A stretch of DNA of 64,000 nucleotides, taken from Quercus robur (taxonomy: Eukaryota; Streptophyta; Magnoliopsida; Fagales; Fagaceae). Shown one piece after another: positions 1 through 64,000 of the stretch. The notes under the pieces were generated by a model. It ran no database searches and was not told the origin of the DNA. It saw only the letters and a program-made list of their open reading frames with translations. The position numbers were made by a program, and so were the translations under genes. Location: assembly GCF_932294415.1 (NCBI RefSeq), contig NC_065545.1, positions 18,418,857 through 18,482,856 on the forward strand. The letters run 5' to 3'. The first letter of the stretch is position 1. Each line of letters opens with the position of its first letter.

Positions 1-232
1 AAAATCAAGTTTTGGACAGAACCAAGGTATTGCATGGTCCTCGGACTCAAACCTATGGGGAAACCAACTACTTATCAAAATCAAGTTTTGGACAGAACCA
101 AGGTATTGCATGGTTCTCGGACTCAAACCTATGGGAAAGCCAACTACTTATAAATATCAAGTTTTGGACAGAACCAAGGTATTGCATGGGCCTCGGACTC
201 AAACCTATGGGGAAACCAACTACTTTAAAGAA
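1..232. repeat. 76-bp tandem repeat, about three copies
   Basis: Three head-to-tail copies with a period of 76 bases. The marker GTTTTGGACAGAACCAAGG starts at 9, 85 and 161. The copies differ by a few substitutions and the array continues off the left edge. It lies in the non-coding 3' region of the LTR retrotransposon that fills 1-4559. It has no spacers and is not a CRISPR array. Confidence 0.9.
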
Positions 233-841
233 ACCTGGATACTAAGCAGGGCCTAACACTACATGTGACATCTCTGATAATGCCTATATCTTCATTGAAT
301 GAGGGTCAGACATGAATTCGAGGCTCTACAAGTGCAGGTAAGCTAACGTTCTGAAGCATGATTCTAGATATATCGCATGCAGAGCTGCTCATACATGTTA
401 AAACAATTAGTTCAAAATTCGTAAACAATAGTAAGTATCGGCAAGGGCAACTAACAAGTACCCAAAAGGAAAAAGGAAGAAAAGAATTTCATATACGTGT
501 TCAATAGGTTCAATCTACTAGCAGATTACAAAGTTTTCAAAGTGAAAAAGAAATAAGTTAATCGTTAAACTAAAAACAAATACAAAGCTTGGCCAGGGTT
601 TCTACTTCTTTAATTTTGCGTCAGCCACATCCTGGGAAGGCGAAACGGGATCAGTTTCGACGCCCTGGAGGATAGTCCCTTCTAGGGAAGGCTGAACAGG
701 GTCAGTGTCGGTACTCTTGGGGACCACAGTAAGGGGAATTGCCTGTAGGGGCTGGGCAAGTATGGCTGGCTCCTCAGTATTAGGCATTTGAGTTCCAACC
801 GCGGGCTCAGCAACCACTTTGGGTACCTCGGGATCCGTACG

Positions 842-1543
842 CTAAGATGTTTCTATCACATCCTGAAGTTCTCCCTCTTTGAGCGTCTCGCCAGGAGAGG
901 CGCCGACCTGTACGGTTTCCGATTGAGTGACCCCTTCCTCGGGTTGGTCGCTCACAGCCACGGAGCTGGTGGAGGTGGCCTCACGAATGGCTACAGGGTA
1001 GAATATGTTCTCCGCTTTCCACAAATCGAATGAAGCATTCACCCCAGCTTGCTTCAAGGCCTCTTCCCAAACCTGGGAGCAGTAAAGCCTGCACACTCCA
1101 GGAATCTGGGCTTTAAGGATGGCTTGGGTTTCAGCTACCCCCGCATTATAACCATCATCCTCGGCTGTTTCCTTGGCAGCCTCAGCCTCGTTTCTGGCAA
1201 ACTCAGCCTCCCGCTTGGCCCTTATGGCTTCGTCACGGGCATACTCCGCCACACCTTTGTCATGCTCTGCCGTGACCAGTTTTTTATTTAAATCCTTGAT
1301 CAGCTCTTTAGCTATTTGCAACTGATCCTCGGCTTCTAGCAGACGTTTTGTTTGGTCCTCGGCCTGTTTTTGGGCGCTAGCTAAACCCGCTGAGGCGCTA
1401 TCCCTTTCTCGGATAGCGTCTGTTAGGTCAGCCTTAGCCTTGGCGAGGTCCTCCTCAGAAGCTTGGAGAGTCCTCGCGGCCACTAAGCGCTTGGAGCGTT
1501 CATTCTCGGCCGCCTTACTCTTATTGTTCACCTTTTCCTCCAT
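842..1543 (-). CDS. Antisense coiled-coil ORF in the LTR element
   Basis: An open segment of about 233 residues inside the LTR retrotransposon. Roughly the first 150 residues are Ala/Glu/Lys/Arg-rich with a heptad-like pattern (repeated AKREAEFARNEAEAAKE-type runs), which predicts a long coiled coil. The last third is acidic and Ser/Thr/Glu-rich. It belongs to the same antisense block as the ORF at 2761-3297. I assign no enzymatic function. It is part of a broken element and not a host gene. Confidence 0.5.
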   Translation of the reverse strand: MEEKVNNKSKAAENERSKRLVAARTLQASEEDLAKAKADLTDAIRERDSASAGLASAQKQAEDQTKRLLEAEDQLQIAKELIKDLNKKLVTAEHDKGVAEYARDEAIRAKREAEFARNEAEAAKETAEDDGYNAGVAETQAILKAQIPGVCRLYCSQVWEEALKQAGVNASFDLWKAENIFYPVAIREATSTSSVAVSDQPEEGVTQSETVQVGASPGETLKEGELQDVIETS

Positions 1544-2760
1544 CCTATAGGTGGCCTGGAGAGCCTGGCAAGGGAGATAAATATATCGTTAATGACAAAT
1601 CGGGAGTGAGAGTTAATAAAGTTTTAGGTTTCAAGAAGCCTTACCATGCCCAAGTACCTCTTAGTACTGAGGAAGACCTCCTGCATCCTCATTTTCCTCA
1701 GTCCATCCACGTCAGTGGGAAGTAGCATGGTTCTCCCTAGTGCGTCTGCCACGTAGCCACCCTCGCCATCTCCAAGGTCCCTCATGGATGCAGTTTCCAG
1801 CAGTGGACCCCCGTGAAGCATTGGGGCAGGAATCCAGGCGCTTGGCGAGGACTGGGCCTCGATCCCCTTTCCCTTGCATTGGGAGGATTGGACTTCAGTC
1901 TCTTTACCCTTACTTTGGTGCCCAATCTTCAGTTGTTTTGTACGCGGAGCCTCCTCCTTCTCCTTAGAAGGTTGGGATTTTCCCCCATCCATGGTTTCCT
2001 TGCCCTTGGGGCTCCTCTTTCTCTTTGAATCAGTGCCTTCTGGCTAAGGAGGCAAAGTTGGTTGGGAGGGAGCAAGAAGTTTGGGGCGGGGGGATTGTGG
2101 CTGTGACTTGGTGGAAGATGACCTAGTCTGGACAGTCTGGGGCTGAGGTGGTGGGGAAGGAGCATTGGGTTGTGGCGTTCCTTGCGCATCCTTCTCTGGT
2201 TAACCCTCGAGGAGTTCGAATAGGGGGGTCGGGGGCTTTCTCTTGAGTCCCATCTCGGCTTGGGAAGAGGTGCCTACTGACGACAATTCTGCCTCGGACA
2301 AGGCTGAGTCACCTATATCACCAGAAGGATCCTCGGATTGGTTGGCTAGGTCAAACACCCCAAACCCTTCCTCGGGCTGATCTAACTCGCCTTCGTCCTC
2401 CGCTACTTGATGAGATGAGGAGGAGCCCACCAGTGGGATGCTCTTTGGGACAAATGGTACCTTGGAGATTAAAAATCCTGTCTCGACCACGGTAATTTTT
2501 AGAAGCCGAGGACGGTTGGCGCTGATCACGTGCCTTGCGTCCGCAAATGACTTCTGAACAGGAGGGTATCCTAATATTTTGTGAGCGGCTCGGAATTGAC
2601 CATCTCCGTCATTTACGAAAACTGCCGCTTGTAGAACAGTCTCCAAGTCCACCCGGTTGACTAAGTGAAAATGCCGTTGATAGGCGTGTGGATCTATAAA
2701 AGAAAAACATATATGCATGGTTAGTTACTGAACAACATCAGATTTGGATGGCGTAAAGGG

Positions 2761-3297
2761 TCAGCGCCCTTCCATTCCCAATACCCCACCTGGTTCTCCT
2801 TCTACTATGGGGCACGGATCGCCATCGTGCCATTCACCAGAGACGATAAGGAAATCCTTGTTTAATCCCTTGTTGGAATCAGAGAGGCATTGGATTAGTC
2901 GAACCCTCTCGTCTCTCGTCTTCATGTAGTAGGATTTCCCCTTCAAATTTTGGAGATTATAGCACCAATTCACGTCATGGTGGGTCAGTCTTAGCCCCAT
3001 CTTTTCGTTTAAAGCATCCACGCAACCCAGAATCCTAAACATGTTGCCGGCACACTGGGTAGGGGCTAATCGGAAGTGCTTGAGGTAACCCCTCGTTATC
3101 GGCCCCATAGGGATTCTCATACCCCCCTCTACGAAGGCGAGGACGGGAATTACTACCTCGCCTGTTTCCCTCTTATAGTGCCACTCCCCCATCTTACAAT
3201 TCCTCAGACTTACGTTGGGAGGAATCCTGTAATCGGCGATGAACAAGTTCATCGCCTCTTCCGTGTCGACTAATTTCCTCAGTCTCGATTTAGCCAT
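2761..3297 (-). CDS. Antisense ORF resembling the Transposase_28 (PF04195) family
   Basis: An open segment of about 178 residues. The stretch beginning VEGGMRIPMGPITRGYLKHF, followed by a conserved Leu/Pro/Asn-rich block, resembles the plant family catalogued as 'putative gypsy type transposon' (Transposase_28). That assignment is from recalled motif similarity, not a search. Despite the name, the family has no proven transposase activity. It is usually found in Ty3/gypsy elements as extra, often antisense, ORFs, which agrees with its opposite orientation to the LTR at 3833-4559. It belongs to a fossil element. Confidence 0.5.
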   Translation of the reverse strand: MAKSRLRKLVDTEEAMNLFIADYRIPPNVSLRNCKMGEWHYKRETGEVVIPVLAFVEGGMRIPMGPITRGYLKHFRLAPTQCAGNMFRILGCVDALNEKMGLRLTHHDVNWCYNLQNLKGKSYYMKTRDERVRLIQCLSDSNKGLNKDFLIVSGEWHDGDPCPIVEGEPGGVLGMEGR

Positions 3298-3832
3298 TTC
3301 TATGATTCACTAAACAAACTCAACCAGCAACGGGAGAAAAAAGAGAACCAGAGAAAAATAAACCTAGAAAAGAAAAAGCACGAGTTAATGGAGGTAGGGA
3401 ACTTACATAAAAGAGGAAAGACGCTTCGGATAGGCTTTTTGTGCTGGAGATAGACTTGAGTTTGGACGAAAGTTCAGATGAACCCAGGGTGTACGCGCTA
3501 GAACTCTTAAGTGCAAAACTGAAGAGGCGGATCCGTTCCAAAAAGTCATTTATACTTTCTAGGGTAACTGCACAAATTTTCCCGCCCATAAAGACCAAGG
3601 AATCACCACTGTTTGATCTTCATCATGCCGTAGAACGTGGGAAACACAGAGCCGCCCGTATTTAATGAGGCCACGTTTTACCTTCTAGGGACTCCAGGAA
3701 CATGTCTCGGGCAGATGAAAAGTCTCGGGAACCGGTAGGTGACAAGAATTGACAGGCATTGACAGATGTCTGATGTCATCAAAACCCTCCTATCCGTCCG
3801 AGGAGCCGGATAGTAGGATTTTGAGGGGCTAT

Positions 3833-4559
3833 TGCGGAGCCAGGGAACTTATGATCCGGCCCACGCTCTATTAGGGCTCGGGCCCATGCCGAGGAGGGTG
3901 CGTGCCGAAGACGAATGGGGAAAGGCCCAAGTGTCAAGGGGAACAGCCGAGGACGACCCTGTCCTCGGCACTCCAGGACTTCAGGGGGAAGAGCAACGTC
4001 TCGATGAAGGCTGCCCCCAAAAAGCCCCCTGAAGGAAGTGCGAGTAGAATGGGACCCATATGGGGGTATGGTGCAAAACTGGTTCAAGGTAAATACGTCC
4101 CCTCCGCATTAAATGCACCCGCTAGCGTCCTGACCATGTTAATGAGAAAAGACGCCTGGACAGGGTGACTTCGATCATCGCAACTAACAGAAAGCAAGGA
4201 GGGACAGCTGATGGGACGTGTACAGAAGTGGGCACCTGCCTGACTAACAAGTGGAGGGCTAAGATCAACCAAAAAGGGCTATATAATGTAAAGATAAAGA
4301 AGGGCTATATAATGTAAAGATTAGTGCACCAAGAAAGAGGCTGGGAAAAATGGCCAAAAACCAGAGCCTCCCAGCCCGCCTCCAGGAGAAAGACTCCTAG
4401 GGCGAACGCGATTTAACTATGTATGAACGCCACGAAAAACCCACCGTCTGGTGACTAAGGCCTAGCCTTTCAAACTCACGCTCTATAAATGATATTGTTT
4501 GGGCCTTTTTATGTGCGAACCCAACACTACTATGGGTCGTCCCAAATCGTGTCCTTACA
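3833..4559 (+). repeat. 3' LTR of the Tat-like element
   Basis: About 727 bp with TG...CA ends (TGCGGAGCC to GTCCTTACA), placed just after a purine tract. It contains CTATATAATG twice in a local 30-base duplication (around 4277 and 4308), a plausible TATA region. The part from ACAAGTGGA to TATATAATGTAA, and TTGTTTGGGCCTTTTTA near the end, resemble the solo LTR at 59704-60515, so the two belong to related families. The left boundary is inferred from the purine tract and could be off by a few bases. Confidence 0.65.
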
Positions 4560-6040
4560 AACTCTTTTTTATATTATTAATTCTCCAACTTATTGTTACA
4601 CTTTCTCTAACTTTAATTTCTCCCTACATTTTACATTTTACATTTTCATCTCCCCACTAATATCTACCTTAATAGTACTATTCCTCTATCCATTTATCTT
4701 CCTTCATTTTGGCTCTTCTTATTCTTATCCTCTTACTATAAATCTAACATTCTTTATTCCATTTTATGCATAGTTTTCTCACACAAAAAATAAAGTTATT
4801 TTTCTATCTCTCTACATTTACCACTTTTGAATTTACATGTTAGTTTGCTTTCTTGACATTAGAGCATCAGCCAACACCTTTTGCTCTTGTGACTTTTACA
4901 CATTGGCTATTAGATATCTTTCTTGGCATTTACACGCCTAAATCTAAGTGGTTCCCATTAAGTTTAAGTGAATAAATAAATTATTTATTGTTGAATAGAA
5001 ATAAATAATAAAAATTAAATAAATCATTAAAATTTTAAATTTAAATGGATATACATTCATTTAAAGCTTTGCTTATTGGAAAGTTAGAGAATGACACATG
5101 GCATATCATAGTAGCAGAAATATTTCATACCAGAACCATCTTAAATTAAGATGATAAACATAGACTTGATGAGAAAAACTTCCAACATATGCAAGCACTT
5201 AGGTCCATTGTATTCCACCTTGAGGAAAAGTAAACCTCCAAAAAGGCAGCCTTGTATTCGAATTTAGTACATTTACTATATTGCCACAGTGTTTTCCAGC
5301 AAAAAAAAATGGTGTATGTGCCTCCATTTACACTTTCAATGCCCATACAATTCTAATCTAAACATAATAAACTAAAGAAGTTCCACTAACACTATCAAAT
5401 TTGAGCAAAATATACAAAATAATTGAAATTAATGGCCCATTCATGTAAGTGAGAAAATAGAAAGATAAAAACCAAAAGATAATGAGCAAAACCCAAAATG
5501 CGAGTATAGTTACACCAAATTATCCAAATCATGCTATGTAATAAAATAACACTATATTCTTATATACTATTTTTATATTGCAATTGTGGATAACATTTAT
5601 CTATATATATAATATAATATTGCAACTTAAAAACACAAATCTAAATTGCATCAACTCAAAAGAGAATTCTAAATATCACAAAAATTCATCAACATAAAGT
5701 GGAGATACAAAAAATAAAAAATCCACCAAAAAGAAAAAACATGAGAGAGAGAGAGAGAGAGATAACCCTTTTTTTTTTTGCATGAGAAAATATGTATAGA
5801 ATGAGGCAGAAAAGGAAATTTATAGTTAAAGGATGGGTATAAGAAGAGTTAAAACAAAAGGAAGATGAAGGGATAAATGAAGAGGTTAAGAGTAGTGGAG
5901 AAACGAATAGGTAAAATGGAGGGGAAAATGTTAGTGAAAATGTAACAGTAAGGTACAAAATTAATATGAAGAAGAAGAGTCAAGAAATAAGAGAAAAATG
6001 GTTGGAAATAAGTGAGTGTGGGGTAACTAATGTGGCCTAA
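4560..6040. mobile_element. Non-autonomous element with long inverted arms, split by the LTR element
   Basis: The reverse complement of about 5740-6010 matches about 4560-4825 over roughly 250 bases. Shared blocks include ATTATTAATT..TTACA, CCATTTATCTTCCTTCATTTT-like and TCTTATTC..CCTCTTACTATAAAT-like segments. The right arm extends about 60-70 bases further out (to about 6040) with no partner on the left, where the LTR ends at 4559. The LTR element therefore appears to have inserted into the left arm, and the outer tip lies beyond the window. The 4830-5740 interior is AT-rich with no coding signal. Long arms without a transposase suggest a MULE-type or foldback element, but the superfamily is not proven. 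Confidence 0.6.
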
Positions 6041-7000
6041 TCAGAGCGTAGTAACAATAAATACTACGTTTCAGCTTTTAGATATATTTATATATATATA
6101 TATATAGTTTGCGAATTGTGATAATTCAAAAGAAACATAAGACTTGAAAACTACTTTAAAAAAAAAAAAAAAAAAAGAGTTGTTGAGGCGACTGTTTCAT
6201 CTATTAAGGCAATAACTTCCTAGGGAGCCATATTGTAGCACCATCTATGTGCGATACTGAATTTATTTTTTTTAGGCAATTAGAATTTATTATGAAGGCA
6301 ACCATTGCCCACCTTCATAAGCCACCATAACTCATGATTTTTTTTTCAGTATAACATCCGATATGCATGTTAAAGCACAAAGAAAACAAGGTTGTTTTTA
6401 TTTTATTTTTTGTAACAACGGACGAAGGGGATTTGAATCTTGGATGTCTATGTTAAAAACACAAAGAGGTGCCAATTGAATTACAAGACTCTTGGCAAAG
6501 AAAACAAAATTGTGGCAACATTTTGATTTGTTTTAACAATCATGCACTCAAAATGTTAGCAAAAGCATAACTTTTAAGGCGAATATAAAAGTTGTAATGA
6601 AACAATATTGATGTAATAAATTGAGTTTTTCTAGAACTATAATTTTTGTATTACAACTCTTGTCACAATTTTGATATGACTAACAAGTAAGGGTTGTTTA
6701 CCACTTTCACATGAATCCTTCTCTTTTTTATCTATTAGGCTACCCTTCATAATTGATACATTAGTCATAACACAAAAGTTATATCGAGGCTTTCTCTAAT
6801 AAATTGGGATTTCAATATGCTCAAACTCTATGAGTAGTTGTTGAAGAAAAAATAAAAGAATGTTAATTTATTAAGTCGAGAAGTATTGTCGTAATTAAAT
6901 ACCATAGCGACTCTCATCAAGAACATGTTACTGAAACGACATTGTTCTTGTCCTCACCGGTTAACTACCCTTTCCCGCGACCAACCCATTTATTCCCACT
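6041..7000. other. AT-rich intergenic stretch
   Basis: Contains a short (TA)n run near 6086-6105, a poly-A run near 6157-6176 and no ORF or repeat I recognise. It forms the upstream region of the gene starting at 7069. There is no clear TATA box close to that start; the leader just upstream (about 6945-7060) is C/T-rich. Confidence 0.6.
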
Positions 7001-7068
7001 CCAACTTTTTTTTTTCTCGAGAAACTGACAGAAAATAAGAAACCCAGACCCAAAAAATTTCCAAAACC

Positions 7069-10000
7069 ATGAGGTCCTTGTATTCTACTCTACCAACTAC
7101 TACACTTATCCCAAACAGTAATCCTCATACATCACTCTCAGCTACCTCTCCCGTCCTCTACTTCCCTCTCTCACTTCAACCAATTCAGCCTCTTAGGCAT
7201 TCACTTACTGTTCTAAAATCACGGTCTCATCCAAACCCAATAACCAATGGGTATGAAGATGAAGAAGAAGAAGAAGACCCAGATGGCCAAAATGCTCAAG
7301 TTGAAGACTTGAGGGTCCCAGACCATTGGTTGGACCCCTCCAAGGCTTTGGAGGTATTAACTTTTTCCAATTTCTTCATACCCCATTTTCCTCTTCAACT
7401 TATAGAATTTGTTTTCAATATCAGTTTACTAGCTTAGTGTGCATTGCTTTTATATTTTTTTCCCCATTTTAATCATCATGGTATTGTAAATCTGTAATGT
7501 TGGATTGTTGGGTAGTGACCATAAAAATTTAGGGATATTCATAGAATGATGAAGGGTGGATTTTTTTATTTATTATTAATTGATTATTTAAAAGATTAAT
7601 AATGTTTTTTAACGGTTAATAATGAAAATTTTATAAGGCTAGACCAACTGTGCTTTATGGTACTAAATGTTGAGCTATTAAGAAGAACATATTCATAAAA
7701 TTAGTATTGCTGAAACAAGAATGTTAAAATGGACAAGTTGAAATATAAGGAAAGATAATATTCAAAATGAGGAAATCAAGATAAGGGTGGCGCTTATTAA
7801 TGAAAAGAGGAGGGAGGGTAACTTGAGATGGTTTAGTCATGTTTAGAGTAGAGCAATTAATGCACCAGCTTATTCACTCTCTCTTCCCCCCGCCCCCCCC
7901 CCCCCCCCCCCCCCAAAAAGAAAGGAGAGAGATGTCCCGTCCCTTCTTTATGCACATCCATATACATAGCCAAACACAAAGGTGTACAATCCGGTCCAAA
8001 TCTGTGGTTCTTTAAGTTCATTCACTGTAGGTTCTCTTACTTGCTCTAGTGGCTGGCAAACGCCAACCAAGAGGGGAGAACGAATGGCTCAGGAATCGAC
8101 TGTTCTAAGCGGACTCGTGAAGCTGCTGCTTGGATTATCGTAGAATAAGATGAGCCATCTTAGGAAATGACTTCACTTAATAGACAGATGCTGCAGCTGC
8201 GAGGTAAGGGAGTAACTTGTCTGGTCTTGTGGTGCACTCACTCCCGTTACGAGAATGAAATGACGCCCCAGCTCGACTCGTGACCAAGACTCCTTACAAC
8301 TTGCACCAATAGCGGCACTGAGCGGCCGAAGATTTCTAAAAAAGGCAACCCAGCTGCCCCTCCCCCCTAGCCGCCTACCTACTCGTGTTCGTAGCTCGAT
8401 CGGAGGTCAAGAGTGTGGTCCAACGAAAAAACAGAAGTCATCCGTATCAAGTGATGCGTGAATTGCTTAGTAGTACTTCGCCACTACCGTAGCTGGGGGA
8501 AATAGCTTAATGGTAGAGCATAGCCTTGCCAAGGCTGAGGTTGAGGGTTCAAGTCCCTCCTTCCGCTCCTGGCTTCGTCGTTTAGTGGTAATGAGTGGAG
8601 TAGGCAGCAAGTGGAGTGCATAGTGAGTTGATTCAAGTTTAGGGAACGCAAAATGATAGAGAATGACAAAAATAACATTAACTAAACTAGTAAAAAGGAC
8701 ATGTTAATTAAGGAAGTAACATAGAATATGACTTAGGATAGAATAGAATGGCCAAAAAGAATACATGTGGTAGACCTTGACTAGTATGTTGAGGATCCAT
8801 AATCAACCCCAAAATTTTGGAACTAAGGCTTGGTTGTGGTGGCAAAAATACTTCCCTTGGGAGTGAAATACCCAATTAGAAATCAGACTTCCTAAGCTAG
8901 GCAGCTCTATGTCTTTTGAAGCATGGATCTTTTATGTGTTGCTGTTTGTATTGCCTTGATCAGCTGATTTTATTGCTGTTATAGCTAGACCACAGCTATC
9001 AGAGCCATCAATAACCAACAATCATCAAGCTGTGTCCTTGAAATTCTAACAGCCATACACGGTAGTAGGCACTTGAGTTTGAGGTAAAATTTGGTTCTTT
9101 GGGAAGGTGGATGGGTTGCTGTTTCAGTAGCACTGCTGTTCAAGGTTTCAAATTGTTTTTAAGAAGAATATTTGATTGATGTATCATATTATCTTTGGAT
9201 CAACTATGATTCAGTGAGGTTCATTGGAAATTCTTCGTCTTCCACCATTGAGAGAACAGCCCTGTTTGCAGAAAATATAGCTAGGAGGTGCTGCCTTTAC
9301 TTTTACATAGACAAGGAGATATGGTGTTATTTTTCTGTTTCATCTAATAGTTTTCTATGCAAACCAAAATTTTCCACAATGGGAGCCATTTAAGTATGAA
9401 ACACACCCAATGTACTCAATGATTTGGCTTGATTGAAACTGATAGAGCTAGATCACCTGTTAGTAGGCAGGCATCTCTCATCATTTGACTACAGTGCTTT
9501 ACCTCTCAAATTTTATAATTTTGTCCTACAAAATCTCTAGTTGCTAGCTATCTCAGGGACAAAGTGTCCAACATTACTGTCAATTTTGCATCACATGGGA
9601 TGGAAGAATTATTGTTGTGTTCCACCTCGATCTGGAATTCTTTTGAATGATTTATAATCAATCTTTTAATAGTTCAAATGCTATGAAATGCTTATTTATG
9701 GGAAGGAGATTATTGTATTTACTTTTGAGATTTTCATTGTAATTTATTTAAAATGATTATTAACCATTTGAATGCTTATGCACAATTTAGGCTTTAGTGA
9801 TACTGATTGACATTCCAGCATCTATTTCAGGAATCAGAGTGGCTCAGGATTACCCTGCATAAATGGTTGGATGATGAGTATTGTCCAGAAGAAACCAATG
9901 TGGAAATCAGCAAGGTTGCTGCCAATTCATACTACAAATCTTTGCTAGAGAAACAAACAGACCTGGGCGAGATTTTGTTGAAGATGGCTCGAGAGTTACA

Positions 10001-10091
10001 ATCAATCTCATACCAAGAAAGTTTTCATGGGGCATTCTCCTCAGCAAACGCAGCAGTGAACTTAATTGCCCAACGTATAGAACAGGTCTAG
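7069..10091 (+). CDS. Small plastid-type conserved protein, two exons
   Basis: Exon 1 is 7069-7353 and exon 2 is 9831-10091 (stop TAG). The intron has GT..AG borders (GAG|GTATTA and TATTTCAG|GAATC) and phase 0, giving 181 residues. The first 55 or so residues are Ser/Thr/Pro/Leu-rich and poor in acidic residues, as in a chloroplast transit peptide; an acidic run (EDEEEEEDPD) follows. The C-terminal 95 residues (WLDPSKALEESEW to the end) look like a conserved soluble helical domain with no membrane segment. The ATG chosen is first in frame after an in-frame C/T- and A-rich leader. I do not recognise a named function. The exon join is clean and both halves read as one domain, so I regard it as a real host gene. 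The 2.5-kb intron carries a mitochondrial insert. Confidence 0.8.
7870..8600. other. Nuclear insert of mitochondrial DNA (NUMT)
   Basis: This block has a more balanced base composition than the surrounding AT-rich intron and contains a near-complete plant mitochondrial tRNA-Gly gene at 8496-8567. The adjoining sequence (about 7920-8495) lacks nuclear repeat features and looks like mitochondrial intergenic DNA. A poly-C run (about 7891-7913) marks the left side. Exact borders cannot be fixed by eye. It lies wholly inside intron 1 of the plastid-type protein gene. Confidence 0.65.
8496..8567 (+). tRNA. trnG: Mitochondrial-type tRNA-Gly (GCC) relic in the nuclear insert
   Basis: The 72-nt segment folds as a tRNA: D-arm region TAGCTTAATGGTAGAGCATA, anticodon loop TTGCCAA (anticodon GCC), and T-arm GAGGG TTCAAGT CCCTC. 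It matches plant mitochondrial trnG(GCC) as I recall it. The second base is G where the mitochondrial gene has C, so the second acceptor pair is lost. It is embedded in an intron as part of organellar DNA and is probably not a working nuclear tRNA gene. Confidence 0.8.
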
Positions 10092-10145
10092 TTGTTTAAC
10101 CAGTTGGGTTCTGAACATAACTAACTTCTGTTTAATTGGAAAAAT

Positions 10146-10222
10146 TATTTGTGCCTTCACTTATGAAGTTGATTTTGTGCCTTCACTTATTTGTGCCTTC
10201 ACTTATGAAGTTGATTTTGTGC
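10146..10222. repeat. Short tandem duplication downstream of the plastid-type gene
   Basis: The phrase TTTGTGCCTTCACTTATGAA, with a following GTTGATTTTGTGC, recurs within about 80 bases, with a partial copy between. It lies in the 3' region of the gene ending at 10091. Confidence 0.7.
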
Positions 10223-10577
10223 TATTCAATGTTAAGCAGAATTTTCTAATTGCAAACTTTGAGAGTATTGAAGACAGGATAGCTAAAAAGGCCTCCTTCA
10301 TGTGTGTTATTTGAAAGAATTAAATCCAAAGTGTACATATATAGGGTTAAGTTCATCTATATAATATCTAAGCTAAGACATAGTATTTATTGTTGCTACG
10401 CTCCTATTGAGCCACATCAGCATAGCACTTTTGTCTATTTGGTCCATTTCGGTCCATTTGGTCCAATTTGGTCCATTTCAGTGTACTTATTTAAGAACAG
10501 AAAAAGATAGATTTGGCCCATTTGGGTTAAAAGACCTATTCTAAATCCAAATTTATTAAAAACTATAGATCTCAAAC

Positions 10578-10676
10578 TAATAAACTATAATAAGATGCAA
10601 CCGTTTTGTCAAGATTGGTTGGGCATAATAAACTATAATAAGATGCAACCATTTTGTCAAGATTGGTTGGGCATAA
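10578..10676. repeat. Tandem duplication, about 48 bp, two copies
   Basis: AATAAACTATAATAAGATGC followed by AACC(G/A)TTTTGTCAAG and ATTGGTTGGGCAT occurs twice back to back, with one difference. It has no coding content. Confidence 0.85.
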
Positions 10677-10836
10677 TCTCTTTATATAGTTTGCTAAAAA
10701 TACTTATTGATATAATGTATTCAAATAGAGCTACAGATCAATAATCTTTTAAATCCTTTACGAATTGGTAGAGCCAAAAACAATGCTTGGCTGTGTAACT
10801 TCCACTCAGCACTATCAAATTAAACTTCCACATGGC

Positions 10837-11479
10837 GGGAAAATTTGCTATATAGTAACTTTTTAGGAAAATTTTAGGTGAATAGCATGCGTTTGAAGTT
10901 ATTTAGTTATGTAGACTGTTTTTGGAACTTGAGTTTATCAAACTCGAGTTCCAATGGGTAATCATCTGACGTGGTTTAAAAAAAAAACCACGTGGAACTC
11001 GAGCTACAGACCCTTCTTTTTCACTCCTCTTATGAAGCGTCCACCGCTTCTCACTACCAAGTTCCAACAAAAGTTTGAAATTTGAAGCACTAGTTTGAAT
11101 TTAGTTCGCATTTAGTTTCATTTGTCAAAAAGCAAATGAATAACGCCCAACCTTTTTAAAATTCGAATCACTGACTTTGACTGATAAGAAAACAAAGCGC
11201 GCAAAGAAATAGTGTGTTAGTGTTCTGTGAATACAGTGAATTAATTTTTACAGTCTAGAACTCAAGTTTGCTTTCCACGTGGTTTTTTTTTTTTTTTTTT
11301 TATTATTATTATTTTTAATTCCACGTCAGACCTATACTAGTTGGACCTTGAGTTTGTTAAACTCGATTTTGAGTTGGAACACGAGTTTACTAAACTCGAT
11401 TTGCCTACACAACTAAATAACTTTAAATACACGCTATTAACCTAAAATTTTCCTTAAAAGTTACTATTCAGCAAATTTT
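10837..11479. mobile_element. Inverted-repeat MITE with a 13-bp direct flank repeat
   Basis: The left arm (from AAAATTTGCT..AGTAACTTTT at 10840) pairs with the right arm ending at 11479 (AAAAGTTACT..AGCAAATTTT) over about 80 bases. Inner inverted repeats follow, built on AACTCGAGTT/TTGAGTTTGTTAAACTCGA motifs and a CCACGT..ACGTGG pair. The exact repeat ACTTCCACATGGC flanks it at 10824-10836 and 11480-11492, a likely 13-base target duplication. No transposase is present. The superfamily is uncertain because the duplication is longer than usual for hAT (8) or Mutator (9). Confidence 0.8.
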
Positions 11480-11590
11480 ACTTCCACATGGCCCCTCATT
11501 AAAAATGGAGCTTTCTAAAACTAAAATCTGATAAGATAACTTACTATGAGAGTTCAAACATGAAATTCAATACTACTACTTGCAGTTTAA

Positions 11591-11735
11591 GAGCCCGTTT
11601 GGATTGAGGGGGAAGGGAGGGGAAGTGAAGGGGAGTAGAGTAGAGTTGGCTGAAAATAGGCTAATTTTGGACCAATTTTACTCTACTCCACTCTACTCTC
11701 CCTCTCTTCTTATCAGTCCAAATGGACCATAAGTT
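11591..11735. mobile_element. Small foldback MITE
   Basis: The ends GCCCGTTTGGATT and AGTCCAAATGGACC are imperfect inverted repeats. The interior pairs GAGTAGAGTAGAGTTG with TACTCCACTCTACTC-type sequence. It is short, non-coding and hAT-like in terminal sequence. Exact ends and the target duplication are not clear. Confidence 0.55.
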
Positions 11736-12295
11736 GTCGAAACATATTCCAAAAATGACAGATCAACAATTCTTTCATTTTCTCCAAAAGAATGCCAGAG
11801 ACACTTCTAGATAGCTTTGACTTTGAAACCGGGATGGTTTCTGAAAAACTCAGACTGAGATGTTGGAGGAAGAGAACAAGGACTTACAAGCTCATATGAA
11901 GTGGCAGCTTGTGGTGATGGGTTTTCCAAGTGACTGAACTAAATTGACTCCAAAAAAGCATGTTTCCACCACGGCCATTTTGTTGGGAAGTGGAGTTTCC
12001 TTCTCAATTCTCCTTTCATAAACTCTGCATTCCTGTGAGTCTGTGACCTGGCATTGCTATGGGTGACATCTGAAATAGAAAAGTTTCAGCTAATCGATTG
12101 TCACAGACTATAGCCACAATATCATAACATTGTCACAGACTATAATTATCCATTACTGCAAACAAATAATTGATTGAATCAATTAAAAGTTAAAACTTCT
12201 TATTACTATATTAGGTTTATTTCATGCATTAAAACACACCCTTTCTCTGGATTTGAACCCTTAAGATTTTGACACATCATCAATCATAATTAATA

Positions 12296-12649
12296 CTCCC
12301 TCCATCCCAGTTTGTTTGTCCTCTATTCCATTTTAGGATGTCCCAAAATATTGTCTTGTTTCTAAAAATAAAAATTATTAATTTACTAATGTTCCTATTA
12401 GACCCCTACTTTATTTACAAAACTATTTGAAAAGAAAACTAACAAATATTTAAAAAGTCAATCTAATTGGGGCACCTTTTTATTTGCCTTATTAAGAATA
12501 ACTCTTAAAAAAAAAAAAAAAACTGATAAATTTATTTAAGGGTAGTTTTGTAAACTTATACATTTTTATGAGCTAAACAAGATAATAAATGATGTTCCCT
12601 AAAAAAGTTTGATTTTTTAAACAAAACAAAAAAATGGGGATGGATGAAG
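12296..12649. mobile_element. Stowaway-type (Tc1/mariner) MITE
   Basis: Starts CTCCCTCCATCCCAGTTTGT and ends with the inverted counterpart ATGGGGATGGATGAAG, flanked by TA dinucleotides at 12294-12295 and 12650-12651. This terminal sequence and TA target site are characteristic of Stowaway elements. About 354 bp, AT-rich, with no coding capacity. Confidence 0.88.
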
Positions 12650-12673
12650 TATTTTAAGAACTAATCACAATTA

Positions 12674-12860
12674 TCATAGCGCACCTTTAGTGCGGTGGTC
12701 ACTCCACAAGTATAAATGCTTGTGGGGTGTGGGGGGCAAGGGTCGGAGTTTAAGTCTCTAAGAATGAGTTTCACACACATATACACTTAAGATTATGCTA
12801 GAGTGAAAATTTTATCTTGTATTAAAAATAAAAAATAAAAAATAAAAGAAAGAAAGAAAG
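12674..12860 (+). mobile_element. tRNA-derived SINE with an 18-bp perfect target duplication
   Basis: The body runs from TCATAGCGCACC to an A-rich tail (AAATAAAAAATAAA then AAAGAAAG). A-box-like TAGTGCGGTGG and B-box-like GAGTTTAAGTC lie near the 5' end, as in RNA polymerase III-transcribed SINEs. The identical 18-mer AAGAACTAATCACAATTA flanks it at 12656-12673 and 12861-12878. A reverse-oriented relative sits at about 29685-29850. It landed four bases to the right of the Stowaway target site. Confidence 0.88.
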
Positions 12861-13230
12861 AAGAACTAATCACAATTAACTAGCCATTATTATATGCGTC
12901 CAAACCTATGTCAAAGAATGTTCATTGATCGTTGAAATATGATATTGCACGATTTATGATTTATCAATCTAGTACTCTGATATTTATACAAAGATTGCCC
13001 TTCTGCTCATTAAAAGTTTGTAATGATTTTAAAATCAAATTCACAATCTTTTAATGGTTCAAAATGATATTTTTAACCATGAGATTGTGAAATGATCATT
13101 TTATCCTTTAAATTTGGTATCAATTGTAAAATTGGATGTCTATACATATATATTGGATTAAAAACAAAAACATAGAATTTTATCCAAAACGCTTAAAAAT
13201 AGAAAAGAGTTGTTTGAGGCTATGGTGTAA

Positions 13231-13628
13231 GAGCATCTCCACCAGGCTATGGATAGCCAAAATATGGAGAGTGAAACCGGAAATACCACCAAAAGAGTGC
13301 TCCAACAAACTCTCTAAAACTCTTTTTTTTTTTTTTTTTTCCTAATGAACAGTAGCTCATCAGGTCTTTTTTAGCTAAGAGTTGTTCATTCTTCAAATCT
13401 TTTTTTCTATTATAATAATTAGGTGTTGAATAAAAAAATGTTGGAAAATGCGTAGTTGTTAAAAAAAAGAATAAATAATAAATGAAGAAATAATATTTAA
13501 ATGAGATAGAGAATGAGATAAAGAGTCTGTTGAAAAGTGTATTTGAAAAAATGGGTAGATAAAGATAAAAGTCACTGTTCATTCTCCAAATAGTATAAAA
13601 ATTTGTTGATTCTGCTGGAGATGCTCCA
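13231..13628. mobile_element. MITE with GAGCATCTCCA termini
   Basis: Left end GAGCATCTCCACCAG and right end CTGCTGGAGATGCTC are inverted repeats, and the inner flanks also pair over part of their length. The interior (about 400 bp) is AT-rich and non-coding. The target duplication is not clear by eye. This terminal motif is common in plant MITEs. Confidence 0.7.
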
Positions 13629-14580
13629 ATCTAGCAAAACATACACCGTTCTTTTAGACTCATTTGAATTGAGATCTAGGCTATTGCACCATGCAATAGT
13701 CTTTTAAGGAATAAAATTGAAAGTTGAAAATTCCCTTTTAATCTCAATCATTAAATTTTTTTACTTTTTATCTCTTCATTTTTTCTTTTTCTTTTTTCCT
13801 CATAGGATATAATTAAGTTGCTTCAAAAAGTCATTGCATAACTTTTAGAGATTATATAATTTATATTAAAATAAATAATATAAAATTTTAGTGAATAATG
13901 AATTCAGATTGAAATGAGACCCTAATTGCTAGAAAATTTCTCACTGTAGAGCTTTCTTAGGGCATGCCCATAAGAGTATGGACTTATTAGTCATGATCAA
14001 CTGAACTGATCTTTTCTGCAAATGCATTTGTAACAAGTACGGCGGAGGCATGGATTATAGATATGCTGCTGTGGTGGGCTCTGGTCTTGATCTTTTATAG
14101 TTATTATATCATTATCACCATACATATGAATTGAACTTGGTCTATATACATACATTATACAGAGACTGCTCTTTTTGCATGAATGCATGGGGCTGGGGCC
14201 ACTGATCTTTCCCTGTAATTATTAATTGGATTTTACTCGTGTGTTCGAAGGACACACATTAAACCACCCATTAAGCCACCTATATTTAGAAATATTTTCT
14301 TGGGAGCAGGTGACATGGGAGCAGGTGATTTCCTGAAAACCATGGCATGCATGAATGGCCTGTGTGCAGTAACGAGGAGCCATCACTGTCAACAAGGACA
14401 ACAGATCAGTTCTATCTCTCGCAGAATTTTAAATGTAAAAAACAACAAAAATGTAAACAATGTCGGTGAAAAAATATTTATTTCTAGAATCTAGATAGAT
14501 TGGTTGAGTGAAAGTAAAACACTTATTTCTTCCCTGATAGGACTTTGTAGTCCTAGGACTAGACATTGCAAAAAAATAGG

Positions 14581-15000
14581 ACTCTTGACTAAACATCTGA
14601 GTTTCATCTCATATTGAAATAATTGAATGTCGCGACAATAAAGGTACACATGGAGCTTTCTGGACACTGGGCAGTGGACATGCATGACAATCGTGTTTGT
14701 GTTTGTGTTTTTTTTTTTTTTTTTTTAAGGAAAAATTATTTAATTAATAGAGAAAAATTTATATTTATTTATAGTATTTTCAGTAAAAAAAAAATCAATT
14801 TTAACAATATAAGCGAATTCCAAACAAATCCACTCTAGACTAAACATCTGAGTTTAATCTCATATTGAAATAATTGAATGTCACGACAATAAAGCTACAC
14901 ATGGAGCTTTCTGGACACTGGACTGTGGACATGCACGACAATCGGTTTTTTTTTTTTTTTTTTTTAGGAAAATTATTTAATTAATAGAGAAAAGTTAACT
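14581..15000. repeat. Local duplication of a 170-bp segment
   Basis: Sequence from GACTAAACATCTGAGTTT through CACATGGAGCTTTCTGGACA to a poly-T run and TTATTTAATTAATAGAGAAA occurs at about 14581-14755 and again at about 14832-15000, with a few differences. The offset is about 251 bases. The copies are direct and non-coding. Confidence 0.85.
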
Positions 15001-15317
15001 GATGATTTAGGGTATTAGTTTAAAAAATATTTTTACAAAAAAAAAGTAATTGATTTTTTTTTAGTTTTTATATTTTTCATAAAATTGGTATAAAAGATTT
15101 TCCAAAATAATCAATTAACAAATACTTTAATGAAACCTATTAAGTGTTAACGGAACTCATAATTTAAAGTGACAACCATTTTAAAGAGTTAACAATAATT
15201 TCAAATGGCAATGGACATTATGACTAAAATAATTGTACTATCAAAATTAATAAAGTAAAATGACAAATTTTAAATTTAGTAAGTTAAAATGATAATTCAA
15301 TAAATTTATAGGGTATA

Positions 15318-15473
15318 GTAGGTTTCAATTAGTTTAACTGGTAAAGTCTTCAATGGTTAAATAAGAAATCTGGAGTTCAATCACCGCCTACACCAAAAAC
15401 CGATTGGTATCTTGGTCTGATATTAAGAGCTATCATCAAGAACAAATGTCATAAGTTAAAACCATCCCAAACA
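15318..15473 (+). mobile_element. tRNA-derived SINE (second family) with a 16-bp target duplication
   Basis: The body starts GTAGGTTTCAATTAGTTTAA (A-box region TTAGTTTAACTGG), has the B-box-like GAGTTCAATCACC and ends in an A-rich segment. The exact 16-mer AAATTTATAGGGTATA flanks it at 15302-15317 and 15474-15489. Related copies are at about 23739-23898 and, more decayed, about 40687-40800. Confidence 0.85.
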
Positions 15474-15489
15474 AAATTTATAGGGTATA

Positions 15490-17230
15490 AATTATATTTT
15501 TACCTATATCTTATTAAACAGACTATTCCTGATCAACCATAAAACTAAGTTCCAAAGTGATAGGCACCAATCATTATTGTTGCCACTAGTTTAAAAGTCA
15601 CTTTTTCGGTACAAATTATTAAATAATATATTTTTTTCACAAGTAGTTTTTTAAAATTAACTTGTTTGGCAACATTAGGCCTTCTAAATCTTAACAATTA
15701 ATAACTTAGTATAGGATGTTGTCTTAGTTAATGTATATTTTATAGGACCAAACTTATGCATAGATCCTTATGTATAATATATGAGGTTCTTCAATTAAAT
15801 TTGAATACATTGTTGCATTGAATTTAAGTGTCCTTGAAAAAGATAACACTCTTTGCATGTGTTCTAGTGGTCAGTGGAAGCAAATATTAGTATTTTATTA
15901 GAAAAATTAACCTACTACACCTAAAAAATTTGTGCATACAATTTATAATAATGATAATAATAGATAAGATTTTTTTTTTAAGAAATAATTACAACATGCT
16001 GCTAACTTCACAACTCAAATCATTTCCTCCTTAAACCCCCAAGTACTTTGTACATAGGGAAGTACCAATTCAACTACAAAACCTTTGACATAATAATATA
16101 TAAAATAAGTGTCATACATTAAAAAGAAAATGATGTATCATAGAATGAGCTTATCAATTAAATAAAAATGAAATAACCTACCAGTCAACAATGCTCCTCA
16201 TAATCATATCTTTTCATTATTGCACACCTTATAAAAGGGGCCGGAGACACATTATAAATGTTGTAGATTTGTTTGTAGATTGCAGTTTGATCGTTGATGA
16301 GAAGACATCGTTGTCATGCTTGCACACCTTACACGTGAACTATATAGGTTAATAATTGCATTGGCTGGTGCATGGAATCTTATGATTTGTATCGGCCGGA
16401 AATTAATAATTTATTAATTTAGTGTGACATAAGTACATAACAGGATAGCCACAATAAATAAATAAATAACGTTTATTTTAAAAATTATATGTAAGTGGCT
16501 AATAATATCGTAAATCCACAAGTTAAAAGAAAAGATAATAGAACTTTCTGAAATTTTATTGATAAAAATAACAGGATTTCCAATGTTGCTACAACATCCA
16601 TCTTACACATGAAAACTTTAGATAATACTGTTAACTCCCTGAAATTTTGATTTATACCGTAACTACTAAAGACTGAAATTATTAAGGAAATTGTCCAATT
16701 AGCAACTCCTGCTGCCTATTCCATTGTCCCACACTCCCACCCTAAATGTGACAATTGGGCACATTGCATCACATTAGATATCATAGGCTCATTATTGTAA
16801 TTTAAAAATGTAGCCTAAAAACTAAATTTGGTAGTATATATGCAGATGATAGTTGTAACTCTTGAAGTAGCAATTCCATGGGCGTAACCCTTGTTACGAG
16901 TGAACCACGTGATATTTGGAAATTACATGTGCAGTTGATTGAGTATCTCTTCTTTTTCTTTTGATAGAGAAAGACTAGGGGCATAATTTTTGTGCCACAA
17001 ATTTAATGTAATCAATTGTAAATAGAGGAAAAATAATGGATTCATGTGAAAGTGATGATTCAACATTCACAATTGACCATTTCATCAATTTATAACAAAT
17101 ATTGTGGTAATGTGTGTGATCGTAAAAGAACTCCAATTGATGTTCCATCTCCTAAATCTCAATTAGCTAGATTACCTATTCTTTAATATTTCGATTCCCA
17201 CCTACAAACCTTGTTTGTACACAAGAACAA
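15490..17230. other. AT-rich intergenic DNA without recognised features
   Basis: No coding signal, inverted repeats with clear ends or tandem array was found. Short ORFs here, such as that at 16802-16984, have no intron signals or protein character that would support a gene. Confidence 0.5.
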
Positions 17231-17749
17231 ACGGGCAGAGCCAAAAAATTTTGTTTAGGGGGGGATACAAATACACAAACACATCCATCTATACACATAC
17301 ATAGAAATTAATATCTTTCATAATGAAATCCTTAAAATTAAATTTTTCATAGAATTAAATTAATCTTTCACCATCTTCCGTAGTGAAATCCTTACAAATT
17401 TCATTTTCAATATAAATTACCAAATTGTCTACCATTGTGAGTAAAAACATTTCAATTGAATTAATGAAGTATTTCAAAGACATAAATGATCCAAAACTTT
17501 AAGAAATACGAGAACATATTTTACCATAAAAAATGAATTTGAGAAATAATACGTTCTTAATAACTACTAGACAAATTGTAAAATTTTTTCAAGAACATTA
17601 CTGGACCAACTCAAATATTTGGGAGGACCAAGTCTCATTTTTGAGGGCTAATTATTAAAATATTAAATATTTCTATATAGTAAAAAGGAATAATTTTCAA
17701 AAAATTTGGGGGCCATCGCCCCCACCATAACATGTAGCTCCGCCCCTGT
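17231..17749. mobile_element. hAT-like MITE
   Basis: The left end, near GGGCAGAGCCAAAAAATTTTG, and the right end, CAAATTTTTTGAAAA on the other strand leading to GGAGCTACATG and AGGGGCGGAGC, are imperfect inverted repeats. The element is about 520 bp, AT-rich and non-coding. The CAGGGGCGGAGC-type end resembles plant hAT-related MITEs. No unambiguous 8-base duplication was found. Confidence 0.6.
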
Positions 17750-18930
17750 GTCTGGCCATACACAACAAAGAATTAATTAAAAGGCCGTAAAAATGCGTCC
17801 TTTCATATCTTTGTGAATATATGCTTCAATATGGTTCGATAGAATAAGGATCAGTGCATTAGCTAGATACAAAAATAAAGCGATCGAGTACAATATGAGA
17901 CCAAAATACAGCATATATAGGAATAGGAATGAATAATAGGGGCAGGGTTGTACTTTCCTAATTTGCTCCATGCACATGCATGTGCATTATGGGAGATGAG
18001 CCAGCAGGTCCATGTGGTGCTCTCTTTGTCATTCTATATTACCTGACACTCTGCAATTATTACATGGCCATGGGACTTATTGTTTTATAGGTCCCACTGC
18101 TCATCCATTCAGCCCCAAGTGCCCAAATTGAATGGTCTAAGATTGTTCCATGATTTCAAAATCAAATTTGCAATTGTGAATATATAGAATAATATATACA
18201 TCATATATTTCTTTCCATTACAAATCCTGATTTTATATTTATATCTATTTTTGTCTCATTACAAATCCTATTAATAGTTTACCAAAAATTCATTTTTTTT
18301 AAAAAATATGATATATATTTAATTAAATTAGATAAATTGTAGAAAGTAACTTACATAATTTAATTACGATTTATTTAGAAAAGATAAAAAAAAAATTAAT
18401 AAGAATTTGTTTAGTGTTGAGTGGAATCTAATTAATTATCTAAAGTAAAATAATTTTGCTTTATTTGTAACTCTAAAACCAAATTAAAATATATATAAAT
18501 TAGAATGGTGATGTGAAAAATTGTCGATTTTCAACTGTTTATGTGACAACTTTAAAAAAAGAAGAGGAAATTACACTTTGCTTACCTATAGTTTAAAAAT
18601 TGGCACTTTACCTACATGAGGTTAGCTCAGTTTTTCTTCTGTTACCCACCTTTGTTAAAAACAATGATAAGTTTGTGTTTTTATTATCATTTTATGTCTC
18701 TCTCTTCAAAACATAAAAAAATAAAAAATCAAGGGAAAAGAAGATCTAAAAGTTAGGTTTTGTAAAAATTAAAACCTAACTTTTACATCTTCTTTTCATG
18801 TATCAATTTTTAGATCTTCTATTTCAAGTTTTCAACACATTCCTCTCTTTCTATATAACACACATAAACAAAGCCTATGTTGTGCTGTTAGTATGTACTA
18901 ATTTCATCTCCTCCATTGTGTGAACTTATT

Positions 18931-19522
18931 TGATGATACCGAAAAATCAACAGTTAGTCACACGGTCCTCACGTGCTCAAAACAACTCCTGCACAACACA
19001 AAAAAAGAAGACTTAGCAGAGAGCACCGGTGTGGTGCTAGCCAAATACCCTCTGAAGGTCAAGTTAGAACTTTTCACAACTCTAGAGTGCCAAAACTGGG
19101 GTGAATTATGCGTCCCTTGTTCTGCGATGGTCTTTGGTTTTTATAATAGTAGAGGGTTGACATATTTTCCTTGACTTAGAAGTCTTTTCCTTATAAGAGT
19201 CTCCATGAGCATATTTTGCAGAGCCCTTTCTTTGTAGGAGTCCTCTTGATTAGCACTAAACGTGAAGTGCAAGATATTTCCTTATATATGCAAACGTGGA
19301 GACCAAGCAAGGCTCAAGGTCGTCAGCTTCGACTACTCCTTTTTAGCTTCATTGGTGTCAGCTACCCATCTTCGTTGCCTAAGGTCCTTCCGTCGGCTAT
19401 GAGGTGCGCTTCGTAGACTCTTTAACGTCGTCACTTGCCAATGGATCCCGATGGGTTTATTTGGAGTGTCATTTTGTACTTTCACAAGGGTGAGTATTAC
19501 TACTACAGTTTTACCCTCATCA
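18931..19522 (-). repeat. Left LTR (3' LTR) of the Tat-lineage element
   Basis: 592 bp, beginning TGATGATACCG and ending TTTTACCCTCATCA on the plus strand. It is alignable over its whole length with 21958-22548. In the element's own orientation it is the downstream LTR. Confidence 0.9.
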
Positions 19523-21957
19523 GCTTTCTTGGGCCTTCAGTTTTCTTGCGACCTCCTTCCCATCTGGTAGGACGTCATTTTTCAAGTAGGAGACTAATGG
19601 TGTGGTCCAGTCATCTACAGAACCTATCTCCTGCACATCGATGGAATCTATTAGTGGAGCAAGCTGAACAAAAGTACATTATCAAGGGCGATCATATGTT
19701 CCGCTGAAGCAGCTTTGGCAAGGCAGTCGGCTTGCTCATTCTCTCCTCTAGGGATTTGGATGATCTTGGCCTGTAGGTCGTCTACCCTTCTCCTTACTTG
19801 CTCCAAGTACTTCTTCATCCTTTCGCCCTTGCATTCATAATCCCCGTTCACTTGGTTGGTGACGACCTGAGAGTCATAATAAAGAACCACAGTTGCGGCC
19901 CCTGCCGCTTTGGCGAGATCAAGTCCCGCCACCAGAGCTTCGTACTCTACTTCATTTTTGGTGGTAGGGAAGTCGAGGCAGACAATACATTCAATCTTGT
20001 CTCCTTCAGGTGAAAGAAGCATGATACCTACTCCATCGGCCTGCCTGTTAGACGACCCGTCTGTATGAATACTCCACTGAAGATACTCATCTACCCCCTT
20101 GTCTTCCCCGTTGGTGAACTTTGCTATGAAGTCAGCGATGACCTATCCCTTGATGGCAGTGCGTGGGCGGTACTGGATGTCAAACTCACTCAGCTTTATC
20201 GCCCATAGTGCCAATCGACCAGCAGCTTCCGGGTTGCTCATTGCCCGTCGTAAGGGCTTGTCGGTTAGGATGATCACTGCGTGGGCTTGAAAGTATGGTT
20301 TGAGTTTTCGGGCCGTCGTAACTAAGGCGAAGGTGAGCTTTTCCATGGGTGGGTACCTTCCCTCTACACCACGAAGTGCTTAGCTGGCATAGTACACGGG
20401 CTTTTGAACCTTGTCTTCTTCCCTAATTAGGGCTGGGCTGACGGTTGTTGGGGAGACATCCAAAAAGAGGAAAAGTTCTTCTCCAAGTTGTAAGGGACTC
20501 AGTAGCAGTGGGGAAGAGAGGTAGGCTTTTAGATCCTCGAATGCCTGCTGACACTTGATCGTCCATTCAAAAGACTTTTTCAGCGTGCAGAAGAAAGGTA
20601 GACACTTATCCGTTGCTCTCGACATGAATCTGTTCAACGCTGCTACTTTGCCGTTGAGGCTTTGCACTTCTTTTATGTTCCTTGGGGGCGTCATTTCTAC
20701 TATGGCTCGAATCTTGTCAGGGTTGGCTTTAATACCCCTTTGAGACACCATGAATCCTACGAACTTTCCTGCCATTACCCCGAAGACACACTTACTTGGG
20801 TTGAGTTTCATGTTGTAGGAGCGATGGATGTCGAACATTTCCTTGAGATCCTCCAAATGGTCATTCTCCCTTTGGCTTTTTACCAGTATGTCGTCAACGT
20901 AGACTTAGACATTCCTCCCAATCTGGTTCGCGAACATCTTGTTCATGAGCCTTTAATACGTCGCGCCTGCATTCTTGAGGCCAAATGGCATCATTTTGTA
21001 GCAAAAGAGGCCTTGGCTAGTAACAAAAGAAGTCTTCTCCTAGTCCGCCTCATCTATCCGAATCTGATTATAACCCAAAAAGGCGTCCATGAAGCTTAGT
21101 AGTTGGTGCTGAACTGTAGAGTCTACTAGTACGTCGACTCGAGGGAGAAGGTAACTATCCTTGGGGCATGCTTTGTTCAGCTCTATGAAGTCTACGCACG
21201 TTCTCCATTTTCCGTTGGCTTTCTTGACCATTACAACGTTTGCCAACCAGTTAGTGTAGTATACTTCTCTGATAAAGTCTGCCTCTTTCAATTTTCCAAC
21301 TTCTTCTGCTATTGCTCGGTCCCGTTCTGGGGTGAACACCCGCTTCTTCTGATGGATTGGTGGAAAAGAAGGCGATACATTCAGCTTGTGTACCATGACC
21401 AAGGGGTCGATTCCTGGCATGTCTTCATGGCTCCAAGTGAATACGTCTTGGTTCATTCTGAGAAAAGTTGAGAGCTCTTAGTGAACCATCGCGCTGGCGA
21501 GGGTACCGATCCTTGTGGTTCGATCTAGTCTGGAGTCATTGAGGGTATCTCCTCGAGTCTTTCTACCAGTTCTGCCATCGTCCTCTGCTCTTCTATGTTC
21601 ATGGTCTGTAAATGGTCATCCATCTCTAACATCACGATATAACATTGGGGCATTGCTACCTTCCGGCCCCTTTTGGTCCCTTCTCTCAGCGCTAGTACCT
21701 TCTTGGTCTTCCTTTTGGGTACCCATCGCTGCATTCTTCTGCCGTAGCTGTTCCTCTAGGTCTTGATTCTGTTTGGTGAGACGTTCCATTGCAGCTATGA
21801 GGGTTTGGACCTACCTCTCCAGGGCAATGGGTCATGGCTCGTCTTCCTGAACGTTGTTGGTGGTCGCTATCGAGCGAGTAAGTATCATGCAACTCTTTGT
21901 CCAAGAAGCGATAATATGGCTTACAAGTCGCTAAGAGTTCCCACAGACGGCGCCAAT

Positions 21958-22548
21958 TGATGATGCTGAAAAATCAATAGTAAGTCACACGATCCTCACG
22001 TGCTCGAAACAACATCTACACAACACAAAAAGAGAAGACTTAGCAGAGAGCACCGGTGTGGTGCCAGCCAAATACCCTCCGAAGGTCAAGTTAGAACTTC
22101 TCACAATTCTAGAGTGCTAGAGCTGGGGTGAATTATGTGTCCCTTGTTCTGCGAGGGTCTTGGGTTTTTATAGTAGTAGAGGGTTAACATCTTTTCCTTG
22201 AGTTAGAAGTCTTTTCCTTATAAGAGTCTCCATGAGCGTATTTTGCGGAGCCCTTTCTTTGTAAGAGTCCTCTTGATTAGCACTAAACGTGAAGTGCAAG
22301 ATATTTCCTTATATATGCAAATGTGGAGACCAAGCAAGTCTCAGGGTCATCAACTTCGGCTACTCCCTTCAGCTTCATTGGTGTCAGCTACCCATCTTCG
22401 TTGCCTAAGGTCCTTCCGTCGGCTATAAGGTGCGCTTCGTAGACTCTTTAACGTCGTCACTTGCCAATGGATCCCAACGGGTTTATTTGGAGTGTCATTT
22501 TGTACTTTCACAAGGGTGAGTATTACTACTACAGTTTTACCCTCATCA
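21958..22548 (-). repeat. Right LTR (5' LTR) of the Tat-lineage element
   Basis: 591 bp, beginning TGATGATGCTG and ending TTTTACCCTCATCA on the plus strand. It is next to the primer-binding-type sequence (plus strand TTCCCACAGACGGCGCCA, 21939-21956). Confidence 0.9.
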
Positions 22549-22569
22549 TTATTCATTATTAAATTTCTA

Positions 22570-22874
22570 TTGATGTTGATGGAAGTAGAAATTGTCTTGT
22601 TAAGCTGGGAACTGGGATGAGCATAATGATCTCAAAGAGAAATCCGTCCTTGGTTACTATGTTTGCTTTACTTTCGTGTGGATATGTCTTCAGTTCTTAC
22701 CAAGAGGTTAGATTGGTTAGAAGGATTCAATGTTTATTAGAGCTTCTTCACGTCCCTTGTGTTTGTGTAAGTTGAATCAGTCACTTATGTTTTCCTTCAG
22801 GTTAAGTCTGTAGAGTTGCACACATTGAACCGGCCAAGATTCACTGTGGCAGTTGATTCATTCTTTACGACAGG
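22570..22874 (+). pseudogene. ROOT UV-B SENSITIVE (DUF647)-like gene fragment, two exon pieces
   Basis: Reading from about 22576, an open segment encodes GSRNCLVKLGTGMSIMISKR and continues through a hydrophobic stretch to SSYQE. It ends at a GT donor (CAAGAG|GTTAGA near 22711). After an intron of about 90 bases ending TTCCTTCAG (to about 22800), VKSVELHTLNRPRFTVAVDS follows in the same phase to about 22874. The 'SYQ-VKSV-L-TLNR-R' pattern recalls plant RUS proteins (DUF647), which act in UV-B sensing, auxin transport and plastid or root development. The keeping of an intron means the piece was taken from genomic DNA. It lies between MULE-like arms, is a small part of a RUS gene and has no start or stop of its own. 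The family assignment is by recalled motif only. Confidence 0.55.
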
Positions 22875-23550
22875 TTTCTAACTCACCATAAGTGGTCTAC
22901 TTTAGAGGCAGAATTTTTCCTCCTATTTTCTTTTTAATTATATCTGATGGTCTCTTCATGCTATTCTAAATGAAGCAGATCAGTCGAAGTATATTTTTAC
23001 ACACAGATGGCTTTGTCTATGTGTGTGTTCTATAGAAAGAGAGGAATGTGTTAAAATAAAAGATCTCAAAGTATGTAAAAGTTAAGTTTTAATTTTTACA
23101 AAACCTAGCTTTTGGATCTTCTTTTTCCTTGAATTTTTAGTTTTTTATGTTTCAAGAAAAAAAAGACATAAAAAGATAACAAAAATACAAATTTATCTCT
23201 ATTTTTAACAGAGATTGGTAATGAGAGACAAAGAGAATTAACCTCAAGTAGATAAAATGCCAATTTTTAAATCACAAATAGGCAAAATATTTTTCTGGCA
23301 AACTACATATGGGCAAAGTGTAATTTCTTCTTCAAAGAAATCAACAAAAGTAATAAAATAAAATAAAAAATAAAAACGTTTTTGTTTTGTTATTATATAG
23401 GTTATAAATGCATAAATAATTATATAGGTTGCAGTTACTTTATGAGCCTGCCATATTAATTAGGGTTTACTTAAGCCTTAAAGGCTTCAACCAACATTCA
23501 ACCAAGCCAAGCAGTAAGCATTAAACACTGATTGATTGGAGATGGTATTG

Positions 23551-23634
23551 TGTGTTTCTGTTGCATGCTTCTTCACCCCCACATCATGGGGTCCACCCTC
23601 ATGTGAGGGTGAAGAAGCATGCAATGGAAACACA
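23551..23634. repeat. Near-perfect 28-bp-arm hairpin
   Basis: The left arm (23551-23578, TGTGTTTCTGTTGCATGCTT..) pairs with the right arm (23607-23634) with two mismatches in 28. The stem extends inward through CACAT..ATGTG, leaving a small loop around GGGGTCCACC. It could be a MITE core, since the loop resembles the centre of the MITE at 26408-26562, or a miRNA-like fold. No known miRNA is recognised. Confidence 0.8.
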
Positions 23635-23738
23635 CAGAAGTTTCTCGATTGATAGGGGTGGCACAAATTCAAGCCAAATCATTTTCAACATTGGCACAAG
23701 TTTATTTGTGTTCCTAGCTTTTCAAGTAACATTGTATC

Positions 23739-23898
23739 AGTAGGTTCTAGTTAGCTCAATCGATAAAGTCTTTGATGATTGAATAAGATATCTAGAGTTC
23801 AATTCCTGCCTACGCCAAAAATTTATTGGTGTCTTTGTTTGATGATAAAAAACTATCATCAGAAATAGACACTATAGGTTGAAAACTCTCTTAAAAAA
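23739..23898 (+). mobile_element. tRNA-derived SINE (same family as 15318-15473)
   Basis: Starts AGTAGGTTCTAGTTAGCTCA (A-box TTAGCTCAATCGA), has the B-box-like GAGTTCAATTCCTGCC, the shared middle block AAAAAACTATCATCAG, and a poly-A tail near 23893-23901. The flanks AACATTGTAT (23728) and AACATTATTGTAT (after the tail) suggest an imperfect target duplication. Confidence 0.75.
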
Positions 23899-23899
23899 A

Positions 23900-25100
23900 A
23901 ACATTATTGTATTAGACTATACTCAAATAGGATCACGAATTAAATATTTTAAACTATATTGTAAAGGTTATAGTATTGACTTCAAGAGATATATATATAT
24001 ATATATATATTTCATTGAGAGGAAGAACAAAGAGCCACAAGCCTACAAGAAGACAATCCCATCTTTCTCGGTATCATCATGAACCCACTTTGTGCAATGT
24101 GTACATGGTCCCATTTCTACTCACCTAACAAATTGTATGGCTCTTAAAGGATCCACTGCATCCAAAGGGGTCAGAGAATCACTGAATTGTGAGAAGGACA
24201 AAACTTATCCTGTTATAATTCTCATTTTCCATAGAAATGCCAATTGATGTTAACACATAACAGAGCACGGGTTATATTGTCGTTTCAGAAAAAAATTACC
24301 CACTGGTAAAATTGAATAAAAAGTAGGTGTAGTACTATTAAAGTATGCAAATCAAAATCATATCATGGTCCTACCAGTTATATTATCACACTTACCTGTC
24401 CCGAAATTATTGGATTGTGATGAAATAATAGAGGTTGGCAAAGAGAAATGAGGATATTCAATTGTCATTTTATGTCTCTCTGGCACGTTGAAGGGGGTCA
24501 TTACCCTTGGTACTCTAGTGTTTTATCATGATTCATTGCCGACAGGAATGAATGACCCCCACAAACACATCTGCCAATCTAAGTTCTCTTAAGAAAAAAA
24601 AAAGTGAACAACAAAAAAAAAGTACATGTTTAGTTTTTTATATATGAATATTGTACTGGTAAAACTTATTCATAAATAGGAGGAATTACAAAGAGAGCAT
24701 GCTATCGTTCACTCTGATTACAAACTCAACACAAGGAGGGTCACCGTCCAAATTAATCAAAACAGTCATTTATTGTTCAATAAAGATCACTTCTCCAAGG
24801 CATGAGAGAGAATACGTGAAATATTATTTGTCTTGCGAAACATGAGGTGTGCTTCTATATTAAGTGAAACATGTGTTTCTCAAAAAAAAAAAAAAAAGTG
24901 AAACATGTGGTATTTTGATTCCAAATACTTCCTCTAAAGTAATTATGTCCACCATTACTTGCATCTTGGCCTCATGCAATGCATCTTTCACTTTATAACA
25001 GTCTAAAAGTTCTAAAATTCTAAGATTAAGGGACTAAAATATTTAAAAATTTAAGAAGGTTATATAGGAAATATGAAAATTTTGGAAAGATACATATATA
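23900..25100. other. AT-rich intergenic DNA without recognised features
   Basis: Contains a (TA)n run near 23991-24010 and scattered poly-A runs (such as 24882-24897). No exon signals or bounded repeat was found. Confidence 0.5.
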
Positions 25101-25107
25101 TACTTAA

Positions 25108-25307
25108 GGTGCGTTTGGGACGGTAGTTGCGTTTGTGTTTACAAAGGTTGCAATTTTTTTTTACTGGTCCATAGCACTTTTCATGTACCAATCAATTGAC
25201 AAAAACGCATGAATAGTAATTTGCAGCAATAAAAAAATATTTTGTTACAATATTTTTAACATTAAGCTTTCAACTTTCAGCAAAATAAGCGATATCTAAA
25301 CGCACAT
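25108..25307. mobile_element. hAT-like MITE of about 200 bp
   Basis: Left end GGTGCGTTTGGGA and right end TATCTAAACGCACA are inverted repeats (GTGCGTTTGG/CTAAACGCAC). The interior is AT-rich and non-coding. GTGCGTTTGG is a common terminus of small plant MITEs. Confidence 0.65.
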
Positions 25308-25936
25308 TTATTGCAAAATTTAACTAAATACAATGATAAAAATAGGATTCTTTTCAAATAGTATTCATAAGACCGCCTTATAAGACCATTTTCTCACCTG
25401 TTGATAGAGCTCCTTCCTTGCATCAAACATTAGATACTATTACATTAGCTATACAGCACGTTAATTAAGGGCATAGAAGTGCCAAAGACAGAAACACAAT
25501 TGTGGCCTTCAAAATTGATGTCAACCAATAAAGTGATCTATATTATAAAATAGTATCGGAGGTCTTAATGTCTTATAGGTTTTTATTCATTGAGATTCTA
25601 TACCTACCCATGTTGTCACGTTGGATTAGAAAAAGAGTTCCAAGGTTTGTGGTCATTCCACTGCTCTTATTATTACCTTGGCTGCCTGCCATGTTAGGGT
25701 TCCCCCACCATTGCTCCCACAATGTTTAGCACGCCTTTCTGTTTTTCAATCAAACTCCAAGTTCTTTCTTCAATTAAACAACAATTGTCCCTACCAATAT
25801 CATTGTGCCCCACAATGTCTACCTCACTAGCTTCTTCTTTTTTTCTTTTTCTTTTTCTTTCTATTTTATAAAAAAATTCACTTTCCTTATATTTGATACT
25901 ATTGCTTGCTTTATTTAATTTCCTTGTTAAAGACAT

Positions 25937-26255
25937 ATTCTTATTGTGTATTAAAAATATATAAAGGACTGTTATTTATATAAACAGGATATGTGTGCTC
26001 TACTAGCAAATAAAATATGAGTGCAATACCAAAAACAAAATTAGAACAACTGGCCTAATTAAGCTCATTACGCTTATATTCTAATAGCTCTCTGAAACTC
26101 ATGCTGGGTGAATAGAGACCAACAGCCCCTCTCAAACACGGTCTTATTGTATATAAAAATTGTATAAAAATAAATAAGGGACTGTCAATTTATATAGACA
26201 AAATATGTGTATTCTACTAGCAATATGAGTGTAACACAAAAAAACTTGAAACAAT
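25937..26255. repeat. Decayed local duplication upstream of the dehydroquinate/shikimate gene
   Basis: Sequence around TCTTATTGTGTATTAAAAAT...GGACTGTTATTTATATAAAC...ATATGTGTGCTCTACTAGCAA (from 25937) recurs with many differences from about 26142 (TCTTATTGTATATAAAAATT...ATATGTGTATTCTACTAGCAA). The offset is about 205 bases. Confidence 0.7.
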
Positions 26256-26407
26256 GTGCGCAAGTGGAAATCTTAGCCCTAGGTGACCTCAAGGGTGAGG
26301 TGAAATATGTTCTGTGCCATGTGGCCTATTCCTATTTATAAAATATTATTTTTAGTTGAATCGAATCATTGTTAGTTTTTTTTACGTTGCAGTGACATCT
26401 CTGCTAT

Positions 26408-26562
26408 GAGTAATTCTTAGGTACTCCTGGAGCACGGAAAATGGTGCTCCCTTCTCTCACATTCATGGTAGGTTCCGCTTATTAAATTCATGGTGGGGTC
26501 CACCATATGTGAGAGGAGGGAACATCATTTCACTATACTCCGGGACTATCTAAGAATTTTCC
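26408..26562. mobile_element. Mutator-like MITE directly upstream of a TATA box
   Basis: 155 bp with imperfect inverted ends (GAGTAATTCTTAGGTACTCC / GACTATCTAAGAATTTTCC). It is flanked by the exact 9-mer CTCTGCTAT at 26399-26407 and 26563-26571. A 9-base duplication is typical of Mutator-type insertion. A second copy lies at 51807-51967. The right duplication supplies the first bases of the TATAAAT at 26569. Confidence 0.9.
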
Positions 26563-26568
26563 CTCTGC

Positions 26569-26575
26569 TATAAAT
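26569..26575 (+). promoter_or_regulatory. TATA box of the dehydroquinate/shikimate gene
   Basis: TATAAAT lies 110 bases before the ATG at 26685. It is followed by a C/T-rich leader (about 26611-26676), a common plant 5' UTR composition. The first three bases are the last three of the MITE target duplication. Confidence 0.7.
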
Positions 26576-26684
26576 TAACAAGCTTGCTCATTGGTGGCTA
26601 GTGAGGTTCTAAAATTTCTCTCTCAATTTCTCACTTCTCTCACTTTCTCTATCTTTGTCTTTCTATCATCCATCTCAAATAATA

Positions 26685-29600
26685 ATGGCATTCAAGAAAA
26701 ACCTGCTAGTGTGCACACAACTACAATGTGAGACCATGGAAGAAATGCTGGCTTCAATGGAGAAAGCCAAGGCAGAAGGTGCAGACCTTGTGGAGCTTTG
26801 CATAGATTCCATGTCATTCTCCCACACTTCTGAGGTTGAGAAGCTCATCAAACAAAGAGCTTTGCCAGCCATAGTCTCTTACAGGTAGCACCTCTTACTC
26901 ATACTTCTCCCACAATAGTATAGGTCTCCATCTATTTTGTCACCTCCAATTCTCTCCCACAGTATTTGAAAAGGCTCCTCCTCTTCATTTGCCTAAAAAA
27001 ATGTCCCTTTTGATATTGCTTCATTTAAAATTTTATTCTCCTTCTACTATGTAAGGATGATTTTATATAATATGATATTATATTCACTTTTAGATTTTTA
27101 AACCACCATATCCTAATATCATCTCCAGCAAAAAAATATATATATCCAGCAAAGAAATATCCTTATATCATCAAATGGACCTTCTCCATTCAAATCAAGT
27201 GAGGAAAATCTCTGCTCATGAAAAACATAATGTCACAATCTGCTAAATATAAAAGATCTTCTTTTGTTCAGAAGCTTGTCACCTTTAATGAATGAATAAA
27301 AATCTTCTATCCAACCAATGAAAGGTATACTCCACTCATAGTAACCAAAATTTAAAATAATATCAGCTGGTAGAGTATAAAATGAAAACTCAGATTGGGA
27401 CATAAGATTTTTATCAATTATGATGTTCAAAACCATTTTATTAATTATTTTCTTTTTACAATTAACTCAAACTAGTCTAGACTATTTAGCAGAGAAAAGA
27501 AAAAGAAAGTAAAAAGAGAAGAAAAAACCCAGAGAAATTGATTCCAGTTGAACAATAAGCCAACTCAAAACACTTATTGCCACACTATTGTCCCCTATGC
27601 CACCTTTTAATTTGCATGTGTAATAAGGGAACTTTTCAAATGAGCTTTTTGATCTAATCTGCAGGAATCAATAGAGAAGCTAAATCCCTTGTGATATGAC
27701 AGATTTGGCTCTTTAAATCTATAGATTTAAATACAATTCTTTGTGACTTTCCCCTAGTACAGTGTTTAACTGTTAATACACAAAACTCTAAGGGCTTGAC
27801 TAAGTGAATCCTAAGTCTCATGATATTCATGAGATCCTGAATTCGAATTTTCTTGCCAGCATTTTAGAGCTACTCTCAAGAAATTCCTCTCTATAACTCA
27901 GTATGTGTGGAATAGAAGGACTGTACATAATCAAAAGTAATCAAATATTCGAAGAGATTTAGGTACCTCCAAAACTACTTCCTTCGTCTTCATCCAACGT
28001 CGGTTAAGTGGTACAACTTTGTTTTTTTGGCAGTGAGTTCAATCACATGGAATTGAAGTGAGGTGGTCTCCTTTCAAAATAACTTACATATAATGGCCCT
28101 TTAGATAGGACATGGTACTTTTGTTTGATTGCCTACTTTTCAATTGACAAACCTAATTTTTGTTGGCCCCGTCGTACCTATATATGTAAAATTATGTCAG
28201 TGATCGTATCTCAAAAAGATGCAATTCTTACCAAGTGTATAGTTATCATCTAGCTTTTTTGGATGCGAATCACGTGCATACATATAGGTGAGATTCACAT
28301 CTTAATCATATAACTCGTACAATAAGCAACGGACGACCCGTGGCCGTGGGAACAATGTTGAGTAAAGTTCCCAAATTTTAATTGGACCGACAACCAATTC
28401 ATGATTAATTAGACTGTGAACATTGATATGAATGCCAACACTGGCTTTCTCATCAACTAGTTATTATTAAGTAGATATGTCCAGTGTGGGGGGCTATTGC
28501 ACTTTTAAAAAATTATTATTATTATTAAGTTTAAGAATATTATTAAATTTTTTTTCTTAGTGCTAGTTTGCCAAAACTTTTTTTAGTTTATTTCTAGTTT
28601 ATCTACAATTTCTTAAATTTTATTTTTTTTAGATATAATTGTACTTTTACTTAATAAATAAATAAATAAAACTCAATATTCCAATGAAAATAAGATCTCC
28701 CAAATGCACACTTAAGAAGTAGAAATTTAGCATAAAAAAAAAAGATGTAGAAATTTATTGGTATTACTTAGAACTGTATCCATTAAGATTAAATTATGTG
28801 GGATTAATGTAAAATTTAAAAATATTTCATCATTAAAATAATCTCCCTTAAATTTTGAAAAATAAAAAATATCCTCCTATTTTTATAAATGACACTGCAT
28901 CCCATGTTTTATTTGATTTATACAACAAATAATCCCTTATGACTATTTATATCCATTACAAATTGAATCAAATACATATTTTTTTAAATCCATTTTCCAT
29001 CCAAAATGATACTTATTAACCAAATTGATTATATGATAAGAAAGAAAAAAAAAATAGCCTCAAGTGGTTAAATACTTTTTTTGAAAATTGAAGGGGGTTT
29101 CTAAATTCTAACATTTTCCAAAACTTTAGTAGATGTTAGTGTAATTTATTTAAATAATTATTACAATATAGTGAGTTAGCTTATTTTATTTTGAAAAAAA
29201 CTATAATTATCTATTAAAAATGATTAATGAAAAAAAATTTTGTTTCCCTACCGGAAGAGGGGAAAGTAGATGTGGTCCAACACTCCAAGACTGTGGGGAC
29301 TGAGACGTGTAGCTGAGCCTGAGCCATAAATAGCTTATCACTACCAAACTGACCTGCAACCATACAAACAACATAAAACACGTAGTTTGGACAATGTTCT
29401 AGAGATCCACAGCTTTCCTGGGTTTGACAAGTACATCTTTTCCATATTTTCGTTCTCCACGTGTTTTCTATTCTGTTTTTGGTTTTTTGGGTCTATCTGC
29501 GGCACTCTGGCCCAACCCAATAATTAATAAGTGTGACATATTTTGACGTTTTCAAAGAAGATATATAAATTTATAGACTTTACCAAAATAATGCAAGTTA

Positions 29601-32600
29601 CATAGCATTTTGGTTTGACTAGATTGTTTTTACTTTATTTATCTATTTATAATTTGATAGTTATAATGGAATGAAATTATTTGTGTTTTTTTTTTTTTTT
29701 TTTTTTATAAGATAGAATTCTACTCTAACCTAATCTAAGTGTATATATGTGTAAAACTCATTTCTGGATACTTGAACCCCAGTCCTTACCCCCCACACCG
29801 CACAAACACTTATACTTGTAGAGTAACCACCGCACCAAGGATGTGCGGTAATAGGAAATGTTAATTAAATTACAAGACTTTTGGTTAGATTTGTTTGATG
29901 AGTAATACTATAGTCACAAATTATTTTACAATATTTTTATAAACTGTTGAAATAACAAATTTTTAAGGGTTATTATTTGGTCTCACCATTAACATCATTT
30001 TTTTACTTACTAATAACCTTTCATTACATCAACAGTTTGTAAAATAGTTTGTTTCCTTTAACATTTTTCTTGTTTGATTGCTGATGAGTGATGAGCATTT
30101 TTCTTGTTTGATTGATGATGAGTGATGACATTTATGTGAATTAAAGGACTTTTCAAAATTATTGATTCATATTTGGGTCCACCATATTGTAATCAAGCCA
30201 TGTGACATTGTCAAGTTTATTTCATATCACATTATGGCATTTTATAGGTTTCTTAATGATTGTAATATCTTAGAAACTAAAATTACCTTATTAAAAAAGC
30301 ACTAAAATTTCTGAGATAATTTCAGGCTGAAAGGAACTCATTAGTAAAACTTTGCTTTTTGATGGGCAAATAGATTACTTTAGTGAGTGTACCCCCACCC
30401 ACGAGATGTTATCTTGTGCCCAAGATTTTTTCCCCACCCACAATGGATGGGTAGCAGCAGCCCATTTCTCAAATTTCAAAAAAAAAAAAAAAACCTGTAG
30501 TGAGTGTACTTCAAAGTTCAAATTGAATGGGTCTTGATCACCATGCCAAAAAGCCAACAATTCACTTCAAGGGTCTCATAGCTTAGTGGCATGTCCGGAT
30601 AGCTCAATTCCAATATGAGGTTTCTTCTCTAGCTCAATGTAGCCAAAAGTGAGGAGGTAAAACACAAAAATCAAAAACAAAAACAAAAACAAAAAAAACA
30701 AAAAAAAAAAAACCCACCAAAATCAAATATTGGAGAGACCATACTAGATTAAAGAATGCATATGAGAGGATTCTTTATAATTATTCACAAGAAAAGAAAA
30801 AAAAAGATCTTAAATGACATTTTTTTCAGCAAAATAGTGTTCCCTACAAAATATTAACAAATATAATTCAAGCACACACGATTTATGAAATGGTGTAGCA
30901 CCCTTTAAATTAAAGAACTTCTAAGAATTTTAAAACTCGGAGTTCATTTTGACAATAACAAGGAAAGTAAGAATAAAGAAGTAAACCAAACATGTTCAAA
31001 TTAGTGCTATAATAATAGCAGTACTAACTAGTAACTATTAAGAGTAACAATTAGGTGGATAAAAATTCCTTGATATTTACCACAATTGCCATTCACAGGC
31101 TCAAATCATCAAGGACTTCAGGCAAAGGAGAATGCAAGACTACCTGCATGCAAGTACTGAGACTGGCTCTTGAATTAGATGTTGAATTCGTTGAAATGGA
31201 TTTTGAGGTAGTCATCCCTTTTTTTTCAAACCCCTCCTCCCTTTGGAATATAAACTATAAAGTATTACTTATCCACTTGTCCTTATATAACTGTCATAAC
31301 TACGACAAGAAGTACACTCTACACTATTTTATATTTTTAATTTCGGGTTCATAATGAAAATCTTAAGTCTTAAACATCTGTCTTCATTTGTGTTAATATG
31401 TAAGACATATATAGTGTTGAAAACCCAAACTAGTACATTGAAATTTGGTCCGAATATTTGTTTTTGCCATATATAACTATATCTAAAGTTCATTTAGCTT
31501 TGTTGTTTTCTTTAATACTCCCAACTAAAGTGAAAAATTTCAGGTGGCTTCTGATATTGGCATGGCTGAATGCATGTACAAGCGTGCCAATAGCAAAATA
31601 ATTGTCTCAAGCTTTGTGAATGGTGGGAAACCTTCAAATGAAAGACTTGGTAATCTGATTGCATGTATGCAATCAACTGGAGCAGATGTTATTAAGCTTG
31701 TTATTGATGTGGATTATATCACAGATTTGGCACCGGTTTTCCAGATGCTTGCTCATTGCCAGGTATTTGTTTATACAATTGATGTCACAAATTCAACAGC
31801 ATGCATATTAAGTTACGTATTGCTTTCCTCGTATTAGTTGTGACATTCTTAATGGGGCGCAGATTTTCACGAGGACATCACAAATTTGCAAGTATTCATT
31901 ATATGTTAGTTGTGACATTCTCCAAGTATTCATTGTAACATTCTTTAATGGTCTGTAGTTTCTTTCTTGTGTTTGCTGTGATAAATTCTGTTCTGTATTG
32001 GTATTATATGTTTCCTAAAACAATGTAACACTAAAAAGTAGCATTTGTTAGAAAGACTCATGGCTTAAGATATAACATGGTCTCTAGAACACTACAATGC
32101 AGCATTTCAAAACAACCTTAAACGCAAAAACTAAAAAGCAGAGTTAGAATTCATCCTGCACCTCTAGTACTTTCTTTGTTTTCAAAAGTTTTTCAGGCAT
32201 AAAGGAATATCAGATATTCTTCTTTCTACTTATTTTTTCAAATTAAATTAATTCAGTTTTCTTTCTATAGTATAAACAACATTAGTCATTTACTACTTCT
32301 ATGTGTATCTCCAGGTGCCATTAATTGCTATTGCAGTGGGTAGCAGAGGTCTAATAAGCCAACTATTGGGTCCTAAATTTGGTGGATTTTTAGTGTATGG
32401 ATCTCTGGAAGGAAAATCAGTACCTGGGTTGCCAACTTTAGTCAGCCTTAAACATGTTTACAAACTTGAATACTTGAATGCAGATACAAAAGTTTTTGGA
32501 CTCATTTCAAATCCAGTAGGTCATAGCAAGGGTCCTATTCTGCACAACCCTGCCTTTAGACACACAGGATATAATGGAATTTATGTTCCCATGCTGGTCG

Positions 32601-35178
32601 ATGATATCAAGGAATTCTTTAGAACCTATACAGGCACTGACTTCGCAGGTTTCAGGTATGCAGCCACTCTTTCATAAAAGAAAAAGAAGAGGATCATCCC
32701 ATTGCTTGTCTTGTAAGGTTATTTTGCAACTGACTCCTTCAAAAAACTTGTTCTAAATAATGTTATCACCTAGAGTATCAGATACTTCTATGACTTATGT
32801 ACGCTTCCTGTTCTCCATTCATAACAGGCTCAATATTCTCTTTAGTTTGTGGGTATCAACTGTCACATTAGGCATTTGCTTTCTCAAAAATCATGGTGCA
32901 CACTTTTGCATTGGCCAAATGTATAAATTGTGCTTGTTTGGTACAATCCCAATGCTTTTTTCTCTAATGTAAGGTTTTTTTCCCTTTATTCGATGAAACT
33001 TGTAGTGTTGGAATCCCACACAAAGAAGCTGCAGTTGGGTGTTGTGATGAAGTACATCCACTGGCTAAGGTCAGTAAACTTGGTAATATAAACACTTTTT
33101 GAACTGCTACCTGAACAAGAGGAAAAAACTTTTAAAACATTGCTATAGGTTTGTTGACTGTGTTCCTTTAACAACAATCCCTACATATATTTGCTATATA
33201 TCTGGCCATATATAATGAAAATTTTTTATGTCAAATAAGTAAACTACTTATGATCCTTTGTTACATTACTGTAATTCCACTAATCCAAGTCTGTCTTGAG
33301 CACCAGACAATGACAATGGCACAAGACCTGGAATGAAGGTGTATTAGATATATACAACTCAGCTGAGTAATTGGGATTATTAAAATCCAGAAGTTGACAT
33401 TAACAAATCTTCTATGGAGGCCTAGATATCAGATATTAATAACGATACTTTAGGGTTTCAGCTTCAAGGCACACTACTTTTTTTATTGCTGTGTTAATTG
33501 TAGGGTCATGTTTATATAAGCTTCTAAATTGTGGTATGCTTTCTCAATCAGTCTATAGGAGCTGTAAATACTATTGTAAGGAGGCCTATTGATGGGAAGC
33601 TGATCGGTTATAACACAGATTGTGAGGCTTCTATCACTGCAATAGAGGATGCATTAAGAGGTACTGTGATAATTGAAGTGTTACTTTCTTGATTATTTAG
33701 ACGATAGCTGTATGTATCTTTCTAATTCTTTGTATATCATTTAAAGTTGAGTACTACTCGGGCCAGGAATATAAATGTATATTGTTTTGGGGAGAATGGA
33801 GTACTTGATTGCTTTGTTTGTTACAGGGTTCATCACCTTTACTTTTTTGTTTTGCAATACCATTAATAATTTGATGTTTTTAAACAGAATTACCAGCAAC
33901 CTGAAATGGATGATTACTTGATGGACGACCATGTATAATGATAGTATAGGTAAAAGAATAGACAATTATATCAAGTGGTGTCTAGATAGAATTACTTATG
34001 TTTATTTTGTCTGGACAGAGAGACGAGTTGCCAATGGAGAAGCATTACGTACTTCTCCTCTAGCTGGGAAAACATTTGTATTGGTTGGAGCAGGAGGTGC
34101 AGGAAGAGCACTTGCTTTTGGTGCTAAAAGTAGAGGTGCTCAGGTTGTCATATTCAACCGGAATTATGGTAATAAGGCAATATTTTTCTCTCCTTTTTAG
34201 TATTACAATTGAAGATCAGCTTTCTTGTCTCTAATCTTGACATTTCTCTTTTGAAAAGAGAGAGCAAAGTTGCTTGCAGATGCAGTTTCAGGGGAAGCTC
34301 TACCATATGAATGCTTAAAAAGATTCTGCCCTCAGGAGGGAATGATCCTTGCAAATGCTTCTGCTATTGGAATGGAGCCAAATACTGATCAAACTCCTGT
34401 CTCAAAGGTTTTCTCTCTCACTCTCTCTGAGCAAATAGGTAATAACTCAGAAGAACACATTGAATAATGTATTGCCTCTTGTCATGCTTCTTTAGGAGAC
34501 CTTGAGAGCATATGAGCTGGTTTTTGATGCGGTTTATACACCTAGAAATACACGGCTCTTACAAGAGGCTGCAGAGGTTGGGGCCATCGTAGTGAGTGGA
34601 GTGGAGATGTTTATCAGACAGGCCCTAGGCCAATTCAGACTCTTCACCGGTGGCTTAGGTATCAGTCCTCCTCTTATGTCAAACCATTGATTTATTAATT
34701 TAACAAAAGGGGTTTTATTTTTTTTAGTAATTTTTACCAATCCATTTACTTTGAAATGGAGACGGTCCATTTTAAGGTTGAAGACATGGTATTTCAAAAA
34801 TCTAAAGGTGAATAAGATACCAAGTCATTTAAAATAAGATATCATTTCTTATTTGGTAGAATGAAAAAAATTTAAATGATATGGTAACATGTAAACCTTA
34901 GATGCATATAAACTAAATCTTCATCATGAAATAGGCTCTCTTTTTTTTTTTGCTAAGCCATGAAATAGGCTCTCTTAATGTCAAAGGAAATGGAGAGAAT
35001 CATTCTCCATAGGTTTAAACTTTTTATTCTTCAATGTATTATTGTTGAATTTGTTCACATGTAAGATTCATTTCTTTTGGTTAAATTCTAACAGCAGGAG
35101 CATTAATCTTTATTTTGTTTGAATTGCTTTTCAGCTCCAGAAGATTTCATGCGCAAGCTTGTTCTAGCACAATTTTGA
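26685..35178 (+). CDS. 3-dehydroquinate dehydratase/shikimate dehydrogenase-like protein, divergent
   Basis: Ten exons: 26685-26884, 31099-31207, 31544-31762, 32315-32655, 33006-33069, 33552-33660, 34019-34168, 34259-34407, 34496-34658 and 35135-35178. All have GT..AG introns and compatible phases, giving 515 residues. Residues 1-225 form the type I dehydroquinate dehydratase (AroD-like) domain; about 235-515 form the shikimate dehydrogenase (AroE-like) domain, with NADP-loop GAGGAGRA (371-378), NTD (332-334), GAVNT (314-318), K296, Y461, Q489 and Q493 kept. Compared with the Arabidopsis enzyme as I recall it, the dehydratase His is Phe127 and its Gln is Leu215, while Lys154 and Arg187 remain. 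In the dehydrogenase, SHS is GHS (245-247) and the Thr of TIPHKEA is Gly292. The protein starts at MAFKKNLLVC with no transit peptide, suggesting the cytosol. Plant relatives with these changes include quinate dehydrogenase and gallate-linked enzymes, so strict shikimate synthesis should not be assumed. No break was seen. Confidence 0.92.
29685..29850 (-). mobile_element. tRNA-derived SINE (same family as 12674-12860), reverse orientation
   Basis: Read on the minus strand it starts ACCGCACATCCTTGGTGCGG, has A-box-like TTGGTGCGGTGG, a good B-box (GGGGTTCAAGTATCC) and the shared segment ATGAGTTTTACACATATATA, and ends in poly-A (poly-T at 29687-29706). It lies in intron 1. No clean target duplication was found. 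Confidence 0.8.
30566..30715 (+). mobile_element. Possible SINE with (CAAAAA)n tail
   Basis: GGGTCTCATAGCTTAGTGGC resembles a tRNA-type A-box region. The segment ends in a (CAAAAA)n-like tail (about 30675-30712). No clear B-box or flanking duplication was found, so this is tentative. Confidence 0.35.
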
Positions 35179-35945
35179 TGCTTCTAACCGATCAAGCCAA
35201 GAACAAATTTGTTAATATATATACTACTTTGTCACTTCTTCTGCGGTATTGAAGTAATAAATCTGTGAAGATGCACTCTAGCTTAGCTCACATGGTTTGT
35301 TTGAGGTTGTCCTACTTGGAGCTCGAACACCGTCATCAGCTAGTCAATCCAAAGGCCCCCCACTCTGATGAAGTTGCATGCAAGGACAAGGCTCTTAAGA
35401 TTATAGATAGGATAGGTTGAGACCAAAAAATAAAAGAAAGATTTTTTGGCCATGTGTTTGTTAGAATTACCAGGTGCTCCAAATTGTGTCACTTTTTTTT
35501 TTTTTTTTTGAGTAATATTTGTTTGATGGATGTTCAGCTGTGTTCCATGAATTTCTTCTCATGCTTGTGCAAGACAGGACTAATGCTATTGTTTGTTAAG
35601 CACAGTTAGTTTTGAATGAACATATATAGGCAGTACATGTATTTTATTGCTTAAGCCATATATATTGCTTTCTGAAACTTAGCAGGTCACCGACTTGAAC
35701 TCAACTCTCTATGTGCATCACTCTAAACAATGTTACTTAAGGGATGAGGTTGGTTTTTGCATACACCATGAAAGATTAGCTTTAATGCTGAGAGTCAACT
35801 TGAAACAATCCATGCTTGAATTCTCTCTAGAGGTAGAATGCTTGGACATGTAAACTAGAGTCAATTAAAAGGAATGGATGTGAATACATTCATTTGTGCT
35901 CCTCATACTCGCAAATTTTTGTTTCTAGTTTCTCTGTTCAAATTT
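35179..35945. other. Convergent intergenic region
   Basis: Lies between the stop of the dehydroquinate/shikimate gene and the stop of the minus-strand short-chain dehydrogenase. It should hold both 3' UTRs. It contains a poly-T run near 35493-35509 and no ORF of interest. Confidence 0.6.
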
Positions 35946-36750
35946 TTACTGCATTTCATCTGGTGCAGGAAACCCCAAATGCTTAAAAGATGTAAAGCCT
36001 CCATCTAATACCAAATTATGCCCACTAACATACTTGGCATCATCAGAAACAAGATAGAGCGCAGCATTAGCTACATCATTGGGTTCACAACTAGTTCCCT
36101 CCAAAACACCAGCATTAGTAACCACTTCCACAAGCTGTCGATCATCTACACCAGGAAAAACCTGACTCATTTCATCCATTACAAACTTAGTTGGAATGGC
36201 AAATGGTGATATACAATTCACCCGGATTCCATACTTGCATAGCTCTGCAGCCACAGACTTAACAATGCCTATAACAGCAAATTTGGACACACAATATGTG
36301 TGCTGTGCTAACCCATCCATTAGTCCTGTAACACTAGCTGTGCAGAGAATTGATCCAGTTTGACATGGGATCATCACACGTGATGCATGTTTGATCCCAG
36401 CCATGACTCCCCGCACATTGATGTCCATGATTTTATCAAAAACTGCCAGATCAAGGTCCACAATGCTTGGGGGAGTTTTGCAGGGCACCCCTGCATTGTT
36501 GTACATGATATCAAGTTGGTTGTACTTAGAGATGGTAAAATCAACAGCGTTGGATATGTCAGACTCTTTAGTGACATCACAGGCAACAAAAGTAGCATTG
36601 GTTCCAAGCTCTTTTGCAGTGTGTTGGCCAAGTTGATGTTGGATATCAGCAATAACAACTTTAGCACCATTGTTGATAAATTTTGCTACAGTTGCCTTTC
36701 CTATGCCACTTGCTCCTCCAGTTATCAATGCTACCTTGCCTTCTAGTTTG
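35946..36750 (-). CDS. Short-chain dehydrogenase/reductase, secoisolariciresinol dehydrogenase-like (main exon)
   Basis: An NAD(P)-dependent oxidoreductase of the classical plant SDR group that includes secoisolariciresinol dehydrogenase, xanthoxin dehydrogenase and momilactone A synthase-like enzymes. From the in-frame Met (36728), the cofactor loop TGGASGIG is at residues 3-10, the Asp after beta-2 (ADIQ, D28, favouring NAD) follows, then NNAG at 77-80, catalytic Ser132 and YCVSK (Tyr145, Lys149). The end is at the TAA at 35946-35948. The coding sequence continues upstream of that Met as KLEGKVAL to an acceptor (ATAG|C at 36751). In this family a short first exon encodes the N-terminus, and I found no convincing candidate for it. 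The exon shown gives about 267 residues against a usual 270-300. The frame is clean. It converges with the gene ending at 35178. The substrate cannot be told from sequence. Confidence 0.85.
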
Positions 36751-36799
36751 CTATGTTATAACATAAGAAAGGGTTTTAAGCATCAAACCAAAACGATCC

Positions 36800-37610
36800 C
36801 AACTTGGGTGGATTCATTAATCAAAGAAAGTTGGAAAATTTCATGGTCCAACATATACCATTTGATCACATTTACAAATTCTGGATTTTTTTGAGAATGT
36901 TTGGTTAGCATAATGGTGCAAGAACGCTGACCCATGTATTTTGGGAGAGTGCAATCAATGAGAATCTTGGCCAATCACATGAGATTAAGCTCACTTTCAT
37001 GTGATTTAAGTGTGTACTTGTTTATCTCTTTGTTTAGCTAAGCCTAGAGATTAATAGTATGGTTGTAAGGCCTCTTGGCCCTTAGGCGTGTTTCCATAAT
37101 TATTTTGTAAAAAAAAAATTTAAAATAAAATAAAATAAATAAATAAATTTTCCACTTGTGAATTTAAGCTTCTTCATTAGTGGATTCTAGGTTTTATACT
37201 GGTTGTAGAGGTTAGATACAGCCTGATCCCTCCAGGTCAAAATGTCTCATTTTTTTCTTTTAGACTAGCCATTGTTTATGCCTAATAAGCATCTTTGACT
37301 ATAGGATTATAGGAATGGCACAGAAATACCATTATTTTATTCAACACAACAAACAATGAATACAGAAAAAGTGCAGGACAACAGGAAAAAACAAAAAGCT
37401 AGTTCCAGTGGGTATATAATGATGTGATATTAGTTGAAATAATCACTTGTAAACACTATAAAACCTTCACTATCACACAGCCCTTCCCTTAGGTGAGTTA
37501 GGCAATTGCCTCTAAGGCCCCCAAGTGGAAGGAGGTCCCAAAATTTTAGAAAAGAACCAACCGGGTAGTAGAGGAAAAAAAAAATTAGTTTCAAATGAAT
37601 TACAAAAATA
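36800..37610. other. Upstream region of the short-chain dehydrogenase
   Basis: Would have to contain the missing first exon and promoter of the minus-strand gene if it is intact. A segment near 37480-37560 (CCCTTCCCTTAGGTGAGTTA..) is a dispersed repeat also found near 43308-43365. No clear first exon was found. Confidence 0.4.
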
Positions 37611-37613
37611 ATC

Positions 37614-38998
37614 TGGCCCCAGAAAATGAGCAATTGATTCTATTTCAGCATTTAATGGCTCATAGAAACACTAGTACATCACACTAAAATTAAGAATTCA
37701 GCAAAATGATAGACCCTTAGAAAAATTGAATAATATAATCAAAAGTAATATCTCTCTACTTGTACTTATAATTCCAAAATGAATTATACCATGAAGAATT
37801 CATGCATCTCTCCATGTAATTAGTTTTTTTTTTTTTTTAATTAAAAAGAAAAACAAAACAAAAAAACCAACCAAGCATTAAATTTCCATTAATCAAGCAT
37901 GCTCCTATAAATCACGCTTCTCAAATTCATGTAATCTTTTACTTTCTTGAACACTGCAAACATTTCTCCCATTTCCTCTTTTAGTTGATTCTTATTGAAA
38001 GTTTGGCCCGACTTCTCTAATACGCCAATTGCTGTTTGAGGGTCATATCCAGCAGATGCCATCAACATTAATCCAATATGATTTGCCTCCCTTTCATTCC
38101 TATAATTGAAACAAAGTGTAGCATTATTATAATTTGACATGAAAAACATATAACTAAACTTTTAAGTAAAAGTTAGCGCAAAGAAAAAAACCAAGGTAGA
38201 AGAATTTGGATTTTCAAACGATATTATGGACACCACACAAAAAGAAATTTCAACCACTTTTGGCTTTGTTTGATCAATACTAAGGGCCCATTTGGTAGAG
38301 GAGTTTCAGTAATATTGTTTGTAGTTTTTTAAAATATGTGTGAAAATATGTGTAATGTTATTTAAAAACTGAAAATAAGTTGTTTAACAACTCTGCCAAA
38401 CATGGCCTAAAAGTCTAAAAGAGAATAGACAAAAAAATAAAAAGCTTTCAAAGTACATTCAAATGCTTTGTTTAGATTCACAAATCTATATATAATCTCA
38501 AGTATTTCAATCCATAGGAAGTGGTCCCACTCAACAATTGTTTTAGTATCATTAACGGTTTTGGGTGTGAATTTACCAAACAATCACAGCTAGGGAAAAA
38601 GCTAATCCTATGTTTTTTTTTCCTTGAGAAGAAGCTAATCCTAAATTAGGATTGTAGTATATAGTATATATATACCATGCTAATAGTTTGGATTAGTATT
38701 ATTTTACTTGATTTATGGGCCTCCTGACCATAATAAATAAAATAAACGACCAAATTATACATCCTTGTGATTCCTACTTTCAAAAATAAAATTCTTTAAA
38801 CCAATTATATATATATATATATTTAGGAATTCAAAAGGGAAAATAAATTAATTGAACCAATGCATTTGCAATGATTAAAATGACTTAAACACATAGTACC
38901 AAAGATTGATAAAGAAGAAAATAATACCATATGTGAGTATAAGCCCAAAACAACTCTTCAAATCCAGACTTCTCTTGGAATATACGAGTGAGAAGATA
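37614..38998 (-). repeat. OMA1-like copy A: exon 3, intron 2 and part of exon 2
   Basis: Nearly identical to 47513-48920 of copy C, and its upper half matches 41361-42085 of copy B. It contains exon 3 (38099-37889, stop TAA), the second intron, and exon 2 sequence ending abruptly near 38998, after which the sequence is unrelated to exon 2. The splice donor before intron 2 (ATG|GTATT) is intact. Confidence 0.88.
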
Positions 38999-40623
38999 GA
39001 TATATACGAGTTAGATCTTAATCATGTCAATTACATAAAGAGACATGTGTGTACATACATACATATAAATCACAGCTTTACTAATCAATTTAAAACACAC
39101 ACAAAGCCATCAAAATCTCAAAGTGAAAACTACATTCAATTACTAAACTATTTTGCTAACGTATCATATATGACAAAAAAAAAAAAAAAAATTAATGAAT
39201 TGGAAAATGGAAAATTTACATTCGGGTAAAGGTGGCTATGGATCTCCTAAATGAAATGTTGCCGGAAACTCTATCAATTCCAAAGATTGAATTGGAGAGA
39301 GAGAGTACCAATTCTCTATAGCACTAGTAGTGACCATGCATAATGACTCACTCAGTAAAAATAGGGTAAGAAGAGGGAAATAAGATGAGAGAATAGGGGA
39401 ATGATCATATAAATAGACAAAAATACTGTTAAATCCCAAGTGATTTGTTTTAGCAACAAAACACAATGAAAACCCAGATGGCCCAAAACCAATGAATCCT
39501 AGCTCCAACAAAAAGCCATTTGTTTCTTTTATGTTAATTCCAAGTTCTAAAACAAAATTACTTACATTTCACTATTTCCTCATTTCAATCATTTATTTAC
39601 TCGTTTCATTCCTTTATAAACTCCTAAATGAAGTATAAGGTATAGTATACTTTAATTTTTCCCATTTGACGTCTTTGCAACTTTTCTTGGTATTTTAAGT
39701 TGTACAAGCATTTCAAGTCTAGTTATGTCAAACTGTAAATAAAAACTCTGGTGGATTTCCTTGTTTGCACTATCCTTTTGGAGTTTCCATTTGGCAAGTT
39801 GAAGTGCACATGGATTACTCGCATATGTTGGCTAAGTTGTGTATGCCTTCCCTTCCTTATTCTATTTGCATCGGTTGAATGTGCTACTTGTCTTCATTCC
39901 CTTGTGGGCTTTTAGCAAAATTTTGAATTGGAAACATGGAAAGGTAAGTCTCTTTAGGGATGAAAGTTCTATTGTTTATTATTTGATAGGGTCAATGGTT
40001 TTAATTTATTTCTTGAATTCATATACATGGCATGGAAATTTGTGACATGTTTGGGTTGTGCCATTATCCCATACCTGGATTTAGGGAAGTTGAACCTAGT
40101 TTGGATTGGGTATACTTCACCCAAAACATTAATCAAGAATACTTGGATCCTAATACCCATTAAGCATTTGTACTTAACTAACTTGTAACCTCATGCATAC
40201 TCTTTAAAAATAAATAACTTAGGACACATGGCACAAAATTGGAACTCTAATTTAGAATTCTAATTTGAGTTTCTCTTAGCTTCACCTATTATTATATATA
40301 TAGATATAGATTACTATTTGAATTTTTACCCATGGATACCCAGACCAGAACCAAGCCCGATCTTTTTTTTCATAAAGGTTTTTTCTTATAAAATTAAAAT
40401 TAAAAAAAGTTAACATTGTGATTTTCCAGGTATTGCATTCATATTGGGCCTGAGAGGATTGGAAATTAACTTGGGTTTGAGTTTTGTGAGTGTAAGAGAT
40501 AAGTTTGGAAATTAGGGTTAGTGTGCAAAAAGAGTGGGATGGACTTAGTTTTGGGTTGGGCTTAGAGCAAACTTGGGTTGGACATAACAAAATCCTCACC
40601 AAATTGGGTTGGGTCAACTGACC

Positions 40624-40675
<52 letters not shown>

Positions 40676-43082
40676 TTAAAATAACTATGGTTTCAGTTAA
40701 TTCAACTGTTAAAGTCTCTTCTAGTCAAATAAGAGATTTGTCTACACCAAAAACTAATGATAAAATACAATTATCAAGAGTGAATGTCAAAGATTGAAAC
40801 TATTTCTATTTAAAAAAAAAAAGTAAAATAGTTTCAATCATGTAGAAGAGAAATAAATTAGTTCCCTTCTTTGTAAAAACTCCAAAAAATAGTACTAATA
40901 TATTTAATCCAACATCTTAAACTAATCAAACTCCACTTCCCGAATAACCTGAAGATCTTATTAACGGAGCTTGTTCTATGTTGCTAGACCCAATTACCAA
41001 TCAAATTTGTTACAAAAATAGTTATCACATCCCCAATTACACTTTTGGTTTCAATATCGAAATAGACTAAATGTATACCCACAAATTTGACAACATGATA
41101 GACCACAACCCTAATAGCAATCAACATCACACAGCTAAGGTAATGTTTTTGCTAACTAGGGAAATTGCTAACATATTTACCACTATTTATAGTTTACAAT
41201 ATCAATATTGCAAAAGATGAGAGAAATTTTAATAACCATCCCAGATTCTTCCACCAAATTCCAATAGATTAGAGCTGAAAGAAAAACTACTTTGATCACT
41301 TTTCCATTGTAAATGCTTGATTGAATTTTTAAGTCCAAAAATTCCCAAATTTCAATACTAAGGGCCCATTTGGTAGAGGAGTTTGAGTAATATTGTTTGT
41401 AGTTTTTTAAAATATGTGTGAAAATATGTGTAATGTTATTTAAAAACTGAAAATAAGTTGTTTAACAACTCTGCCAAACATGGCCTAAAAGTCTAAAAGA
41501 GAATAGACAAAAAAATAAAAAGCTTTCAAAGTACATTCAAATGCTTTCTTTAGATTCACAAATCTATATATAATCTCAAGTATTTCAATCCATAGGAAGT
41601 GGTCCCACTCAACAATTGTTTTAGTATCATTAACGGTTTTGGGTGAATTTACCAAACAATCACTGCTAGGGAAAAAGCTAATCCTATGTTTTTTTTTCCT
41701 TGAGAAGAAGCTAATCCTAAATTAGGATTGTAGTATATAGTATATATACCATGCTAATAGTTTGGATTCATATTATTTTACTTGATTTATGGGCCTCCTG
41801 ACCATAATAAATAAAATAAACGACCAAATTATACATCCTTGTGATTCCTACTTTCAAAAATAAAATTCTTTAAACCAATTATATATATATATATATATAT
41901 ATATATTTAGGAATTCAAAAGGGAAAATAAATTAATTGAACCAATGCATTTGCAATGATTAAAATGACTTAAACACATAGTACCAAAGAATGATAAAGAA
42001 GAAAATAATACCATCTGCGTGTATAAGCCCAAAACAACTCTTCAAATCCAGACTTCTCTTGGAATATACGAGTGAGAAGATAGATATTCCAGCAAAACCT
42101 TATATAAATTCTTGCTATATGTCGACCCACAATATGCCCAATCTAAGAAGAAAAAAAAAATTGTAATATCCTAATCATAAAATATCCAAAGAAACAATTA
42201 ATATAAAAAGAAAAAGAAACAGACCTCATGCCCAATAAATAATGCTAACTCTGCATCGAACTTTAGACTGTCGAGTAACCCCCTAGGAATAACAATCCTT
42301 TTATTAAAGTGGGAGAAGTGGCAGAAGTGTAAAGCATCTTCTTCATCAGGGCAATCCAACACATAAACTTCCCAATCTTTTCCATCCAAATGTTTAGTAC
42401 TAGATTTCCATAAGAGTTTACGATCAGAAAGAAGATTCCCTCCTTCATATTTAAAGTTGTTAATGTGATCTCCATTATCTCTTTCCCACTCGCAACGTAC
42501 CCTATACTCTCTAAAATCTCCATCCTCACATGAATGCCCATTGACCTTGCACTCCTTTTCAAGCCTTAACCCCACCTTCATTGCTCTAATCAAATTTGTA
42601 GCTACAGATTGTGCCCTAATACTCCTAGGGTCTGATAAAGGGAGTAAATCTTCTTTGTATCTCTCCATAAACGTCTTCCAGCGATCCTCTGCCCTCCTTT
42701 CCTCCGTTGTTTCTTTGGTAACAAGTTGAATTTGTTTTGTGTATGGTACTCTTTGTATTCTCACATAAGAAAGAGTAACACAAGCAGCAAAAGCACCAAA
42801 CAGCAAACTACCCTTGTTTCTTTTACAAAATCTCAGACATCTTTGTGCCCACAAATTAAGTGAAGGAGTTGTAGCTGCACTGTTTAGGAATTTCTGAGAA
42901 AAATTTGCGTGGTAAAATCTCCTTGTACATGTATGAATCATATGTTGCACTCCAATTACTCCAGCCAACCCCACAGAAGGAACAATCTTCGAATTGAAAA
43001 TTCTACTTGCTGCAATCGTGTTATGGCTACTTGGCATGAACTGGCTTCCCATCAATTTTATCAAAGAAAACCCCATTACCAT
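37889..43082 (-). CDS. OMA1: OMA1-like mitochondrial zinc metallopeptidase (family M48), composite model
   Basis: OMA1 peptidases act in mitochondrial inner membrane quality control. Proposed exons: 43082-42225 (copy B), 42142-42012 (copy B) and 38099-37889 (copy A). Phases fit (0, then 2) and the reading frame is open for 399 residues. The N-terminus is basic and Ser-rich, like a mitochondrial presequence. One membrane helix lies at about 91-108 (GSLLFGAFAACVTLSYV). HEIGH (285-289) spans the exon 1/2 junction and is the M48 zinc motif; NEREANHIG (331-339) matches the family's ExEADxIG with Asn for Asp. The C-terminus is shorter and differs from the Arabidopsis protein (At5g51740, 442 residues, as I recall). 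The model splices over about 3.9 kb that includes copy A's partial exon 2, so whether this transcript is made is inference. Alternatively, A and B are both broken copies. Confidence 0.6.
38283..38407. mobile_element. Small hAT-like MITE in OMA1-like intron 2 (copy A)
   Basis: The ends GGGCCCATTTGGTAGAG and CTCTGCCAAACATGGCCT are inverted repeats. About 125 bp, AT-rich inside. The same element sits at 41361-41488 and 48180-48303, so it entered before the duplications. Confidence 0.75.
39100..40060. repeat. Duplicated flank block X, first copy (without inserts)
   Basis: Aligns with 51545-53660 (shared blocks include AAAACTACATTCAATTACTA, GAATTGGAGAGAGAGAGTAC, AAGTTGTGTATGCCT and ATGGTTTT..TTTCTTGAATTC). 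It lacks the MITE and the hAT element present in the second copy. It directly follows truncated copy A. No gene was recognised within it. Confidence 0.85.
40627..40672. repeat. (AT)n microsatellite
   Basis: About 23 uninterrupted AT units. Confidence 0.97.
40687..40800 (+). mobile_element. Decayed SINE (family of 15318-15473)
   Basis: ATGGTTTCAGTTAATTCAAC, then CTACACCAAAAACTAATGAT and ATTATCAAGAGTGAATGTCA, align in order with the two other copies but with deletions. The poly-A tail is near 40813-40824. Confidence 0.55.
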
Positions 43083-43190
43083 TCACCTTAAGCTAAGAAC
43101 AATATTGAACAAATTTGTTTTCTCTGCCACTTTAAGACGCAGAGGGTCTGTGAGAGACGTTGTGACCATATATGTCTTATATAGGACTAC
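41361..43190 (-). repeat. OMA1-like copy B: promoter, exons 1-2 and part of intron 2
   Basis: Matches copy C (about 48178-49990) from the left end of the small MITE through exon 2 and exon 1 to the promoter. The left edge of the homology lies at, or within a few bases of, that MITE (CAATACTAAGGGCCC). Exon 3 is absent from this copy. Start codon, exon 1 and both donors are intact. Confidence 0.88.
43177..43184 (-). promoter_or_regulatory. TATA box of OMA1-like copy B
   Basis: CTATATAAG on the minus strand, about 95 bases upstream of the ATG at 43082. Copy C has the corresponding CTATTTATAAG near 49992-50002. Confidence 0.55.
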
Positions 43191-43359
43191 ATACCCAATC
43201 TAGGGCTTTTGGTATCGGGCCGTTAGTTTTATTTTTTGCTTGTTTGCCACGAAAATAAAACACACCAACAAACATCACGCTGTGTTTGTGTTTTCAACCA
43301 AGGCTGGCCCTTCCCTTAGGCGAGTTAGGCAATTGGCTAAGGCCCCCAAAATTTTAGAA

Positions 43360-43450
43360 AAGAACCGTGCGCGACCCAGGTCGCAACAGGGCGCGACCCA
43401 GGCCGCGCGAGTCCCAGGTCACACACGGCCCAGGCCTGCTTCAGCTCCTA
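43360..43450. repeat. Short GC-rich segment with GCGCGACCCAGG repeats
   Basis: GCGCGACCCAGG occurs twice with related GACCCAGGTCGC and CGGCCCAGGCC phrases, in an otherwise AT-rich region. It follows a dispersed repeat (43308-43365). Origin unknown. Confidence 0.6.
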
Positions 43451-44067
43451 TCTGATCTGATTCTTCTTTCTCCCTCTAATCTGAGTCTTCTTTCTCCCTC
43501 TGATCTCTTTCTGGATTTCTTAAATTTTTTTTTGGTATTTAGGCTTGTACGAGAGACTGTGAGACTTAGAATTTTTTCAAATTTTTTTGGTATATAAATC
43601 GAGTATTAGAGACTTGATTTCCAGGTGGGCAAGAAATGCCAGATCAAAACATGGAAATCGAGTCTCTGAGACTCGATTTATAGACTAAAATCGAGCCTCT
43701 TAGACTCGAGATGCTAGTAAATGATATAGTTTAGAAACTGAAACTATTAACCATATAGTTAGGATTTAGGGCCATTTGGCCATTTTCGCCTAAATATCTT
43801 CCTCCAATATTCATCTAGGTAGGAATATAGGAAGAAAGTTTGTAAAAAATGACCGATACTTTCATTTTTATAATATCATATAGAAATTTTATATATATAA
43901 TTCAACATTAGTTAAGAGGAAGAATTTAAACCCTGATTTATTTGTGATCAATTAAGTTATAATATTCTTAATATTATTATATAAATTTTACATACATATG
44001 AAAATAACATTGTATACGTATAACGTTTTTTGTTATTTATTTATTTCCATTGTGGTATTTATTGAAT

Positions 44068-44466
44068 GAACAAAGTTTAGCTACAAAATTAATTGTAACC
44101 TAAAGCTACAACCTTATTCAATATCCTTTTATTCGAGGTGAATTTTGACAAATCCACCATTGAATTACATCTTATTCTTATATCTTCCTTGCTTACAAAA
44201 TTTCTAGAAAATTAAAGATATTGGTTATGTCATCAATGAATTGTTTAAATTGCAAATTTTTAGAAGTTTGAAATTATGTGTAAAATATAAGGTTATAGAT
44301 CATATAGTTCATACTATCTAATTGACACAAAATTTGACGTGTGCATTAAAAGCATAAAAAACATGCAATTCAACGATTAGATTTTCAAAATATGTAAAAA
44401 AAAATTATTTTATTGAGTAATGTTGTAGCTTTAAGCTATAACCAATTTTGTAGCTAAACTTTGTCC
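44068..44466. mobile_element. Inverted-repeat MITE (GACAAAGTTTAGCTACAAAA family)
   Basis: Left end AACAAAGTTTAGCTACAAAA, then TTGTAACCTAAAGCTACAAC. The right end on the other strand reads GACAAAGTTTAGCTACAAAA, then TTGGTTATAGCTTAAAGCTA. About 400 bp, AT-rich and non-coding. A second copy lies at 52664-53154 inside a hAT element. Confidence 0.78.
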
Positions 44467-44535
44467 TTAACGAATTATGAAAAAAAAAAAATTGTATACA
44501 TGATGGATAAAAAATCATAAGAATACCATTTCACT

Positions 44536-44570
<35 letters not shown>

Positions 44571-44994
44571 AGTGTAGATATATTTTCAATTTATTTTGTT
44601 GTTTTAGATATATTTTCAATTTTACTTTTGTTAATTGTTAAGTGTTCAAATGCATGAATTGAAGTGCATTTAATAGCTTATTATTTAATGATTTATTTTT
44701 ATAAAAATAATATGTATAATTTTGAGAGATGCAATCTGTGTAATAGGTTTATTAATATTTCATTCATTTTAGCTAGTTAGTTCTTTGCCAAAAAGACAAG
44801 GGTGGTGGAAGGATACGCATGATGAATCTAAATTTCTAATTCACTGTTATGTTATGTTTATTTGGAACTTATTAATTGTTTGATCCTTACAGGGTTGGCA
44901 AAGCAGATTGCTTGTAAAATTTTGAGTTTGATTAAGAAGGCATCAAAAGACCTAGATAACTTGTTGATGAGACAGAGTAGGTGTAATCATTAGA

Positions 44995-45344
44995 ATTTGG
45001 CAGGCAAAAATATTCCTTTCTCTCTTGGAGCTCTAGAAGTTGAAGCAATAGCAGCGGACACAAGCCTTATTTTTGCAGAAGATGTAGGGATTAGAGATGT
45101 TATTGTCAAAAGTGATTCCTGTTTAGCTACAAGGGCAGCTCTTGGACTAGCCCTGCCACCCACAACCATATCTGGGGTGATCTCTGGTATCCTACCATTT
45201 CACATTATAGCAGAGGAGGTTGTGTCTAAGGTTTCTTTTGGCTATACACCTTTAGCTCTTGTTCAAGAGATATCCAAGGTTGGAAAGAAGGAGACTCATC
45301 ATCTGCTCAACACAAATAAGATTCTTTCTTATTCCGTTATATAG
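44995..45344 (+). pseudogene. LINE-type RNase H domain fragment
   Basis: An open stretch of about 115 residues. PFSLGALEVEAIAADTSLIF, a Ser-Asp pair (VKSDSCLATRAAL) and a C-terminal VSFGYTPLALVQEISK resemble the RNase H domain (RVT_3 type) at the end of plant L1-like LINEs. Residue pairs such as E..D are visible, but the upstream catalytic portion is absent and no reverse transcriptase lies nearby. The retained open frame might suggest domestication, but a LINE remnant is simpler. Confidence 0.55.
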
Positions 45345-45479
45345 GATAAAAGAGTTTAGTTTTGTCTAAATTTGTTTGCTTCTCATAGTACTATGTGCTA
45401 TGGACACTTAAGTTTATCGTGGTGGAAATTGTGTGAAGTTCTAATTGTAAATGAGATTTACTAGTCTTTCAACTCCTTT

Positions 45480-45632
45480 TAAAGTATGAATGTGTGTGAA
45501 TGGTTTTAAATTTCTTTTGTGTATTGTTCTATTATGGATGTGTGTGAATGGTTTTAAATTTTTTTTGTGTATTGTGCTTTTAAAGTATGAATGTGTGTGA
45601 AAGGTTTTAAATTTCTTTTGTGTATTGTGCTT
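45480..45632. repeat. Tandem repeat of about 60 bp, roughly three copies
   Basis: AAGTATGAATGTGTGTGAAT followed by GGTTTTAAATTTCTTTTGTGT and ATTGT recurs about three times with small differences. Confidence 0.85.
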
Positions 45633-45639
45633 ATAATTG

Positions 45640-46790
45640 AGATGGGTATTTTATGTGTGCTCTTGAATATACTTTGGTTCCCCTTACTATGACTTGCTAA
45701 TTTGATTCTGCTCCCACACCTTTTAGGTTTTCCATTAGCTAAAAACTGAACTTTAAATTTTGTAGTCATGCTACATTGTAACGATTAAGGTTGGCTATCT
45801 CTATACCAAGAATTTGATATTCCTTGAATTACTTCCATGTTGCCAATCACTTACCATCTTTAACGTAAATGCCTTTTTGAATTAAATGTAATGGTTAGAA
45901 CAGTGATCACATACAAGGATTAAAGAAAATTGTAGCTAGAACATATACTTCATGCTGCCAGGACTCAACCAAAAGCTTCTTGAAACAATTTTCAAATGGG
46001 ATAACTAAAAGACCTTTCAGTTAAATAAGCAATATAAAAGACATTTTAACAATTCTTTTATAAAATCAAAATTACATGGATGCTTATTTAAATTCACAGA
46101 CAGGTCGTGAATTTTCAAATAATTCAAGCCCACTAATACTCCTGTACCATACAAACTAAAATTTGACATAATAACAAGATCAAATTTCTCCTCACTAGCC
46201 TACCGAAAAGCATATGAGATTTTTACATTGGCCTTATATCTGATCCACTACAATGGCTCTCATACTTGGATGCATATAAGCTATGATACTGGCTCCATAA
46301 CCAACCAAAGAAGCATCTACTGGTTTATTAGCAAGACAACAGACTAGGGAGTGTGATCTTTGTACAAGCATTAAGATGTTTGTTAGCCATCTTTCTTACT
46401 ACTAATCTGGCACCCACTTTACCAAGCTGAGTCAAGTTGCCCCCTCTACTACCATGGTTTCTTTTGGTTTGGTATCTATTGGGAAGTGCATATTAAAATA
46501 TAAGTATTAGAAAGACAAAACCAAACTAGACAATGGGTTGTAACAAAACAAAAATTATACTGTATCATTTCATTCATTTCATAAACAAACCAACAAATTC
46601 CTATATACTGTATCATTTCATAAAAACTAGAAACTTAAAGGCAAAATTCCCCAAGAAGAAAACTAGAAATTTAAATTTATGAACAAAATTAACTTCAAAT
46701 TCTACATACGGAATGTGATGTTATAAACACAATGAATATGCGAAACTAGTAATCGTTTCAGTTTACATGGATGAACCAAAATGAGAGATT
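45640..46790. other. AT-rich intergenic DNA without recognised features
   Basis: No exon signals, inverted-repeat ends or tandem array were found. Confidence 0.5.
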
Positions 46791-46796
46791 TAAAAA

Positions 46797-47470
46797 ATGA
46801 TAAAGCATATCAAATCCACAAGTCATGAGCTAGTGTCCTTGAGGCTTGGACAAAATACAAAATACAGTCAATGGAAAGGACCCCAACCATATAGAGCAAG
46901 GACCAAAGACTTGGAATCAAAAAATATGCACTACGTACAAACAGTGTTCATTACACTCTGGTCCATTTGGAACCATAGAAACTGGGTAACCCATGAAGGG
47001 AAAACTCCCAACCCCCTAGAGGTCATTCTAACTGTTCAATCTCTTATACGCAGGTACAAGGAAGCCTTTAGCAATTGTGCTGTTACATCCTATAGAAGCA
47101 CGGATCAGAAGAGATGTGATCAGAAAATTAGAGTTCCTTAGCAGCTCATCATCAAAATTGTTGGTGTCAAACAAAAGAGACTCAATAGAGCAGGGATTGC
47201 CTACGAAGCCAAAAGCATGAATGGAGATACCATTATGCAGGGAGTTTCAAGCTGTACAGCAAAACCAGTACTAGTTACCATTCAAGAAGCTATGCTAGAG
47301 GCAGCTATTAAAGCTAGGAATTTGGGCTACACCCACTTTTTGTTTCTCAATGATAGTAGAAGAGCAGTCTAGGTTTTCAATAGGGAATGCATTCCCAACT
47401 GGCAGGAAAAAATTTTGTTAACAGACTGGATTCATCCTGACAACTATGATCAATGTTTGTCCTCAAATTG
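46797..47470 (+). pseudogene. LINE 3' fragment (zinc-finger/RNase H region)
   Basis: The first open part (46797-47141) contains TVFITLWSIWNHRNWVTHEG, typical of the region just before RNase H in plant LINEs. Farther on, another frame reads RAGIAYEAKSMNGDTIMQGV and, after a short stretch, EAMLEAAIKARNLGYTHFLF, a degraded RNase H domain. More than one frame is needed, so it is broken. It abuts the left edge of OMA1-like copy C (47513). Confidence 0.6.
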
Positions 47471-47784
47471 ATCATTATAGTTGTACGACCCTTGACATAA
47501 ATACATAGTAGGCCCCAGAAAATGAGCAATTGATTCTATTTCAGCATTTAATGGCTCATAGAAACACTAGTACATCACACTAAAATTAAGAATTCAGCAA
47601 AACGATAGACCCTAAGAAAAATTGAATAATATAATCAAAAGTAATATCTCTCTACTTGTACTTATAATTCCAAAATGAGTTATACCATGAAGAATTCATG
47701 CATCTCTCCATGTAATTAGTTTTTTTTTTTTTTTAATTAAAAAGAAAAACAAAACAAAAAAACCAACCAAGCATTAAATTTCCA

Positions 47785-48708
47785 TTAATCAAGCATGCTC
47801 TTATAAATCACGCTTCTCAAATTCATGTAATCTTTTACTTTCTTGAACACTGCAAACATTTCTCCCATTTCCTCTTTTAGTAGATTCTTATTGAAAGTTT
47901 GGCCCGACTTCTCTAATACGCCAATTGCTGTTTGAGGGTCATATCCAGCAGATGTCATTAACATTAATCCAATATGATTTGCCTCCCTTTCATTCCTATA
48001 ATTGAAACAAAGTGTAGCATTATTATAATTTGACATGAAAAACATATAACTAAACTTTTAAGTAAAAGTTAGCGCAAAGAAAAAAACCAAGGTAGAAGAA
48101 TTTGGATTTTCAAACGATATTATGGACACCACACAAAAAGAAATTTCAACCACTTTTGGCTTTGTTTGATCAATACTAAGGGTCCATTTGGTAGAGGAGT
48201 TTGAGTAATATTGTTTGTAGTTTTTTAAAATACGTGTGAAAATATGTGTAATGTTATTTAAAAACTGAAAATAAGTTGTTTAACAACTCTACCAAACATG
48301 GCCTAAAAGTCTAAAAGAGAATAGACAAAAAAAAAAAAAAAAAAAAAAAGCTTTCAAAGTACATTCAAATGCTTTCTTTAGATTCAAAAATCTATATATA
48401 ATCTCAAGTATTTCAATCCATAGGAAGTGGTCCCACTCAACAATTGTTTTAGTATCATTAACAGTTTTGGGTGTGAATTTACCAAACAATCACGGCTAGG
48501 GAAAAAGCTAATCCTATGTTTTTTTTTCCTTGAGAAGAAGCTAATCCTAAATTAGGATTGTAGTATATAGTATATATATACCATGCTAATAGTTTGGATT
48601 AGTATTATTTTACTTGATTTATGGGCCTCCTGACCATAATAAATAAAATAAACGACCAAATTATACATCCTTGTGATTCCTACTTTCAAAAATAAAATTC
48701 TTTAAACC

Positions 48709-48743
<35 letters not shown>

Positions 48744-49889
48744 GGAATTCAAAAGGGAAAATAAATTAATTGAACCAATGCATTTGCAATGATTAAAATG
48801 ACTTAAACACATAGTACCAAAGATTGATAAAGAAGAAAATAATATCATCTGCGAGTATAAGCCCAAAACAACTCTTCAAATCCAGACTTCTCTTGGAATA
48901 TACGAGTGAGAAGATAGATACTCCAGCAAAACCTTATATAAATTCTTGCTATATGTCGACCCACATTATGCCCAATCTAAGAAGAAAAAAAAAATTGTAA
49001 TATCCTAATCATAAAATATCCAAAGAAACAATTAATATAAAAAGAAAAAGAAATAGACCTCATGCCCAATAAATAATGCTAACTCTGCATCGGACTTTAG
49101 ACTGTCGAGCAACCCCCTAGGAATAACAATCCTTCTATTAAAGTGGGAGAAGTGGCAAAAGTGTAAAGCATCTTCTTCATGAGGGCAATCCAACACATAA
49201 ACTTCCCAATTTTTTCCATCCAAATGTTTAGTACTAGGTTTCCATAAGAGTTTATGATCAGAAAGAAGATTCCCTCCTTCATATTTAAAGTTGTTAATGT
49301 GATCTCCATTTTCTCTTTCCCACTCGCAACGTACCCTATACTCTCTAAAATCTCCATCCTCACATGAATGCCCACTGACCTTGCACTCCTTTTCAAGCCT
49401 TAACCCCACCTTTATTGCTCTAACCAAATTTGTAGCTACAGATTGTGCCCTAATACTCCTAGGGTCTGATAAAGGGAGTAAATCTTCTTTGTATCTCTCC
49501 ATAAACATCTTCTAGCGATCCTCTACCCTCCTTTCCTTCGTTGTTTCTTTGGTAACAAGTTGAATTTGTTTTGTGTATGGTACTCTTTGAGTAACACAAG
49601 CAGCAAAAGCACCAAACAGCAAACTACCTTTGTTTCTTTTACAAAATCTCAGACATCTTTGTGCCCACAAATTAAGTGAAGGAGTTGTAGCTGCACCGTT
49701 TAGGAATTTCTGAGAAAAATTTGCATGGTAAAATCTCCTAGTACATGTATGAATCATATGTTGCACTCCAATTACTCCAGCCAACCCCATAGAAGGAACA
49801 ATCTTCGAACTGAAAATTCTACTTGCTGCAATCATGTTATGGCTACTTGACATGAACTGGCTTCCCATCAATTTTATCAAAGAAAACCC
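47785..49889 (-). pseudogene. OMA1: OMA1-like copy C (pseudogene, all three exons present)
   Basis: Counterparts of all exons are collinear: exon 1 (about 49889-49059), exon 2 (48976-48846) and exon 3 (47995-47785). Several lesions relative to copies A and B are visible. The paired start codons (ATGGTAATG in B) have become AAGGCTAAT. A TGG codon in the EDRWK stretch is TAG (near 49515). The donor after exon 2 reads ATG|AT instead of ATG|GT. An 18-nt in-frame deletion removes LSYVRI from the membrane helix. HEXXH would read HEIGH here as well. The remaining sequence is highly similar to A and B, so the decay is recent. Confidence 0.88.
48180..48303. mobile_element. Small hAT-like MITE in OMA1-like intron 2 (copy C)
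   Basis: The same element as at 38283-38407 and 41361-41488, with ends GGGTCCATTTGGTAGAG and CTCTACCAAACATGGCCT. Confidence 0.75.
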
Positions 49890-49989
49890 AATTAGCCTTC
49901 ACCTTAAGCTAAGAACAATATTGAAAAAATTTGTTTTCTCTGCCACTTTAAGACCTAGAGGGTCTGTGAGATACGTTGTGACCACATAT

Positions 49990-50245
49990 GTCTTATAAAT
50001 AGGACTACACATAAACATAAACATAAACATACACATACACACACATAAACATACACATACACACACTCATACACATACACATACATAAACATACATACAT
50101 ACATAAACATAAACACATATGCACATACACATAAACATAAACATACACATACATACATAAACATACACATACACGTACACACTCATACACATACACATAC
50201 ACATACACATACATAAACACACATACACATATACATACATTTTTA
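49990..50245. repeat. (ACATAA/ACATAC)n microsatellite
   Basis: A long mixed array of ACATAA, ACATAC and ACACAT units. Long ORFs across it on the minus strand (repeated Tyr-Val/Cys-Val) are artefacts of the repeat. It lies immediately upstream of the start region of OMA1-like copy C. Confidence 0.95.
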
Positions 50246-50465
50246 GTTCTCGCCTTAGGTCTCAAAATGTCTAGGGTTGTCCATGTTTTCAACACAAAAT
50301 ACAGAGCAACACAGAAAAAAAAAAAAAAAAAAAACAAAAAAAAAAAACAAAGATTAAGCAAACATCATGCCGTGTTTTCTTAGAAACCAAACAGATCAAA
50401 GAAAAAAACATATTTCCCTTTGCTGTCCCACATTTTCTCAGCACCCAAACACCAAGCAAACACAA

Positions 50466-51353
50466 AATAAAAATCGATATGGCCGAAATTTATCGTACCA
50501 GCCGGTACTGAAACACCTTTGTTTTGTACCGCTCAAAATACCGGACTATACTGGATATACCGGCGAATACCGGACATATCGGCCGGAAAGTAAAAATCGG
50601 CCGGTACAAAAGATTCAGAAAAAAAGAAAAGAAAGAAAAATATAAAAAATAAGTTAATGGCAAATAACTCATGATCTCTACCGTTGTCACTACATTTCCG
50701 GTCGTCACTCCCATGTCGCCGATCATCTGCCCCGCTTGTTTTGTTCATCTCCTTCTTCTTCTTATTCTTCATCTTCAACTTTGAGATTTAACTATCTTCC
50801 CTTCCCTTTCATTTCTTTTTATTTTGGGCCTTTTAAGTTTTTGTGGCTATTGTTTTGTGTGCCACGGACAACTCACGTGACGTAACTATGCTATAAAAGT
50901 AATAACTTTTGAATTTTAAATTTCAACTACACCACTTTAGTATTAGAATCTTATCTTATGCGTGCCATCCGTTAACAAAATGATTTTGTGTATTATTATT
51001 ATTATTATTGTACATGTTTCTTTTTTATGAGAAATTCTATTCAGAAAATGTGGAGAAGATAAATACGTGGGGAGTTTTTTAAGCTATTGAGTAGAAGTAG
51101 GAGTTTATTAGAAGCAGGAACACATTTCAATATAGAAGTAGGAATTTATTATTTTTTTCAATTTACTATTTTAACCCCATTTTTAAGTTTTAGGTAGGGG
51201 TATTTTTGACAGTAAAAAAAAGTAATAACTAACTTTCTTTTGCTAATTTACTATTTTAACCTCATTTTTAAATTGTTGGTTAATTAATTTAGGGGTATTT
51301 TTGACAGGAAAAAAAGCAATAACTAACTTTTTGAATCCTCTTAATATATACAG

Positions 51354-51394
<41 letters not shown>

Positions 51395-51490
51395 ATTCAA
51401 AACAGTATACCGGTATTGACCGGTACCCAAAATATATCATACCGCTGTCCAAACCGGTATAACCTCCGGTACAGTATTAACTTCCTTGGC
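50466..51490. mobile_element. Element with CCGGTA-rich ends
   Basis: The left part (50470-50610) carries many CCGGTA, CCGGAC and CGGCCGG motifs (ACCAGCCGGTACTG, ATACCGGCGAATACCGG). The right part (51405-51475) carries ATACCGGTATTGACCGGTAC and AACCGGTATAACC. Between them is AT-rich DNA with an (ATT)n run (51355-51393). The arrangement suggests a transposable element with subterminal motif clusters, but exact ends and a target duplication are not visible. Confidence 0.5.
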
Positions 51491-51806
51491 AAAAATATCC
51501 AAAAAAATAAATAAATAAATAAATAAAAAGGGGGTTATGGATCTCCAAAGTGAAAACTACATTCAATTACTAAACTATTTTGCTAATGTATCATATATGG
51601 GGAAAAAAAAATCAATGAATTGGAGAATGGAGAATTTACATTCAGGTAAAGGTGGCTACGATTCTCCAAAAGGAAATGTGGTCGGAAATTCTCAATCAAT
51701 TCCAAAGATTTAATTGGAGAGAGAGAGTACCAATTCTATACAGCACTAATAGTGACTAATTAATGACTATACATAATGACTCACTTAGTAAATAAAGGGT
51801 AAATGG

Positions 51807-51967
51807 GAGTAATTCTTAGGTACTCCCGGAGCACGGAGAATGGTGCACGCTCCCCTCTTTCATATTTATGGTAGGGTTCACTCATTAAATTCATGGTGGG
51901 GTCTACCATAAATGTGAGAGGAGGGAACACCATTTCTCCGTACTCCAAGAGTACCTAAGAATTTTCC
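51807..51967. mobile_element. Mutator-like MITE, second copy
   Basis: 161 bp. Begins GAGTAATTCTTAGGTACTCC and ends CCTAAGAATTTTCC, the same ends as the copy at 26408-26562. The 9-mer GGTAAATGG flanks it at 51798-51806 and 51968-51976. The paralogous block at 39366-39385 is unoccupied. Confidence 0.92.
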
Positions 51968-52501
51968 GGTAAATGGAGGGAAACAAGATGAGAGAATAGG
52001 TAAATGATCGTATAAATAAACAATACTCAATCATCTGTGGGGGGAAAAAAAACACTACTAAACCCCAAGAGATCCATTTTAGCAAATAAACACAATGAAA
52101 ACACGGATGACCCAAAGCCAATGAGTCCTAACTCCTACACGTAGTCATTAATGACCACCTCATTGGTTTACCACTGTATGAGCAACCAAACATAGTAAAA
52201 AACTATTTGATTCTTTTATGTTTTTTCTAAGTTCTAGAACAAAATTACTTAAATTTCATTATTTACTCATTTCAATAATTTATTTTCTTGTTTCAATCTT
52301 TTATAAACTCCTAAACGAAGTATAAGGTATAGTATACTTTAATTTTCCATTTGATGTCTGTGCAACTATTCTTTGTATTTTAAGTTGTACAAGCATTTCA
52401 AGTCTAGTTATGTCAAACCGTAAATAAAAATTCTGGTTTTGCAAGTTGAGGTGCATATGGATTACTTGCATATGTTGGCTAAGTTGTGTATGCCTACTCT
52501 T

Positions 52502-53089
52502 CAGGGGCAGCTCCACATAAAGTCTAGGGTGGTCAGGGGACCACCCTAGCTTGGGAAAAAAAAAATTATGTATAAATTTTAAAAATTTATGATTTTTTTT
52601 TTATCCTTAAAAAAACATTGTGATTGCCCTAAATATTTTTTAGGCCCAACGTAATTAAATTTTGGACAAACTTTGGCAATAAACTTGGTTGTAGACTAAG
52701 GCTACAACTCCATATAATTTTTTTTTTTTTTATTGAATGTGAATTTTAACAAATTCATCATTTAATCACATTTTCTTCTTATATTCTCCTTACTTGCAAA
52801 ATTTCAAGAATATCAAAAATCAATAGTCATCAATTAAATGTTTAAATTTTGAGTTTTTGTAGTATAAAATTATACATATAAAATACGTTTATGAATTGAA
52901 TAGTAAATAACATCCAATTGACATGAAATTTGACATATGTTTTAAGAATATAAAGAACATGCAATTCAACTATTAAATTTTCAAAATATGTCGCAATGAT
53001 AATTTGTTTAGTGAGAGCTGTAGTTTTAGGCTACAACTAAGGTAAGTTTCTTTAAAAAACCTTCTCCCCTCTCCTCATGTGTGTGTGTT

Positions 53090-53120
<31 letters not shown>

Positions 53121-53446
53121 GGCTACAGCTAAGTTTGTAACAAATCTTTGTCCTTAAACTTTGGTCTCCTTAACAATATATTAGATCCTTACAAACAAAA
53201 ACAAAAATTCCAAGAAAAATTTTATTTAACTAAAATTTTGAAAGAGATGTAGTTTGCAATATTGATAATTAGACTATCATGTAACAATTTCAAAATATAA
53301 ATATTCGTAGAAGGAAATTGTAAGACTTTATGTGTTTGCGTGTGGTTTTTTTTCGTCAATATATGAAGTTTTCTTTTTATTAAATTTTGTATAATTTAAG
53401 TTTCTTAATGACCGCCCTCAAAAAAAAATTCTTAGAGCCGCTAGTG
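52502..53446. mobile_element. hAT-like non-autonomous element with 8-bp duplication
   Basis: Starts CAGGGGCAGCTCC and ends near AGAGCCGCTAGTG, imperfect inverted ends of CAGGGGCGGAGC type. The flanks are CTACTCTT (52494-52501) and CTTCTCTT (53447-53454), an 8-base duplication with one mismatch, as expected for hAT. The unoccupied site is visible in block X near 39847-39860. A different MITE (52664-53154) is nested inside. Confidence 0.8.
52664..53154. mobile_element. Inverted-repeat MITE nested in the hAT element
   Basis: Aligns with 44068-44466: left GACAAACTTTGG..TTGTAGACTAAGGCTACAAC, right AGGCTACAGCTAAG..CAAATCTTTGTCC, with shared interior ACAAATTCATCATTTAATCA-like blocks. Confidence 0.65.
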
Positions 53447-53794
53447 CTTCTCTTCTGCATTCTGTTTGTACCTGTTAAATGGGCTACTTGTCTACGTTCC
53501 CTTGTGGGCTGTTAGCACATATATTTGAATTGGAAACGTGGAAAGGTAGGTCTCTTTTGGGTTGAATTTTCTATTGTTTATTATTTGATATGGTCAATGG
53601 TTTTCATTTATTTCTTGAATTCATAGACATGGCATAGAAATTTACGAGATGGTTGGGTTATGCGAATATGGTAAAACGGATCAAAATTTTCTAACCATAC
53701 CTAACCCAAAAATACACAATCCTAATTCGGTTTTTTGACCCGAAATAAAAACGGGTTGACATGTAACTCGACCCCTTTTTTTGGGTCAACCTAG

Positions 53795-54490
53795 CCCGAT
53801 GTTAGGAGCTTTAGTTGCTGATTATGATGGCATGAGGAATTGGAGTGCTTGGGCAACATCAAGCCAGTCACTTGGCTCTATGTTTTCTAAACACACCAAT
53901 GGCTCCTCATGCCTATCTAGTAAAGCTCCTAACTGCTCTTTGAGGTGGACAAGCCTGGTCTCCCTGCTGGATTCAAAATGATGAGCATGATGAGGGGCAA
54001 CCTGTGGAGGCACCTTGCTTCACATGATGCCTCAAGGCCATGGCAGAGGAAGGCCATGGTGGGCAGAGACGAATTTTGATGTTGGGCAGCAGTAGGTGGT
54101 GCTGACCCTATGAGATGATGCATGGCATTGGTGGCTTGGCTGATGGTTGCTTTGTGTGTGGGCTTGGTAGCTTGAGTGCAAGGCAATGCTGGGCTGCTGT
54201 GATGATGATATGTTGTGCAAAGCATTGGGCTGGTTGGTGTTGGCAAAATGCATGGACTTGTGTGAGTGAGCTGATGACAGTTACTTGATGTGCTGCAAAT
54301 GGGCATGTTGTGTGGGCTGTGATGCTAATGAGAAGGGCTTGGGCAGGGGCCAAGCCTTCTAAAATGTACTGGAACAAGTGTATGTGGGCTGCTGGAGCAT
54401 GGGCAGAAGCCCCACAATATGCTGAGACATAGGCTGGCATGTGCAGCAGCAGTTACCAGCAATTACCAAGCAATTCCTAACTTTCCTGAT
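53795..54490. other. G/C-richer block of unknown nature
   Basis: Rich in TG and GC (TGGGCTGCTGTGATGATGA-type), with overlapping short ORFs in several minus-strand frames, none with a recognisable domain. The left flank (53690-53790) has GACCCGAAATAAAAACGGGT, a small inverted repeat. It may be part of a decayed mobile element; the evidence is insufficient. Confidence 0.35.
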
Positions 54491-55260
54491 GATTAGACAC
54501 TACAAGAAAAGAGTCTACTAGCGAGGCTCAAATACCCTCGCAAAAATTCAAATATCGTCACAAAAAGTTATTAGCAAGAGCATATGGCCCTCGAAGGCCG
54601 TCGTATTTGCTCTTGTCTCAAAAAGAAATTTTGCGACCACACCTTCGCAAATAAATAATTTACGAGGGCAACCCACCGTCGGTACTGAACAAATTCGCCC
54701 TCACAAATATATTACCAAACGACGAGAAAAGTCGACAACTTATTTTTAGCGAGGGAAAACAGTCGTCGTTAACAACTATTTGTAAGAACCTTTATACCCT
54801 CGCAATTAGTTATTTGCGAATTCCAAATTGACGACATACTTTTTAACGACAAATAATGACATCGCTAAAATTTATTTGTGAGGGCTTTTAACCCCTCGCA
54901 ACTTATTTTTAGCGAAGAAAAGCAGACATCGTTAATAACTATTTGTGAGGACCTTTATACCCTCGCAATTAGTTATTTGCAAATTTCAAATTAACGACGA
55001 GACAAATAATGTCATCGCTAAAATTTATTTGTAAGAGATTTTATCCCCTTGCAATTAGTTAGGAATAATAGTGACGACATTAAACTATCACTTAAAACGT
55101 TTTGCAAGGAGTTAAAGAGAGTCGCTATTCTATAAATTGTGAGGGACTTTGTTGTCACTATAAAGTTATTTATGACCAAATTTTTATGTCATCAGTGATA
55201 ATATTTTATTATTTATTTATTTATAATTTATTTTATATCATTTTTTGTTTAACTATCATA

Positions 55261-55352
55261 TTACAATAGTACAATAATTACTAAAAATTGATACAATAGT
55301 ACAATAATTACTAAAAATTGATACAATAGTACAATAATTACTAAAAATTGAT
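55261..55352. repeat. 30-bp tandem repeat, three copies
   Basis: The unit ATACAATAGTACAATAATTA then CTAAAAATTG occurs three times with exact 30-base spacing. It lies within the CACTA-type element. Confidence 0.95.
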
Positions 55353-55479
55353 CCATCAAAAGATAAAAATTCATATAAGTTCAAACTTTAAAATATAGAA
55401 TATACAAAGAAATCCTGAAATTAAAAACCTTGTTTTAAATTTAAACAGCCAGAATTATGACAAAATCTATATTAATCTT

Positions 55480-55560
55480 CCTCTGAGTCACCCTCCAAGC
55501 TGTTTTCGACCTCCTTGTTATTGTTTGCGTTATCCTCTTCATCTCTGCTAGTATCATCCT
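55480..55560 (-). pseudogene. Acidic C-terminal exon-like segment
   Basis: Read on the minus strand, an open segment encodes KDDTSRDEEDNANNNKEVEN followed by more acidic residues and a TAA stop. Such acidic tails occur at the end of CACTA-encoded proteins, but 27 or so residues cannot be assigned. A splice acceptor upstream is plausible but unproven. Confidence 0.3.
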
Positions 55561-57014
55561 TAAAATAAAAAAATAAAAAAGCATTAAACATGAGTTAAAA
55601 TGAAACAATTAAAGTGAATTTGTATTTGTATCAATGCTTCAATAAATAAGTACACATATTACCATATCAAATCTAATCATATAATAATATATCATAAACA
55701 ACAGTAATAACTTTTTTTTTTAATTTAACAACAATAATAACTTAATTTGATTACTTAAACCACTATCAAAATTAAATATAAATTAAAATAATATAACAAT
55801 TCCGGATTTATGTGCAACAGCCAACAAGGCCCCCCTCTACACAATCCAAAGCTTGAAGTCAGGAAAAATATATCTTGGCCCTTGAAGTTAACAAAAATGA
55901 AACTTCAAGTCCAAACCTAGCCACTGGTTACAACAGGTTCACCCAATGCAAACCTTGGCCAATACTATTAATTATTGTCAGCAGTAATTTTGTCCTAAAA
56001 CTAAAAGATAGGATAGGCCAAACCATCAAAAAAGGATGCTTCTATGATGGTCTTGCAAGAGAAAAAAAAAAAAACACCAAGGCACTTAATGAACATCAGG
56101 GAGAGACCCTTAACAGTGCATGAAGACAAGGGTTCAGAGCTGTGGTTTTACTAGTAGAAACAAAACAAGAAGCAATCAATATAAACATATATGGAAAAAA
56201 TCACAAAGTTTTGTTTGGTTCTTATAAATGTTAACTGTTCTGTACCCAGAAAACAAAACTTTTTGGTAGGAAAATTAGTCAAGAATTCTTTTTTTTTTTT
56301 TTTTTTGGATAAGTGATAAAAGTTTTATTGAAGACGAAAAATTCTTTATGTTTGCGATGATGAACACAAAGTATCTTAAAAAAATTACAAGGTCATACAG
56401 AAGATCTAAAAGCGTTTTGGAACCCAAAAATAGAGGTAAAATGTGTAAAACCCCATGCCCAAGAGCAAACAAACAAGGTACGAATCAACAGGGATTTCAT
56501 CTGATTGAGAGACCCCCCAACATCCTCGAACATACAACTATTCTGTTACTTCCACACTATCCACATCAAGAATGTTGGCACCAGATTCCATACTTCCATT
56601 GAAGAAATGGTAAACAAATTTGATTTGGCACAATTAATTAACCCACAAAAGCAAAAGTTGATGGCTGTCCAGTACGGGTTTCTTTATTTATTTTTATAGG
56701 TAAGTAAAGCCTAATAGAAATTCAAACAGGAAACTTAAGCAAAATCTTAAATTATTTATTTTGGTGAGAAAGTTAGAGCAATGAATCTCAAGAATTCTAT
56801 TCTTGAAGTAAAGATTTAGTCCTCAAATCTTAGCCTATCCTAGCTTGGACATGATGATTCATTTTAGTTTCTTAATAATTTTAAGTTTGTGCAAAAAAGG
56901 TCCTACAGTTAACTCTAACATAAAATTTTTCTTTTTTATCTCCAAATAATTGTGAAACATAGACTAAATGTGTAATGTCTCAAATAATTCTGAAAAACTC
57001 TAAGCAACCAAACA

Positions 57015-57290
57015 CTAATAGATGTTAGAAAGAAAGAGAGAAAGAAGTACCTTGGGGCTAGTCTGGGATTGCTTCTGGGACATATCGAGCTTGCCTTTCT
57101 CCAAGGTAACCGCACCAAACGCACAGTACTGCCCTTTCATAACCGGACTCAGCATAGAAGAAGAAGAAGAAACAGCCGGTGGCGCTACCAAGCAACGCTC
57201 CAATAAACTCACGGAGGAGTCTCCTTCCACCACTGCCAATGACGAAGAAGAAGAAGAAGAATATTTAGGAATGCTCTAGTAGGAAGAACC
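57015..57290 (-). pseudogene. Exon-like segment of unknown protein inside the CACTA-type element
   Basis: An open minus-strand segment of about 75-90 residues: Ser-rich runs (YSSSSSSS and SSSSSM), then LSPVMKGQYCAFGAVTLEKG. It ends in CCCCAAG|GTACTTC, a plausible splice donor near 57049. Its coding-like composition contrasts with the AT-rich DNA around it. The Ser-rich N-terminal character would fit a plastid-targeted protein. No family was recognised. It may be a host exon captured by the transposon or an element gene. Confidence 0.35.
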
Positions 57291-58542
57291 TTCAAAGTTT
57301 AGTAACAAAATTACCAAAGTGCAAAATGCAGCATGAAAGAGTCCATTTTTAATATGGCCAACTAAATAATTCCAATCAAGAGTCTAACAATCAAATACAC
57401 AGAATACAATTTCTGCTCCCATAAATATAAAGAAACAACCACAAAGACCTTAAAATATACAGACAAAAGCTTCACAAACTCAACCAAATGGATAATTAAA
57501 TTTTAAAAGCAAAAATGCCAGGTTTTATTTAATATTGTTCAGAAAGAGCATTAACAATGAAAACAAAACATTGTGGGAGCAAACACAACAACCAATGGGC
57601 CATTACTACAGTGCACACAGCACATGTGCCCAATAAGGGTGCATTGGCATGTGAAGCTAAACTATGTTTCGTATTGGCGTGTGAAGATGAGCATCACCAA
57701 CTTCAAGTACGGACTTAACTACACACAGTGGACCCTTGTTGTTCAGCATCCAAATCTCAACAATGTCACTCAAGTTTTTAGCTTTAATTGCCAGCCGCTC
57801 ATGCCATACAAATCCACAAGTAAGCCCAACATGACTCTTTAACAATATTGTGAGGCACAGAAAAATAAGTGAAACAAACAATCAAATTTAGGAAATTGTC
57901 TTTTATTGCACAACTAATGCTTATATTGCTTATATTGTTCCACTACGAATTCTCTTTTAATCTCTTTCAATTGACACAAAAAAGAACCTCATGAACAAAA
58001 CAAAACAACCAGCTGAGACCAGCAGCAATGCAGCACAAGTTTAACAGAATTCCAAAAGACTCAGGTTTATTCCAAACTCCAAACAGAGTGACACGCATAG
58101 CTAAACTCTAGACTCAACAAAAACATAAGAAGATAGCCTTGAAGAGTCAGTTTAGCTCCAAGCACAAACAGATGCAATGTGGACAATCAGGTATGGGGTG
58201 GGAAAAATCAAACCCAAACATCACATATCAAGTCTAAGAGGGATTTCATCGAACATGTGGAATGCAATAAAAACAAATATGTAGAACCGTGCAAATTTCA
58301 ATCTACAGTCAAAGAAACCCAAAAATTCAAATTAGGTCCAATTTAGTAACATCATAGATACAACAGCAAACAACTAAACACATATTGCAGGATTTGAATA
58401 TTTATATGAGCTTACCAATAAAATCTATTGTGGCCCAATTCATTGTCGAATAACCTCATCATTGAAAAACCAAAAACCCAAGACAAATATTGTATGAAAA
58501 AACAAAAATAAAAAGTGCTAAATAAATAAAGAGTGGAAGCTA

Positions 58543-58850
58543 TACCGTCAGGGGTGTGTCAGGCGGCTGAGGGAGGAAAGGAGTCCGAGGATGGCCGCGG
58601 TGGCTGTGTTGTTGGAGGTGGTGGTGTCGGCGGCAGAAGGCAAGGCCGACGGAGTGTGAGGGAGAGTGAGGAAGGGAATGAGGGAGAAAGAGGTTGTCGG
58701 GGGACTGTTGGACCCGCGGCGGGGAGGAAGGTGGTGGCTCGGCAGTCCGACCGGCGAGGGTACGGAGACGAGAGTGAGGGAGAGGTAGAGAGTGTTTGGG
58801 TGAGGCTCGGCAGTCCGATGGTTTGATTTGTGAGTGTAAAGAAACCCCAA
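58543..58850 (-). other. GC-rich exon-like segment near the right side of the CACTA-type element
   Basis: A Pro/Ser/Thr/Leu-rich minus-strand frame of about 100 residues (ending LGLLSSLSRLTHP), with GC content far above its surroundings. A GT donor-like sequence (CTGACG|GTATAG) follows. It could be a first exon or 5' leader of the same gene-like unit as 57015-57290. There is no domain. Confidence 0.3.
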
Positions 58851-59039
58851 ATTTTTACCGAGTGTTTTGGTGGGAACCGAAGAGTTTTAGAGGGAATTCA
58901 GAAATTTTATTGTGACAACATTTTGACCTATAGTGACAACGTTCAGAATTTTAAAGCTGCTGCAATAAAGAAAGACTGGGCTATGGTTTATTATGACGGG
59001 AATATAACTTTTTGTGGCGAAAAATAAGCCCGCCTTAAT

Positions 59040-59520
59040 AGCTCCTTAAGGATTTTTTTAATAAAATAATATTTAATACTTGAAATTAATAAAATATAAT
59101 TTAATAATTAACAAAATATAATTTAATCCTAAAAATTAACAAATATATAATTTAATACTTCAAATTACTAAAATGCAATTTAATACTACAATTGTCAATA
59201 AAATATAATTTACTAATTAATACTTCCAATTATGTAAATATATTTTAATACTACAAATTATTTGAGTATAATTTAATAATTAATAAGATTTAATATAATA
59301 CTTCAAATTAATAAAATATAATTTAACACTACAAATTAATAAAATGAAATATATTAATTAATAGAAATATGTTTTCATAATTCAATTTAACAAAATTTAA
59401 TTGAATTTAATACTTTAAACTAATTTAAAATATTTTAATTTAATACTTCAAATTAATAAAATATAATTCCTCGCTACAAATTACTAAAATATGATATAAT
59501 AACTAGAAAAAAAATGTAAG
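59040..59520. repeat. Degenerate AT-rich tandem array
   Basis: Repeats of variants of AAAATATAATTTAATACT(T/A)CAAATTA for about 480 bases, with no coding content. Confidence 0.85.
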
Positions 59521-59559
59521 ATGAGACTAGAGGACCAAAAAATTAAAATATAATTTAAT

Positions 59560-61345
59560 ATTACTTTGGAATGATTAAAATACCTCTAAAACTAAAAGAA
59601 TGCCAACTTACCTGCATAACCGTAGAAAATGACCGAAACACCCCTACCACCCAAAAAATGGCTGAAACACCCCCGAAGCAAGAAAAATAGTTGAAATACC
59701 TTTTGTGGGGACGCAAGCCCAAATATGTATTGGACCTTGGGCCTTGGGCCTTGTCCGAGGAGTCACAGTGGTCCAAGAATGGATCAATAGCAAGAGAGAC
59801 GTAATACTTCGAACTTCACGAGCAAACTATGACCGTAATGGCTGGGAGAGGTTGTCTAAGGAGGAATATCCCCTAAACTAAACGCAACGGAGATCAAAAT
59901 ATGCCTCCTGTCATCCAAGGTGACGTACCAGGAGATTTTATTGGTAAAGACATGCACTATGAGGGTACGGGAAGAATGGGAGCTAGAAAATATCTAAGGA
60001 AAAACTGCTGCCACCGCATTGAATACTTTGCAGCTAATTTTCTGGCCTCATTTATGTGGAAAAGACCCCTGAACTGTGCTGCCTTGGTTACTCCAACTCA
60101 CAGAGGGCCTGTAAGGGTGACTGATGGGACAAGCTCTCGAGTGGTGGCTTGGATGTTCGACAAGTGGAAAGCCAAGATCATTCAAAATGAGATATATAAT
60201 GTAAGAGGCCCTTAATGAAAAAAAGGGGGGAGAAAAAAAAAAGGAGAAACACTGTAGCCACTTAGAACTGACTTTGTAATCACACTTGGAAGAAATATAT
60301 ATAAGGATTGATCTCCTCAGACTTTGTCAAGGATGATTTTCTTTACCTTAGATCAGTTTATTTTCCTTTTTCTGTCTTCTAAATTAATTATACAGGTTGT
60401 CCAACTCGTTAAAACCTAGTTTTCCAATCCACTCTCTACAAATTCATTGTTTTGGGCTTTTTAGGCTTGAGTCCATCTACTTTTGGGGCTTAGGCGCAAG
60501 AATGGGGGCCCTACACCTTTGAAGCCTAAAAAAAGACCACAATACCCTTGAATCCTAAAAAAACACCAAAATTGGAGGAAATATAATGTATTATTCAGTG
60601 AAAACGACTAAAATACCCCTAAGACTAAAAGAAGGCCAACCTACCCCACAAACTCAAAAAATGGCTGAGACACACCTATCACCCAAGAAATGACTAAAAT
60701 ACCCCCCAAAGCAAGAAAATAACTGAAATTTAGAATGAAGCCTATAAAAAGACCACAATACCCTTGAATCATAAGAAAAAAACCAAAATTGGAAGAAATA
60801 TAATTCAATATTCATTTGAAAACGATTGAAATACCCTTAAGACTAAAAGAAGGCCAACCTATCCTACAATAAACTCAAAAAATGGTTGAGACACCAAAAT
60901 ACCACCGATAGTTGAAAATGAACCAAATACCTCATAGGCAAATGGGCAAGTTGGGTCATAAATGAGTTAGGTGTGTAATACTCATTTATGACCCGTTTAT
61001 ATATAAATTAATTATCTATTACCAACCCAACCCAACCCATTTAATTAGTAACCCACCCATTTAACTCGATATCTCTAAAATTATCAAATATGCTCAAAAA
61101 CGACTAAAATGACCAAAATATACTTAAAATCTCTAAAATGAGCAAAATACCCATGAAACCTCTAAAATGACTAAAATACCCCCGATGTCTCTAAAATCAT
61201 TGAATATGCTTAAAAACCACTGAAATAACCAAAATAACTCCAAAATCTCTAAAATGAGCAAAATACCCCCCCCACCCCCCAACACCCTCTAAAATGTCCA
61301 AAATATCACCAAAACCCAAAAAATTACCAATATACCCCCAAAATA
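59560..61345. repeat. Degenerate tandem array (CTAAAATACCCC units), split by a solo LTR
   Basis: Units of roughly 25-40 bases built on TGACTAAAATACCCC(T/C)..AAAA, CCAAAAAATGGCTGAAACAC and CTCTAAAATGAGCAAAATAC. They occur at 59560-59700, 60525-60960 and 61080-61345. Between the last two, a segment with ACCCAACCCAACCCA repeats interrupts the array. Confidence 0.8.
59704..60515 (+). mobile_element. Solo LTR of a Ty3/gypsy element
   Basis: 812 bp with TG..CA ends (TGTGGGGACGCAAG to GGGGGCCCTACA). It is flanked by the 5-base duplication CCTTT at 59699-59703 and 60516-60520. It has no internal region. Parts resemble the LTR at 3833-4559 (ACAAGTGGA..GATATATAATGTAAG and TTGTTTTGGGCTTTTTAGG), so it is a related family. 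Solo LTRs arise by recombination between the two LTRs of one element. Confidence 0.88.
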
Positions 61346-61639
61346 TCACCAAAACATTTGTAACATTTTTTTGAAACATTTTAGGGTTTCAATTGGGTTA
61401 GGTTTCTATTGGTCTTGTATTTTGGAAGTCTTGATAGAAATGAAAAGGAAAAATGTATTAATGGTACTAAAAAATGTTCACAATATAATATGAAAATGAT
61501 TATGATCGATAAACTTCAACAACCTAATTTTGAATGTTTAAATTTATTTTTTGTGATAGGTAACACGTCAATTTGTAATCCTATAGTAAATTTGTGTTAT
61601 CCTTAGTATCACTAATAATAATAAAAAAAAAGGTAAACA

Positions 61640-61705
61640 ACCATTATATATACACACACACCTACACATATATAAATACATACATATACACATACACACA
61701 TATAT
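61640..61705. repeat. (ACACAT/ATATAC)n microsatellite
   Basis: Mixed TATATACACACA and ACATATACACAT units over about 65 bases. Confidence 0.85.
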
Positions 61706-61709
61706 AATT

Positions 61710-62650
61710 TTATAAAATTTTGAGCCTTTTATAATAGGTGACAATGCCTTTTTTCTTATGAGTAAAATTTTGAGCCTTATGTGGTGGGGGCCTTAGGCTA
61801 GCCCTGCAGGGGCATGGGTCTACAATTTGACAGTTTTGAAAATTGCACCAAATTCAAAGTCCAACCATTGGATGGGAAGAGGACGGTAAAGAATGGGTAT
61901 TGGTGAAATTAGGGTGTGATTGGATGGTTTGATTGTGAGAGTGGATCGATCAAAGTATGGGTACACGACACGTAACCTTCATGCGCCAATTTAGATTCCA
62001 ATTCTTACAGTTGGATTTGCAGAGCATGGTAAAATATTGGTGTTGATGAAATTTAAGCTCAATTGAACAACCAGATCGAGCTCAAATTAAACCATTTTCA
62101 CATATAAGCAAACCCATAATTTGTTTTAATATTTAATAGTTGAACTATATTGTTATTTTATAGTATTTGATATAGCTCATTGTGGAGATTTCTAATTTTT
62201 CTTTTAACACATGACATATAATCTTTTTTATTATCTAATTTTGGGAAGCTATTCAATTTATGAATAATATCTAATTTATTTCATTAATTAACCTATGTAT
62301 TTCTATTTCATATACATACTCCTATTTATTCTTGTTTATTATAAAAAATTATACTAATTGTTTAAACTATAAACCTTATAAACTTCAAACCACATGCCAC
62401 AACATATATTCTAAAATTTAAATTTACAAAAAAAAGTTTCTTATAACACGCAATTTCTTATAAACATTTAAACCTTAGCGCCACATGTCCATCGATTCCC
62501 CTTTCCCTCAAAATTTTGTTCACTTTTCCCTCTAACACTCCTTACTCCCAACTCCCTCGGAACACAATTCCCCTTTCCCTCTAATTTTTTCACTTTTCCC
62601 TCTAACACTCCCAACTCACGCCAACTGACAACACGCAACTGCGCGGCAAG
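61710..62650. other. AT-rich intergenic DNA upstream of the CRAL-TRIO-like segment
   Basis: A segment near 61860-62060 has phrases (CAACCATTGGATGGGAAGAG) resembling dispersed plant repeats. A C/T-rich stretch with repeated CCCCTTTCCCTC and CACTTTTCCCTCTAACACTC lies at 62495-62615 and may be promoter or leader sequence. No gene was recognised. Confidence 0.45.
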
Positions 62651-62737
62651 ACACTAAAAAAAACAAAAGAAAAAAGCGCCTAAAGATCAAGACAATTGAA
62701 AAAAAGAATACCTAACTTTCTAAGTGAGACAAAGAAG

Positions 62738-64000
62738 AAGAAGAAGAGCAAGAGAACTGGCTTGATTGCTCTGACCAGTAACTCTCTCCCGACGAAGACT
62801 TCTCCGATCTCAATCTCCTCCAGTTCTTTCGCCTCCAAGGCTCAGACAAGCACGGCAACCGCATTTTCCGTGTTGTGGGAAAGTACTTTCCTGGTAAACA
62901 AACATGACTAAGACCTCTCTCGCTTGTTGCTTCACTTCGTTTTGTGTTTTTGTTATCTGGTTTTGTTTAATTTGTGTATCATTTTTTATTATTATTATTA
63001 TATATGATGATTGATATTGATTCTTATTGTTTTTAAGCAATTTGAGCTAGTTTGGCATCTGGGTTTTTGTTGGTTTTGAAAAAATAAAGTTCCTCCTTTT
63101 TTGTGATGTTGTAATTTGATTCGAATTTAAGTGATGTTGTGAGTAACTTTTAGGTTATTTTGGCATCTGGGTTTGTTTTGTTTTCATGTTTTATATGGAA
63201 GATAGTTTATTTTTGCTTAAGTTCTGTAAATCAGGTAAGGGGTTTGTTTGGTTTTATCTGAATTATTAGTTAGTGATTTTTACCGTATTCAATGAATTTT
63301 TTGTGTCACTGCTTATTTTTCTTATCATTCTCATTTTACTGGTACTTACGTTTAAATGCATGTTACATCTTGAATAATCAGTATTCTTTGAATGTTTGGG
63401 CTTATAGTCATATTAATCTGATATTTTCATAATTTGTTCCCATTGTCTTACAATACTTTGAATGCAAGTTTTCTGTTTATTTTTTGTTTCTAATTATATT
63501 AGCTGCAACCTCCTCAACTTCTTCTTTGTGTATGTTTCATTAAAGTTATAGAAACCATACTTATGGATTTTGGTTATTAATTTTTACTGTCCCCCCATGT
63601 CTACTAATTTATTTCTCCATAGCTTTTGTTTTTATACCTTAGCAATAATTTATTAGCTAAAATGATTTTATTGATGAATAAAAACAGCATGGGGGCAGTG
63701 TTGTAGATGTTTGTTGTGGTTCACATCGGACCATTCAAAACAAGGCTTTTGTTCATAAAATCAATTGTATGCCGTGAGTGATGTAAGAGAGTATCTCCTG
63801 TTTCTATAAGAAGTTTAAAAACTTAAAATTTTCTTGTTTGGGTAGTTTTATCTCCTAATGTTGTTGGATAACCTTTTTCTAAATGACATATTTTAATTAT
63901 TTGATGCCCTTATGAGATGCCTCTTTCTTTTATGGAGCAGCTGTGGTTGTGAGTGGAGAGAGGCTGGGCAGTGGCAGCAGAGCAATAGCAGAAGCAGGAA
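62738..64000 (+). pseudogene. CRAL-TRIO (SEC14-like) protein, 5' fragment
   Basis: One exon-like segment ends ...LLQFFRLQGSDKHGNRIFRV then VGKYFP and a donor (CCTG|GTAAAC at 62893/62894). After an intron of about 1 kb, the acceptor GAGCAG|CT (63940/63941) continues in phase as AVVVSGERL. DKHGNRIFRVVGKYFP..V-SGERL matches the start of the lipid-binding CRAL-TRIO domain of plant GDAP2-like/SEC14-like proteins as I recall them. Upstream in the same frame, EEEEEQENWLDCSDQ is followed by a TAA before LSPDEDFSDLN, and no ATG lies upstream in that frame. Beyond GERL the reading (GSGSRAIAEAG) departs from the family. It is therefore probably a damaged or partial copy, though the window edge prevents a firm verdict. 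Confidence 0.5.

Follow-up and report, generated by a model that had tools for sequence, protein, structure and literature searches.

A DQD/SDH-family gene of Quercus robur with the residues of a quinate dehydrogenase and a substituted dehydratase half

Structure of the gene

The window, i.e. the whole stretch of 64,000 nucleotides of Quercus robur DNA analysed here, carries a DQD/SDH-family gene at 26685-35178 on the + strand, consisting of ten exons with 1548 bases and 515 codons. No internal stop was found and all nine introns are bounded by GT-AG, which bears out the intact ten-exon frame described in the first-pass annotation of this DNA. A spliced alignment guided by Arabidopsis 2GPT only gave the same intron boundaries as the gene model in eight of nine cases, and ended inside exon 9. 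The features are as follows.

26569..26575, + strand: putative TATA-like element TATAAAT (pattern match, about 115 bases 5' of the ATG)
26685..26884, + strand: exon 1, with the ATG, the N-terminal dehydratase part and ELCID (Cys39 for Arg126); gene model and Arabidopsis-guided alignment
26885..31098, + strand: intron 1, 4214 bases; gene model
31099..31207, + strand: exon 2, dehydratase half; gene model and Arabidopsis-guided alignment
31544..31762, + strand: exon 3, dehydratase half, with Phe127 for His214 and Lys154 (= Lys241); gene model and alignment
32315..32655, + strand: exon 4, with the dehydratase end (Gln192 for Arg279, Leu215 for Gln304) and the opening of the dehydrogenase half (Ser247 = Ser336, Gly249 for Ser338); gene model and alignment
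33006..33069, + strand: exon 5, with Gly292 for Thr381 and Lys296 (= catalytic Lys385); gene model and alignment
33552..33660, + strand: exon 6, with Asn317, Thr333 and Asp334 (= Asn406, Thr422 and Asp423); gene model and alignment
34019..34168, + strand: exon 7, nucleotide-binding part, in which residues 394-396 are the cofactor motif NRN; gene model and alignment
34259..34407, + strand: exon 8, nucleotide-binding part; gene model
34496..34658, + strand: exon 9, with Tyr461, Gln489 and Gln493 (= Tyr550, Gln578 and Gln582); gene model and alignment
35135..35178, + strand: exon 10, C-terminus and stop; gene model, outside the Arabidopsis-guided alignment

The Pfam search of the window protein placed PF01487 (DHquinase_I, 143 bits) and three shikimate-dehydrogenase families (PF08501, 82 bits; PF18317, 36 bits; PF01488, 29 bits) above their cut-offs, and a fifth family, PF02826, below its own. 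The protein thus has the DQD/SDH domain make-up, a type I dehydroquinase followed by shikimate dehydrogenase domains, and matches 2GPT/6BMB over the full length. Identity to Arabidopsis DQD/SDH, with which it shares the two-domain family, amounts to 242 of 501 aligned residues (77/219 in the dehydratase half and 165/282 in the dehydrogenase half), but the window protein lacks the dehydratase His and substrate Arg and has Gly for both Ser338 and Thr381. A canonical copy with sequencing errors was ruled out, as the substitutions are many and scattered and the frame is intact.

Active-site residues

For site mapping, the window protein was aligned to Arabidopsis DQD/SDH (2GPT) and four paralogs of the same genome. 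Relative to 2GPT, the dehydratase sites His214, Arg126, Arg279 and Gln304 are lost, being occupied by Phe127, Cys39, Gln192 and Leu215, respectively, and Lys241 is kept as Lys154. We take Arg126 and Gln304 to have the dehydratase roles of their counterparts in bacterial enzymes. The first-pass annotation had named Phe127 in place of the catalytic His, Leu215 for the conserved Gln, a retained Lys154 and an ELCID motif devoid of its arginine, all of which the alignment upholds. It erred in regarding Arg187 as the conserved Arg kept, since Arg187 is the Arg of GSRGLISQ, another residue; the counterpart of the substrate-binding Arabidopsis Arg279 is Gln192, therefore the substrate Arg is lost too. 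A catalytic His missed through misalignment was ruled out, as the letters published for the Arabidopsis sites fall where expected under a single offset of 89. The bifunctional signature of groups I, III and IV (His214, Lys241 and Arg279; Ser338 and Thr381) reads Phe, Lys and Gln, then Gly and Gly, and Phe127, Gln192, Cys39 and Leu215 are substituted dehydratase residues as in the quinate dehydrogenase branch (groups II and V).

In the dehydrogenase half, the catalytic dyad is kept (Lys296 for Lys385, Asp334 for Asp423), and Ser338Gly (Gly249) together with Thr381Gly (Gly292) is the published quinate-dehydrogenase pair, so that Gly292, Gly249, Lys296 and Asp334 occupy the four positions by which that branch is recognized (Thr381Gly, Ser338Gly, Lys385 and Asp423). 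These residues support the earlier suggestion that a dehydratase half without its His would leave an oxidoreductase. Thr381Gly has been described as enough for quinate activity and Ser338Gly as improving it, and an enzyme with His214Phe and Arg279Gln, EcQDHa, as having undetectable dehydratase activity (both as told in PMC7752791). The cofactor motif of the window protein is NRN (residues 394-396, the 483-485 site), of NADP type and free of Asp as in group V; a Ser-Val-Gly motif is also present. Group V is described as having Gly at 338 and 381, with Asp in the cofactor motif only in group II (PMC4892741), and as carrying Ser-Val-Gly (PMC11578710).

Gly292 in place of the Thr before IPHKEA had been singled out correctly, as it aligns to Thr381. 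The change of SHS to GHS had also been considered telling, but Gly245 lies outside the published binding sites and Ser336 is kept as Ser247; GHS occurs in four of four modelled paralogs, three of them with a full dehydratase set, and is not diagnostic because the canonical copy carries it too. The diagnostic change, not named in the first-pass annotation, is Ser338 to Gly249 (SKSP to SKGP).

Other copies in the genome and phylogeny

The Quercus robur genome holds at least one canonical copy on C6, which answers in part the earlier call to look for a canonical plastid copy, at least two gallate-type copies on C3 and at least one NAD-type quinate-dehydrogenase copy on C3. The window-type gene is present as one full copy among the matches listed in family searches of the genome. 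Gallate marks have been given as Thr407Asn for group III and Asn406Ser with Thr422Val for group IV (PMC4892741), and one or the other is present in each of the C3 copies L010 and L009. The NAD-type copy (C3:15013295-15018623) has a DID cofactor motif and Tyr at 214, a residue reported for tea CsDQD/SDHb and grape VvSDH2 (PMC6797610). Five places were found among the matches listed in the PF08501 search of the genome, which missed this copy. C4 carries a broken copy of exon 4 only: beyond that exon the spliced alignment was spurious, and the adjoining stretch (L014) yielded nothing credible.

A tree was built from six proteins, the window protein, the four paralogs and Arabidopsis, the sole named plant protein. 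It set the window protein and the NAD-type copy apart from the remaining four with a 100% split, which was obtained with each half alone as well; this observed grouping is with a DID-type copy of its own genome, in a tree free of any assayed quinate dehydrogenase. The dehydratase half alone gave a different order among the four DQD/SDH-type proteins. With topology held, the dehydrogenase-half branches were 0.17 for the window protein and 0.41 for the NAD-type copy, and the dehydratase-half branches 0.85 and 0.29, respectively. For the window protein, the branch in the putatively dead half is 4.9 times longer than that in the live one. NG86 dN/dS between the two genes was about 0.13 in the dehydrogenase half and 0.26 in the dehydratase half, values that are rough because dS is near saturation; dS was obtained for six of the eight window comparisons (four pairs, two halves). 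The lengthening of the branch in the dead half is mildly interesting in its own right.

The 5' end

The part of the protein that aligns to the 2GPT chain begins five residues after the ATG, an in-frame stop is located upstream at 26610-26612, AG is absent from the 72 bases between stop and ATG, and the TATAAAT at 26569 lies farther upstream. The lack of a transit peptide, claimed earlier, is supported by this arrangement but not proven by it, as a leader exon may splice to the AG ending codon 4. When leader exons were sought by composition, no candidate emerged for the C6 copy or for C3_L010, against two overlapping ones for C3_L009 and seven at four places for the window gene, thus the search separates nothing. 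Tahara et al. predicted that EgQDH2, the Eucalyptus grandis enzyme with NRN, is plastidial (PMC7752791), and the contrast between their plastid NADP-type enzyme and a protein with no visible transit peptide is likewise of mild interest.

Discussion

Taken by its residues, the product of the window gene is probably a monofunctional quinate dehydrogenase, belonging within the plant DQD/SDH family to group V of Bontpart et al. The assignment to group V was made from residues named in papers, the tree containing no group V protein of another plant. Tahara et al. described an NADP-dependent quinate dehydrogenase clade, group D, which is probably the same as group V. In the proposed mechanism, the dehydratase half would be retained as a folded, non-dehydrating part, and the dehydrogenase half would reversibly interconvert 3-dehydroquinate and quinate with NADPH. 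Gly292 and Gly249 may make room for the quinate ring where the canonical enzyme fits shikimate, catalysis would be carried out by Lys296 and Asp334, and Arg395 of NRN would bind the NADP phosphate. With the dehydratase lost, the first half would no longer use up what the second half acts on; PMC7752791 attributes this idea to Gritsunov et al.

Among the known relatives, Eucalyptus EcQDHa shares His214Phe, Arg279Gln, Ser338Gly and Thr381Gly with the window protein, and its predicted extraplastidial location is counted as a further likeness, but its motif at 483-485 is DID and its cofactor NAD (PMC7752791), whereas the window protein has NRN. With this relative, the substitutions by which both active sites had been called remodelled stand, yet the state is already known. 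EgQDH2 (PMC7752791) has NRN and the quinate-dehydrogenase branch in common with the window protein, but differs in its predicted plastid location, the window protein starting five residues before the 2GPT-aligned stretch. Group V (Poptr4, EgSDH1, CsSDH2 and SlSDH3, and ArDHQD-SDH5/6) resembles it in Gly at 338 and 381, Ser-Val-Gly and an Asp-free cofactor motif; no difference emerges from the published descriptions (PMC4892741, PMC11578710), the likeness being one of description, not of sequences.

That the enzyme acts on a hydroxylated cyclohexane acid other than quinate seems unlikely. The substrate call depends on two residues, and the red alder authors, who in 2024 recorded group V in Fagales, call its biochemistry and function unknown (PMC11578710); on the other hand, the combination of Ser-Val-Gly and Ser338Gly is the same as in group II, members of which have been assayed as quinate dehydrogenases (PMC7752791, PMC4892741, PMC11578710). 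We consider it improbable that the gene is decaying or in weak use, with an intact frame but scant or absent activity in planta. While the long dehydratase-half branch and the faint expression of both red alder group V genes (PMC11578710) would fit such a gene, 515 codons without stop or frameshift, intact splice sites throughout, a short dehydrogenase-half branch and the low, if rough, dN/dS values argue against it, and the truly broken exon 4 copy on C4 looks different.

A gallate-forming DQD/SDH serving tannin synthesis is very improbable, even though gallate-type relatives lie on C3 and their cofactor motif, like that of the window protein, contains an Arg. At 338, 381, 406, 407 and 422 the window protein reads Gly, Gly, Asn, Thr and Thr, so the marks of groups III and IV are missing; these groups are described as lying outside those with Gly at 338 and 381 (PMC4892741), the gallate marks are carried by two other genes of the same genome, and the Eucalyptus gallate kinetics as given in PMC7752791 were measurable for EcDQD/SDH2 and 3 only, not for quinate dehydrogenase. 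Of the gallate/quinate gene proposed by the first-pass annotation, the quinate part is thus favoured by the residues and the gallate part is not.

The window protein would be cytosolic to judge from its 5' end, and the oak has two quinate dehydrogenase candidates with no visible transit peptide, the NAD-type on C3 and the NADP-type in the window; with considerable doubt, we raise the possibility that they form a cofactor-split pair which makes and degrades quinate in the cytosol. If so, this would contradict the published model of an NADP-type enzyme working in plastids, and 3-dehydroquinate would have to exit the plastid or arise outside it. PMC4892741 assigns EgSDH1 to group V, yet also mentions it with the group I proteins for which a transit peptide is predicted, thus a Eucalyptus member of group V may carry one. 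Nor is a cytosolic location wholly new, because the red alder authors had already taken one DHQD-SDH sub-family to be cytosolic (PMC11578710).

The window gene belongs to a known but little-studied branch of the family and is for the most part an ordinary find. Quinate supplies the acid moiety of chlorogenate, a phenolic common in plants. Of the DQD/SDH branches, group V has received the least attention in the literature considered, and a complete gene of this type beside copies of the other four types offers a clean system in which substrate, cofactor and compartment can be tested.

Identity and active-site residues

The DQD/SDH-family gene in the window (26685..35178, plus strand) most likely encodes, judging from sequence, an NADP-type, group V quinate dehydrogenase whose dehydratase half is inactive. 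A single offset of 89 placed the published site letters (names from PMC7752791, PMC4892741 and PMC6797610) on the Arabidopsis chain at all positions listed below, the NRT motif being numbered one higher in PMC4892741.

Active-site positions (Arabidopsis numbering) and the corresponding window residues
His214, Lys241, Arg279 (dehydratase): Phe127, Lys154, Gln192
Ser336, Ser338, Thr381, Lys385: Ser247, Gly249, Gly292, Lys296
Asn406, Thr407, Thr422, Asp423: Asn317, Thr318, Thr333, Asp334
NRT483-485, Tyr550, Gln578, Gln582: NRN394-396, Tyr461, Gln489, Gln493

Two more dehydratase residues differ from Arabidopsis (Arg126 to Cys39 and Gln304 to Leu215), and the alignment confirmed all five of the previously proposed Phe127, Lys154, Cys39, Leu215 and Gly292. 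The first-pass annotation had also taken Arg187 for the retained dehydratase arginine, but this is a different Arg, the Arg279 site being Gln192; likewise GHS, regarded as a telling change, has its Gly at 245 and is common to all four modelled paralogs, three of which carry the full dehydratase set. The real diagnostic mark of the window protein, on present alignments, is SKGP (Gly249). Of the suggested gallate/quinate gene, the quinate part is supported by Gly249 and Gly292, while the gallate part is contradicted by Asn317, Thr318 and Thr333; a gallate-forming enzyme is thus rejected here, the marks Asn406Ser with Thr422Val and Thr407Asn sitting instead in two copies on contig C3 of the same genome.

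Gene model

The frame described earlier as intact was upheld: ten joined exons give 1548 bases (515 residues plus stop), all nine introns have GT-AG ends, and a spliced alignment with the Arabidopsis 2GPT sequence as sole guide returned identical boundaries for the first eight. Since that alignment covers 26706 to 34651, the ATG and exon 10 come from the exon-joining model alone.

Exons of the window gene
26685-26884, +, exon 1
31099-31207, +, exon 2
31544-31762, +, exon 3
32315-32655, +, exon 4
33006-33069, +, exon 5
33552-33660, +, exon 6
34019-34168, +, exon 7
34259-34407, +, exon 8
34496-34658, +, exon 9
35135-35178, +, exon 10

Pfam matches above cut-off were to a type I dehydroquinase domain and to three families of shikimate dehydrogenase; the protein's best matches among 55 distinct solved sequences matched were Arabidopsis DQD/SDH 6BMB and 2GPT. 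The dehydratase half is identical to Arabidopsis at 77 of 219 residues, the dehydrogenase half at 165 of 282.

Other features in the window
35946-36755, -, short-chain dehydrogenase in a long open frame (193 bits to Pfam adh_short_C2), lying about 770 bases beyond the quinate dehydrogenase stop codon and read from the opposite strand
42198-43082 and 49032-49511, -, partial frames with weak Pfam M48 peptidase matches, one just below and the other just above cut-off; closely similar by eye and likely a local duplication
19651-21477, -, retrotransposon-like remains, with an RVT_3/RNase H match at 19651-20142 adjoined by frames judged polymerase-like by eye only; a Pfam search with one of these frames (21040-21477) gave no match

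Relatives in the genome

A dehydroquinase family search of the assembly (785.7 Mb, 42 contigs) gave 19 exon matches in six places, with 4 on C6, 11 on C3 (divided 4, 4 and 3 among three genes), 3 in the window on C41 and 1 on C4. The C6 gene and each of the three on C3 were modelled, spans being the aligned parts; the canonical copy that the first-pass annotation suggested looking for is present on C6.

DQD/SDH copies outside the window
C6:48289743-48297797, canonical copy (His, Arg, Ser, Thr, NRT)
C3:14982935-14988169, group IV-like copy (Asn406Ser and Thr422Val)
C3:15001158-15005631, group III-like copy (Thr407Asn)
C3:15013295-15018623, group II-like NAD-type quinate dehydrogenase copy (Tyr214, Gln279, Gly338, Gly381, DID)
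C4:82596733-82597088 (L013), exon-4 duplicate with intron edges

The three C3 genes, a gallate-type pair and the NAD-type quinate dehydrogenase, lie within 36 kb (C3:14982935-15018623, L009-L011); Poptr5/Poptr2 and EgSDH3/EgSDH2 also look adjacent, judging from locus numbers in PMC4892741. The C4 copy is a dead fragment: it matches window 32065-32755 (exon 4 and intron edges) over 692 columns at 95.4% identity, lacks 12 exon bases (4 residues), and carries 10 changes in 329 exon columns (4, 3 and 3 by codon position) and 8 in 349 intron columns. Exon 1 of the window gene matched only itself in a DNA search of the genome.

As for a transit peptide, none is visible in the window gene: its ATG lies five residues ahead of the point where alignment to the 2GPT chain begins, with an in-frame stop at 26610-26612 and TATAAAT at 26569 upstream. 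No AG occurs in the 72 bases between stop and ATG, which leaves no canonical splice acceptor there; an acceptor at the AG closing codon 4 (TTCAAG) would be in phase and is a candidate. In the NAD-type copy, too, an ATG lies close to the core. The two gallate-type copies have no in-frame Met ahead of the core and their in-frame stretch begins with TTTTTGTAG or GCTGCAG, which suggests that a leader exon is required. The canonical copy likewise has an acceptor-like TTTTCAG at this place, but followed by an in-frame Met, so that a leader is likely there.

Divergence of the two halves

In a small, unrooted tree of six proteins (window, NAD-type, canonical, two gallate-type, Arabidopsis; best model Q.plant+G4), a 100% split set the window protein together with the NAD-type copy from C3 apart from the other four, among which one inner split reached only 59%. 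With topology held, the window branch, in substitutions per site, measured 0.85 for the dehydratase half and 0.17 for the dehydrogenase half (4.9 times), whereas the NAD-type branch showed the opposite order (0.29 versus 0.41). Three-way counts of private changes (window:NAD-type) with four outgroups were 44:18, 45:14, 38:25 and 40:23 in the dehydratase half, the window being higher in all four (chi-square above 3.84 with three), and 13:29, 15:27, 16:29 and 15:24 in the dehydrogenase half, with the excess on the NAD-type side in all four (above 3.84 with one). NG86 dN/dS between these two copies was about 0.26 for the dehydratase half and 0.13 for the dehydrogenase half, with dS near saturation. 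We read this as a dead dehydratase half still kept, though loosely, as a scaffold, and a live dehydrogenase half under strong selection.

Place among the published groups

Among the five DQD/SDH groups defined by Bontpart et al. (PMC4892741), Gly338 (with one exception) and Gly381 are given for groups II and V and an Asp in the cofactor motif for group II only, group V being still uncharacterised at that time. Tahara et al. (PMC7752791) reported that EcQDHa, with His214Phe, Arg279Gln, Ser338Gly and Thr381Gly, converts 3-dehydroquinate to quinate with NADH without detectable dehydratase activity; the window protein likewise has Phe, Gln, Gly and Gly at these sites, and shares the NRN motif with EgQDH2, predicted plastidial in the same paper. 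Their group D, described as a plastid NADP-dependent quinate dehydrogenase clade, is by our inference group V of Bontpart et al. The red alder paper (PMC11578710), in contrast, calls the biochemical function of group V unknown, so that the two papers disagree on what is known of the NADP-type branch; it also notes faint expression of two alder group V copies and presumes a cytosolic DHQD-SDH sub-family. As the same paper found all five groups in the Fagales used, including Quercus robur and Fagus sylvatica, the window gene, if its genome is a Fagales one, would be expected there as part of a known set.
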